Assembly: GCA_027604685.1 (NCBI GenBank)
Contig: JADHYX010000055.1
Location: 1 to 64,000, forward strand
Direction: 5' to 3'
Length of the DNA: 64,000 nt
Source: Lobulomyces angularis
Lineage: Eukaryota; Chytridiomycota; Chytridiomycetes; Lobulomycetales; Lobulomycetaceae
The notes under the pieces were generated by a model. The model was not told the origin of the DNA, searched no databases, and saw nothing but the letters and a program-made list of their open reading frames with translations. A program made the translations under genes and the position numbers. This document shows positions 1 to 64,000 of this stretch, one piece after another; positions within the stretch are counted from its first letter, which is position 1, and every line of letters starts with the position of its first letter.

Positions 1-67
1 CTTTTAGGTTTATATACTAAAACTAATTAATTAAAAACAAATATCGTAAAACCTTTAACAGTTCAAT

Positions 68-139
68 GCGTTGATAGTATAGTGGTTAGTATTTTCGCCT
101 TCCAAGCGAAAGACCTGGGTTCAATTCCCGGTCAACGCA
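68..139 (+). tRNA. tRNA-Gly (anticodon TCC)
   Basis: A full cloverleaf can be drawn. The 7-bp acceptor stem pairs 68-74 with 132-138 and is followed by discriminator A139. The anticodon stem is 94-98/106-110 with a 7-nt loop at 99-105, placing anticodon TCC at 101-103. An A-box-like D arm and the T-loop GTTCAATTC are present. No intron is seen. Confidence 0.96.
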
Positions 140-399
140 ACCCTTTTCCGATTTTTTATTAATATCGGAAAAATTATTTTTCCGTTTAACTTATTACAGT
201 AATAAGGAAATTTATCTAGTATCTTAATAGTAGAGTAGGATTTGAATAATTGGGCAGCTTTTAATAAAAGTTTTTTATTTATTAAGTTAATAGTTCAAAA
301 AACGGAAGTTCGTTCTGGTTTTGGAGAAATTGAGTTTTGGGGTTTTATGTTTCTTGTTTGAATACGGCAAATAACTAACTAGAGTAGGCTATAAAAATT

Positions 400-2410
400 A
401 AAAAAATGACAACTTACCCCCATAAAACTTCTTTTCAAAAAGTATTCCAAGGAACTCAAATCCATCTAGATCGACTACAGTCTTTGTTGGTAAAGTGCGA
501 TAACTCCACATCCACACAACCCATTTTACAAAGTTTTATCTTTTAAACTGTCCACTTCCTGATCAACTACTTTTACATAAAGGTGCTTTTCAAGTTATTG
601 CATCAGAGTTAAACAAGACTGATAGCAGCATATCTAGGAGTGGTTGCGATAGAAAAGTTTTGGTTGATCACTTTTTATTTTATTAAATCGTATAAAGAAT
701 TGATTCATTATGATGGAGAAGGTATTAAACATTTTCAACAACTTGCAACCTACATGTCAGAAACATTTGAAATCAATATTAAAGGTAAATTAAATAGCAG
801 AAAATAAATTAATTTTTTTGTTAGTTGTTGTGCAAAGAAATTTTGTAAAAAAGATTAAAACTTTAATTACTAAAATTGTTATTAAACTAAATCTTCAACT
901 TTTCAGTATTCCAATTGGTTTACAAGAGGAAGAACGTCAACAACTTAAATGGGAAAGGGAGGTAATAAAAAAAAATTTAAAGGAAACTGCAAAAGTTGTT
1001 CGTTCCGCACAGTCCATTACCAGAAAACCTTCAAATAGAGGATCAAGATCTTGTGGGGCACTTCTTGGCTATGCTCCCCGAAAAAATCAGTGCGAAAGGC
1101 ATACCTTACGATATAACCATTCGACCATATTCAGTTGAGTTATTTGTTTGAACGATATTTGTTAAAACCGTTTAATTCCATTCCACTGTCGACTTCCACC
1201 GTTCCAATATACTTTTAAAACAAATTTGGGAATACTTAACCAACAAAAATTAACGAAGAGACAAAACCAGGATAACGGTCTCAAGTTTTTAACCTGAATA
1301 ATAAAGCTTTTAAAAGGAAAAGAAATGAAAAAATGAATTGTCATTTACTGGAATGATTAGAACAGATCTTGTTGGAGTTTCATTTAATATAGGTCCCCCA
1401 CCTTCAAAAGGTCGAAAAGAAAAAAAATAGAATCAAGTTTAACGGTCCGAGTTCCGTGATTTATCTCAATGACGCTACTGTTGGTTTGGTCAAGGAAAAC
1501 TTGTTGTGATCGATCCAAACAAGAGAGACCTACTTTACTGCCTTGGTCCAATGGGGAGAAAATTCGGTACACCCAACGAGTCCATGAAACGTTAACAAAA
1601 AAGTATAAGAGGATTCGAGAAGGGCTGACAATAGATGCTCGAATGAATGCCAATCCGATGGAAGTTGTTGTTCCCCATACAACCTGTGACACTGCCGCTT
1701 TCAACATATACCTTCGCAGTTTCTTTTCTGAGGATTCCGACAGAAAACAACGATTTTATGGTGGTCCGATTTTCCGAAAACTTTGATTAAACACCTTTTA
1801 CCAACACGAAAAAGTCGAAGGAAAAGTTCATCGAAAACTTCAAGAGTTCATATGGAGACGGTCGACAAACTGCGGTTCTTATTGGGGATTGGGACTCAGG
1901 AGGTCATACCTTGAGAGGTCAAGTTACGACCAAGGGAAAGGGATTTCGGTAAGAAAACTTCCCACTCTATATTTAATCATTTAATCTTTATTATTTATTA
2001 GGGAGCTGTTTCGTAGGGCTGGGTTTGATGTTTTGTTGTTGGAAGAATACAAAGACGTCAAAGGTATGTCCAGGTTGTGAGGGGAGACGCTGGAGACTTT
2101 CAAAAGGAGGGAGAATCCAAAACCGTGGAGGAATGATGAAGTGACTGTTCATGGGTTGTTGTGCTGCCAAAGCGAAATTGTTAACAAGCATGTGGTCACC
2201 CATTAAGGTTGTGGAATAGGGATGACGTTGCAACTTTGAATCAAAGGTCAATAGTTGAGTCAATGTTAGCTGGTGAATTTCGTCCCGTCAGGTTCCAAAG
2301 AGCTAATCTTCCTGAGTAGTTTTCGCTACTCTTGCCAAATGGTGTTAAAGACAGCTTAATTTATTTTTGTCCCGATGTTAAAAAACATATTGTCCAAGCA
2401 CTAGTTACCT
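400..2410 (+). pseudogene. Decayed Fanzor-type (eukaryotic TnpB-like) RNA-guided nuclease gene
   Basis: No intact frame remains, but short stretches in all three forward frames line up in the order of a TnpB/Fanzor RuvC nuclease. The first is VVIDPNKRDLLYC (RuvC-I Asp codon at 1512-1514). Then come RYTQ..HETLTKKYKRIREG, IGDWDSGGHTLRG from about 1884, LLLEEY (RuvC-II Glu near 2045) running by a +1 shift at 2051 into KTSKVCPGC (zinc-ribbon Cys pair, 2052-2078), HGLLCCQSE (second zinc-ribbon half), and RLWNRDDVATLN (RuvC-III Asp 2221-2223). The D, E and D catalytic positions all survive. A 53-nt GT-AG intron (1949-2001) is still readable and joins GKGF to RELFRRAGFDV in frame. The part before about 1470 is too decayed to align confidently; its limits are approximate. 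Stops and shifts make it almost certainly non-functional. Family assignment rests on motif recall, not a search. Confidence 0.75.
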
Positions 2411-3060
2411 ACAGTAAGTGCAGTTTTATGTTGGTAATACAATTAATTTAATACTTCTCCTCTTATCTTTATTTCATTCTCTTCTTTTTGTTAAATTTTA
2501 TGTAATGTTTTTGACAAACTTGGAGGTGGATTTAAAAAATTTTTGAAAATAATGATTAATTGAAAAAATCTGAAAACTTGTCTGGTTTTATCGAATAGTT
2601 CAATTATATTTAGAATTGGTATCGATGGAAAAAATATTATGAAATTAGTTTATTTCATAAATACAGTAAAATAAGCTATAAATTATTAATATTTGAACTA
2701 AAGGTAAAAGAAGATTGAACTTCCACAGAATGAAAATATTGCAGAGGTGAACTTGGCATTTCCATTAGTTGTGAAACCCGCCTTGTAAGCAGAACATCCA
2801 TAGTTCAACCCATAAGATTCCTTTTCAAAAAAAATTATAAATTATACAAAACTAATTTTAGTTAAAGTCTTGATTTAAAATTAAACCATCATTTAAGTAA
2901 AAAGCAATCAAAAAGAATAAAAAGGTTTATCGGTCATGCCTTTTTTAAAGGAAAAAAATTTTTTTAAAATAATAAATACATTCCAAAAAAAATTTATTGA
3001 GAAATCCCATCAAAAACAATTGTTAAAAAATATATTGTAGTAAGATGCTAAACAATTATA
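2411..3060. other. AT-rich intergenic DNA between the Fanzor relic and tRNA-Thr
   Basis: No reading frame with coding character is visible. The only recognisable item is the tRNA-Thr fragment at 2779-2811. The right end of the Fanzor element probably lies here, but I could not define it. Confidence 0.5.
2779..2811 (+). pseudogene. tRNA-Thr fragment (anticodon and T-arm piece)
   Basis: These 33 bases match the anticodon-loop-to-T-loop part of the intact tRNA-Thr(TGT) gene at 3061-3132 with only a few differences; both share CCTTGTAAGCA and ATCCATAGTTCAA. The 5' half and acceptor stem are missing, so it cannot fold into a tRNA. It is probably a broken duplicate. Confidence 0.7.
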
Positions 3061-3132
3061 GCCCCAATGGCGTAGTGGTAACGCGTTTGCCTTGTAAGCA
3101 AAAGATCCATAGTTCAATCCTGTGTTGGGGCA
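3061..3132 (+). tRNA. tRNA-Thr (anticodon TGT)
   Basis: The acceptor stem 3061-3067 (GCCCCAA) pairs with 3125-3131 (TTGGGGC), followed by A3132. The anticodon stem TTTGC/GCAAA closes a 7-nt loop CTTGTAA, giving anticodon TGT. The T stem CATAG/CTGTG contains one G-T pair. A T-run follows directly and would serve as the Pol III terminator. No intron. Confidence 0.95.
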
Positions 3133-3399
3133 ATTTTTTTCAATTTTTTTTTTTGCTCAATTAACATTCCTGTTTTTCTGCACAATTATTTTTTCCCACT
3201 TTATTAATATATTTTAGATTTTTTCCAACTTTAATTTACCATTGACCATTTTAATCACCAGTATTTGATACATATACACAACTCGATATTGATGAGTCAA
3301 TAAACTTAAAGCAACAATGCAAGCGGTGTCCAGACTACATATTATTTGCAAATAAAATTTCAAATTTGTTTTTAAGTACAATAAAAAAAAAGTTACTTG

Positions 3400-3880
3400 T
3401 CTCTTTGTAAAGGTTTTCTTGATTTTTTCATTGAAATTAGGTGAGCTTTTGGCTTTTCTAATTCAACAATAGACTTTTGCAGATAAAATTCCCTGTTTTG
3501 AATGTTTTTGGTTGAGCCATGATAAGATTTAAAGTTGAAATGGATGTTGATTCTAAAGGAACTAACAGCGTTTCCTTGTTCTTTTACTGTAGTGTCCCCT
3601 CAGAGTTTCAAGTAAACGCAGTGTAAATCATTGTTGGCATGTTCTACTGGATTTTTAAATGTAAATTCTAGTGGGTTTCTATTGTTTTCCAGTGTTTCAA
3701 AGTCAAAAATTTTATTAAATAATCTTTTACCACTTTCTAATTGAGAAGAAAGTATTCTGTACTATTTGGAGAATTTTTTCTTATCGTTCTCTGTATTTTA
3801 GTACCATACGCATTAGATGTTGATTTATCAAGAATTAACTTTCAGTTATATATAGTAAAGAAAAAAAAAAGTACGCTGAA
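3400..3880 (-). pseudogene. Decayed unrecognised reading frame
   Basis: Read on the minus strand, the stretch below about 3700 stays open with protein-like composition, interrupted by one TGA near 3600. Readable pieces are NPLEFTFKNPVEHANNDLH and, after the stop, GNAVSSFRINIHFNFKSYHG. Upstream (to about 3870) the frame is broken by more stops. No start codon, intron signal or family could be assigned. It lies just beyond the 3' end of the oxidase gene on the same strand and may be an old gene remnant. Confidence 0.35.
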
Positions 3881-4001
3881 AAAGGGTAGATAAAGTCACT
3901 ATAAAATTAATTGAGTGATGAATAATATAATAAAAATATGATATAGGAGAAATACATTTAAGATTTAATCTATCATCTTATATTAAGTTATAGAGAATAT
4001 T

Positions 4002-5987
4002 TTAATGAAATTTAAAGTAAATTAAAATACAAAAAAAAACGAAAATGATATTAAAATGGTGTAAAAAAATTTTCTTTTTCGAGTTCTTATTTTCTTCCAA
4101 CCATGGCCAGTACTTTGGTTTTAAAGGAATATAACTTTTAGTATCAAAAGATATTCTGGACCAATCAGGTACTGGATATACTTTTCGATTAGTAGGATAA
4201 CCTCCATTTAAGGCTATTTCAAATGGACATTCTGCGCCTAGAGAAACAGCTGCCAGTAATCCTGACGTTAAACCTAAAGGAGTTAACTTTTTTATATTTT
4301 TTATATTTTAAAACTAACCATCTTCATGAAACCCATAATTAGTCCATGCTCCAGTGAACGATGCAAAGTTATTATTCTGAATGGAATTCAACTTTTCTTG
4401 GGCTTCAACAGTCTAAATATTGGAATTTAAAGTTAAAAATTTCGCTACATTGTATAGTATATTTAACCTTTTCATTATAAAGTGGATGAGAATATTCCCA
4501 TTCACCCAAGATCAATTCCGATTTCGGCTGCGTAAGAGGATTCAAAGTTACAAAAACGTCCCCATAGGTTTCTTTATCAATAAACTTTTGAAGCTTATTC
4601 ATCCAATAAGTTAAACATAAGGAAGTATCACTTTTTTTTCCAGAACTGACTCTTTCAGTCAAATAATTCCAACTAGCCCAGCAATTCTTTCTTTTTGGCA
4701 TTAAGCGTGGATCCCGGTGAAGCGTACATTTATTTTTAATATATTGGATAGAATTCAAAATTTCAAATTCCAGCTCACTGCAATCATTTTCTTCTTTTAA
4801 AATTTTCAAAGCTTGATCAGTGTGGACTGCAAATATAACGTGATCAAATTCTAACACTTCCTTCTTAGTCTTCAGTAAAACTACTGGTTCTCCAATAACT
4901 TTTCTTCGTTTGATAGAATATACTGAAGTGCTTAAATTTATTTTCACATTTCTTATAGTTTTTAAAATAGCGTCGATGTAACTCTGAGATCCATTATTTA
5001 CAGTTTTCCATTTTGGTCTATTTCCTATTAAAAAGTAAGCAGTATGAATTTAAAAAAAAAAATATATATATATACCTATTTGTAACAATTGGTGATTTCT
5101 CATAAATTTTACTAAAGTAAGTAAAGGAAAGTCTTTTAATGCTCCTGCTGGAGTGCTCCAAATTGAAGCTGTCATTGGAAGCAAGTAATCTTCATAAAAC
5201 GCTTCAGAATAGTTATTCGCGTGCAAAAATTCTTTGACGCTAATTAATTTTTTTATTTTAAAAGAAAACATGTGCTTGATAAATTAATGGATAAATAATT
5301 TCTTTTTGCAAATTATACCTCATTTTTACAAATCGCTCATCAGAATCGTTACCGTTATTCTCAAATTTTAATTTATCATTATAATTTGAAACTTCTATTG
5401 CTTGAGAGTGAAATTTCATTATGTCTTTTAACATCATGAAAAATTTCAAATTAAAAAGGTTTGATGTTTGAGAAAAAACAGTTCTTAAATTTGTTCCTGC
5501 CCATTCAAATTCGCCAAAATTTTTTGAAACTGAAAACGACATATTTGATTCAATTAATTCTACGTTCAAATTCTAACCAGTAAAAATTTTTAAATTTTTT
5601 AAATTTTTTAAATTAACTCAGATATTTATGAATATTAATTACCGTCATAAAATTTAAAAAATTTGGATAAGTAACAGGATTGCAGACAATAAATCCTTAA
5701 AAGATTAATTTTGAAACCAAAAAAAATAGAAAAAAATTGTTACCTGTATCGACTCCAGTTTTAATTTTTGAATTATTAAGAGACGAAATTTGTACAGTAT
5801 GAGTATGACCACCAAGTTTACTTTCTGCTTCAAAAAGAGTCACTTCAAATTTATCTGGATGTTTTGCCAATAACCAGGTAGCAGATAAACCACTGCATCA
5901 TAGATTAACGTATTAGCAGATATGAATTTGGTATTCTTGCCTGATACCACTTCCAATAATAGCAATCTTTTTAATATTTTTTGACAT
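4002..5987 (-). CDS. FAD-dependent amine-oxidase-like (NAD(P)-binding flavoprotein)
   Basis: The protein opens with an N-terminal Rossmann dinucleotide-binding motif, IAIIGSGISGLSATWLL, followed by FEAES..LGGHTHT, the usual FAD-ribose glutamate and substrate-loop region of amine-oxidase-fold flavoproteins. Mid-protein it has VIFAVHTDQALKIL, and the C-terminal part has LHRDPRLMP, FTGAWTNYGFHEDG and LTSGLLAAVSLGAECPF, the pattern of the bacterial predicted NAD/FAD-binding family (COG2907 type). The start is the Met directly before the Rossmann strand. Exon 1 is 5941-5987. Its intron (5893-5940) begins with GC rather than GT and interrupts the GxGxxG motif itself. At least five more short introns follow. 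Its start codon lies only 27 bp from that of the divergent DUF1365 gene, and bacteria place these two families together with cyclopropane-fatty-acid-synthase-like enzymes. A role in fatty-acyl or lipid modification is therefore inferred; the substrate is unknown. Confidence 0.85.
5893..5940 (-). other. GC-AG intron in the flavoprotein gene
   Basis: The only continuation that restores GSGIS|G uses donor GCAAGA at 5940 and acceptor CAG ending at 5893, giving a 48-nt intron. All other introns I worked out in the window start with GT. Confidence 0.75.
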
Positions 5988-6014
5988 GAATTGAAAAAAA
6001 AGTGGAAAAAATTT

Positions 6015-8021
6015 ATGATAATTTACTGCTGCATTGCTTTCATCTTAATTATAATTAAAAAACTTGTTGTTAAAAAATATTTAATCCCACAACTTCAATC
6101 ACGGAATTTAGTATCTATTTACATTGCTAAAACTATTCATTCAAGATTCTTTCCAGTTAAAAGAACTTTCTCATACCCTCTCTTTTATTTTGGAATCAAA
6201 CTCTTTGATCATTCCCAGGCAAACTATGGTTTTCCCAAATGGCTCTTCTCAGTAGACCGCGACAATTTTAGTATATTTTCTCTGAAATCAAAAGATTACT
6301 TGTTTAGTGAAGAAGAGAACTTTAACGTAAAGTTGTGCTTAATGAAAATTTTAGAAAAAAATATGGTAGTTTTTTTAATAATAATTCAACTGGACACTAA
6401 ATAATTTTACTTTTTTTTTCTTTTTTTTTCTTAAAAATAATACGTTAATTAAAAAAACATTTTAAATTTTTATGTAGAATATAGATACCTTTGATATAGG
6501 GGAAGTAATATTAGTGACCACACCAAGATTTTTTAATTACTCTTTTAATCCTTTAAGTTTATACTACTGTTATTCCCATGAACAAAAAGAAGAATTAAAG
6601 TTGGTTGTTTTAGAGGTTCATAATACTTTTAATGAAAGACACTTGTATATTTGTAATGATACTACAAAACTAAAGAAAACGAGGAGTGGGTAGGTTTCAT
6701 AAATAAACTAGGAAAACTCTTTTTTCTTTTTTAATTTTTTTAAAAATTTCTATTTTTATTAATAATATTAACAACTGTAGATTTCATTCAAGCTATAGAG
6801 TCAACAGGTCGTTTCATGTTTCCCCTTTCAATAACAGAAGCGGTTGTTATGAAATACATTTAACAGATATTAAAAAAAAATATTTTGAATGTTCTATGAC
6901 AATTAAAAATTATCAAGAAACAAAGGATGTGAAAAAAGACAAAGATTTCAAAAGATTTTTTGCTCAAGTAAAAGGTATCCCTTACAATTTTAATATCCTC
7001 AGTGGGCTTTATACAGGGCTAGCGTAAATAAAAAAAAACCCCATTTCTTTCATTCTATTTTTATTTAGAATAATCTGAGTTAAACCTTAACAAATTTTTT
7101 ATAAAAAAAAAAAATTCTAGTTTTCCGGTTAATGTTTTTCTAACATCACCAAGAATTTTGTATCAAGCATTCTTAGTTTATTACTATCACAAATTAAAAG
7201 TCTTCCAACGACCAAATCCCATTTCAAAGTTAACAAATTTTGGTTCAACCATAAAGACAAAAAATTTAAACGTTATTCAAGAATTCAAATTTCGTTTGGT
7301 TTTGAGAGGACTATATTCAATTTGCAAATTGAAACCATATCATTCTTTAAAAATATATCAAGCAAACTCTTTGTCAGAGAAAATTATTCTAAACGAAACC
7401 CCAGAACGAGAAATAATTGAAATTTACATAATCAACAATAACTTTCTTGCAGGGTTTTTTGATATTTTAATATATGCAATGAGCGAAAATGGCCTTGAGA
7501 ACTTAAACAATTTTTTGCTAAAAAGCTTCGTAAAAGGAGATTTTTTTTGTAACAAAAAAAATTTAAAACTATTTTTACTAGTAATTTTTGCAAACTTTGA
7601 CAATTTAAAATTCAACGTCTCTAAAGACATCTTAGCAATTAAAAACAACAACATAGGAGCTGAAGTCAATTACGATATTGAAAACTCTTGGTTAAAGTTA
7701 CATAAGGTTAAGTTTTACAGATTTAAAGAACTCAGGCATAGTTTAAATTTAATGGCAGAAAAATTTTTTAATCAATTTATTAATTTTGTTGAACATCCCT
7801 TACACCTGGACAAGAGAATTGAGTCTTACCATAAAAATTATAATTCTCCACAAACAAAAGACCAACTAAAGGGTTTGGTTCTGCAAGAAAATGATATTCC
7901 AATGTTAGGATATCTAATTGAGTTTCAAATTGATGATTTAATTTTTTGGGAGAATTTAAGATATTGTGTATTTTCTAAAGTACTACAGGAATTTAAAGAC
8001 AATGAGATCACAGGTTTTTAA
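6015..8021 (+). CDS. DUF1365 family protein with N-terminal membrane segment and long C-terminal extension
   Basis: Four exons read continuously: 6015-6365, 6478-6689, 6781-7023 and 7121-8021. A hydrophobic N-terminal segment (YCCIAFILIII) suggests a membrane anchor. The DUF1365 (COG3496) core follows with its family hallmarks: HSRFFPVKRTFSYPLFYFG, TTPRFFNYSFNPLSLYYCYS, VVLEVHNTFNERHLYIC, FHVSPFNN and LTSPRILYQAFLVYYYHKL followed by QRPNP. After the core about 230 residues continue (from about FKFRLVLRGLYSICKL to the end) that I do not recognise. The ATG at 6015 is the first in frame; a TTG lies at 5991. Bacterial DUF1365 genes sit beside flavin oxidases and cyclopropane-synthase-like methyltransferases, and here the divergent neighbour is such an oxidase. 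The biochemical role of DUF1365 is not established; a lipid-modification role is inferred from context. Confidence 0.85.
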
Positions 8022-8200
8022 TTCAAAACTGAAATAAAAAAAAAGTTTAAAAATTTTTTTTGATTTTCATTTTTTCAACTTTTAAGGAGAATATTTATTT
8101 AAAAATGAAATAATTGCATTTAGATATTAAATATAGTAACTTGAAATACCAAAAAAAAAAAAAAGGAATTTTGGTTTTTTTAAAAAAATGGGTATACTAA

Positions 8201-8827
8201 TTAAAAAAAATTTTTTCTGAAATTGTTAATTTGTTCTTTGCTATCAAATTCTGATATATTTATTTGGTGCTGTACCGCAACTGTTAAATTTGTAGAATTC
8301 TTGATATCTATTAAGTTCATGAGATCACTTTTTTCTTCAATATCTTCATCCAGGACTGAAATTAAACAGTTTTAGTATTGAATAGAGTAATTTAAAAGTT
8401 TTTCTTATCATTATTACCATTTTCCAAACAACTTGAAGGGATTGGAGATGTTTTATGTTTGATGTACCAATTACAAGAATGACCATGATTTCCTGCTGAT
8501 CCTCTCTGATCTTTGCTGAAATCTAAGTTTTTTTAAAAAAAAAATAAAAATTATTACTTAAATTTTATATAAAAATGTCAAAATTGGACTTCAAACATGA
8601 ACAAATTTTACCGGCTATTATTAAGTTTACTTGAATTGTTTTTGATTCTAGAACAGATTAAAAAAAAAAAAAAAAGTTGTTTTAAAAATAGATCAAAGTA
8701 ATCTTAATCAGTTAATTGGTTTTGAAAAAAAATTCCATACGTTACCTTTTTGCTCTTTTACGGAAGTTATTGGGTGGGAAAATTTAATTGTAATGAAATG
8801 AAATATCAAAATTTGTAATAATTTCAT
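8201..8827 (-). CDS. Small predicted secreted protein, unknown function
   Basis: This gene becomes visible only after splicing. Exon 1 (8746-8827) encodes MKLLQILIFHFITIKFSHP, a signal-peptide-like start. Exon 2 (8612-8647), an exon near 8416-8525 and a last exon ending at stop 8201 follow. Every join keeps the frame and uses GT..AG introns. The mature part is about 110 residues, with two Cys in GHSCNWY and SSCLENG and an acidic C-terminal region (LDEDIEEKSDLMNL). I recognise no family. It runs on the minus strand, convergent with the DUF1365 gene. Consistent joins across four exons make a real gene likely, but there is no homology support. Confidence 0.55.
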
Positions 8828-10520
8828 TTTTTTTATTTTTGTTTTAGTGTGATATCTTCTTTAATTTTTTAATTTTAAATGGTCAAATGATTCATTAAAA
8901 TGAAATCAAGAATTGTTTTTAAAAAAATTTTTTTGTAAAATAAAATTTTTATTTACTTAAATTCAAAAAAAAGAAGTTTGCCATTCTTGAAATTGCATTA
9001 AATGTTTTTACTACAATTTAGATGTTATTTTGGGAATTAGCTATGAAATATAAACTTTTTTAAATTTTCTTTTTTTAACGAATTGTTAATTAAAAATTTA
9101 AAATAGGAATACTAGGATTACTAACAAGATTATTTTACAACTTACATTCCTTTATAGTTTATGTTTTTTTAAAAATAATTATTAATGGGCACTGTTTGTG
9201 GATAGAGCAAGGTTTGTAATGAACATAAATAAAAACTTTGCTGTGCTTCCTATCGTTCAAGGAGTCAATAAAAGATGTGAAGGTAAATGTTTGAGTCCAG
9301 TAGCAGGTGTATTAAATTTAACGCAGTTTGGAAATGGCAAAAATAACGTTGGATTAAGTCTATCAAAAAAATAGATTAAATCTTTGAATTAGTGAATTTT
9401 TTTTTTCTTTAATAGTTGAGATAAACTTCAGATTTTTTTTTTTTTTTTAAAATTTTAGTAAAATCATTAGTTATTATGATATTAACAATAAAAAAGTTAA
9501 CTTTTACATAAATTAAGAATTTTTTATTTTATTACTCGATTTGTCTGTAATAACAAAAAAGTATAGCACCTATTCTTATCTTATTTCATTTATACATTTT
9601 ATTTTTTAATTTCTTTTTCATTCAGCAAAAGCAACTTTAATAAACAATAAATTTTTAAATCATTATATATATTTTTTTTTTAACCCTATCTTTTTTATTT
9701 GTAATATAGATATATGAAGAACAAACGAAGTTTTTATAAAATAAATAACAACCTCTCGTTGTCACCAAACATTCATAGTTCTTTAGAGTTGGTTAGTGTT
9801 CAAATTGTCTTGTTCATAATATTTGAAACATCAACTTAATACTTCCAATACAGGAATCTCTGTTCCTTGGACATCCACTAGTGTTAAAAAAGTTTGAATC
9901 GTTGTGATATAAAGAAAAATTGATATGAATGGATTATGTTTTTTTTGACGCACCATTGAGTCTAGTGGATTTGGAGGAGTAGAATCAATTTCATCTCTTG
10001 GGTATTACAAGGGTGAAATTGATTCAACCAACTTCAGGACACCAGTAATTTTGTTGTTTTAATTTTCTCTTTTACCACCTAGTAAATCATCTTTGTTTAA
10101 GAAAACTCCATATATAAATATTCTTTTTTAGGAAAGAAAACAAGGTTTGTTTATATATTCGAAGTTGAAGCTGGTGGGAAAGAATTTAAAACTAATTAAC
10201 ACAAGTAAAATTAATTGCCAAAAAATATCAAAAAAATACATTTTTTTTGAGATTTATGTGCTTGATGGTTTTTTCAAGCTGAAAAGAGGCTTGATGAACT
10301 CAAATTTTTTTTTTTTAATTTAAAACTAAATTTCAGCCACAGGGCCAAAAAAAAAATCTGCAATATTTTGAATTTTTTAAATTAAATTTTTCTTATAAAT
10401 TCTTCAATTAAAGGATCAATCAAATTAACTTTTTTTTTTTATCGAATTTTTTTTTTTTTTTATTTTTTTTTTGGTTCTGTTCAATTTTTTTTCTTTTTTG
10501 ATCAAAGTTACTCAATAAAA
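8828..10520. other. Gene-poor AT-rich stretch with sequence remnants
   Basis: Most of it is low-complexity A/T. Two short pieces have coding character: the small frame at 9219-9374, and a piece around 9950-10050 that reads SSGFGGVESISSLGYYKG on the plus strand without a start or continuation. Long T and A runs at about 10430-10500 immediately precede the fungalysin start and could be a promoter poly(dA:dT) tract. No tRNA or repeat family is seen. Confidence 0.45.
9219..9374 (+). CDS. Short hypothetical frame (51 aa), possibly one exon of a larger gene
   Basis: An ATG-initiated frame reads MNINKNFAVLPIVQGVNKRC and continues through GKCLSPVAGVLNLTQFG to a TAG at 9372-9374. Composition is more protein-like than the surroundings. 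A stop lies just upstream in frame, so either this is the start or an intron precedes it. Not recognised; weak support. Confidence 0.25.
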   Translation: MNINKNFAVLPIVQGVNKRCEGKCLSPVAGVLNLTQFGNGKNNVGLSLSKK

Positions 10521-12825
10521 ATGATCTTTTCAAAATTAACTCTGGTAGTAATAATGATTTCAAAACAGTTTGCTGCACCTGCCAAACCTGAAAACAAGTT
10601 ACCTTCTTTTTATTTCCCACCTTCTTCGAATTTCTTAATACCTGCAACGGATACCTTGTCTAAAAATGTTCTTTCTGATGAAGAAAAATTGAATAGTGCC
10701 GTCAGTTATATGATGAAAGCTCTTGACATTAATGACAAAGCTTCTTTTCAAAAAACTAATGTGTAAGTATTTTACTTTAAAACCTAATTATAATTAAACA
10801 ATAAAAAAAAAAATAGAGTTACTAGTAGCAGCGGCGTTTTGTCGTATCATTGTGCTCCAGTTGTAGATGGTATACCAGTTGTAAATGCAGCAGCCAACAT
10901 AAACACTGATAAATTTGGGAATGTTATTTCAATGGGATCAAGCTGGATAACAAAACAGGAAAGAAATTTGGTTAAGCGTGAGGAAACCTCAACTATTTCA
11001 GCTTCTGAAGCATTTGTGGCATTCGCAACTAGTATGAATCTTCCAATTTTTTCTGAGAGTTTAAAGGAAACGGCTGGTCCTGTTTCTGGTCAAACTTTGA
11101 TTTCTGGTGCTTCATTTACTACAGCTCCTGTCAGAGCTAGTCTCAAGTATTATAGAACAAATAATCAAAAGTTGGAAAAAGTTTTTGATTTATCTATTCC
11201 AATGAAATCTGGTTCATACTATAACGCCTTTATATCTGTAAACGACCAAAGTCTAGTTGGAATAAATGATTGGACTTCAAAGTCCATTTTTGACAGTCCA
11301 GTTATGATTAAGAGGAGCAGAGAAAATGACAAATTAAAAAGAAGGCAATTTGGTAGAAACAGAATAGGCAGAAACAGAAATGGCCGTAACGGTGGTAGAA
11401 CCAGAATTCCAAACAACGGAAATAATAATAATGCTGATACAAATAATGAAAATGCAATAACAATTGGGAGAGACACAGCCGGAAATCAGAAAAATGTTCA
11501 GTTTTCTTACAACATCATTCCTCTTCCTAATGCTGATTTTAGGTAAATAAGTGTTTCTATTGTCTATTTTTATTTTTTTAATTTTTTCGGTAGTGAGGGA
11601 AGAGCAGTTGTTACACCTCCTCAAGACACAGCTAGCCCATTTGGATGGCATAATGTGGGAAGTGGAGGAGATTTTTTAACAACAGTAGGAAACAATGTAG
11701 TAGCCCAAGAAAATACTGATAATGCACAAGATTCAGAAAACAGGGGATTTCGGCCACAAAGTGAAAACAACAACTTCAATTTTGACGTTGATGACGTTAA
11801 TCAGCAACCGTCTCAATACGTTGATGCTTCAACTACCAACATATTTTTTCAGACTAACGTCTTTCATGATATAATGACAAAGTACGGATTTGATGAAAAT
11901 AATGGTAATTTTCAATTAAAAAATGTTGGTAACGGTGGCAGGGATGGAGATCCCATTGTTGCAAATGCTCAAGGTAAACATTATTAAATAATCTACTGTT
12001 ATATTTTAATTCTTTTAGATGGCTCAGGAGTTAACAATGCTAACTTTGCTAGTCCTCCTGATGGTATCAGCGGCAGAATGAATATGTTTATATTCGATAG
12101 CGTGCGTGGTTCTCCAAATGGTCGTGACGGTGGATTAGGTAAAATTTACAATTTTTTTACAAAAAATAAAAAATTAACAAAACAACAAAGATAATCAAGT
12201 AGTATTACATGAGCTAATGCATGGAGTTTCATCAAGAGTAACTGGAGGACCAGATAATGCTAATTGCTTGTCAGGATTAATTGGAGGAGGTTTGGGAGAA
12301 GGTTGGTCAGACTTTCTAGCAATGGTTGCAACTCAAAAATCACAAAATACTAGAGATACTGATATCCCAATTGGTGCATATGTTACTGGAAATACTCAAA
12401 ATGGTGTAAGAAACTTTCCACTTAGCACATCGCTTGATACAAACCCACTTTCCTATGGAGATCTTTCCAGAAGAGGATTACAAGAAGTTCATGCAATTGG
12501 TGAAGTTTGGGCAGCAATGCTCAATGAAGCATACTGGAATTTGGTAGATAGACTTGGTTTTGAAGCAGATCTTAACAATTTTAATAGTGGAAGTGGAAAT
12601 ACAGTAATGCTCCAGCTAGTTATGGATGGCTTGAAGCTCCAACCATGCAATCCTTCGTTTATCCAAGCTAGGGATGCAATTATCCAAGCAGATATCCAAA
12701 ATAATAACGGGCAAAATGAATGTGACCTTTTTAAAGGTTTCGCCAAGAGAGGTTTAGGGTTTAACGCAGTGGAACCACTTGGTCGTCAATTTGTTGATAA
12801 TTTGGACTTGCCTCCAAATTGTTAA
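10521..12825 (+). CDS. Fungalysin, secreted M36 zinc metallopeptidase
   Basis: Five exons (10521-10762, 10817-11542, 11594-11973, 12019-12138, 12191-12825) join in frame to 700 codons. A hydrophobic N-terminus ([19 protein letters not shown]) is a signal peptide. The first half contains the prodomain. The catalytic domain has [28 protein letters not shown], the zinc motif [10 protein letters not shown] (HExxH, encoded from about 12209) and [13 protein letters not shown], whose Glu is the third zinc ligand. The C-terminal part has [20 protein letters not shown], typical of M36. Length and order match fungal extracellular elastinolytic metalloproteases that digest protein outside the cell. Between prodomain and catalytic domain sits a basic Arg/Asn/Gly-rich linker (from [17 protein letters not shown]), possibly the maturation site. 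Introns are 44-54 nt. All metal ligands are present, so it should be active. Confidence 0.95.
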
Positions 12826-12915
12826 AAAAAATATTTTTGTTTTTTTTAATTGTTGAAATTATTCTCCAAATTGTTAAAAAAAAATTTTTGTTTTTTTTAA
12901 TTGTTGAAATTATTT
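12811..12915 (+). repeat. Tandem duplication (about 52 bp x 2) spanning the fungalysin stop codon
   Basis: Copy one starts in the last codons of the protease (Pro-Asn-Cys-stop) and ends near 12863. Copy two follows directly at about 12864-12915 with one or two changes. The second copy repeats the last codons and the stop in the 3' flank. It is a simple local duplication. Confidence 0.85.
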
Positions 12916-13267
12916 AAAGATTAAAATAAATTATCACACATGAAAAGAAATTTTTTTTTATTTTTTTATTTTTTATTTACAAAACATAAAATGTATATTT
13001 ATACCAAAAAAAATCTATCATCAATCAAAAATGTTACAAAAATTCCATTTGAAAAAAGCAAAATTTCTAAGTATTTTAAAATTTTTAAAAATTTCATTTA
13101 AAAAGTATACATAAAGTCAATAAGAAAAAAAATGATAAAAAAAAATTCAACTTTTAAACGACACTGTTTTCAGTTGAAAGTATAACAGCTCTTAATCTTG
13201 AAATCCGATAATATTCTAAGCTAGATTGCTAAAGAAATAAGGTAAAATATAAATTTACCAATAAAAA
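12916..13267. other. Intergenic region between convergent genes
   Basis: Low-complexity A/T sequence between the 3' ends of the fungalysin and Bsd2/NDFIP genes. I see AATAAA-like signals but no gene. Confidence 0.5.
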
Positions 13268-14130
13268 TTATTGTACCAAAATAACAATGAACCCTAGTAT
13301 CATCAGAATATAAGAAAGCGTGGCATTTTGGGCTGTAACATTGTCCCCACTTTCGTCAGAGTCAGGATCATAGTAGCGATATTCATTAACTTCTTCTGAA
13401 TACTCTTCAGTACTAATAAAGATACCATATCGAAATAAGGTAATACCTAAATGATATAAATATTAATAATTATTTAGTACTTATCAAAATAAAAGCTAGT
13501 ATTGAAACAAAAAAAAATTTATATATATAAACCTAGTCCCAATTTCGATCCACATCTGGCTGAATGGGTTAACGCCATCATAGTAGTTAACATGTAACCT
13601 TTTTTTTTTAAAACAATCATGCATCAATATTGGCAAATAGTTTATTAAATTTTACCGATAAAATCAAAACTCATACTCATGATAACGTTAATGATGAATG
13701 AAAAGGTATTCCCTACTTCCATACCTTCTATTAAAATGTCTCCATCAGTTCCATATAAAACAGCAGGGGAAACAGTAGCTGAAAAAAAATAAATTATATT
13801 GACAACAGCATTGTAAAAATAAGTACCTTCAAAATAAGGAGGAACTTGTTCGGTTTCAGGTAAATCATAGGCAGGTGGTAATGGTTCATCCTTATAAACA
13901 TCAGGTTTTGCAGGAATGTTATTAAAAACACCATCAGAATTATTAAATTGTTGTTGGTCATATTTTGTGTATTGCTGCGGATTGGTTTTATTAGTATTTA
14001 ATTCAATGTCATATACATGTTCGGCTGTTGTAGTTGATGAGGAGGATGTGCTTTGTTGCAAGTCTCTTGAGTCCGCAATAGGTGCTTCCTCTAAATCACT
14101 GAGGTTATGAACTACTTCATATTTTACCAT
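13268..14130 (-). CDS. Bsd2/NDFIP family membrane adaptor for Nedd4/Rsp5 ubiquitin ligases
   Basis: Exons 13827-14130, 13656-13778, 13533-13598 and 13268-13446 join in frame to a 223-residue protein. The cytosolic N-terminus is Ser/Gln/Asn-rich and ends in PPAY (in LPPAYDLPETEQVPPYF), the PY motif that binds WW domains of Nedd4-type ligases; PPYF is a weaker second copy. The three-helix membrane region follows with family hallmarks: EGMEVGNTFSFIINVIMSMSF, GYMLTTMMALTHSARCGSKL and GLGITLFRYGIF. An acidic loop (YYDPDSDESGD) precedes the last helix YILMILGFIVILV. The family works at Golgi, endosomes and vacuole, recruiting the ligase to membrane cargo; yeast Bsd2 governs degradation of metal transporters. 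The match of motifs and topology is good, but which cargo it serves here is unknown. Confidence 0.88.
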
Positions 14131-14294
14131 TACTTCTTAAATTTTATTTTTAAATTAAAGTGGAAGCCACATTTTTTAAGGTGAAAAATACTGTCATTTT
14201 TGTCAATTTATCATATAAATATAAAACTATTTAGCAATCTATTTAAAAATACATATATAACATTTATGGTTTCTATTTTAGAAATATAGAAATT

Positions 14295-15361
14295 TCAATG
14301 ATTGACTTGAAAAGGATGAAATCCCGCAGCAATAAAAACTGAAGCTGCAATTAAATCAATCATATGAAAACCTTTTTCATAAATTACTAATTTGGAATCT
14401 ATTCCAGATTTATTTAATTCAAAATTTGCAATTACTTCTTTTTTAACATTTTTTTTTTCCTGACGTTTTGAACAATTTTTCAACGCATCATCATTTGTAT
14501 TAGAGTATGACTTCAATTCTAGATATTTTATTCTTTTATTTTTCCATCGGTACTTGACACCGTCTATTTTAAAAATTTTTTTTTAAAATTTAAAAAAAGG
14601 TTATGAGTTACCAAATCCTTCAAATTCCCTTTTTGTAGTAGTAACACCGGAAGTTGTACAAACTGTTCTTATATTAGAATTGATGGAATTTGAAAAGTTT
14701 ATATTCACAATTCCTTTATTTCAAAATTTTAATAATTTTGATAATTAATTTTTTTTTTAATTTACCAGAAATTTTATCTATATTTATAGCAGGAGGACCA
14801 TTTTTATCACCTCTTAATAACTGTGTGTTCCAATTTCTGATTTGTATAGGAAATTAAAAAAATTATCAAATATTTGATATACCTGCATGGAAATGGATCA
14901 GGAATATAGAAAGCAGGAGTTCCATCTAAAAAAATAATACAGATACATTTAAAAAAAATAAAAAATAAAAAACCTTGATTTTTAAAAATTGTGTCGCAAT
15001 TATCAAAAAACTTTGGCCTTGTGACTAAATAAGTAACAGAAGTTTGAGGGTGATGAAATTTTGAAGAATCATACAGTGGCGGGTCTTGGCCGTTTGTAAG
15101 GATTTGATGATATAAGGTTTCTCTAAGTTGCTTTTGGTTATTTGATTGGTTTGTAATGTTAAGATTTTCTACAGAGTTGCTTAAAAGAGAAATTTCAGGA
15201 TTGATTATCTGTTGGGAACAGGTTGTATGAATTACAGTCATTAGAGTAATGATGGTGGTAAAATTATAGGTTTGGAACTTTTTAAACGAACGTAGAGTTG
15301 AAATTGAATAAATTACAGTGATGAAAAGTGTTGATGAGTAGAAAGCATGAAGAGACTTCAC
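14295..15361 (-). CDS. Tubby-C-like (DUF6593-type) protein
   Basis: At least five exons read through. Exon 1 (14974-15361) starts MKSLHAFYSSTLFITVIYS and is followed by an exon beginning at 14925 (GTPAFYIPDPFPCR). Later exons give NWNTQLLRGDKNGPPA, INFSNSINSNIRTVC, EGFDGVKYRWK and finally VIANFELNKSGIDSKLVIYE then GFHMIDLIAASVFIAAGF. The order beta-strands, YRWK, VA-F, L-IYE, DLI hydrophobic helix is the tubby C-terminal-like fold common in uncharacterised fungal proteins. The hydrophobic N-terminus could be a membrane anchor; an internal Met (MTVIHTTC) is an alternative start. It lies head-to-tail behind the Bsd2/NDFIP gene. Function is unknown; the fold assignment is by motif recall. Confidence 0.65.
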
Positions 15362-16142
15362 AGAGTTTAGCAGAACGAGTTGAAAATTACAAAATATATG
15401 CTTGACAGAGAATCAAGAACTCTTTAAAACAAAAATAAATGATTGCGCTCAAGTAGTGAAGTACAATGGATTTGCTACGTTATACTAGAAGATATACAAA
15501 ATTACTCGTTATTTTTTCACTAAAAATTGTTGCCTTGTAAATGTAAAAATTTTTAGGGCAAATAATTGGATGAAGTGACGTAAATTCAAGGTAAAATAAT
15601 CATTGACTAAAAGTAAATCTTTGTTTACCAACTTAGGTAATTAATATTAATTAAAATAAAGTTTTTTATTATTATAAATATCTATGAATAAATTAAATAA
15701 ACTCACAAATAATAAAACTTTTTAAATTGATTTAAATTATTTTTTTTTTAAAAAATACACTATTTGAAATCTACAAAGCAACTACTTCTGTAAAAAGAAA
15801 AAAAGAAAAAGAAAATGAAATAAATGATCATAAAGAAATAGTCAAAAAAAAAAAAAAAAAAAAGTTTAACATCTAAAATTTTATCACATTTTCTATTGTT
15901 ATTTGCCTCAATAACTTAAAAAATTTTTGCAACAGCTTTGTCAATCCTAAAATTCTTTGTAACTTCTCTTGAACCACTTTTTCGTTTCCTTTCAATTAGC
16001 CTCTGAAGACAAGTTAACTTTGAAACTATATTTTTAATTTTTTCTTGCTGATTTAAAGACTATTTTGTGCTGAATCAGTTGCATTTTGGATGGGAATAAA
16101 AATTGTGGCTTCGGAGTTTAAATATTAATTTTAAAAATTGGG
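15362..16142. other. Divergent intergenic region
   Basis: Separates the tubby-C-like gene (minus) from the F-box gene (plus), so it should hold both promoters. A run of about 20 A residues lies near 15847-15866. No coding frame, tRNA or repeat was found. Confidence 0.5.
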
Positions 16143-17294
16143 ATGATATTTCCTTACGACATCTTGGAAAAAATTATCAATTACAATTTTAACTTAAAAG
16201 AACTCATCACTATCTCGCAAGTATGTTCCTCCTTTAGACCAATATTACAAAATGCCAGTAATTGGAAAGAGAAAATTTTAACAATTTTCCTCACTCACAC
16301 ACATGACAATGCAGAATCGCTAAATTTGTTATCCAATTCAAACTTCAATAACACTGAAAGAGATTCTGAAATTTTATTTTTAATACAGGAAAAAAGTGGT
16401 AAAGTTTTTAAATTTAAATTGGACTTTTTTTTCCAAATTTTTAAAAAAACTGCTCTACAAAGGTTTAAAAAATTAAGTTTTGTTTTTCAACAATTAGAAT
16501 TCAGCAATTTTGAAAAATTTAATTCAGAAGTGAAGCTCATTTTTAAAAACATTTCAAATTTTGACGATTTAACTTTGATAACCCAAAATTTGTTAATCAA
16601 TGACCAGAATGACAAGGTTTTGCTGGCTATTTTTGATACTCTGGACACAATTTTTTCAAGCAGAATGAATTTAAGTCAACCTTCAATAAAACTTTATTTA
16701 AAGAACTTCAATATTGAAAATTATTATTGGAATAATCAAGATACACTTCTTTATATATTAAATCTAAATTACTTTACAAATTTAACGTCGCTTAACTTGT
16801 CGGCTAAAAATTTAAGTTTTGAATTTTATTTAAAAGTTTTTAAAAATCACTATAATCAAAACAATTTTTTACATAATTTAAATTCTCTTGTTTTAAAGAG
16901 AATCGACAACAGATTTAACTTTAAAGATTGGGAAATTTTGTTAAACCTCATTAACATTAACTTGATAAAAAATTTTAATAAAAAAAAAACATTGAATATT
17001 AAATTGCAAAGTTTCACTCTAGATTTGAGCTCAAATTTTTTTTTAAAATATGAAGACCTATTTGAGTTTGTAACAAACGTAAAGAATTATTTTTTGACAG
17101 AAACGTTAAAAAGTAATTTTGATTTTAATTTAAAGTTATTCAATTTAAATAATTTTACTGGGGTAGAATTTAAAAATTTAAAATGCATTATGCAAGATTT
17201 ACCAAACTTTAAGCTAAACTTAGAATGTGATGATTTTTTGTTATGGGATCATTCTGTTGATTCTGTTAGGCAATACTTGAGACTGTTAATTTAG
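16143..17294 (+). CDS. F-box protein with degenerate leucine-rich region
   Basis: A single-exon frame of 383 residues. The N-terminal 45 residues fit an F-box: FPYDILEKIINYNFNLKELI then QVCSSFRPILQNASNW. F-box proteins recruit substrates to SCF (Skp1-cullin) ubiquitin ligases. The remainder is Leu/Asn/Phe-rich with irregular repeats such as LTSLNLSAKNLSFEF, NLNSLVLKRID and LQSFTLDLSSNF, which look like diverged leucine-rich repeats, the usual substrate-binding arm. The substrate cannot be guessed. It is one of the few long genes here without introns. The F-box call is moderate and the LRR call weaker. Confidence 0.65.
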   Translation: MIFPYDILEKIINYNFNLKELITISQVCSSFRPILQNASNWKEKILTIFLTHTHDNAESLNLLSNSNFNNTERDSEILFLIQEKSGKVFKFKLDFFFQIFKKTALQRFKKLSFVFQQLEFSNFEKFNSEVKLIFKNISNFDDLTLITQNLLINDQNDKVLLAIFDTLDTIFSSRMNLSQPSIKLYLKNFNIENYYWNNQDTLLYILNLNYFTNLTSLNLSAKNLSFEFYLKVFKNHYNQNNFLHNLNSLVLKRIDNRFNFKDWEILLNLININLIKNFNKKKTLNIKLQSFTLDLSSNFFLKYEDLFEFVTNVKNYFLTETLKSNFDFNLKLFNLNNFTGVEFKNLKCIMQDLPNFKLNLECDDFLLWDHSVDSVRQYLRLLI

Positions 17295-17667
17295 CTTTTT
17301 TTCTACTTATTTAGATAAAACAATTTTATTTTATTTAGATCATAAATTATTTATTAACAGGATTTAAAATGAACACCAAAAAATTTTTTACTTTTTTAGA
17401 ATTTAACTATAGATAAAGGTGTCAAATAATCATATAAATTCATTTACTAGATATACTTGGTTCTAAGTTACTATCTCTCTTATTTTAAATTTATAAGCAA
17501 AAATCATTTTAAAAAGTTTAAGGTTTTCAAACAAAAAAGATTTATTTTTTACCAATTTATCACAAATATTTCTTTATCATTTTTGACTATTTTCTTTTAC
17601 TTTGATTTAGATTTTAAATTTTTTGTGCAAGGATTAAATAATTTTTTAGAATTATCCGAAGTGTAAA

Positions 17668-20600
17668 ATGACAAAGTCACGTTCTAGCCACTCTCAAATA
17701 GGAATTCGTTCACCTTCGGAAAATTTCAATTTTCAGATAAATCCAAACGATAACTGGAGAAAGGGTTGTTTACCGTTAACCTTTAAAAGGTGCAAATGTT
17801 TAAATTTTCATTTTTTTATTTAATTCAATATTTTTAAATTTTTAAGACAACAAAAATCCGTTATGCATTATTCAAATTTAGAAATACCTGATAACCAAAA
17901 AAATACTACTTGTATTGCTGCGTTAAATGTAAAATTTAAAATTTTCACATTGCACAATTTATTATAAAAAAATTACAGGCTGTCCCTTTTTTGGTAGTTG
18001 GTTCCGCTGCAAAGTCCAATAATTTATTTATTATTGAAAATTTAAAAAAGGAACCAAATCAATCGCAGTTAATGGTAAATATTTAAAAAATTTGAAAAAT
18101 TTTTTTATTTTATTTTGAATATCAGTTAAAGTCTGCATTTACTGCACCTCATTCTATATACCATATGTCTTTATCAGGTGATAAACTTGCGACGGCTGGT
18201 CCACAAGTAAATTGATATGCTGATGTTCTAAATATTGAAAGATTTATAATATTATAGGGTTGTGTACAATTATTTCAAATCGATTCAAACGAAATAAATC
18301 AAAAAGGCAAAGGACTTGATCACTTACTCGAATGTCCTTTAGGAGAAAGCCACTTGGTACATATACATTTTAACATTTTAAAGGTTATATCTTTTGATTT
18401 TTAGGAACATTTACAAATATCTCCTCCTGGGACACATATTAAGCAAGTTCGAATTCAGCATATTGAATTTTCCCCAAATAATTTTAATGACTCTACCTCT
18501 TCAGATTCTTTTTTGGCTCTGCAATCCAAAAGGTTGTTTATTTGGGATTTGGAGGCTTCAAAAGTTGTTGTGGACGAATTCGTAAGAGAACTTTTTTTTC
18601 ACTATAACTCTAAATTTATAATATTTATAACTAAGATTTCAAATGACATGTTGGTAAAAAAATCTTGTTTTTTTTTTGTTAAAATTTTGTATTACAGACC
18701 AGTGCCACATGGTCAACATTTGATCCGTTAATTGCAGCAACTAGTAATGATAAAAATTTATATGTTTTAGATGCAAGATTACTTGGTAAATCTCAATCCA
18801 ACAAAACTGGTTTGGTACATTTTCTTTTTTTTTTTTTTAGACAATTAAAATTAATTTGCAATAAAAATATCATAAGGTTTGGAAAGTTGATGAAGCTCAT
18901 TTAGGGTCTGTTACATGTGCTAAATTTAACCCTTTTATTCCATACTGGCTTGCAACATCTGGGGAATCAGGTGATGTAAAAATATGGGATTTGAGATTTC
19001 TTCGTCATCCCGCAGCAAGAATCGATGGACATTATGAAAGTGTTAATTCGGTATTAAAAAAAATCCAAAAATTGGTTTTTAATATATATTTTAGCTGTGT
19101 TGGTCTAATGTCAGATGCGATCACATTTCAACTGCTTCGTCGGACAGAAGTTTCAAGACCTTTAACTTAAATCCAGATTTAAACTCAAGAAAAATATTTA
19201 AAAACTATTCAAATTTTTTTTTTAACCTTCCAGATACTGGTTTCAGAATGGAAGAATATACCTCCAAGGAAGATTTAATTGTTGGAAGCGAACTAGTATG
19301 TGAAAGTGATTTTAAAAGTTTCAATGCTCCTCTGCTTAACAGTATTGTCATTTCTTGATAATTATTCTCCAATCTTTTAATTTTTATTTTTTGAAAATAT
19401 TTTTTTAATTTTTATTTTTTGAAAATATTTTTTTAATTTTTATTTTTTGAAAATATTTTTTTTATTTTCACTTTACTTTTAGTATGTACTTCGCCTACTC
19501 ATTCTGACAGTTATTACACTATTTCATCAATTGGCGAGCTTGGCTGTTTTACTATTAAAAGTGATTTGTTAGAAAAATTTGCCCCACATCGGTTAAAACT
19601 TTAAAATCCTTCTAATTTAAAATAAATTTTTTTAGCTACGATTCTTTGCATCAACATTTGGAACATGAAATTGAAACATCCGTTTATCTTCGGGATATGA
19701 CAGCAGCATATTCAAATGTCACTTCATTGTCAAAGCTTTCAAGAAAAAAAGGAAGAGTGATTTCAGAATTTGAAATTGAATTAATTGAACTCTGCACAGC
19801 AAAACCACTTATTCAGCCTGATTCTTGGACAATTGCCCCATTCGACAGTGACTCCATAAGAAGTGGTGGATTTGAAATGACAGAAAGATTTAGAGATGAT
19901 TTAAGAAAATTTGGATACTTTCTTCCCCCTGGATTTGCAAATTTAGCAAACTTTATAAAAGTAAAGGAGGAGAAAGAAGAAGCTGAATTCAAATTGGTTG
20001 TTTTCAGATTAAATCTTTTAGTTGATATTTCAAAGGAAAATTTTGAAAGTTTAATTAATGCGGAAGGGTAAATTTATAAAATTTGAAACTGGCGTGTAAT
20101 TTTTTCAGTGATATAATAGCAGGTATGGAAAGAGATCCTACTTTTTTAGATGCAGAAACACTTCAGGTTTTTTTTGCTTTTTTTTTTAATATTTGTTTAT
20201 TAGCCAAAAATTATATTCTAAGCTTTTATTGGAAACAATCATAATAAATGATTATTTAAAAGGATTAAAAATGGGAATAAGGCTTTTGGAAATTATAGAA
20301 GATCAACCCAATAAAAATTTTCAGGATTTTTTTTCGACCGTTTATATGTTAGTATATCCCACCGTTTTTGACCAAATTTCTGTTCAGCCAGAAATACATA
20401 TGGAAAGTAGCACGGATTTAAAATTTAAAGATACTTTACTTCCACTGCAACAAAGATCGGCACATGTCAAATTACAAAAGTTGAAGCACTTTATTGACGG
20501 TAGAAGAAGAAGAAACCTAAAATTGGATGAAAGTTTAAATTTCATTAGCACAAAAAGTAATACATTAAAAAATTCTGAAGATGTTGTTCCAAAAAACAAG

Positions 20601-21912
20601 ATTAATGTTAATGAAAATAATAATTTAAGTTTTGAATTTAGTAAGTACAAACTGGAAAATGAACAAAAGGTGATCATTGAAAAATATTTGAATGATTCAA
20701 AATTAGCCTTGAATATGGTGCGATTGGAATTGTAATATACCAAAAAAAAATATTTTTGAATACAGACTAAATTTTTAATTTTTTTCAGAGCAATGCAAAA
20801 GTTATTGATAAAAATTAGTCCAACAGTTGATGAAGATATAGTAAAATTGATGGCATCCATTATCGGTCCAAAAAATAATGCCAAGAATAGTGCAACATTA
20901 GACTTAAGTCCATCAAATTTGAAACCTTTTTTAAACGAAATTACAATTAGTTCACATGTCAATAGAATTTTTTTGGATGCCTTGCTAAACCTGGGAAGAT
21001 TTGATGAATATTTTAGTAATGCTTTGGAATTTACCATTGTAAATTTAAACTGGAATATATATATTTTTTTGTTAATTTTACTAGATTTTTCAAAACGTGG
21101 ACTTTATGCTACTAACTTTTAAGCACGCAGAAATGATAGCCGTACCAAAACTTAAGCTCTTTGTTGACGATGTATTTAAAAAGGCATCAAGTAGATTAGT
21201 TACAGCCATTCACGCTGGGCAAAAAACTGCATTACCACCGAAAGATTTGCCTGCTATGGATGCAGCAAATCCCGTTTTAACAGACTCTTTAATATTTTCC
21301 ATAAAATGGTTGTTGTTTAATTGTTTCGCTTAAATATTTATCTATTTTTAGCTTCAAAGATGGATTTGTTATGCTAGTTAAAATTGGAGTTGGAATGGCA
21401 TCGTGTGTAGAAACAAGAGATAGCACAAAAGAAAAAGTTGTTCTAAATTTTGTTCAAAAAATAATTTCGATTCTAAACGAACACGTGAAGTATTCTATTA
21501 TTTTTATATATAATTAATTCCATTGCTTAAAGTCAATTGATGTCATCACTATCAAAACTGTTGGAAATGATTGAAGGGTTGCTTGGCAAAATTCCTACTG
21601 CTATACCTCGGTAAGTGATAAAAAAGAAATTAAGTTTTACTAATGAATATTGCACTTTTTTTTTTTTTAGAAATTCGATGCTTTTTGTCAAAGATGGAAT
21701 ATCTGAAGCTTTCAAGGGATGGCCGAAAAGTTTTTTGAAATCAAATTCAAAAGATCCCTCTTACTTGGAAAGGTGCGAAGAAAATATCATTCTAAATTTT
21801 TTTTTTATATTTTTTTAGACTTAAAACTGTTCAACCTCTACAAGAAGCAATTTTAATTGTAATGGAAAAAATTGCTGGATTTGCTTCAAAAGTAGCTGAC
21901 GTTCAAACATGA
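17668..21912 (+). CDS. Long WD40-repeat protein with helical C-terminal half
   Basis: About 17 exons read as one continuous frame from ATG 17668 to TGA 21912, roughly 1000 residues. The N-terminal 450 residues contain WD40 blades, clearest in GSVTCAKFNPFIPYWLATSG followed by GDVKIWDLRF, in SVNSLCWSNVRCDHISTASS then DRSFKTFNL, and in KRLFIWDLEAS. The second half is predicted helical and unrecognised. Pieces are MERDPTFLDAETLQ, LLLETIIINDYLKGLKMGIR, ISSHVNRIFLDALLNLGRF, VDDVFKKASSRLVTAIHAG and the terminal LQEAILIVMEKIAGFASKV. Two joins decide that it is one gene: an intron 20167-20222 ending at AAG, and an intron starting at GT 20732 inside what otherwise looks like a stop. A scaffold role in a trafficking or signalling complex is guesswork. 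If either join is wrong, it is two adjacent genes. Confidence 0.6.
19376..19460 (+). repeat. 28-bp tandem repeat (x3) inside an intron
   Basis: The unit (AT-rich, each containing GAAAATAT, at 19393, 19421 and 19449) occurs three times, nearly perfectly, with a 28-bp period. It lies inside the intron that starts at GT 19342 of the WD40 gene and makes that intron longer than its neighbours. Confidence 0.85.
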
Positions 21913-22145
21913 TTTTTTTGGTTTTAGATGATTTTTTTTGTGATGAAAAAATTCCTTTTTTCTTTCCTTATTTTACTAAAAAATTGCTGTTTTAATTAAA
22001 CTACTACACACCTTAAGTTACAAAGAAAGAACACACTTAAGTAAAAAAGAATGAAATTTTTTTTTGTAACTAAAAAAAGTGATTGGTGTAATAAAACCGA
22101 AATTAGAAAAAAATATTAGTTTTGTAAAAAATATTTTAATTTTTG

Positions 22146-23877
22146 ATGATTATTCGAAAAATAATACGCTACGTTTTTATAGTAACGATACCTTATGTTT
22201 TTATTGATTTGATATTTTTAATCCCTTTGAAAGAAGAACTTGCTATTAATAGTTTTAGTGACATATGGTGGCCATCAATCATCATGTTGCTGGTAAGAAA
22301 CAAAAAATAAACCAAATACACATATATCTATTTGTTTAACAAAAAATCAATGTAGATTTTTAATTTAGCTATTAATCTATTTCCACTTTGTATATTAAAT
22401 TTATTAAATTACGATGAAATATTTTGGATAGATAAGAGCATCTTTCTGAATTTAACATTTTCAATTTCATTTACTGCAATTGAAGTAATTTTTTCCAATT
22501 TTTTTAATAAAAGTCACTATGGTTTCTATTTGAATAGATTTATTGGTAAGAACAGAAAAAAATAATGATTACGTTTAACTGAACAAATAATTGGTGTTAT
22601 TTTTTTTTTATAAAATGAATTTTTAATGATTAATGTGTCATTTGTTGTACTTCTTTCACTTAATTTTATTTTTTTAGGTCTCTGTCTGTGGTTATTTGAA
22701 AGCTTCTTCAACAGTAAATGTTTTTATTTTCATCTAAAAAGAAAGAGTCTATACCTAAAATTGATGACCAGAAAAAAAGACTTAAAGAATGTAATGTTGA
22801 TATGGCTTTGTGTAAACTTCACCGTAGTTTCAATTTTCTGTTTTATATTCTTTAACATGGTTTTGATGTACAGCTCAAACTTAGCACTTACGAGTAATTG
22901 GATTCAACCCATTTTATATTTGGTTTTGCTTCTTTTAACAAAATTAATCAGGTTGGGAATACCATATATTATATTTCAAAAAATAAAAATGCCTTTGGAA
23001 GAGGAGGAGAAAGACTATGTCGATTATTACGGCTTTATTCTGGACCTTAGCAGCGAAGTTTGGTTGCAGCTGACTTTTCCTTTCATTTCTGTTTATACTT
23101 TCGTGGTTATTCTAGTATTTGACATTGTGGTAATAATTATTGAAGGTAACACTATAGATATTGATTTAACTATCATTTTTCTGTTTTTTAAAATATACAG
23201 GATTATGGCGGCTTAGCTCATATCAAACATGGGTGATTACTCAACTTTCACCACAGCAGTCCTCATCAATCTATGAACTTTTAAAAATTTTAGTTCTAAA
23301 AACAAATGCTAACAGAAAAAGACCAAAAAGTCATAAGCAGATGGAAAAAAATCTGGGTTTAAAGGAAAGAGAAGCCCCAAAAATTAAAATTACCACAGTT
23401 GCAAACGAAATAATTAACATTGATTACCTTTCACAAGAAATCGAGTGGATTTATAAAGCTCAAAAAAGTTACTTTATTAAAATTTGGGCATACTTTAATG
23501 GACAACTAATTTTCCTGAATTTATTAATCTTGCAAAACCTCTTCAAAAATGGCGAATTTCTACCATGGATATATAAGTACGAAAGCAATGACGACAGTAT
23601 CACATTCAAAGATAATATACTTTTGAATATCGGGTTTTTGAAAGGATTGATATTTTCTGCTTTGATATTTTTTTTTCGAATAGTAATTTTAATTCTACAA
23701 AGTTGCATGGCAAAGAAGTCGGATTCTGTCCCTAATTTAAGTGAAACAGGGATAACTTTATTTCATGAAAAGAAAAAAATCTTTTTTTTTTCCTGTACTA
23801 TTATAGTTTTTACCTTTTCTCTTTTAGAGCTGTTTCTTAAGCGAGGAAACATATTATATACCACTGCTATTATTTAA
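22146..23877 (+). CDS. Multipass membrane protein, unknown family
   Basis: Four exons with GT..AG introns (about 22291-22354, 22545-22677, 23146-23201) give a protein of roughly 490 residues. Hydrophobic helices are evident in YVFIVTIPYVFIDLIFLIPL, IFNLAINLFPLCILNLL, LSLNFIFLGLCLWLFESFF, VNFTVVSIFCFIFFNMVLMY, ILYLVLLLLTKLIRL, LIFSALIFFFRIVILILQS and FFFSCTIIVFTFSLLELFL. A hydrophilic, Lys-rich loop (KTNANRKRPKSHKQMEKN and onward) lies between the two main helix groups. I recognise no transporter or receptor signature. Convergent with the coiled-coil gene downstream. Start chosen as the ATG opening the first exon frame. Confidence 0.6.
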
Positions 23878-24225
23878 ATTCCATGTATATCTTAGTTTTT
23901 TTTTTTAGAGGATTGTAACAAATAAAATTTAATTTATTGTTTTCTTTTCTGTAACTTATTTATTCCATATGAAAGTAAACTGAATTACCTGTAATGTTAT
24001 TTAACTCTATTAAAAAGAAAATTTATAGTGTCATATAGTTTACATGTTCAGTTTTAATTTTCTCACAATATAATTAATAATATAAAATATTAAAATAAAA
24101 ACATGTTCACCTCAGATAATGTATCGATTTTAAATTATATTTATGTTCCAAAAAATTTATGATAAATTTGTAATTATATCAGAAAGCTGTCATAACAAGA
24201 TCTTCATTTTAAACTAGAAGGTTTC
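23878..24225. other. Intergenic region between convergent genes
   Basis: A/T-rich with no gene seen; the 3' ends of the membrane protein and coiled-coil genes meet here. Confidence 0.5.
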
Positions 24226-27219
24226 TTAGAATCCTATAAATGATTTGGAACTGTTAATATAAAGCCTTTCCAGTTCCTTATTACGGATCTCTAGTTCAAC
24301 ATTTAATTTAAAGTTTAAGTTTTTTTGATGTTTTAATTCTGCTTCGCATTTTTCTAGTTTTAAGTTGGAACTAACAAATAAGGACTTTTGCTCTCTTAAA
24401 TTATTTACAATTTTATTTTTTGAATCCAAAACTTCCATTATTTTACATTTCAGCAAAGTATTTTCTTTCAATAATAAAGAGTTTTTTTCTCTTTGTTCTG
24501 CAAAACGAATATTTAATTTTTTTTTTTTTTTTTTTATAATGAGGTATTTGAAATATTTTTCTTTTTTTATGATGAAATAATTTAATAATTTTTTTTTTTT
24601 TTTTTTTGCTTTTCACTTACTACTTAAAAATTCTATTTCTGAGCATTTGGTTTCATTCATTTGTCTTAAGACATCATTTTCTTTTTTTAAACTTAAAGAG
24701 TTTTGTTTTTCTAACTCCAGAGTTATGTTTAAATTGTTCATCATCAATTTAGCCTCCTCCAAGGAAAAGCAAAAATTTTTTTTATTAACATCTTCAATTT
24801 TCTTTTGCATAATGGAATCTTTTGCCAATGTAGCATTTTTTTCCCTCAACCCGGAAATTTTTTTAGTAAAATCCTTTTCCCTTAACCGAAAATCATAAGT
24901 CAAATCCTTTATGTAGCTATCCTTTTCTATTAGGGCATTTTCACACGATGTTGCATACTTTGAAAATTCAATTGATTTGTCAAGCAATTTTTGATCTAGA
25001 TTGGTATTTAGGTCTTGAAGGAATTTATGACTTTGTTGTAAAGTGGTTAAATTTTGAACTTGGAGGTGCAAGTCGGAGCTAACCAAATTATAATCTTCGT
25101 TTTTTTGATATACAATCATTTCCAAGTCCCTAATTTTTTTTAGTAGTAAATTTAATTGCACATCATTAGTATGATAAATATTATTTTCTGAAATTTTATT
25201 TTCGTCGATTAATAAATTTCCTTCTCTGTTAAAAAAGGAATTTGGCTCGAAAGACATTTCTTTTAAGGTCACTTTTGTTGAATTACTTGAATTAATTGTT
25301 ACTTCGTCGTTACTAACATCCAACTGATTAAAAAACACTTCTTGATGTGGTTTGTTTTCTTTTTCTAATCTAATGCTACTGTAATGAATATCAGTCTTCT
25401 GTATTTCAACTTGATCTTTTTTGTCGACTGTATCAAGTGAAAAATTGTTCACATCATTTAAATTTTTCAAATCAAAAAGTGCCTTTTTTAATTCTAATTT
25501 GAGATTTTTGATTTCTGTTTCTGCTGCCTTAACATTCCTCAGATATTCAATATTAAGATTGTTTTGCAACATTTCGTAGTCATGTGACTTTTTCTTAGTT
25601 TCAATCTGCACTATGGAATCTTCTAAGTTGCATTCAATACTCGCACAATCTTTTGAAGGAATAACATTATTCAATTCTGCGCATTGTTTTCTTTCTTCTC
25701 CAAATATTCTCTTACTACTTGTGTTTTCAAATTTTTTAATTTATTTATCTAGTTATTCTTACCACTGATCAAAGTTAGATATAAACTTACATTCAACTTC
25801 ATTATTTTCAAAATTTATAAGCTGAATTCTTGATTTAAAAAACTTAAATTAAGGAAAAACGTGATAGTTTACCTTAAAATCGATTTCTCGAAATTTTGTA
25901 CTAGAAAATGAGATGGATCAACGTTTCTACAGTTGGAGAAGTGACAAATAGGGTTCAATTTATTAACTTTTTCAAAATTTTCTACATTCTTAGAAGCATC
26001 ATTATTCGTGATGTCAAAAATTATGTTCTGCGCTATCTCGTTTTCTGGTTCATCACACTCGCATATGCGCACTATTTCCAATTTTTCTAGGTCAATAAAA
26101 TCTTTAATGTGGATTTCATCAGTTGTGCTAATTTTTCTTTATCATATTTAAAATTTAATTATAACTTATTAAATTCAAAACCTGAATATTCTTTCAACCT
26201 TAATCAAATTAGGCTCGTCTAACATAAAATAAATTTAAAGCAAATATTGCGGAAAATACCAGTATATAACTTATCATTATTCGAAATAAAATCAAGTTCC
26301 TTCAAAAGCTCGGCGGGAAATCTATTTAAGGAAGATTCAAAGCTTATTGGATACAAACTAAATAAAAAAAAAATTTTATTAAAATTCTTTGACTATTTTG
26401 TTTACGTTAAGTTGTTCCCATTTGTTGTAATCTCACAATCTTTCCCACTAAAAAATTTTTTTTCATTTTTTATTTGAGAAGATATTTTGCTTTATTTTTT
26501 TTTACAAACTCATGCTATCCTTTTCTTCAGTCATGTGAATACTGTTATATTGAAGAAAAAAAACTCATTTTAAAAACTTTTCGAATAAAAAAAAAAGTAG
26601 GTTTACCATAAAACTTTTCCATCAATATATTCGCCGTGGCATTTTAAGTTTTCGTTACTACTATTTTTATATTATTGCAATTAAAAAAAATTTAACAAAA
26701 TGTGTACTTTATGTAAGACTTTGGGGACTCAGAGTTGCAAGTTACTATTTTTTCTGGCTTTCCAGAATTGCTCTTCTCATAACTGGAAATATTCTCTTCT
26801 GGTAATACTGAATCAACCTTATTATTCCTACAAGTAGAAGAAAGGTTTAGAAAGTTGAGTTTTTTTTGTTTAATTTTAACCGATAGTCTTTTGAATGATC
26901 CGTGTCAACAATTTTGCTACAAAAAAGGTGAAAAAATTGTCAAGTTTTATTTATTAAGAGGAATAGGAATAGAGGAACGAAATTTTTGATTATAATAAAA
27001 AAAATACTTTAATTTCGTATCCGAAGAGTTGATTTTTTCTAGTTTAGAATTGTTAATCTCATTTTTAATCACTTTGTTAGTTTCTTCATTTTCATCATAT
27101 GGTGATATGTTATGTCCCGATAGTTTCCGTTGTAGTGCCTTAAATTTGTTTTTTATACTGTTTGTTTTTTTTTTGTTTTCAGCTACATTAGCTACTAATG
27201 TTGTAAGTGTATTCCTCAT
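24226..27219 (-). CDS. Coiled-coil protein, unknown function
   Basis: Minus-strand exons read from MRNTLTTLVANVAENKKK (27219) to a stop at 24226, with several short introns between about 26940 and 24480. The N-terminal part is charged and low in complexity, with a basic patch KNKFKALQRKLSGHN. A piece near 25869-26081 has IVRICECDEPENE and ICHFSNCRNVDPSHF, with four Cys that do not form a known finger. The largest exon (24613-25674) is a long heptad-rich coiled coil with runs such as LRDLEMIVYQ-type segments, LQDLNTNLDQKLLDKSIEF and LEKQNSLSLKKENDVLRQMN; it continues to KELERLYINSSK at the end. It is probably structural (cytoskeleton, spindle pole or Golgi are all possible). Exon borders in the middle are uncertain. 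Confidence 0.55.
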
Positions 27220-28370
27220 ATATTGTTCAATTTACAAGCAAAAAGCAAGTTTTTATGTTGAAATGAGCCAATAAATATTTATGATTGGGTGAGATTTTAT
27301 TCATAGAAACAAACAAAATGTAACAAATTGCTACTATTTATGTATAAAAATTTATAAAATTTCTTAATAAAGAAAAAGAACATGCATTTTAGAGTGCAAT
27401 TTACCAGAATGCATCTTCCGATCAGTTTTCTTTTGTGATAATAACTTTTGATTGGATTTTATTCTGGACTAGTTTTTCAGTTAACACTCCTTCCCAATAC
27501 CAATTTTTCTCATGCAATCCAAGTTGAAACTAGATTTTAAGTTCTTTAGTCAATCCTTTTAAATTTATCTTTCATTATCTTGGCTGTTGTTGTAAATATT
27601 AATTTTTGCAAATTCATTGTTACTATAGTCTGTATTTGCATATTTGTTTTATTTTCCGATACTTTTTCCCTTGATTTACTTAGAGCAGTTGGTGCTTTGA
27701 TGCTAAAACAAATACGAAAAATTTCAATAAGGGTTAGAAAAAATGCCTTTTTGGCTCAGTTGGAAAAGCGTTTTCAATTAGAATTTACTCCTTCTTTGAT
27801 TTTATTTAAATAGAAATCCATTTTTTTGAAAAAATGTGTAGACAAAGAAGTTTATTACAGAAACCACAAAGAAAATTTTTTTTTTGGTAAAATATTTTTT
27901 TAATCAATAATTATAAAAAAAAAGTTTATTTTGAATAGAATATAGATATTATAATAGAAATTTATCATGCAAAAAATTAGAATAGAAAATTTATTTCGAA
28001 TAAAATTAGTAGAAAATTATTATTAGGGACAAATAGAACAAAAAATATTTATTATTATGAGATAAATAGAATAAAAAATATTTATTAATGTTGACCTTAT
28101 TTATTATGCAAAAATTTTTGATTATCTAAAATAAACTACGGAATTTGAACTTATTCCAACTTCACTCTTGAATCACTTTGGATGTTAATATTACAAGTAA
28201 TCTGTTTTTTAAAAGAATAATACAATTAATTTACAATTAAAAATTTTTTATACAATCAAAACAAATTGATTTATTTATAAATAATCCATCTTATAAAAGA
28301 TTAATACAAGTAAATTGATATTTAAATTGTTTCAAATTTGAATAATAAAATTAACATATAATAAAAAAAG
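27220..28370. other. Gene-poor island left of the inverted repeat
   Basis: Contains a diverged copy of the repeat unit (27742-28020), a short 33-bp tandem pair (28031 and 28064, AAATAGAA-AAAAAATATTTATTA) and otherwise A/T-rich DNA. A 77-residue frame at 27580-27813 runs into the repeat copy and has no coding support. Confidence 0.5.
27742..28020 (+). repeat. Diverged third copy of the tRNA-associated repeat
   Basis: From about 27757 the sequence follows the inverted-repeat arm unit (28371 onward) in the same orientation with many substitutions; both share CGTTTTCAATT, TTTATTTAAATAGAAATCC and AGAATAGAAAATTTATTT. It starts with TGGCTCAGTTGG, a perfect match to the Pol III A-box consensus and to the D arm of the tRNA-Thr(AGT) carried by the arms. 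The flank of the right arm (30747-30775, reverse complement) extends the similarity over this head. Confidence 0.75.
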
Positions 28371-28771
28371 CGTTTTCAATTGAATTTACTCTTGTTTTAA
28401 ATTTATTTAAATAGAAATCCAACTTCTTAAAAAAATAGTTAGACAAGGAAATATAAAAAAGGGGAAGCACAAAAGAAAGTTTATAGTAGAATACTTTTTT
28501 ATTCAATAAATAAAATTTATATTGAATAGAATATAGAAATATAGTTAAAAAGTAATCATGCAAAAATCAGAATAGAAAATTTATTTTGAATAAAATTAGA
28601 ACAAAATTTTGACATAAAAAAGTTCCAGTGTTTAACTGAATATCTTTATGTCCCCTTTTTTCCAAAACAATTCAACCAGCCTCCTTGGCTCAGTTGGCAG
28701 AGCGTATGCCTAGTAAGCATAAGGTCTTGAGTTCGATTCTCAAAGGAGGCACATCTTTTTTCTCATTTTCC
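28371..28771 (+). repeat. Left arm of a perfect 401-bp inverted repeat
   Basis: Bases 28371-28771 are the reverse complement of 30346-30746 with no difference that I could find. Coordinates of the two arms sum to 59117 throughout. The arm carries an intact tRNA-Thr(AGT) at its inner end. Just inside the boundary a shorter, imperfect similarity continues for about 30 bp with an indel. Confidence 0.95.
28679..28750 (+). tRNA. tRNA-Thr (anticodon AGT), left copy
   Basis: Acceptor stem 28679-28685 (GCCTCCT) pairs with 28744-28750 (AGGAGGC). Anticodon stem TATGC/GCATA closes loop CTAGTAA, giving anticodon AGT. The A box TGGCTCAGTTGG and B box GTTCGATTC are perfect. A T-run downstream can terminate Pol III. 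No intron. Sequence identical to the copy at 30367-30438. Confidence 0.97.
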
Positions 28772-30345
28772 ATTGAAATTTTCCACTGCCATTCATTTTT
28801 CCATTCAATCAAAAATTCGTTAGTTGAAGATTTTTTTTTTTGGCTACATTTTAGAAAAAAACATTAATATTTTAATCCAAAAAAAAACAATATTTGTAAT
28901 GACAAAGATTACTAATAAAAAATAAAAAATAAAAACAAAAATACCTTTCTCGTTGTGTTTTACTTCGTCTAGTAGAAGCAATACATTTGGTTTTGATTAA
29001 AAGTTAAGGATTATCAAAATTTTGCTCAATTTTAAACTGACCAAAGACGTTAAAAAGACACTTGCAGGAATTGTTCTTTTTATAATGACCCTCTAAGATA
29101 TCAGATCCCAACTTTAGTTTTCTTTTGGAATAGTAGTTTATGTACCGTCTGATTTTTGTGCCTACTTTTTATACATTGTGGACAATGACTTTTTAATGTT
29201 CGTAGTACACCTAGTACAGGTAACTTTCAGGCTATATTTGGAATATCTGCATGATATATGCACATCACCATTAATCCAGTTGACCTTAGCTGTAAATTAA
29301 ATCCTTCATCAAAATGATATTCCTTTTCTTTCACCATTTTCTGCTGTAACTTTGTTCCATTCTTAGGATAATTCATCAATTTATGTATTCTTGGATCTTA
29401 TTGATAACAGATAAAAAACGAATCCTACAGTTCAGCATTTTTTTGTCTTCATGTATTAAGATATTTTCTTAATCCACGTTCAAAAAAAAAAATATTTTAA
29501 AATTGTTTATACACACCTTAATTCACCACATAATTCAATTAAATACGATTTATTAAATACTTAGGTAGGAATAAGAAAAGTAGGATGTAAACCATGGACA
29601 ACTATTGAAAATAATTTAATAAAAAAATTTTTTAACAGCTAATGAATGACTTTTCTGCGATTTTCAATCTAAAAAGTTTTTGATCATTATGGTCCTAAAT
29701 TTAGAACATTGAATTGAACCATCTTCTAAGTTTTTTTTATTTATTTATTTGACGATACATTCAAGAAGAGGCCCTTTAAAATGAAGGATACAACAAAATA
29801 ACATTGACGTTATTTTTTAACAATGAAAAATATGGTAATGGCCAAAAATTTTTTCTTTTTTGCAAATTTTATCTTAAGAAGATTTCAATGTTCTTTGTGA
29901 GAATAGTACTTTTTGATAAAATAATTACTTAAATACTTTTAAAAAAAAATCAATGATAGTTAAGAGGTATTTGTGGATTAAATATTTCCTGAACAATGAC
30001 CTTCCATCGACATCTTTAAGTCAGTGGTGCCCGCCAATGGTAGAGTTGGTCAACAAATTAAAAAATGTTAATTTTAGAATGACAATTAGGTGAAGCTAAA
30101 TTATGCAGCTTTTTCAGAAGCTCAACTTCTAAAAAATTAAAAATTCCAAAATATCTTTTTACAAAAACCAATTACTAATGATAAATATTAAAGAACTTTA
30201 ATAAGCAAAATTGCTGAGGGTAAAATTTCCCAAGAAATAGTTGAAATCAGTGAAGAAATAATTGATTGGATGGTGAAATGGAAATAAGGTGTGTATTAAA
30301 AGGTACAATTAAAATTAATTAGAGGAAAATGGAGTGGAAAAATGG
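28772..30345. other. 1574-bp spacer between the inverted repeat arms
   Basis: No intact gene. A plus-strand stretch at about 29040-29350 stays mostly open with three or so stops (pieces TLAGIVLFIMTL, VYVPSDFCAYFLYIVDND, VQVTFRLYLEYLHDICTS). It looks like a decayed coding sequence of unknown origin. If the repeat is a mobile element, this would be its dead interior; I see no transposase motif. Confidence 0.4.
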
Positions 30346-30746
30346 GGAAAATGAGAAAAAAGATGTGCCTCCTTTGAGAATCGAACTCAAGACCTTATGC
30401 TTACTAGGCATACGCTCTGCCAACTGAGCCAAGGAGGCTGGTTGAATTGTTTTGGAAAAAAGGGGACATAAAGATATTCAGTTAAACACTGGAACTTTTT
30501 TATGTCAAAATTTTGTTCTAATTTTATTCAAAATAAATTTTCTATTCTGATTTTTGCATGATTACTTTTTAACTATATTTCTATATTCTATTCAATATAA
30601 ATTTTATTTATTGAATAAAAAAGTATTCTACTATAAACTTTCTTTTGTGCTTCCCCTTTTTTATATTTCCTTGTCTAACTATTTTTTTAAGAAGTTGGAT
30701 TTCTATTTAAATAAATTTAAAACAAGAGTAAATTCAATTGAAAACG
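30346..30746 (-). repeat. Right arm of the perfect 401-bp inverted repeat
   Basis: Exact inverse of 28371-28771 by eye. The sequence beyond its outer end resembles the head of the third copy at 27742, which shows that the original repeat unit was longer than the shared arm. Confidence 0.95.
30367..30438 (-). tRNA. tRNA-Thr (anticodon AGT), right copy
   Basis: Identical to 28679-28750 on the opposite strand, with complete acceptor, D, anticodon and T arms. The two tRNA genes point toward each other across the spacer. Confidence 0.97.
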
Positions 30747-30979
30747 TTTTCTAACTTGCCCAAAAACACATTTTCTCTTTTAAATAGTTTTTTTAAACTC
30801 GGAAGTTGGAGTGTGAAATAACTTTCTTTGTTAAATTATATTAAATTTTCTTGATGGTTCGGTAATTTCGTTTATATATTTTACAATATTTAACAGAATT
30901 TTTGTTTAAAAAAAAAATTTTATTATAAAATGTTAATAAAAAATAAAAAAGCAAAAGTCTAAAATCTAGTCTATTTTAT

Positions 30980-32790
30980 TTAGACATCACTAGTAGTTAA
31001 ATCTAACTCTGGGTAAGTTTCAAGAAACTTATAATATAAATCAGGTTTTGTTCTTTTTAAAGAATCTGGATCTTCAGCCAAACAAACAAATGTGGTAGTG
31101 ACTCCAGACTTAATAACTTGAGCGATAACGCTAAACTGTATCAAGCCAAAGAAAAACGCCACAATGAAAACGATAAGATACAGTGCCATTACTTGGTCAG
31201 CGGATATTTGATAAACTGAAAAATACTTCGTAAAAACTACTGCCCCAAAGCCAGTTAAAATTCCAACCAATATGCTTCCCATTCCTAAAACGTTCGCTAA
31301 TTAAAAAAATTTAAATTAGTAGCGCATAGAAAATAAAAATTCTAACATATTAAATCAGCATTTATAATCAAATCAACTCCCCTAGATTTAATGATTTCCC
31401 AGGTATCCTTTGCTGCCTGACAGTATGATTTGCCAAAAGCAGCAACTTCCGTATAAGCGTATATATTTAGGAATTCAATGTAACCCTCAATGCACCCAAC
31501 AAAACATTGCACGCATGAAAATACCAAAGCTAATCCACTATTTCCTTCTTCACGCGCTCTTCTTTTAGCCATGCCCGCAAGTTTCCTTAATGTAGCTATC
31601 AAAGCTACTATCAAGCTTCCAAAACAGATAGAACCAAAAGATGTCGTTACAGCTCTCTTTTAAGAGCGAAATTAAAAAACAAAGTTTATATTCAAAGTTA
31701 CCTTAGCAGAATTTAAACAAGGGTTTCGCACAGGCACAACAACAATATTTGGTTCTGCAGCAATTCCCTGAAAGTAATAAGTAGCAAAAGTTCCTTAAAA
31801 AAAAAAAAGAAAGATTTAAAATTTATAATTTGCATAAATTTTTGTACCTGCAACAGTAACATGAACTACATTTTTTATAACTTGAGACGTCCAAAAAAAA
31901 CTAAAAAAAAAATATAGGGTGACTGCGGTTTTAGCTTGACTGTTATCTTTCTCATCAGAATCCTTATGAAAAAAAAGAAGAGAGGCACCAACAGATAGTA
32001 CAGTCCAAATAAAAAACCATACAGAAGACGTTACAAGACCACAAATTCCAACAAAAACAGTAGAAGGATACGACCTTGTTACAGTTGTAACAGATTGCTT
32101 AAAAAATTTACCATTAAATAAATTAAAATTAGGGAAGAGTGTGTTACCAGCATAACTTTGGCAAAGGGAATTCTTTTCATCCAAACAAGAGCTAATATTA
32201 TGTGAATAACTGCAAATGCTCCACTAACAGCTCCAGCAACTATATTTCCAGTAACTATTCCAAACACCGTTATTAATAAGGAAGAAACGATATTTATGAT
32301 GAACGAGCCCCAAATAAGTTTTCCACCATATCTTAACATATAAAAAATTTAGTTGTGTTAAACTCATAAAATGGAAAACTTCATACTTTTGCATTGTCAA
32401 AAAATATAGCATTGTAAACAAAAAACCTAAAATAGCAGCTACAACTACAATTTTTGAAATCTCAGAAATTTCAATGTGAAAGTCACGGTTTTCCGCATCC
32501 CTTTTTTCCAAAGTACCGTTATTAACGAAATTTTTAAATCCCAATACCGATAGCACAACAGCAACCACAAGGTGTATTACAAATAAACATGTTGCCCAAA
32601 CATCCTGAAATTTTGGTTAAGAAAAAACGTAAAAAATTTATACCTTGTAACTACTGGAATAAGTCAATGCAGAATTATCAAGTGAACTCTCCAAATTTAT
32701 ATCATCACTATATAGAGGGGGAACACCGTTTAAATTTGCAGCTTCCCCAAATTCAGTGGGAAGTGGTTGATATTTAACTTTTGAAGACAT
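30980..32790 (-). CDS. Pns1/choline transporter-like (CTL/SLC44) family membrane protein
   Basis: Multiple exons from ATG at 32790 to TAA at 30980. A hydrophilic N-terminus (about 55 residues, with YQPLPTEFGEAANL) is followed by roughly ten hydrophobic segments, the layout of the CTL family. Family-typical pieces are KDVWATCLFVIHLVVAVVLS, FFSFFWTSQVIKNVVHVTVAG, TFATYYFQG, PCLNSAKRAVTTSFGSICFG, CFVGCIEGYIEFLNIYAYTE and the terminal helix set ending VAFFFGLIQFSVIAQVI. The C-terminal tail CLAEDPDSLKRTKPDLYYKF is also characteristic. SLC44 proteins move choline or related solutes in animals; yeast Pns1 is a plasma-membrane member without a proven substrate. Family call is strong, substrate inferred. 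Confidence 0.9.
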
Positions 32791-32986
32791 TGAACTATAA
32801 AAATTTTTTTCAGTGTATTACATAAATTTGTAAACAAATCAATATTTATTTTTGGAAAAAAAAATTAAAAACAAATGATTTAAAATAAAAACTATAAAAA
32901 TGAAACATTGTTAATTGATATAAAATAAAAACTATTTAAAATTGGAAACATTGTAATTGATTGTCCCATTAGATATTTACAATTTC

Positions 32987-35558
32987 TTACTCCTCATGCA
33001 ACCTAAGGTACTCACTGTTTAACATTTGGTTACAACCAAAAGAACTATAATCGCTGGCAAACTCTTCGTTGATACTGATTAAAGTATTTTCAAATTTTAA
33101 TTTTATCTCAGTAAATTGATTGTTAAGAGTAGCTTTCACTCTCCTAAAAAAAGTTTTAAAATTTCTAAACTATATAAAACTCACATCTCAACCTCTTTAA
33201 TTTTTATTTCCGCTTCTTCCTTTTCTTTAATAAGATTTTCATACTTTGATTGAATTTCTTGCAACAAATGCAATTTGTTCTGTTCCAATCCTGCTTTTTC
33301 CTCTGTCAACTTTGCTATTACTTGTGACTTTAAGGTTAACGTCTCCTCAAAATGCAAGTTTAAGGATTCATATTCACTCTTACAAAGGTGCAATTCTTTT
33401 TCATACTTTGTTTTTAGAATCTCCTTAGAACCTTCAATAGTTTTAACTTTTTCATTATATAATGACAATTCTTCTGCAAGTTTTGTTCGTAAGTCCATAA
33501 CTTCTTTTTGCAAATTTTCAGTTAATTGAGTGTGTTCATTTATAAGATTAACTTTTTCCTCCTCTGTTGTCCTGAAAAAATAATTACGTCAATATATATA
33601 TAAACATAAACAAATAACTTTAGGTAGTCAGCAGTCTTTTCAGAGAACTCGATACCCAATCTTGTTTCCATTTCACTTAACTGAAAATTAAATTTAGAAA
33701 TTTCATTTTCAAGTTCAACACTTTTTGCATTCAACTTCTGCTGTAACATGTTATTTTCAAATGTAAGTTTTTTGCTAGTAAAGAATAAATATTGATATTT
33801 CTGGATATTCAAACTTACAATTTTTCATCCAATTTTTCAAATTTGTCCAGCGCGGAGGCCAACTCTTGTTGATAATTTGATAATGTAGCTGATTTTTCTC
33901 TTAATACCCTAATGCAAACATTAAATTTTAAAATTTTTTTGTTCAGTTTACCGTTCAGTTTTAAATTTTTCATCTTCTGATGCAATAAATTTCTGGTTTA
34001 ATTCTTCTATTTGATCCAAATACATTTTTTTTTCCATATTCATTTGAATTTTAATCAACTCCATCTCCTCTATTAGCTTACTGATTTTTTCATCACTATT
34101 TCGTTGAAGCTGCTCCATGTACGTTGTTTGTTTTTCAGCAGCGCTAAAAAAGATGTTAAATTGAAGCAAAAAATGCACTACCTTTCCATTTCTTGTATTT
34201 GATCAGCACGATCTGTGATCAAGGCTTCTTTGCCACTTAAGTCGTTTTTGAGTTTCAAAATTCTTTCCTTTAGCAAGGATATTTCTGAATTATTGGAGTC
34301 CACTTCGTTAATAAAACCATTTACAGGTTCCACATTCAACACATTGTGCAATTCTGTAGTTTCGTTAACTAAATCGTTAATATTCATGGGTGAATCAGCA
34401 GCATTAGTAGCACAGATATTCCCAACGCTACTCTCACCATCTGAATCTCCTGATAATAAAAAACAGATTTTTTGATTAAAGAGCAATTATACGTTTTAGT
34501 GTTACCAAAATGTTCTTGAATAGCATCTTGGATTTCAGTGATTTCAGTGTCCTCATTCGAATGATTGAGCATTACCGCAGATTCATCAAAATCATATATA
34601 ACTGACTCATTTATACAAATAGTAGAACTTTCTTGGGTTATTGTACTTGCATTGGCTGCTTGCAATAATCTCTTTAACTCATTTTCTTTGACAAAAATAT
34701 TATCTCTTAACTCTTTTCTCTCTTTTTTTAAATCTTGAATTTCCTTGAGTAATTCCCTACCTGCATACAAAAAAAAAATTAATTTATTTATTATACATAT
34801 GAATCCGAAATACATTCTCTATGTTTTTCGTCAAAGTTTCGTTTAAGCTCTTCAATTTTTTCTCGTAACTCATTTTCTGTACTTTCCAAATCTCGAATTC
34901 TCAAATTTGAGATGTTTCTTTCTCGTCTGATTTGGCTGTAAAAAAAAAAAAAAAAAAAAAACAAAATATTAAAAATTATGGAAATAATTTTCTTTGTAAT
35001 TAAATACTTAATTTCCTGTGATAAATTTCCAATCGAAGAAGGAGTTTCGCTTAATTTCCTTTGGTACTTTCTACTTGTCGTCGGAGCCACGATACGTCCA
35101 AATTTTAATGGGGTACAAGATTTTCTCCCGCTGGATGTGCAATAAGGCTGATGATCCGGAACTTCCTTGCTATAATCAATCGTTGGAGTTTGGTTGAAAC
35201 GTCTGGAAAATCTATTATTAGGAGATGCAATGGAAAATTTATTATAGTCGTGATCTATAACCTTTCCTTCTTTAACCAAAAGTTTTATCTTTTTCAATAT
35301 TGAAACACTAAAATTTACAGGTATTTTCTATAGAGAAGCAGAAATTATTATCAAACTACACGAGAAAATAAAGTACCTCATCATTTGCTTGCGCTTCATT
35401 CATGTAAGCACGTCTAATCGCCTGCAAAGAAACTCCTCTTGGTTTGATTTTTTTGTTTGCTTTCAAGAATTCTAAAATAAAACTTTCATACTTCTGTGCA
35501 TTGGTCGTCTATAAGCTTAATTAGTTAATTACATCATTCAAAATATTGGATTAACCAT
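32987..35558 (-). CDS. Coiled-coil protein with winged-helix-like N-terminal domain
   Basis: The first exon seems to hold only the ATG (35556-35558). The next exons read TTNAQKYESFILEFLKANKK, RGVSLQAIRRAYMNEAQAND, then KIPVNFSVSILKKIKLLVKE and GKVIDHDYNKFSIAS. This helix-helix-helix-hairpin pattern resembles the globular (H15) winged-helix domain of linker histones, though I would not call it without a profile search. A Ser/Pro/Arg-rich linker follows (RFSRRFNQTPTIDYSKEV, TPLKFGRIVAPTTSRKYQRK), with TP and SP sites that could be phosphorylated. Roughly 500 residues of coiled coil make up the rest, in many exons (e.g. 33181-33513), ending with LNSEYLRLHEE. Possible roles include a chromosome, spindle or nuclear scaffold; this is inference only. 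Confidence 0.5.
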
Positions 35559-35946
35559 TATTTCTGACTTTGTTTTGGAATTTAGTTTAAGAAAACTGTG
35601 TATTAAAAAATTTTCTTTGAAGGATTTCTTAAGTGACCACATTTAATTTTAAGTGACTTCCCATTGACAAAAACAAAATTTAAAATATCTCTCAAGTTAT
35701 TAAGATCGTAGCAATAAATAGTCTGTAATGACAGCTTTAAAACTGACAAAATAAACTTAATTATACATGAGATTCTGGGTGACCATAATTAAATTTTGAA
35801 ACAAAAGAATGAAGTTTCAACAATTTTAATGAAAATCGACACATTTTTTTAAGTGTATCTAATAATTAAATAGAATGAACTGTCAATTCTCGCTATCTTT
35901 ATGTTAAAATATATTAATGCTCTTGGTTTTATAATAGGTTTAAAGA

Positions 35947-36891
35947 TTAAATTAAAGTGCTTGTTAAAGAAGAATTCGAATTATAGTCAGAGTTAGGAGT
36001 TAGAATGAAACGGGAACTATTTTCAATGGTAACGTGAAATTCCTAAATAAAAAATGAATTTTAGTAAAAAACAGCAAACATACCAAATCCGCCGATAATT
36101 CATCCACACCAAAATGTTCTCCATGACGATAAAAGTTTCCTGCAGTAAGAATTCGAAAGGAAACATTTTGCGGTGCACGATAATTCCATTCCACTACCGA
36201 ATTCTGAATTTGTTTCTTAAAAAAAAAAAAATGTCAAAAAAGCAAAAAAATTTGAATTCTCACTTGAACATTCCCCAAAAAGCTAGTAAACCAATATTTA
36301 GTAAATAATGGCCAACATATCACGACGGATAATATTATTAAAAAAAAAAAGAAGGCCAAATTTAATCTTGAGGACAACATTAAACAAAACATAATGAAAA
36401 CTAACAGTGTTAATAGTATCAGGCAACAAATTTTTAAAACTGAGTAATATTTTGCTCTGGTACAGTGTGCTTCAATCAAAAGTTTATTTAGTTCCAAAAT
36501 GTGCGACCTGAATAATACTTCTGGAATCTCATTAATTAATGCTAATGGTATATTTTCCTGAAAAAGTGGAGGGATTTCAGGGGATTCAGTAGCTACTGGT
36601 GTAATGATGTAGCAATCTTTTCCATCTGTTAAAGAAAAAAATAAAATAAAATAATTATATTGATAATTAAAAAATAATTAATTTCAAAACAATGATTCAT
36701 GTATTATTCCAATTACCTATAGTCGTCTTTCGCTTGCAAGTACCACTCGAAATTCTTCGCGAACCTTTTAAATTTTCAATTAAAGGAGCAATTTCAACAG
36801 ATATACTAGTCCGCTTTTCCCAAGTGTTATTTATTGCATTTTTTAAAGTGACTATTGATTTGCTTTTTTTTAATTTTTGGTATTGGTTCAT
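35947..36891 (-). CDS. Membrane protein with two hydrophobic helices, unknown function
   Basis: Exons join from ATG at 36891 (MNQYQKLKKSKSIVTLK) to TAA at 35947. A basic, Ser-rich N-terminus precedes DGKDCYIITPVATESPEIPP, then two close transmembrane segments (KICCLILLTLLVFIMFCLML and LAFFFFLIILSVVICWPLF). The C-terminal part includes QNSVVEWNYRAPQNVSFRIL, AGNFYRHGEHFGVDELSADL, FHVTIENSSRFIL. I recognise no family. The beta-rich C-terminal half may be a folded domain on one side of the membrane. Confidence 0.55.
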
Positions 36892-37388
36892 AAATAATTA
36901 TTTTTTAATTTTTTATTATAACGGGTAAAATTTTTTTTGGTGCAACAATGCAGCCCCCGATAAGTTTACAATTTTACAAAAAGTATAATCAACTAAACTC
37001 AATAAGAGTATTTAGAAAGAAAGAATAAGTTTTTAATTAAAATAAAGGGGTTGAGATTCATTTGAGATTGTTCTCTCTACTGCATCTTTTAAATTTAAGT
37101 AACAACATCTTTTCTTTTCCTCAATTTTATTTTTTGTAATTTGAACAATTTTTTTTGCATTTTCATTCTGAACACATCATACTCCTATGGCATAAAAAAA
37201 TAACAATGTTTTAAGTAATTAACTGCACTGTGAACATTACTTTGAAAGTATTGGACAATCTTATTGAAATAATTTTAAATCTTGTTCCATATATGTTTCA
37301 AAATCAACGATATACAGAAAAAAAAAAAATTGTTGCAAAAACATAGATGAAAAAAACTAATTTATGCAACAGACGCTTAAGAAACTTT
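36892..37388. other. Intergenic region, possibly holding one small gene
   Basis: Mostly A/T-rich. The stretch 37095-37184 (minus) reads EYDVFRMKMQKKLFKLQKIK to a stop. It can be joined across a 39-nt GT-AG intron (37185-37223) to NKIVQYFQSNVHSA, but no start codon was found. Confidence 0.4.
37095..37290 (-). CDS. Tentative small basic protein, 5' end not found
   Basis: Last exon 37095-37184 and a preceding exon ending at 37224 keep one frame across a short intron. The C-terminus is strongly basic (KIKLRKRKDVVT). Upstream a stop blocks the frame, so a first exon is missing or the whole reading is chance. Unrecognised. Confidence 0.25.
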
Positions 37389-38468
<1,080 letters not shown>

Positions 38469-38592
38469 TTTATTTTTCTTATTCAGTAGATCTGTTACAC
38501 AACACACAAATCATAAAAATATAAATATAAGAGAAACTAATTAGAAAGAACATAATTTTCTAATAAAAAAAAAAGGCCAACTCATGAGTAAG

Positions 38593-39787
38593 TTAATTAA
38601 TCCATGGGAAATCTGGATTTCCAAAGTAAAATCCACTCCCACTATTGCAACTACACATTTCAAAAAAATAAAAATAAATAAATGAAAAGTACGAAAAATT
38701 GAAAAATCATCTTCATGGGTGTTTTCTTTTTTATTCACTTACATTAAATTATTTATAGTTTTTAAATATTTTTTAAACTGCAAAAATTGGGCATCAGTTT
38801 TAATTCCAATTATATCAATGATTAATGGAGCCACAAAACGTAAATCTACAGCCATCAAAAAATAATTCGTAAACTGTTTAAAACAACTAAGTTTATAGAT
38901 ATGTTAATAGTTGGGAACAATAAATTTTTATTTTTTTATTTACGGGTCACAGATCACTTTTGACATTGACCATGCGCAACTGTTGTTGCAATAACCAAAG
39001 ATGCCTGTCGAAGCTACTCCTTGAATAAACATTTTTTGCAAATTCTAAGTAAGTTTAATACAACAAAATTAATTGATATAACTTGATGCCAATTTTTTTA
39101 CATTAAAAAAGGTTGCGGCACAATAAGTACCCTCACTTTTTTCCATTTTGCAAACTTGACTTGCTCCGTTTTGTTTATCTAAACGATAATTTTGGAAAAA
39201 GTTTGGTGTCAATCCGGTGATGGATCCATTGTTTATATATACTTCTTTAGGATTTTGACACTTCAAAAAAACTAGATAAGAAAATTTTTATTTTTTTGTT
39301 TTTTTACTGTCGCTTGCAGAGCTTTTTGAAAGTTGTAACTAATTTTTGAACAGGAAGATATTGTACACAGCGGATGAATCCAATTTTGAACTGTCGACTT
39401 TACATCTGATGTATATTCCACTTTTCCTTGAAATGCACATTCTTGTATATATACTTTATAAACTTGTTCTAATACCGTTTGACAAGTGGCTGTTGCTGAA
39501 AATTATAATAGTAATATAAAAACTAGGTGTAAAACTTTAATTTTTAACGTACCTTGGTTTCCGTTTTGACGATTTTGCTCAAGGTTTATTAATCCTAATG
39601 TGGCAGTTCGATATGCTAGGTCCAAACTACCTTTACTGGGCTCTAAAAATTCCAATAATTCTTGCAACTCTCCCTCTTCCTCAGATAAGGTTATAGTTCC
39701 TTGTTCAATAACGGGAGAAGATTGCACAAGTCTGGCTAGAGTTAACAGTATCCTAAGAAAAACTGTTTGTAGCCCTTTTTGTTTCAT
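38593..39787 (-). CDS. Cys-rich secreted protein, unknown function
   Basis: Exons join from MKQKGLQTVFLRILLTLARL (39787, signal peptide) to a stop at 38593. The mature part begins VQSSPVIEQGTITLSEEEGE and includes ATATCQTVLEQVYKVYIQEC, WIHPLCTISSCSKISYNF, FLKCQNPKEVYINNGS, QVCKMEKSEGTYCAATFF, GYCNNSCAWSMSKVICDP, and ends ICNSGSGFYFGNPDFPWIN. More than ten Cys are spread over about 300 residues, consistent with a disulfide-stabilised extracellular or wall protein. No family recognised. The last exon was chosen in the frame giving a Cys/Gly-rich end (intron from a GTAAGT donor near 38751); an alternative frame reads VVAIVGVDFTLEIQ. Confidence 0.6.
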
Positions 39788-40323
39788 ATTTCTTGGATAA
39801 AACTTTATTATATTTTTTTTTTTGACTAGGAATGTTTATAAAAAATTTTTTTTACTATAGTTTTAAAGTTTATTTTTTTATTTTTATTTTATATCCAATC
39901 AGACCAAAAATGTAAACAATATATCTTCTTTCAATAAAAAATAAAGAATTGTAAGTGTATAATGCCTAAAAAATAAAAGTTAAATTCCGTTAGAAAATAG
40001 TTTGTCAATTGATGAGGAACTGTTATTAACGACAAAAAATTACAAAAGTTTATCGAATGGTTATTTGATTTCTGTCTTTATTTATTCCGTAAAACTACAT
40101 TGTTAAAAGAAAAAATAAATAGTTACACCTCATTAACCCAAAAAAACAAGATGCTCCTTTTACTCTTTATAGCTTCTAGTTAGTGAAAAACATGATATTT
40201 CCCCTTTTTCGAGGAATAAGTTGATAAACAAAAAAAAAAAAAAAAATAAACAAAAATTAATTATAATATTAAAGGTTCATTCGTAAACTTAAATTTTGTA
40301 AATGCCTTCACATTTATTTATTT
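39788..40323. other. Intergenic region
   Basis: Contains the promoter of the secreted Cys-rich protein and the 3' flank of PP1. A/T-rich; no gene or repeat seen. Confidence 0.5.
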
Positions 40324-41587
<1,264 letters not shown>

Positions 41588-42244
41588 TTTTTAAACTATA
41601 GCTTATGATAAATTCTTTTAATATAACTGTTTATGTTTTTAGAGAAACAATACTAAATTTGAATCTTAGTTGTTTTCAGTACTTTTTAAATGGAATTTTA
41701 AATCTTAGATTTTGATAAAATGTTTTTAAATCAACTACTCTTTCAAAATATGTTACACAAAGTTTTTGGTGAATGTTTTGATATTTATGCTTGTGAAGAA
41801 GAATATGAGCTCAAACCTAACTTTCATTGAGAAAATAAGTATATTAAAAAATTCAAGAAATATTTTTGTTAAACTTTATTCAGTGATTAAAAAGTAACTT
41901 TTTGAATTGTAATTTTTATGAACACCACAGTAGAAAAGTATTTGGTTGTTTTTTGTAACTCACCAATATGATGTAGCGGTGTAGTTGTTAAGAGCAGAAT
42001 GAAAATATGTTTTATGTCAGAAATTTCTTTTAAGATTTGAAATAAAATCTACAATTTTTATTAATTTTGTGATTGGGCAAAATTGAGGGATACAAATTGA
42101 ATTTTAATCAAAGTCTCCATTTGTTAAAGAATAAAACTGGATAAAGAAAAAGGAAGCTCCACGGCAAAAGATTATGATTTTCTCAACAAAAATAATACTA
42201 ATACAATAGGATCTGTGTAACAACTATAAAAAAAAAAACTTTAC
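41588..42244. other. Divergent intergenic region between PP1 and bS21m
   Basis: A/T-rich, presumably holding both promoters. Around 41978-41996 a piece slightly resembles a tRNA D arm but lacks other arms. No gene seen. Confidence 0.45.
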
Positions 42245-42541
42245 ATGTTTAAAACAATAACTAAATTTTTCTGCAGAGGCTATCGAGGCCACATTTCAGA
42301 TAATAGAGATTTTAGTTTGGGACGGTCAATTAAAGTAAAAGGAACAAATATTACGCAAGCCTATTTTGACTTGAAACGAGTCTTAGAGGAAAGTAAGGTG
42401 AGGGAAACTGTAAGATACCAAGAAAGGTTTGAGAGACCTACTGATAAACGAAGAAGAAAAAAGAAAGAATCCAATTTTAGGCAATATATGAAACATATGA
42501 AAAAACAAATTACTTTGGCTCATGACTTGAAAAAGAGGTAA
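42245..42541 (+). CDS. MRP21: Mitochondrial small ribosomal subunit protein bS21m
   Basis: A 98-residue basic protein. The N-terminus (MFKTITKFFCRGYRG) is basic and amphipathic like a mitochondrial presequence. The bS21 core follows: RSIKVKGTNITQAYFDLKRV, LEESKVRETVRYQERFERP and DKRRRKKKESNFR, matching the S21 helix pair and basic tail. It belongs to the mitoribosome small subunit near the mRNA path. The reading ends AAG AGG TAA, but AG|GTAAGC there is also a good donor. A 50-nt intron to an acceptor near 42590 would replace the end with about 16 other residues, so the exact C-terminus is open. Confidence 0.8.
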   Translation: MFKTITKFFCRGYRGHISDNRDFSLGRSIKVKGTNITQAYFDLKRVLEESKVRETVRYQERFERPTDKRRRKKKESNFRQYMKHMKKQITLAHDLKKR

Positions 42542-43050
42542 GCACTTAACTACTTAATCCTACTCATGTTAATTAATAATTGCTTCAAGGACTGAAATCG
42601 ATAACAAAAATTATGATTATATACATATAAAAGGAATTTAAATTTTAAAAAGTTAATTAAGTTGGTGCAAAATTGTATCAGAGTTTTTGACTGTTAGTAT
42701 TATAAAAAAATAATGATAACTGAATGTTTTCTTGAAATTTTTTTTTTTTTTTTTTGTAAATTTTTGCTATGATTTCTTCTCACTGTTTAAAATGGCTACC
42801 ATAAGAACAATAAAAAATTAAAAGTGAAGTTATTACGAGCTCGGTAGGAAAGGCATGAAGGAGATGATTGATTTGATGTTTTGTTGTTGTATATGTTGCT
42901 GTACCACTATAATCAACATAGTGGTTCTAAGTATTGTATAACTCATTTATATACGCCTCCCTGGCGCCTCAAAATCAAAATATAATTGATTGATTTCAAT
43001 TGTCGATTTTGTTTTTTTAATCTACCAACAATTCACAACACAAATTCATA
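42542..43050. other. Intergenic region upstream of the Vts1/Smaug gene
   Basis: A/T-rich with a more balanced stretch around 42830-42990. That stretch holds an 8-bp perfect hairpin, ACCACTAT (42903-42910) and ATAGTGGT (42918-42925), with a 7-nt loop. It may be promoter, 5' UTR or a small RNA; no known RNA family was recognised. Confidence 0.4.
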
Positions 43051-44454
43051 ATGCATCATTCAAGGTTAGGTGATAATTATCAAAGACCTTCGTCCGAAGC
43101 TGTTTTATCAAGGCCAGTCTCTGATGTGCACAACAGGCATCTCTCTACAGCAACTGAACAACAGCGGCCATCTTCAGATATGGCCCAGCATTCTAATTAT
43201 AAGTCTCCTGAAGCAATTGCTATTGACAGATGGTTTGAAGATTTAAATTATTATGAGCAAACTTTGGAGCAGATGGTTAGCTTGAACACCTCAATTTTTT
43301 TATTTTTTTTAATAAATTTCAATAGGCAAAAACTAAACTAGATAGCAATTTTGTTGATGAATTAAAAGCAATCGAGCAATGGTTTAAAGGTAAGCAAGTC
43401 TATAGTAATTTCATAATTTAAAAATCGTAGTTCTTAGTGAGCCTGAAAGAACTACGGCATTGTATAGCTTACTTCAGCTGCATTGTTCCCCTGTTCAAGT
43501 TCGGTTTTTTTCTACAGTTTTAACTCAAATGGCTAATAAAGGTGGCCCTTCAACAAAAAACAAGCAAAACAACAATACTGTAAATAATAGAAATAGTGCT
43601 AATAGCAATTCGAGTAGACCCTCAAGTATTAATAACGGTTTACCAAGACTTGAAGTGAATGATGGTTTGAATCTTGATGTTTTATTTTATTTTAAACTTT
43701 TCTCTTAGGATTGCTGCCAATGTCACCAAATCCGATGATAAATAATATGTATGATGCATACCAGTAATTATCATTTTGTTTTTAAATAAAATTAATTCAT
43801 AAACTCTATTGATTTAGTACTTCCGACTTACAGCAGCCTATCGGTTCTCCTTTATTACGACCACAGACTCCATCAGAGGCAGCAATTTCCAGTGCTGATT
43901 GGTCAATGAATCCACAAGAATTACCACTGAGAAGCGTTTCACCTTCTCCTATAGTTCCTCCTTCAAGGGGTAGCTCAAAGCAGCATCACCCAGCATCAGG
44001 TTGGGATCATTTGGAGATTGATAAACTGAGACCATTTGGTAGTGAAAGAAATTACGCTGGTAGTGATTTTAGTGATTATAGTGAAAATAACGGAAACTTT
44101 CAAAATGGTAATAATGTTGCTGGAAATGCAACTAATTCTAGTGGAAGGGGAGGGAATGTTATTAATGAAAAGGGAAAAATTCCTGAGTGTGTTGATTTAA
44201 CTCTATTAAATGGTAAGTTTGATGGTATTGTCTTTAAACAATTATTATATTTAGATATTCCTGCATGGTTTCGTAGTTTAAGACTACATAAGTATACACC
44301 ATTATTTGAAAATGACAAGTATGATAAGATAATCATGATGAGTGAAAAGGAACTAGAGGAAAGAGGTGTAGCTGCCTTGGGAGCACGAAGAAAAATGTTG
44401 AAAGTTTTTGAAATGGTTAAATTTGAATTAACGAAAAATGGAATTTCCTATTAG
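43051..44454 (+). CDS. VTS1: Vts1/Smaug-type SAM-domain RNA-binding protein
   Basis: Five or so exons from ATG 43051 to TAG 44452-44454. The N-terminal part has [33 protein letters not shown] and [20 protein letters not shown] then QVRFFSTVL, a helical region typical of fungal Vts1. A long Ser/Asn/Pro-rich linker follows. The C-terminal SAM domain reads [20 protein letters not shown], then [20 protein letters not shown]; the GARRK stretch is the conserved basic surface that binds RNA hairpins. Vts1 and Smaug recognise stem-loops with a CNGG-type loop and recruit deadenylases to degrade the mRNA in the cytoplasm. The SAM region is a close match and the call is strong. Confidence 0.92.
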
Positions 44455-44720
44455 ATGGAGTAGCTAATAAATTTTTAAAGTTATAGTGAATTTTTTTTTT
44501 TTTACTAGAGTATTTTCATTGTTATCTAAAATTATATTTGACATTGTTCTTATAAGAAAAGTAACCCTTTAATTACTTAACATTGTATTTGAAAAGATCT
44601 CAAATTTAACTTAAACAATATAGGTTTAAAAAATAGAAGTTGGTTTAAACTCCGTGCAACACTTTAAAATAAAAAGTCAATATTTTTTAGCAACTTAAAA
44701 AGAAAAAAGTTTTTTAGAAA
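44455..44720. other. Short intergenic region
   Basis: A/T-rich 3' flank of the Vts1 gene and 5' flank of the Gid9 gene; nothing else seen. Confidence 0.4.
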
Positions 44721-46283
44721 ATGACCCAAAAGAGAGAATTAAGTTATGAAGGATTGTTGAGTCTAGAGCAGCCTTTAATAAAAGTAGCATCAATATTTTT
44801 ACTCAGCAATTTCCAAAATTTTTCATTAATACAATTTTTTGAAGGTGCCGTTAGAGCAGTTTAAACGAGCCATAAGAAACAGTCAAAAGTATATTGAAAG
44901 AGAAATGCTTCATCTCAATGCACAGGTCTTGGAATTTAGCAAAAAAAAGGTTCCTAGTTTGGATGACGAGGAGTCACGAAAACAACAGGAAAAAGCGTTA
45001 GATCATTTAATTACCAGATTAGAAATATTAAAAAGAAAGCTAGTAGAAACAAAGCAAGAAGAAGAAATGTTTTGTCAAAGAATTAAGAAAAGGTTGTTTT
45101 TTAATTTAAATTTTTCTTTTTATTATTAAGTTATAACTTCAATTCTCTCAATTTTTTAGATTTATTCATTTAGATGAGTTAAGGCAAATTCAATTTGCAG
45201 ATGGCGAAGATTTTGAGAGATGGAGCAAAGTAAAACTTGATAGGCTATTAGTTGATTTCATGCTGAGAAAAGGATTAATGGAAACTGCGAAATTAACTGC
45301 AGAAGAAATGGGCATAAAAGTAAATAAATTCCAATTCTTGTACGATAAAGAAAAAAAAAAAAAAAAATAGGACTTGGTGGATGTTGAATTATTTACTGCT
45401 AGTAAAAAGATTGAAGAATCAATTTTGAATAGAAGTTGTAGCGAAGCGTTGAGTTGGTGTAATGAGAATAAATCAAGTTTAAAAAAATTGCAGGTAAATT
45501 TTATACCCATTTAAAAAAAGTATTAACAAGGAAAAGAGTACTTTGGAATTTAACTTAAGAATACAAGACTTTGTTGAGCTGATTAGGGCTAAAAAGTCAT
45601 CTGAAGCTATTGTTTATGCTAAAAAATATATAACCCAGTTTGGGGATTTGCATCTGAAAGAAATTCAACAAGCAATGGCATTGCTTTGCTTCTCACCTTC
45701 AACAAATTGTGAAGTATATAAGGTGCGTCGCAATACACGAGTTGTAGCTAACTAAAATTAAATAGAAATATTTTGACTTGAATCGTTGGAAGAAATTAGC
45801 TAAACAATTTCAAACTGATAACTACCTGTTAAATAGTTTAACATCAGAATCAATGTTAAAAATTAGTCTGCAAGCGGGTTTAACGGCGCTGAAAACAAGT
45901 AACTGTTCGAGGGTTGAGGACCAGAACGTAAACTGTCCTTGCTGCTCTGTAGATAGTTTTGGGAAATTGGCTGAGGGTTTACCTATGGCACATCAAGTAA
46001 ATAGGTAAAATTTGTTCAGTACTTATTTGATACTGACAAAAAATTTTGTAGTGTAATTGTTTGTAGAATTTCTGGCGAAATAATGAATGAAAATAACCCA
46101 CCTATGGTTTTACCGAATGGATATGTTTATTCCCAAAATGTAAAAGTTTATAATTTTTAAATTCTAATAACATTTATGCAGGCGTTAAATGAAATGGCGG
46201 AAAAAAATAATGGGAACATTAAGTGCCCCAGAAGTAACTCAACTTTTCATATTTCACAACTTAGAAAAGCTTTTGTTTTATAA
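44721..46283 (+). CDS. FYV10: Gid9/Fyv10 (MAEA) subunit of the GID/CTLH E3 ubiquitin ligase
   Basis: Seven or eight exons from ATG 44721 to TAA 46281-46283. The N-terminus reads LSLEQPLIK then [20 protein letters not shown], a coiled-coil region, and [20 protein letters not shown] (LisH). CTLH/CRA follow in [40 protein letters not shown] and [20 protein letters not shown]. The degenerate RING (Gid type) begins [20 protein letters not shown], then [33 protein letters not shown] and ends [20 protein letters not shown]. In yeast this ligase degrades gluconeogenic enzymes when glucose returns. Gid9 pairs with the RING protein Gid2, which is not in this window. Domain order and the terminal RKxFxL-type end are diagnostic. 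Confidence 0.93.
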
Positions 46284-46458
46284 CCCAGATTATGTTTGTA
46301 AAAATTGTCAAAATACTTTTTTTTTTTTTTTTTCAATATGTAAATATTAAGGGAAATTTAAAATAACAGTTTTTTGGATTGTTATTAATTTTAAAAAAAC
46401 TGGTATTTGTATGAACTGTTTATTTTATATGCAAAAATCAAAAAAAAAAAATACAGAA

Positions 46459-46800
46459 TCACAGTTTTTTGGAAACTTTCTTCTCCCTCTCAATCGTATT
46501 ACCAAGTCGCATTTGAACCAAAAAAAATTTAAATTCTTCTATTTCTGCTTTTGTTAAAATTGAAGGACTAGTGCCTTTTCTATCAACCACATTAATAAGA
46601 TTGATTCTATTAACAGTATCATCAAAACTAACTTTCAGCTTTGAATATTTGGCCTCAGTCTCCACTCTTTTACTTAAAAAAGAAGATAAGTTTGCAAATG
46701 TTGCCTTTGTCTTTTGGACTGCTGAAACTGTCAAGTTCTCGAATGCAACTGGTTTACCAACTTTTCTTGGTATTAATGGTGCAGTTATGTCCTTATCCAT
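46459..46800 (-). CDS. Small conserved-looking protein, unknown function (113 aa)
   Basis: A single-exon frame MDKDITAPLIPRKVGKPVAF to KKVSKKL. It is basic and predicted mostly helical (KYSKLKVSFDDTVNRINLIN, AEIEEFKFFLVQMRLGN). Composition is protein-like, unlike the antisense frames over the same bases. No family recognised. It lies between the 3' end of Gid9 and the SNARE gene. Confidence 0.5.
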   Translation of the reverse strand: MDKDITAPLIPRKVGKPVAFENLTVSAVQKTKATFANLSSFLSKRVETEAKYSKLKVSFDDTVNRINLINVVDRKGTSPSILTKAEIEEFKFFLVQMRLGNTIEREKKVSKKL

Positions 46801-47136
46801 ATGTTTCTTCCAAAAAAAAATTGAAAAGCTTTTTTATACTACTATTGTTTCAACATACTTCACTGTTTTGTTGAATTTAAATATTTTACTGGTCAAGGCT
46901 TTAATTCAATGAAGCAATCTTTCCCACTGTCACTTCCACATTTTGATGAGAGTGCAGAAAAAAATTACTGTTCTGAACAGAAAAGTATTTGATGTAAGAT
47001 TTTCAAATGAATTTTTGAAAAACAGTAGAAAAATGGTAAAAATAATTCAATTACAAAAAAAAAAAAATACTAAAGTATATATATCTATATATAATCAATA
47101 TGAAATTTAAATAATACAATTACTTTTTTTTGCAAT
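46801..47136. other. Intergenic region
   Basis: A/T-rich with a short TATA-like repeat near 47078-47095; no gene seen. Confidence 0.4.
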
Positions 47137-48164
47137 TTAATGTAAAAGGACAAATAATACTACAAAGCCTATAATGGCCAATACTACAGTTAAACAAAAA
47201 GCTCTCCTTCTGGCCTTTTTATGATATTCATTGGCAGTCCTTTAAATACAAAGTTTTTATGTTAACTTGTATAAAAAAATTCAATACCTGAGCTCTCCTG
47301 TGGCATTCTCCATGTTTATTGCCACAGAGTCGACGTTATTTTCGATATTATCTACCTTATAAGTAAATGATATAATGTGTGTTAAAAAATTTACCGAGCA
47401 TGTGTCCTTGCTCATGAACTAATGTCCCTAAATCTCTAAAAATCTCATTGACTGCAATAAAGTCAGGTTAATGTAGTTTTTTAACTGATTTTACCTTCCA
47501 ACATGCTGGATTCAATTTGCCTTAAATCCTGCTCTCGTTCTTGAATTAAATTTTCGTTATAATCAATTTGATTATCCATTTGCTTCAATTCCACTAGTTT
47601 TTTCTTACTATTCGATTCAGCCAACAGTGGAACACCTTCATTTTCTTCCTCCTCCAACTCAACTCTACTCGATAATCATTAATATTTTTCTATATTTTTT
47701 TTTATTACCTTAACGTTAACTCGTTTATTTCTTTGGCAGTTTTTAGGGAATCCCTACACTTTTCTGTAACAACTTTAGAAACTTGTTGAAACCTCTTTGC
47801 TATATTCTTAAAATCCTTTTCCAGTTTCTTTTTTTTGGTTTTAATTGAAATTTCATCAGAGTCTAGCGATAAAACTACTTTTAAATCTTCAGAAGTAAGT
47901 TTGATTAATTCCTTTGTCTCTTCCTGCAGTGCTAAAAGACTCTCTCTAGTACTATGACTATCCTTAGGGGTGTTTATACTCTGAGAGGTTTGCACTAATT
48001 GCTGAATGTTATTGGAAATTGTGAAAAGTGCTTTTGAACATTTGTCAAATTGAAAAGCAGAATCAATGGTGCTGGGATATTTTAACTTAACTTTAAATAA
48101 TGAAAAATTCTCACCTTGTACTATCAGCAGAACTGTTAACACCTAAAGGGTTATTAAAGGACAT
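47137..48164 (-). CDS. Endosomal/vacuolar Qa-SNARE (syntaxin, Pep12 type)
   Basis: Exons join from MSFNNPLGVNSSADSTR (48164) to TAA at 47137. The N-terminal Habc-like bundle includes IDSAFQFDKCSKALFTISNN, KKKKLEKDFKNIAKRFQQVS and VVTEKCRDSLKTAKEI. The SNARE helix reads LIQEREQDLRQIESSMLEVN, EIFRDLGTLVHEQGHMLDNI, ENNVDSVAINMENATGELRT, with Gln of the zero layer in VHEQGHMLD. A C-terminal membrane anchor (RRRAFCLTVVLAIIGFVVLF) ends the protein at FLH. Qa-SNAREs drive membrane fusion; the sequence looks most like the syntaxin 7/Pep12 group acting at late endosomes and vacuole. The class is firm, the exact compartment less so. Confidence 0.9.
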
Positions 48165-48626
48165 TAAAATTTTTAATTGATAAAATTACTAAAATTTATC
48201 CAAAATTTTCTGACACCTTTTTTTGAACAACGAAAAATGTATTAATAGGATTCAACATATGCTTTGCTTACTGTGTATGCATGAAATGAGCATGAAATGA
48301 AACATGTTACAAATAAGCTCAAAAACTTGAATAATGAAGTAACACTGTAAGGAAAAACATTAAAAACTAACACATCTTGTTTTTATAATTCCACATTAAT
48401 TAAAGTCCATAATAATTCACAACTCACTATTTTTCAATTTATTATGAGATAATTTGACACTGAATTAAGATTTTAATATTACTATTTTTGACTTATTTAA
48501 ATTAAAACTTGTTTTTAAAACATTTACATTTGTTAAATTAGTATCTTCTTCAGTTATACAAAAGAAAATTTCTTTATTTTTATTTCATAAAAGACTTTAT
48601 TAAATACTAACATTTTCAAGAAATTA
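48165..48626. other. Intergenic region
   Basis: Promoter side of the SNARE gene and 3' flank of the glycosyltransferase gene; A/T-rich, no gene seen. Confidence 0.45.
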
Positions 48627-50877
48627 TCAACCTATGGATTGTAAACCATACACCTGCATATAAACGGGACATTGATCGTTAAATATTTTGGCAATAGTGG
48701 AATTCGGACTTAAATTAGTTTTAGTGTTTTTAAATTTAAACATTCTATTCCACCAATGCACCCCAATACTTTTTTCGTAAATGTATTTAAAAAAATTGCA
48801 ATTTTTCCACCAGTCTTTCAGAAAAAAGTTGGACTGACTATAATGAACTAGGTTTTTAAAGAAGTTAGATTCAATTTATTGTGATGGTATGATTTTGCTG
48901 ATTGAGAAGGTATAATTTTGCAAAATATTTTTGTTTAAAAAATTTTCATACTTGGATAAAATCTTATTCTACTTGCAACAGTAATTGAAGAACAGTAAGG
49001 CCTTAATTTTTTTTAAAAAAAAAAGAAGATATATTTGAATCCGTATAACCTTTTTGGAATTGTACCTTTCAGTATGGTTACCATATTTTTCCAAGTACTT
49101 TCTGTTGTTAGCAAGTTGTTCTTCTCTCTCTGGAGTACCTTTCTTCGTTGGTTCGTTGTTAGGAACTGCCAATTTTTTGGATTCGATGTCTGCAATAGTC
49201 ACATTTGGTCTGTAAATTTCAAATAATTCCATCTTTGCACTTGCTAAACTATTCCAATTACAGTCACGAATCATAGCTCTGGTCAAACACAATGGCCCTA
49301 AATTTCATAAATTATTTTTTTGTTTAAAATTTGTGTATACCGTTATTTCCCCTATTAAAAATAAAATTAAAATCTAGTTAGTTTAATTCCAGAATAGTTT
49401 TTAATATCAAAAAGGTTTAGCTTACCAAGTATGCCCATTCCAGTTGTTAACAAAAAGCTCCATAGCCGACCAAATGTAGGGGTCCTTAGGAGGAAAACTC
49501 AAAACTGCATTATTAATTCTTGAACTATCTTCTCTTGCTACTAGTCTACTGTGTTTCAAGTCTTTAAACGAATTGATACTGATTATGTCAGTATCTAAAT
49601 ATACACCACCGTTTTTCCAAATTAATGCAAGTCTTGAAGAAAATAGTGTAAAAGATGTTTTATATTGTTAATAAAAACCTGAAAGCATTTCCTAGATTTT
49701 GCATTTGCCACTCACTGTCCATATATTTTTTTTCTTCATACCAACTTTCAAAAGGAGTGTTTGAAAATTTTTCAGCAAAATTTAGTGGTAAAACTATGAA
49801 TCTGAACTTAAAATTGATCTTATTTAACCAGTCTTCAGCAACTGTGTAAAAATCTTCTTTATCTCTAACATAGAACTTAATGTAATGATCTTTATTGTGT
49901 CTTGCGGCAGATTCCAATGCGCTGTAAAAAATTTATTTTTAATCAAGTCTTAGAAGGATTTTACTACCATAAATAGGGTAAATTGTCAAAAGTTGGATTA
50001 TAATTTAAAAAGTTAATGGTCTTTGGTACATTTGTTTGATTACTTAAATCTTTTGAAAGCAATTCTTCTGTTTTTTCTGAAACTTCATAATTCTAAGTTA
50101 AAAAGATTCAAACATTAATTGCCTGAAATTTCTACAAGATGCATACCGCATTAACAAGTGATCGCACCGTCATCCCTGCAAAATTAAAATTTTCCCCATC
50201 CCCATTAATAATGTTAAATGGAGTTTTTCTTGATTGAGAGTAAAAGTTTTTACAAGTTTCTTCACCATCCAAACTTTTCTGTTCCGGAGATTTTTTATCA
50301 TTTGCTGACTGAAGCTTTTTTTTTTCAACTTCTTTTTCGTATTCAGTTTTCTTCTTTTCTTCCAATTCAGTCCTTTCCATTTCAACTTTTAATCTTTTTT
50401 CTTCCTCTTGCCTTACCCTATACGTTGGTGAGTCCCAGAATTTAAAATTGTCTGATTGTGGATTTTGAGAAATCTTTTCACGATTACTTTTGGCAAAAAT
50501 GTTAAACTTTTCATTCACTTTTATAGTGACACCCAGCTTATCTTCATTAAATGGAGTTTCTCTGTAATTTTTTAAATTAATTCCGAGGTCTTCCATCTTT
50601 TTTTCTTTTATTGCGTTGACCAGCTGTAGCTTATACTCTTCAAATTGAGAATTCTCCTCAGAAATTTCTGAGTCACCTGTAAAATCATGAAGTGATTTGT
50701 TGTTTTCGACCTCAAATGTTTTATTAATTTGATTTGCAAACTGAAAAAAACATATAAAGATAAAAACCAACACAAAAAACTAGGAAATTAATTTTAAAAA
50801 ATAATTAATTTTAATTAATTAATTTTAATAATTCATTGCAAGCAATTTACCTTTAATTTGTTGATTAAGAATGACAT
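48627..50877 (-). CDS. DXD-motif glycosyltransferase (alpha-1,4-glycosyltransferase / GT32-like)
   Basis: Exons join from MSFLINKLK (50877) through a charged stalk (EEEKRLKVEMERTELEEKKK) to a catalytic part. That part contains INFLNYNPTFDNLPIYGSAL, ESAARHNKDHYIKFYVRD, MDSEWQMQNLGNAFR, then LALIWKNGGVYLDTDIISIN with the DXD metal/sugar-nucleotide site (YLDTD), VLSFPPKDPYIWSAMELFV and GNNGPLCLTRAM. The last exon, found by its HWWN box (IGVHWWNRMFKF) and CPVYMQVYGL end, joins across an intron of about 200 nt and ends at 48627. Such enzymes are Golgi type II proteins adding sugars to lipids or glycoproteins. A start at 50773 (MLVFIFICFFQ) would give a short signal anchor; the chosen start lacks one, so the N-terminus is open. 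Confidence 0.85.
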
Positions 50878-51115
50878 AAGTCAAAAATTTAAGTTTTTTT
50901 TTTTTGTTGACGCGTTTTAAAAAATTTATCCAAGAATTTCATAAAAGTTCTGAAGAATTTTCAACCTTCAATCTTTATTCATCCACAAAAAAAAAATTTA
51001 AAAACTGAGGTTATTGCATGCAAAACCGACTATTAAATTTCTTATATCCAACAACGATGGGGGAAGAACATGACAAAAGTTTTATGCTAAAAAAAATATA
51101 ATAAGAAACAACCAA

Positions 51116-51421
51116 TTTCTTCAGTATTTTGGTCTTTATGATGAAATATTGGTTTCATTAGTTAATGCTTTTAACACTGGAAAACCGAAAATATTAAATA
51201 ATTCTAGTTTTGCAGTAGAAATGGCAATTGATTTGAGATGGTGTAAAGAAAAAAAACGGAGAAACTTTGAGAACCATAGTATTGAGAATGTAGTCAAAAA
51301 TTTGATGGATATGCTTATAGAAAAAGAACCTTCACCAGTTGCTAGGCGATTCAGAATGAGTTTAGCTCACACTTTATATCACTGCTTACTGATTGAACTG
51401 GTGTTTTTGTTTACACCATAA
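51116..51421 (+). CDS. Small hypothetical protein, 5' end unresolved
   Basis: An open stretch reads YFGLYDEILVSLVNAFNTGK, RRNFENHSIENVVKNLMDML, VARRFRMSLAHTLYHCLLIE and ends at TAA 51419-51421. It is helical and protein-like. A CAG acceptor lies at about 51124, but the ATG candidates upstream (51002, 51058) do not join in phase with any GT donor I could find. Either the first exon lies elsewhere or there is a sequence error. Family not recognised. Confidence 0.4.
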   Translation, partial: FLQYFGLYDEILVSLVNAFNTGKPKILNNSSFAVEMAIDLRWCKEKKRRNFENHSIENVVKNLMDMLIEKEPSPVARRFRMSLAHTLYHCLLIELVFLFTP

Positions 51422-51558
51422 ATATTTTCATTCTATTTGAAAAAAATTTTATTAATAATCAACCAAAAAAAAATTTTTTTTTTTTTTTTTTTTTTTCAAT
51501 ATTAATTCCTGATATTATTTCCAAATATTCAATATTTATTTGAAAAAAATTGAAAATT

Positions 51559-52180
51559 ATGAATCAGCAAAGTCATCAGCATTTATTGGAATTTTTAAAT
51601 CTTCCGCAAGAATTGATTTCGCAACCACAGGTGGACGACCTTGAAATTTGGTTAAATGCTAAATTCGATGATTCAAATGATATCAATAATCCAAAACCAC
51701 AGCAGCTTACGCAAATTACTGATAATAACACAAGCGATAATAAAATTATAACCAAGAACAGTGCAGTGTCAACAGTAATCATCATTTATTTGTAAAATTA
51801 AATTTTTTCTCTTTTTTCACTAGGATCCCACAGATAAAAGAAGAAGAAATACTGAAGCAAGTGCGCGTTTCAGAGCAAAAAAGAAAATAAGGGACGCTGA
51901 ATTAAAAAACAGTCAAAAGGAGTTGGAATTGAAAGTTTCCTTTCTAGAAAAAAAAACACTTGAGCAAGAAAAGGAAATAAAATGGTTGCGTTCATTAATC
52001 ACTGAAAAACAAGGTATAATAGGATTAAGTGGAGTTTTTACGCCGGTAATTAACTTAAAAAATCTTACAATTAACAAAAAATTTTCATTTAATTGGTATA
52101 GGGAACGGAATATAATTCATTCACAGAAAACAGTACTCCAGCTTTTTTTTAATTTTGTTGGGTTGTTTCCAATAAATTAA
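51559..52180 (+). CDS. bZIP transcription factor
   Basis: Exon 1 starts at ATG 51559 (MNQQSHQHLLEFLNLPQELI), an acidic, Gln/Asn-rich region that may activate transcription. After a short intron the second exon reads DPTDKRRRNTEASARFRAKK: the basic region has the bZIP signature N-x7-R (N in RRRNTEASARFR), followed by KIRDAELKNSQKELELKVSF and leucine-zipper heptads LEKKTLEQEKEIKWLRSLI. It resembles the Gcn4/Cys3/Zip1 group of fungal regulators. The frame runs to TAA 52178-52180, but a GT donor right after the zipper (near 52014) could give a shorter tail. Targets cannot be read from here. Confidence 0.9.
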
Positions 52181-52618
52181 TTCGAAAAATTATTTAGTCT
52201 ATAGAGTGTTAAATGAGATGCACCTTAATATTCTGTCTATTAAGGTTTTTACATTAAATGTAGAGTATCTTTCAGATAGTTGTAAACATTCACTTTAGTA
52301 AAATGTGTTAAGCATAATAATAACAAAACTCATAACATTTAGAATATCGTGGAAAAATTTCACAAGAGTTAAATTGATAAAAGTTTGTAACAATCCAAAA
52401 TTCAACTTTTTCTCAGTTAAAATGTTTTATTGTAGCTTGTTAATGCTATTAAAAGTTACAAACACACCATTTCATACGGAAGTTAATTATTTTTTACAAC
52501 ATAAACAAATAATTTAATGAACGACCTGTGTAACCGCTGATTTTTAACAAAAAAAAAAAAACTCATAAAACTGCTAATAACAATACTTTTTTTTTTTTTT
52601 TTGTATAGCTACTAAAGT
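52181..52618. other. Intergenic region
   Basis: A/T-rich with a T-run of 17 just before the next gene (about 52587-52603), a likely poly(dA:dT) promoter element. No gene seen. Confidence 0.4.
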
Positions 52619-54856
52619 ATGGGCAGTGAACAACAAACATTCAAAGAACTAGTACAAGAAAAAATATTTTTTGATTACCTTGTCCCAGTAGAGTTTAGAT
52701 TTACTGAAGACGAGGCAAGAGAAATTCTGGAAATATCGTTGGCTATAATAGATATAAAAGAAAAAGCAGTCACACTTACCACCTCTTATTATTGTAAAAT
52801 TTCAAACTTGAATGATTATGCAATTTTACATACACTTTCAGAACAAATGAAAACTGATATGGAAAGTGCTGGTAATACGTTTTTTTTTTTTTTTTGAAGT
52901 TGATTTTTATATATTATTTTGTAGCATCAGTTGAGGACACTGTTAAAAGTTTAGATTTGGTTTTAGAAGAAAAAATTTTATCAAAAAACAAAACGTTTTC
53001 TTTTGTTACTTTAGGTCAACAACTTAGAAGCGTTTTGAAAAAGGACATTTTTTTAACGGATAAATTTATCTTAAACGACTATTACAAATCTTTTTTTGAA
53101 ATTACCAATGAATTAAATAAATTTTTAACTCTCAATCAAAGTCTACAAAAAAAAGTTTTAATCAAACAAAATTTAAATGAAATTTTAAATAATTTAAATG
53201 TGGAAAAAATTTTATTTGACCCTAATGCTTCCGCTAGTTTAAATATTGTTCTTCAGATAAATGAAATTTGTTTAGCATTGATGGCCAGATTTGAAGATTT
53301 TGTAAATGATAGAGGTAACTGAAAAAAAATTTTCTGTTTATTTTAAACTAAACAAAATATCTGTTTAGGTGCTGAAAAAGACATTGACGTTACAATTGGA
53401 GTTCCATTTTTAGATCCATATAATTTACAAGATGAATTAATTTCTTTCGAAAAAGAGCAATCTAAAATATTATTATTATCAGGATTACCGGATATAGTAC
53501 AGAATCGGTAATATAAAAAATGTATTTAAGTTAAAAAAAAGTTAAAACTTTGTAGTGAAATTGAGAATTTTTTTTCTTCGAATTCGGTTGAAGGTGTTAA
53601 AGACATTCTAATGTTAAAACTTACTAATAATACCCCCAGTGGATGTGCATTTGTTGAACTGAATGACCACGAAAATGTATATAATTTTAATTTTTTTAAC
53701 CACTGTATATTTTAAGGCAAAAAAAAGCTTAAACCTTTGTGGAAAATTATTTCAAAGTTGTACCCTAATAATAATTCCTTCTTCTGTGAAAGAGCTGAAA
53801 TCATTTGACCCTTTACTTTGCAAATTTTCAGAGGTAACAGAAAAAAAGGATGCCGTTAGTTTAAAAAGAGAAAATTGTACAAATGAAGAAGGTTCTAATA
53901 AAAGGTTAAAAGGGGAGTTGGAGCATGAAAATTCAACAGTTGGGGTTCCAATAGAAAAAATTATTTCCTCCGATTCAGTTGATGTGAACGTTCTCGCCAC
54001 CACCTCAAATAACACAATATCAGCTGCCCCAGCAGCAACCTCGTATTCGCCAACATTTGCTTCTACGAATAGTGTTCGACCTACTTTTCCACCTGTCCCA
54101 CCAACACATGCTAGTTATAGTACACCAACTGCATTGCAACCTCCAGCCCCACCTCTTCAACAAACACAGTATCATCCCCATACGCATTCCCACCATACAC
54201 AAGCTAAACATCAGCCTGATTACTCGTCCTATTATGCACAATACTACGCTCAATATGGTAGTCAGCCATATCCTACGTCCTCAAGAAATCCTGTGCATGT
54301 ACCACATCAAAATTCTTATGGTCCGCCTGGGTATCAGCAACCTTACGTTCGACCTAATATGGGTCAACCGCAACATCCTTACTATCCCCCCCAGCCTCAA
54401 GCTGGTGCGACTCAGCATTATGGATCACAGGCATATCAATATCCATATGGTCAGCAGCAAGCATACCAGTATCCTTACGGCCACCCTGGATTTGCACCAG
54501 GTGTTGACAAAAAAAAAAAACCTGACAATTATGATAATAAAACGTATAGCTCTGCGAATCCTATTTGGTGTAATACACATTTTTTTTGTGGTCATGAAAG
54601 TGCAGAATGTAAGTTTCCTGGAAAGGTAATTCAACTTAAGTCGTTTTTGTTAATTTTTTATATGTAATAGGATCATTATCTTCCGAATGAAAACAATAAA
54701 TACACAAAGGACTATAAGAGACTTCAATTAGCACTCAAGCACGGCTCAAACTTTAGACCTGAAATGTTACAAAAATCAGCAACCACACGTCCAGTCAATC
54801 AAACATATCAACCTAGTACATTTTCTGGTAGACCTAACTATAACTATCGACCTTAA
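52619..54856 (+). CDS. RRM-containing RNA-binding protein with Pro/Tyr-rich domain and C-terminal Cys/His motif
   Basis: Six or more exons from ATG 52619 (MGSEQQTFKELVQEKIFFDY) to TAA 54854-54856. The first 230 residues are helical and unrecognised. A single RRM-like fold follows: ILLLSGLPDIVQNREIENFF, SVEGVKDILMLKLTNN, GCAFVELNDHENAKKSLNLC. Then comes a Pro/Tyr/Gln/His-rich low-complexity stretch of about 150 residues with a tandem QAYQYPYG repeat (54428-54482), of the kind that drives condensate formation. The C-terminal exon has WCNTHFFCGHESAECKFPG, a possible zinc-binding knuckle (C-x4-H-x-x-C type spacing). Likely works on RNA, but no known orthologue came to mind. The Pro/Tyr frame is chosen because the other open frames there lack continuity with the flanking exons. 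Confidence 0.7.
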
Positions 54857-55742
54857 AAATACAGATTTTTTTTTGTTTTTGTTAAATTTTTAAAAAAAAG
54901 AGCGATGTGTGAGATTTTTTTAATCGATTACTTCTTTTTTTTTAACATTTTAACAAACAAAGAAAACAACAACAAAAAAAAAAAAACAATAAACAAAACA
55001 AACAAAAAAAACAAAAAAAAAATACAAATCTTTAAAAAAAAAAAAAAAAAACTACATTTATTTTCAAAAACTAAAAAAAAAAAAGAAGAACACACACAAA
55101 AATAAAACAACACAAAAAATTCTTTAAATATTTTTGATAAAAAATTTTTTTTCTTACAAAAAAAAAAAAAAAAGGTTTGTAATTTGTCATTATAAGAAAA
55201 AAAAAAATATAAACTACCTTATCCTTTGTTGCCATAAGATTTTTCTCTAATTTTTTTTTTTTTTCTTCCTGTCTTCGAACTGCTTTTGTTACCCGTTAGT
55301 AAAATTTGGAAATCAAAAAAAAAAAAAAAAAAAAATAATAACAAAAAATAACATTTAATTCAAAAAAAAAAAAAAAAGAAAAATATTCAAAATAATAATA
55401 ACAATTGATAAAAAAAATTTTTTTATTTTGGAAAAAAAAAAGAATAATGTTAAAATATTTTAATAAAAAATGTAACCCATATTTTTTTATTTTTTTTATT
55501 GTTTAGGTCGACTACCTTTTTATTTCATCAATTTAAAAGCTTGGGAAAAAAGAAAAAAACAACGAAAAGGTTCAAGAGTAAAAATAACAGGTGAAACTTT
55601 TTTTTTTTTTTAGTGTAAATTTTTCTGAATAACTTTGTAAGGAAAATATGAAATGAAAAAAGTTGTAAAATTGGCTAGGAGAGATCACGACTCTTTTTTT
55701 ATTTTTTTTTTTCTTTGGTGGAAACTATAAAAGTAGTATCTA
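54857..55742. other. Extremely A/T-rich, homopolymer-dense intergenic region
   Basis: Dozens of A or T runs of 8-19 bases (e.g. 55033-55050, 55159-55173, 55313-55336, 55362-55377). The two short frames here are pure Lys/Asn or Phe/Leu products of these runs. Convergent 3' ends of two genes meet here. Nothing else supported. Confidence 0.6.
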
Positions 55743-57905
55743 CTAAATTAAAGAAATTTCTTCTATATCAGATTTTGTTTTTAGCGGTGACGTATTTTCT
55801 TTGTAAGTTCTACTAAATTGAATTTCATTTTTTTGTAAAGATTTAACTGTGTTCCCCTGTTTTTCAATCTTAATACTTTCAGCAAAAACAGTGGTTTTTT
55901 TTTTGGAAGGTGACAAGGCAGCACTACCAATCCATTGCCAGATATCTTGTGGCTCCCCATTCACTTCCATACACGTTTCCCTGATATTGCTATTTTCCAA
56001 AACCTTTGCTGAGACTTTTTTCCAAATCAAGTCCTTTTCCTCTTTTTCTAGATAAAAAATTGTTTTACCATCAATCATTTCAGTAAAGGAAGGTTTTTTG
56101 TTTGTTCGCAACAAAAAATCTCTTAAATGCTGTATAGCCAATCCTGGGATTGGATGCCTTACGTTATCCAGAAAATGATTATCACACTCTTCAGCCACCT
56201 ATGGAAATTAGAATAAAATAAAAAAAGAATAAAATTATTTAATTTTTTTATTTAAAAGTACCATAGTAAATACATCATCCACAACAACAGTACATATGTC
56301 GTCTCTTTTTTTTTTCAAATCTGCGTGCATTTTTATCCAAAAAAAACTCAATGTAATAAAACTAATAATTGACAAACTTTTAAGGTTTCCTTTTAAAAAA
56401 TTCAGAGTTTTTAACTTTAGAGTACATGAAAAATTTTCTATTGGATTTTTTTTTGAATAAATTAACCGATGATTCAAATTATGAGGATCCATTCTAGTTA
56501 AAACCAAAGATGACTTTCTTAAATTGGAGTTAGATATCATCAAAATTAAAAATTCATCCCAAATGTTTTCAAAATCGTCTATATTTAAATTATTATTTAT
56601 TTTCAGAGCACTGTTTTTTGTAAACTTCCCTTCCAACACTTTATCTCTTACTAAATTTTTCGCTAAATTTATCGGCATTCCAAAAATTTGGCTATCCTTC
56701 CAAATATAGTAATAATTACTTTTAATATCTTTCAATTCTTCTTTTCCAAAATCTAAACACTTAAGTTTTCCTAACCAGCTCCGCACTACAAATTCCGTCA
56801 AAACTTCTATGTCTTTTAATTTTTTTTTCCTTTCGACTTCCATTAGCGATTCTTTCTTCAATTTTTTTTCATCAACTGCGCAGTAATTTTGATTAAAAGG
56901 AAAAGGCAAAAACTTTGCAGGTAATATTTTTTGAATAAGAGTACTTTTTTTAATTGTTCCTGCTTCGCAATCGACAAGTATATCATCAATGCATCTGGCT
57001 CCCGTTGGGCAAGTAAGACAATTTGGAAATAACAAATTTACTGGATTCCATCCTTCATAAGTATTTTCTTCATTATACGGACCACAATACTTCAATTTAT
57101 TATTAATCATGAATTCTGCGAACAGCACTACTAATATTGTGAAAAACGCTAAAAATGGTAAAATACTAGGTTCATTAATTCTCTTTCGAAAACTTTTATT
57201 AAATTGTGTTCTTGTAGGTGGCTTATATGGAGTAGCTATAGAAGGTGTCAATTCTGTCCTAAATTCAGAAGTTTCCCACTGTTCTTGAACTTTTCGTTTG
57301 GTTCTACTTTTCAAAATATTAGGAGTCTCTATTTGAGGAATTGTCGTAACTGGAGTCCTTCCTGATAGATTCTAATTATTTTAAAAAAAAAAATTTCACT
57401 TTCATATCTTACCTTTGAAGAAAAATTTGCTACATCAGGCTTTGGTAATTTTTTTGGTGTAGCCATTGACGCACTACTTCCCTAAGTTTATAGTATAACA
57501 ATTAAAAATTCAAAACTGAAAATAAGTGAGATACCTTTGATAATTTAGAATGTGTTGCTCCACTGCTTGAACTTTTCACTTCTTCTATTTTAATAAAATT
57601 ATCAATTTGTTTCGTCATTTTTGCACTACTCGTAGATTTTGAAGAAGACTATTGTATCAATTTAGTTTTTAAATAGTGGAGTAATGTGGAATAAATTAAA
57701 CATAATTAATAAAAATTTTTAGTAACCGTTACGAATACTTCATAATCGTGTTAAAAATAAAAAATTTTACCTCAATTTTTTTTTTAGAATCAATTTTTAA
57801 TGGAGTGTTCGATTGAAAACAATTAACATCAGAAGTATTTTCCGTTTTAGCAAGAAATCGGTCGTCACTCTCTTTCAAACGCTGCTTTGGTGTTCTACTC
57901 GACAT
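55743..57905 (-). CDS. Inner nuclear membrane protein, Heh/Src1/MAN1 type (MSC domain)
   Basis: Start MSSRTPKQRLKESDDRFLAK (57905), then short Ser/Lys/Thr-rich exons with TP sites and a basic stretch (RTKRKVQEQWETSEF). TM1 is LPFLAFFTILVVLFAEFMI. The luminal part has YCGPYNEENTYEGWNPVNLL then FPNCLTCPTGARCIDD, the Cys-rich hallmark of the Man1-Src1p C-terminal domain. TM2 is FLKGNLKSLSIISFITLSFF. The nucleoplasmic C-terminal winged-helix part has GLAIQHLRDFLLRTNK, DLIWKKVSAKVLENSNI and PQDIWQWIGSAALSP. These proteins anchor chromatin and take part in nuclear pore quality control. No N-terminal HeH/LEM helix pair is visible, so the N-terminus may be diverged or an exon missed. Largest exon 56235-57314. 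Confidence 0.88.
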
Positions 57906-58482
57906 AATTGCCTGGTTGGATTGTAGTATTAAGGTTTTATACAAAATGTTAAGCTACTTACTATGCTTTATTTGAAATTACTGATTTTTTAAAATTTTTA
58001 AGTTGGGTTTTATGACACTATTTTGGAAAATATTAAGTCCAGAAATTGATAAAAATTCAATTTATAACATTTTTAAGTATCCATATACAAATCTTTTTTG
58101 ACTTAGAAGAATTAAGTAACTTAAAATTTATTTAGAATGTAACTTCAAAATAGAAATTACTTTAAAAGTACCTATTTGAAAGAGCTAAGGTAATACTGAA
58201 GGAAATTTATAAAAACTAAAAATAATCGCTTCTGGGGATGTGTTGAAAACATTTATAAATTAAGTTGAGATTCAACAGTTTAAACCTTCAATGTAAAAAA
58301 TGAAGTAATCTACACTAAAATAATTTTCCAAATAACTGTGGTAATTATACTAAAACTTTGACTTGAAATGTAAAAGTAATTCTTTAAAAGTTTAACAAAT
58401 TTACTGAATCGTTAACAACATAAAAAATTTTTATATCATTCCTTTCATAATTTCAAAAAAAAAAAAATTATTTTTATGTATA
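57906..58482. other. Divergent intergenic region
   Basis: Separates the Heh/MAN1 gene (minus) from the membrane-anchored coiled-coil gene (plus) and should hold both promoters. A/T-rich; no gene or repeat seen. Confidence 0.5.
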
Positions 58483-60710
58483 ATGAATACCGTTGAACTA
58501 GAAAATGACTTTGATGCCATCAAAAGAACTTCTCCTTTAAAAAGGTCTATCTCATCTGCTTCTGTAGCCAATACTTTTAAAAATAAAAATAAGGCATCAC
58601 CTACATCAAATAATGCTAGTACTAACTCACAAAGTGACGACTCTGAAGCTGAAGGCTACTTGTATCAAGATGAAAGTTTAAATAACTCACTTTTTCCTGT
58701 TCATAAAAGTTTACATTGCGATGAAGATGAAGATTTATCCTTTATTAGTGGAAATAATACCCCTGCGTTTAATGTAAAAAAACTTTTACTTTTTTAGCTG
58801 TATACTTATTCTTAACAATCATTGTTAATTTAGGATTTGCAAGTCAGTAAACGGGAAAGTGAAAAGACTAAAATCTTGCATGATGTAATCAATGAAAAGG
58901 AAACGGTAATTAGAACTTTAACTCAGGAATTGTGTCAGCTCAAAGAATGCTTAGAAAGAAATGAAGTAGCTTTAAAAGAGGAAAAGAATGTTACTAAGAA
59001 TTTAAGTTATATTCAAAAAAACTTAGAAAGTGAAATAGCCAAATTAAAAAATTGTGTTTTGGAAGAGCATGAAAACTATGGGAAGTGTAAAGAATTGTTG
59101 GAAAGACAGAAAGATGATAAGTTAAAGTATGAAGGTACTAAATTGGGTTTTTTTTTTTGCATTTTTTTTTTACTCTTTGCAATTTTTACTTCAACAGTAA
59201 TGATAGAAGCTTTGAATCAGGATTTAGAAACCAGTTTAAGAGAAATTGAGATAAAGCAAGAATTACTGCAGGAAAGCGAAATTGAAATTGAAACTTTAAA
59301 AAAAGATTATGCATCGTTAAGTGAATTTGTTCTTGTTAACGGAGAAAAAATTGCTGAATTAAGCGTTAAATGCGATTATAAGAAGAAAGAAAATCTTGAG
59401 TTAAAAAATGAAATAAAAGAATTAAAAGTGAAATATCATGGTTTGCGAAGTGTAATATAATTTTGTCTAACCTTTACATATCCTTTTTTGTTGAAAATCC
59501 TAAATAGAGGCATTGGATGATTGCGAAAGAGAGTCGATGACCTTTTCTAGAAGTTTAAATGATGAAATAGCTCTACAATCGCACGCTGACTTTAATGGCG
59601 AGAAATGCAATTTTTGCCACAGTGCTTTTAAAAAAACCGCTGAAACTTCTTGTCAATCATTGTGCATAAAATTCAAGGATAATTTCTCTCAGACAGATAG
59701 GGAACAACTAAGTTTTGACCAAGTACCATTTGATTTACAGTTATTAAAATTCACAGAATTAGAAAAATCTGTAAATCTTAATGAAACGGAATGCGTAAGT
59801 TTAAATGTGTTTAACCATTATTCACATTTTTGGTTTTAGTATAGGATTAAATCTTTAACTGATTTAATTGCTAATACATACTCAGAGCAAAGCAATAAAA
59901 TAGCTGAATTAAAGATGCATGATGTTGAATCAAAATTAACATTAAAAAATTGTTCAGGATCTATCACAGAACTTAAAAATTATCTGCATGACATAAAATC
60001 GGGTAAGTTAAAGTATTTTTGATGATAATTTAAAAAATTGATATTGTAAAGAATTTGATTTAGAATTGGAAAGAAGACGCAATCTTTTATTGAAGTTGAG
60101 GAGACAAGGGGAAGTTGATTCAAAAGACATTTCAAAAAGTAAAAACCTTTCACCATTGAGAAGTGACGAAAAATTTACTGATAGTACTGAAATGATACTA
60201 AGAATGGAAATCTCACCAAAAAAGGATACCTATAAAGTTAGTAACGAATTACGGGATGATACAAGAATTTTCAAAAAACTCTCATCACTATGGAAAAGCC
60301 AAAATAAAAATTATTTAATAAAAAAAAATCAAAATAGTAAGTTAACAAATGCCTTAACTAAGCAAAAGAATGAAACATTCAAGCCAAAGAAGAAAATTTT
60401 TTATTCAACATTAATAATGTTTTTTACTCTGCTCTTTTTTTTACTCGCAAGAGTAAAAATTTACAAAAACCATCAAAAGTTATTTCATGTTGGACTAACT
60501 TTGGAATTAAATAACTTAATCAATCTTCAAACTGGATTTAACGATTATGATATCTTTTATTTAAAAATTGACACAATAAAGAGCTATTTCAATGGGGATA
60601 ATGGCGAATTTGAAAATAAGCGAAACTTGCATAGGTTTGACCTAAATTATTTTTTATATAAAGAAAATAATGAGGTTGACTCATTTCATGAGTATTATAC
60701 CCCTACTTAA
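58483..60710 (+). CDS. Coiled-coil protein with single C-terminal-region membrane anchor
   Basis: Six exons from MNTVELENDFDAIKRTSPLK (58483) to TAA 60708-60710. The N-terminus is Ser-rich with a TSPLKRS site, then acidic (QSDDSEAEGYLYQDE). Long coiled-coil exons follow (VINEKETVIRTLTQELCQLK, LESEIAKLKNCVLEEHE, QELLQESEIEIETLKKDYAS). An insert with four Cys (KCNFCHSAFKKTAETSCQS) lies mid-protein. After ERRRNLLLKLRRQGEVD and a basic stretch comes one strong transmembrane segment (FYSTLIMFFTLLFFLLARV), and then about 90 residues ending HEYYTPT. This layout of long coiled coil, TM and short tail is that of nuclear-envelope LINC (KASH-type) or Golgi golgin proteins. The divergent neighbour is an inner nuclear membrane protein. 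No family match; localisation is inference. Confidence 0.6.
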
Positions 60711-60970
60711 AAAAAAAAAAAAAAAAATTTAGTCATTCAAATTCAAATTTACATCGCATTCTATTCATAAAAACCAAAAATTTTATACAATTTAAAAAAT
60801 AAATATTGATTCTCTTTTTATTGAAGTTGCAAAAAATTTTATTTAAGGTATTATAAATAGTATTAGTAAAATAAATTTCTATTAGTAAAATTGTTAAATT
60901 AAACAAAAAAGTTACGAAGTTAAATAACATTTTAATTCAGTCCAATTATTTTCGGTGGAAGATTTTTTGA

Positions 60971-61945
60971 TCAAGCCTTGTCCAAAGGTCTATTAAAACC
61001 TCCTCTACGGTTCATATATTGACGATACTCTCTCTTCTTTTTTATGTTTACAGCTGAAATATCTGTACCAGCAACTTTTTTATTCTAATATCAAGGTTAA
61101 AACCTAGGGAAAATATAAACAAACTCACTTTAGTTGTTTCAAAACCTCCAATACCCATCATTTGCATCATTAACTGTTCCTCCGTTAATTTTTCTTCGTA
61201 TTCTTCCCCTTCCTCCATTTCCTCGTCGGGGAGATTTTCAACTTTTGTAGTAATTATGGTATCAAATTTTTTTTCTTCTTTTTTTGGCTGCAATTCGTCA
61301 TTTTTTTTTTTGGTAATGCTACTTTCAGGACTTTTTTCTCGCTTTGAAGAAGTATGCTTGTCTCGTGAAGAGTTTCTTAACTCCCGACTCTCTTTTCTAT
61401 CACGCCTGTCACTTCTGTCTCCACTATCCCTTCGCTCTCTCCTCGAAGAGTATCTGTCTATAATACTTACAATTAATAAGACTGATAACCTTACCTCTAT
61501 CTCTATCTCTATCTCGATCCCTACCTCTATCTCTATCTCTTCTTTCTTCAGGTTTATAGTCAAGAATTAGATTTACTATAAAAAGTCTATTATATTATAA
61601 AAATTACCACGATCTCTTGATCTTGACCTTGACTTTTCCCTTCTATCTCTTGAGGTTTTTCTAGCTATTATAATTGTTTAGTTATGTTATATGTGTATGC
61701 AATTTTTTCTAAAAATAAAAATTAAATTGCTTCTAATTCAGATTATAGATAACATAGATTTTATGTTTAAGTGTTTTGTTTATAAAAATAAAAAATAAAA
61801 AATAATTGTAACTGTTACCTCTGTCACTTCTCCTTTCTCGCTCCTTAGACCTTGATCTTCTTCTTTTGGGGGAATTTGATTTTGACCTTTCCTTGTATGG
61901 TGATCTTGATCGTTTTCGCGATCTTTCTTTTGAACTTGATTTCAT
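60971..61945 (-). CDS. SNRNP27: U4/U6.U5 tri-snRNP 27 kDa protein (SNRNP27)
   Basis: Starts [20 protein letters not shown] (61945) with an RS/RD/RE-rich N-terminal half, spread over four short exons. A charged middle part ([20 protein letters not shown]) and acidic stretch ([20 protein letters not shown]) lead to the conserved C-terminus: [31 protein letters not shown] and [17 protein letters not shown]. The end block (GF-TTK, [15 protein letters not shown]) is diagnostic for this splicing factor, which helps position the 5' splice site and U6 in the spliceosome. Its presence agrees with the many introns seen here. Confidence 0.95.
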
Positions 61946-62841
61946 TCACTCACCCTATTAATTTTTTTTTTTTCAATTTTTTTTTTTTATGATAAAAAAT
62001 CCAAACTTAAAATTGAGGAGTGAAAATAGACTTTGTAATCTAACTAAGAATTCATTTGTTAAAGATTGTTTTTGCATGGAGTTTGTAAGGAAAGGTAAAT
62101 CCAAATACAATTATTTAATATGACCCAAAACTTTTTGTATGAGAAAAAAAGTATTCAACTACTATTGATATGAAGAAGTATTAAGTTAAAAAGTATTCTT
62201 TAGAATCAACCAACAGGTATATGCATACCAGCAATTCATTATTCATACTTAAATTCCAGTAGGGACAGTTCAATTTTTAAAGAAAGACACTAAAAGCACC
62301 AATCTCAATTTAATTTGTATAATTCTATATAATGAACTTACTTTGCTCACTATTTAATATGTAATTTTTTATTCTTAATATAGAAGCTGTTAAATAACAA
62401 TCAATATATTTGAATTATGCTTACTGCAAAACCAATTTTTTTATTCATATTAAGTCTCATAATATTTTTTGCAAGAATAGTTGGTTTGTTTAGATACGAT
62501 TAACTACACCTAAAGTTATTTATAAAATTGATACTAATTTGATTCTTTAACTTAAGAATGTAACTACAACAAATACTAACTTGATAAGTTATAAAATTAT
62601 GGTGCAACTATTGGTGAGGCTTTCTGTAAGACGCTTTATTTAAAAAGGTTTTGTAATTAAAAAAAAATTCACCTTCTTTCAAGCAGGAGTAGATTTCATT
62701 TTGCATGCTATCTTCATCTCCTCAAAAGTTAACTAAAAATCAAAAACAGCGACTCAAGTATCGGTTAAAGAAGAAGACCTCAAGTATCAACAAAAAAAAA
62801 AAAAAAAAAAAATTAAAAAATTTTATCAATTAGCAGCTTGC
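61946..62841. other. Divergent intergenic region between SNRNP27 and methionine synthase
   Basis: A/T-rich with no gene seen. A run of about 20 A residues lies at 62791-62811, shortly before the methionine synthase start. No B12 riboswitch-like conserved segment was recognised, nor would one be expected in a eukaryote. Confidence 0.45.
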
Positions 62842-64000
62842 ATGATAAAAAGTGTAGTATCAGATGTTCCTTCCAATTCTATTGCAAATGAAAATTTAGC
62901 AGAATATCCAGTTGGAAAAGTTCCTGGAAAAGGAAAAAAATTGACAGATTACTTGAATTCTGAATTACAAAAAAGAATTTTGTTTCTTGATGGAGCAATG
63001 GGTACTATGATACAAAAATATCGATTTTCGGAAGAGCAATTTAGAGGTGAAAGATTTAAAGTCCACAAGAAAGACTTTTTAAAAGGAAATAATGATTTAC
63101 TCTCTTTAACTCAACCTGAAGCAATTATTCAAATACACAAAGAGTATTTAGAAGCTGGCTCTGATATGGTTGAAACGAACACATTTTCTGGAACAAGCAT
63201 TGCGCAGTTAGATTATCACATGGAAGATTTGGCGTACGAGATTAATTTAGTTTCGGCGCAATTAGCAAAACAAGCCTGTGATTACTACACTAGACTAACA
63301 CCAGAAAAGCCTAGATTTGTTTGTGGTAAGACAACTACTTGAAATTTTTTTCACTGAATAATTATACCAACAACTTGCCTTTTTATACTGACAGTTTAGC
63401 AATCCAAAATACATCAGAAAAATTTAATTTTTAATTTTTTAGGTGCTCTTGGCCCAACTAATAGAACCTGTTCAATTTCACCTTCTGTAGAAAATCCATC
63501 TTTTCGTAATGTAACTTTTGATGAATTAGTAGAAGCATATTCCGAACAAGTTAGAGGTTTGCTAGATGGTGGAGCGGACATACTTTTAGTGGAAACGATA
63601 TTTGATACCTTAAATGCAAAAGCTGCTCTTTACGCAATTGACTTAATGTTTGATGAGGGATATGATAGAGTTCCAATATTAGTATTCAAAATATTTATTA
63701 TCAAATCGTCTTTAAATCTAATTGTTTAGATAAGCGGTACTATTGTTGACCAATCTGGAAGAACTTTGTCAGGTCAAACTGGTGAAGCTTTTATCTCATC
63801 AGTAAACCACGTAAATCCAGTTGCTATTGGTTTAAACTGTGCCCTTGGAGGTATTATCAAGCGTTATTAATTTAAATTTGTAACAATTTTTAGCTGATCA
63901 AATGTTGCCTTTTATGCAAAATATCTCAAAAAGTACTGAAGCATTTACAATTTGTTATCCGAATGCGGGCTTACCAAATACATTTGGTGAATATGGTATT
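62842..64000 (+). CDS. metH: Cobalamin-dependent methionine synthase (MetH/MTR), 5' part, cut by window end
   Basis: Starts at ATG 62842 ([20 protein letters not shown]). The homocysteine-binding domain begins [20 protein letters not shown], continues [40 protein letters not shown], then after an intron [57 protein letters not shown] and [13 protein letters not shown] supplies the first zinc Cys. About 310 codons are in the window, with three introns; the folate, B12 and activation domains lie beyond it. The enzyme moves a methyl group from methyltetrahydrofolate via cobalamin to homocysteine. The sequence (NRT and [10 protein letters not shown] in the same order) is MetH, not the B12-independent MetE. 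It implies vitamin B12 use by this organism. Confidence 0.96.

Follow-up and report, generated by a model that had tools for sequence, protein, structure and literature searches.

Fanzor1 remnant and its relatives

We analysed the first 64,000 nucleotides (the window) of contig C55 of the chytrid Lobulomyces angularis (Chytridiomycota, Lobulomycetales), whose draft genome comprises 20.76 Mb in 533 contigs. The window has a GC content of about 28%. Positions ~200–2403 (forward strand) are a 5′-truncated, pseudogenised Fanzor1 transposon of Tc1/mariner type. Fanzor proteins are the eukaryotic kin of CRISPR nucleases. Matches to sibling copies elsewhere in the genome start at 200 and mostly stop at 2403, delimiting the remnant of a single element. 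Only the 3′ terminal inverted repeat (TIR; 2356–2403, minus strand), identified by sibling comparison, and the right TA target site (2402–2403) remain; the 5′ TIR is absent. In the sibling on contig C33 the 5′ TIR sits ~200 bases upstream of the stretch that matches window position 200. Since similarity to the siblings ceases at 200, short of the expected position of the 5′ repeat, the window copy is truncated at its 5′ end. An earlier note on this DNA had placed the relic at 1470–2330, an interval that lies in a real element but covers only its C-terminal half: the relic begins with an ATG at 406 and the element ends at 2403.

The coding relic extends from this ATG to a TAG stop codon (406–2319, forward strand; stop 2317–2319), as traced by tblastn with proteins P0007, P0003, P0002 and P0024. 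P0024 (610 residues), searched against the first 2.6 kb of the window, matched within 424–2301 in changing frames through its residues 8–131 and 203–607, with a grouped E-value of 6.9e-46 for the portion from residue 203 onward. Matches to P0002 and P0003 covered window 824–1009. By our count of the tblastn matches, the relic contains about ten frame changes beyond those due to its two introns (see below), and stop codons lie inside the matched stretches. The window copy is thus dead and no longer able to work.

The order of motifs that the earlier note had read across shifted frames, from DPNKRDLLYC through the zinc ribbon, is present in the relic. On the forward strand, RuvC-I is DPNKRDLLYC (1512–1541; Asp codon GAT, 1512–1514), the RuvC-II catalytic Glu codon (in EEY) lies at 2045–2047, and the RuvC-III catalytic Asp codon (in WNRDD) lies at 2221–2223. 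The metal-binding residues of SpuFz1 are D383, N385, E541 and D606 (PMC10432273). In alignments of siblings and the relative P0013, the window DPN, EEY and NRD align with D383/N385, E541 and D606, using our own derivation of the residue offset that the fusion protein introduces into the structure file, and all three RuvC catalytic positions reported earlier can be read. A further motif, GDWDSGG (1884–1904, forward strand), is conserved, but PMC10432273 does not name it as part of the metal-binding set of SpuFz1. The Fanzor1 signature, given as D, [T/S][T/S]xx, a C4 zinc finger and RD (Bao and Jurka, PMC3627910), is found across frames as D at 1512, TSKVCPGC at 2055–2078 (shifted frame) and RD at 2218–2223. 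The first Cys pair of the zinc ribbon is read as CPGC (2067–2078, forward strand); the second is altered, HGLLCC in the window and HGLLRC in siblings.

Sequence searches against solved structures matched the open frame of sibling C255 to SpuFz1 (8gkh, E 6.8e-34) and Parasitella Fanzor1 (9cf0, 3e-24), and the zinc-ribbon piece of sibling C35 to the same two (7.3e-19 and 2.2e-16); no other RuvC or RNase-H transposase was among the matches listed for C255 and C35. From the window itself, the piece at 2185–2319 alone had SpuFz1 as its best solved match (E 0.0033), and the piece at 1977–2144 alone gave no Fanzor match and nothing convincing in the PDB. None of nine element pieces of the window reached the cut-off in Pfam, and four sibling pieces of the window's family scored at best 18.5 bits on PF07282 (cut-off 26.3). 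Judged by these alignments, the closest solved relative of the window element is SpuFz1 of Spizellomyces punctatus, and Parasitella parasitica Fanzor1 (9cf0) is second best, with a weaker match. P0013 also matches SpuFz1 and is 35–37% identical to annotated Spizellomyces proteins. The assignment to Fanzor made in the earlier note therefore holds.

The L. angularis genome holds dozens of Fanzor1 places. DNA searches gave at least 45 places for window 1400–2330, at least 41 for 2230–3060, at least 33 for 150–1450 and at least 32 for the 3′ repeat, counts that overlap, include the window itself and are lower bounds. One Fanzor1 protein probe matched 76 places, some loci being counted repeatedly. 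Matched TIR arms were found in C213 (48 nt, 96%), C272 (54 nt, 89%), C302 (37 nt) and C22 (33 nt); none were found in C189, where the right repeat is partly deleted. TA is present at both ends of C272, C189 and C22, and of C213 if a small indel is allowed; the left end of C302 is TG. Internally deleted derivatives occur among the copies. Many relatives of the window copy thus exist, as the earlier note had expected, but no intact full-length copy was found. The listed L. angularis proteins of the Fanzor family span 193–394 residues, none of them full-length (one search covered proteins of up to ~583 residues), and none of the 36 proteins returned by one protein search was named L. angularis. 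Five loci (C196, C216, C6, C25 and C175) have Fanzor1 matches without stops in frames of 164–332 residues and may hold genes that are better preserved.

Some copies with the same repeats probably carry pieces of a DDE transposase. C189 and C22 have transposase-like pieces inside the same TIRs. One C189 piece matched HTH_28 in Pfam at 24 bits (cut-off 25; 4e-5), and Pfam gave nothing relevant for the C22 piece or for the two remaining pieces of C189. A DDE_3 search of the genome gave six matches, C189 not among them; the C-terminal C189 piece recurs at at least 19 places (itself included), overlapping or within 30 bases of five of the six. C124 (L025, 1477–2300, minus strand) is probably a further transposase-bearing copy, in which the left repeat (2300) is followed by an HTH frame resembling a transposase and then by a Fanzor fragment.

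Two proteins of Clydaea vesicula belong beside these copies: P0002 shares 88% identity with the C255 frame across 99% of the frame's length, and P0007 matches the last 46 residues of the window relic at 93%. The window's Fanzor1 family is common to these two Lobulomycetales, L. angularis and C. vesicula.

Guide-RNA-like 3′ end and insertion flanks

The earlier note had supposed that a guide RNA might exist elsewhere in the genome; a putative guide-RNA (omegaRNA) scaffold already lies in the window itself (2314–2403, forward strand). In aligned tails of the copies, the stop codon falls inside a hairpin (stem 1, 2314–2331), which is well kept in 21 tails, though not at every letter (C123, C341, C101). 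A short linker follows, then a block (2340–2346) able to pair with the end of the element, including the TA (stem 2, 2340–2346 with 2397–2403). Counted per sequence, 11 of the 21 tails form 7/7 pairs with their last 7 nt and the other ten form 6/7; in nine of these ten the best partner listed differs from the TGGTGT block (ties were not displayed). Because this count is permissive, we regard stem 2 as moderately supported. Of 24 tails extracted, 21 had a placeable end and were used; C189, C434 and C35 were left out. RNAalifold, run on our alignment, gave stem 1 only in default mode and added weak closing pairs in a ribosum run. Compared with the C350 tail, the window tail lacks 28 nt between the two arms of stem 2, where the SpuFz1 guide RNA is flexible (PMC10432273). 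Target-site duplications belong to the scaffold in eukaryotic transposons (Yoon et al.). The aligned tails predict that the final 90 nt can take up a fold resembling that of the SpuFz1 guide RNA. SpuFz1 takes a guide of 14–15 nt out of its right flank (PMC10432273); if the same rule holds here, the host flank at 2404–2418 (forward strand) would have been the guide.

We examined the bases next to the TA sites at both ends of the copies. CA directly precedes the TA at 8 of 13 left ends, at 3 of 21 right ends (mirrored) and at 449 of 11,559 background TA sites (window, both strands). The left ends differ from the right (Fisher one-sided P 0.0065), and the right ends lie slightly above background (P 0.046). 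C124 was dropped from this count, the modules having given it no side although its geometry is that of a left end, and C15 was counted as left; with C124 as left and C1 as right, the values become 9/14 and 3/22 (P 0.0027). A1c copies contribute five of these 21 right ends. The count excludes the broken or unsided C1, C23, C31, C130, C434 and C436, and also the C35 right end, the C432 repeat match and a weak match internal to C94. Although their last bases are similar, C2 and C116 differ upstream (19/42 alike), and both were counted for that reason.

CATA is the targeting motif established by test for SpuFz1, whose elements carry CA in front of the left repeat (PMC10432273). The left-end bias in L. 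angularis fits such a Fanzor targeting motif retained at that end and leaves room for a transposase preference, since the slight enrichment of the mirrored motif in right flanks (3/21) means that part of the CA bias may come from the transposase. That the whole bias is a target preference of a mariner transposase, uninformative about the Fanzor motif, is a serious alternative that we nevertheless consider unlikely: the bias is asymmetric (8/13 against 3/21) and equals the motif tested for SpuFz1.

We are highly confident in reading this stretch as the dead remains of a Tc1/mariner-type transposon of L. angularis that carried Fanzor1 and had a TA site and ~50-bp inverted repeats. The following life cycle is proposed for the element. 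In life, its mobility would have depended on a DDE transposase that recognised its inverted repeats; some copies seem still to encode pieces of such an enzyme. An RNA produced from the final ~90–120 nt, with its guide taken from the flank on the right, would have been bound by the Fanzor. The nuclease would then have cut sites consisting of CATA plus the guide, which is the site left empty after excision, and repair of the cut empty site from a copy would restore the element. The transcription, cutting, targeting motif and role in retention proposed here are modelled on SpuFz1 and on bacterial TnpB.

Mosaic structure and a shared 3′ end

Comparison with siblings indicates that the window copy is a mosaic, with the N-terminal ~40% from one subfamily (A1b, C101-like) and the rest from another (A1a, C130-like), and that C33 is alike. 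At informative sites in window 392–1191, C101 is favoured over C130 by 260 to 14; from 1292 onward, C130 is favoured over C101 by 158 to 17. C130 is without letters in most of 1392–1591, and its stand-in C350 is favoured over C101 by 34 to 4 across 1420–1550. A two-block comparison gave a Fisher P of 8e-30. The steadily C101-like run of sites ends at 1180, a C130-like site first appears at 1202, and sites at 1202–1283 are mixed (8 to 5); we therefore place the crossover between 1180 and 1298 (forward strand), most simply at 1180–1202. By our reading of the SpuFz1 alignment, the changeover maps to about residues 260–315, before RuvC; the REC contacts R260 and R268 of SpuFz1 (PMC10432273) lie near this point.

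The genome is a draft of 533 contigs, and repeats can be misjoined in assembly; the apparent mosaic might then be two copies joined in error near 1180–1298. We regard this as improbable, because C33, a second locus with its own left flank, is alike the window on both sides of the crossover, with at least 90% identity in 14 of the 17 100-base blocks that have letters. The hybrid is thus present at two loci. The sibling copies suggest that parts of the nuclease were swapped between subfamilies, and both halves of the mosaic may have worked together.

The 3′ end module (2280–2403, forward strand) is common to the window and to copies of a diverged subfamily, A2. In seven copies (C123, C272, C265, C22, C271, C147 and C189), one common upstream sequence joins the window 3′ end at 2280. 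Upstream of this junction 5–7 of 30 bases match the window; downstream, six copies match at 54–59 of 60, and C271 at only 37 of 60 owing to the ungapped comparison. C272, C189 and C147 have matches to the A2 protein probe, so that at least three of the seven are A2. This subfamily is SpuFz1-like (a C272 piece matches SpuFz1 at 4.5e-45), and short matched stretches of the A1a copies C130, C35 and C350 are 38–41% identical to the A2 probe. The same junction in seven copies points to a single fusion that then spread.

Taken together, these patterns permit a broader proposal, which we advance tentatively as a real possibility: that Fanzor1 nucleases evolve by module swaps within mobile elements. 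An A1b N-terminal part, reading the targeting motif, would have joined an A1a RuvC/NUC and guide-RNA end, and the hybrid would have multiplied; independently, a diverged SpuFz1-like subfamily would have taken the same 3′ guide-RNA and TIR end. If so, a single guide-RNA scaffold would serve two diverged Fanzors of the same genome, and mosaics that were functional would mark where Fanzor domains can be exchanged without functional loss. The exchange described by Bao and Jurka concerns whole 3′ portions moved between elements (PMC3627910), whereas the L. angularis mosaic lies within the Fanzor protein. Among titles and abstract openings, with many subscription papers out of reach, we found no published account of Fanzor in L. 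angularis and no published mosaic within a Fanzor protein.

Introns, known systems and neighbouring features

The 53-nt GT–AG intron that the earlier note had reported (intron alpha, 1949–2001, forward strand, phase 2) is borne out by its presence and absence among siblings. Of 13 siblings aligned here, nine keep the insert, some with changed length or ends (C122, C173). C101 and C128 are shorter by exactly 53 bases, C84 by 54 and C5 by 55. Across the junction C101 reads KGKGFREMF, as the spliced form would, and C128 reads KGKGFSEMV; C84 and C5 are stopped or out of frame. P0013 reads KGKGFRKMF without interruption at this position. A spliceosomal intron is recognised here, by sequence comparison, from GT..AG ends and precise absence in siblings. 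No annotated L. angularis protein was seen that skips the insert, P0015 ending where it begins, and a chance indel might be suspected on that account; given the GT..AG ends, the siblings that lack exactly 53 bases, and an excised product (KGKGFRE..) that is uninterrupted in C101 and has its counterpart in P0013, we consider such an indel very improbable. The earlier note had also taken the intron to mean long residence in this genome. That argument fails: several copies share intron alpha, which therefore arrived with the element and does not indicate the age of the insertion.

A second intron of 40 nt with GT..AG ends (785–824, forward strand) was identified from the copy alignment and from P0015 (C130), which skips the corresponding stretch. 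By eye, it is present in 11 of 13 aligned siblings; C128 and C130 are broken there. Alignment also places an additional intron at approximately 1417–1418 (forward strand) in C101, C255, C5 and C390; it is absent from the window, C434, C33, C173 and C350, and C130 is deleted there. Where both sites could be scored, the ~1417 intron occurs without intron alpha in C101 and C5, and intron alpha without the ~1417 intron in the window, C434, C33, C173 and C350. The C255/C122 group blurs this pattern, with the ~1417 intron in C255 and the intron-alpha insert in C122, each read at one site. The two introns thus appear reciprocally present and absent between subfamilies, a pattern that would reflect gain, loss or transfer by recombination within the window's Fanzor1 family. 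Spliceosomal introns and annotated hypothetical proteins of the family in L. angularis might recall a domesticated Fanzor host gene decaying in place, a view scarcely credible beside the many dispersed copies, the inverted repeats with TA sites and the internally deleted derivatives.

Fanzor1 elements of Tc1/mariner type (SPu-1-type) are an already described kind, and the window copy is a further member. With SPu-1/SpuFz1 of Spizellomyces punctatus (PMC3627910, PMC10432273) the L. angularis elements share the Fanzor1 catalytic residues, TIRs, TA sites, copies without an ORF, CA before the left end and a ~80-nt 3′ region from stop to end with two stems (here predicted). SPu-1 elements have 33-bp TIRs, putative TA target-site duplications and a single Fanzor ORF (PMC3627910). 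That ORF is uninterrupted, whereas introns occur among the L. angularis copies, and some copies carry transposase-like pieces in the same TIRs. Bao and Jurka (PMC3627910) described mariner elements at TA sites with Fanzor1 alone and with Fanzor1 plus transposase; PGv-1, PUl-1, PUl-4 and other Tc/mariner Fanzor1 elements likewise either combine a mariner transposase with Fanzor1 between TA sites or carry Fanzor1 as the sole gene within mariner TIRs. PGv-1 comes from an algal virus (PMC3627910). Beyond the known kind, L. angularis adds mosaicism, reciprocal introns and a shared 3′ end. The mariner-type Fanzors that have been studied best are those of a single chytrid, Spizellomyces; L. angularis is a Fanzor-rich relative with coexisting diverged subfamilies, and its genome allows domain swaps that arose naturally, the turnover of introns and the shared guide-RNA end to be compared directly.

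Two other TnpB/Fanzor families were noticed in the genome. Family B comprises L001, L002, L004 and L006 (C78, C123, C189 and C5), of which L002, L004 and L006 were placed there by eye. L001 matches PF07282 at 1e-14, and its best solved relative is the mimivirus TnpB-like protein L79 (7e-17), matches that make family B perhaps Fanzor2-like. Family C comprises L003 and L005 (C247, C107), with the motif GDADF..DEYYTSQTCPIC; L003 also has FHRDVAAAE. Both were above the PF07282 cut-off in the genome search, and a piece of L005 gave no Fanzor match when searched by sequence against solved structures.

Three features lie in the window outside the element. Just downstream, 2445–2763 is 76% alike C53:65473–65775 and is a separate repeat. 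A degraded tRNA-Thr-like stretch, recognised by eye (2740–2815), resembles the tRNA-Thr at 3061–3132; ARAGORN made no call for it. Further on, the frame at 4405–5049 matched an amine oxidase model in Pfam.
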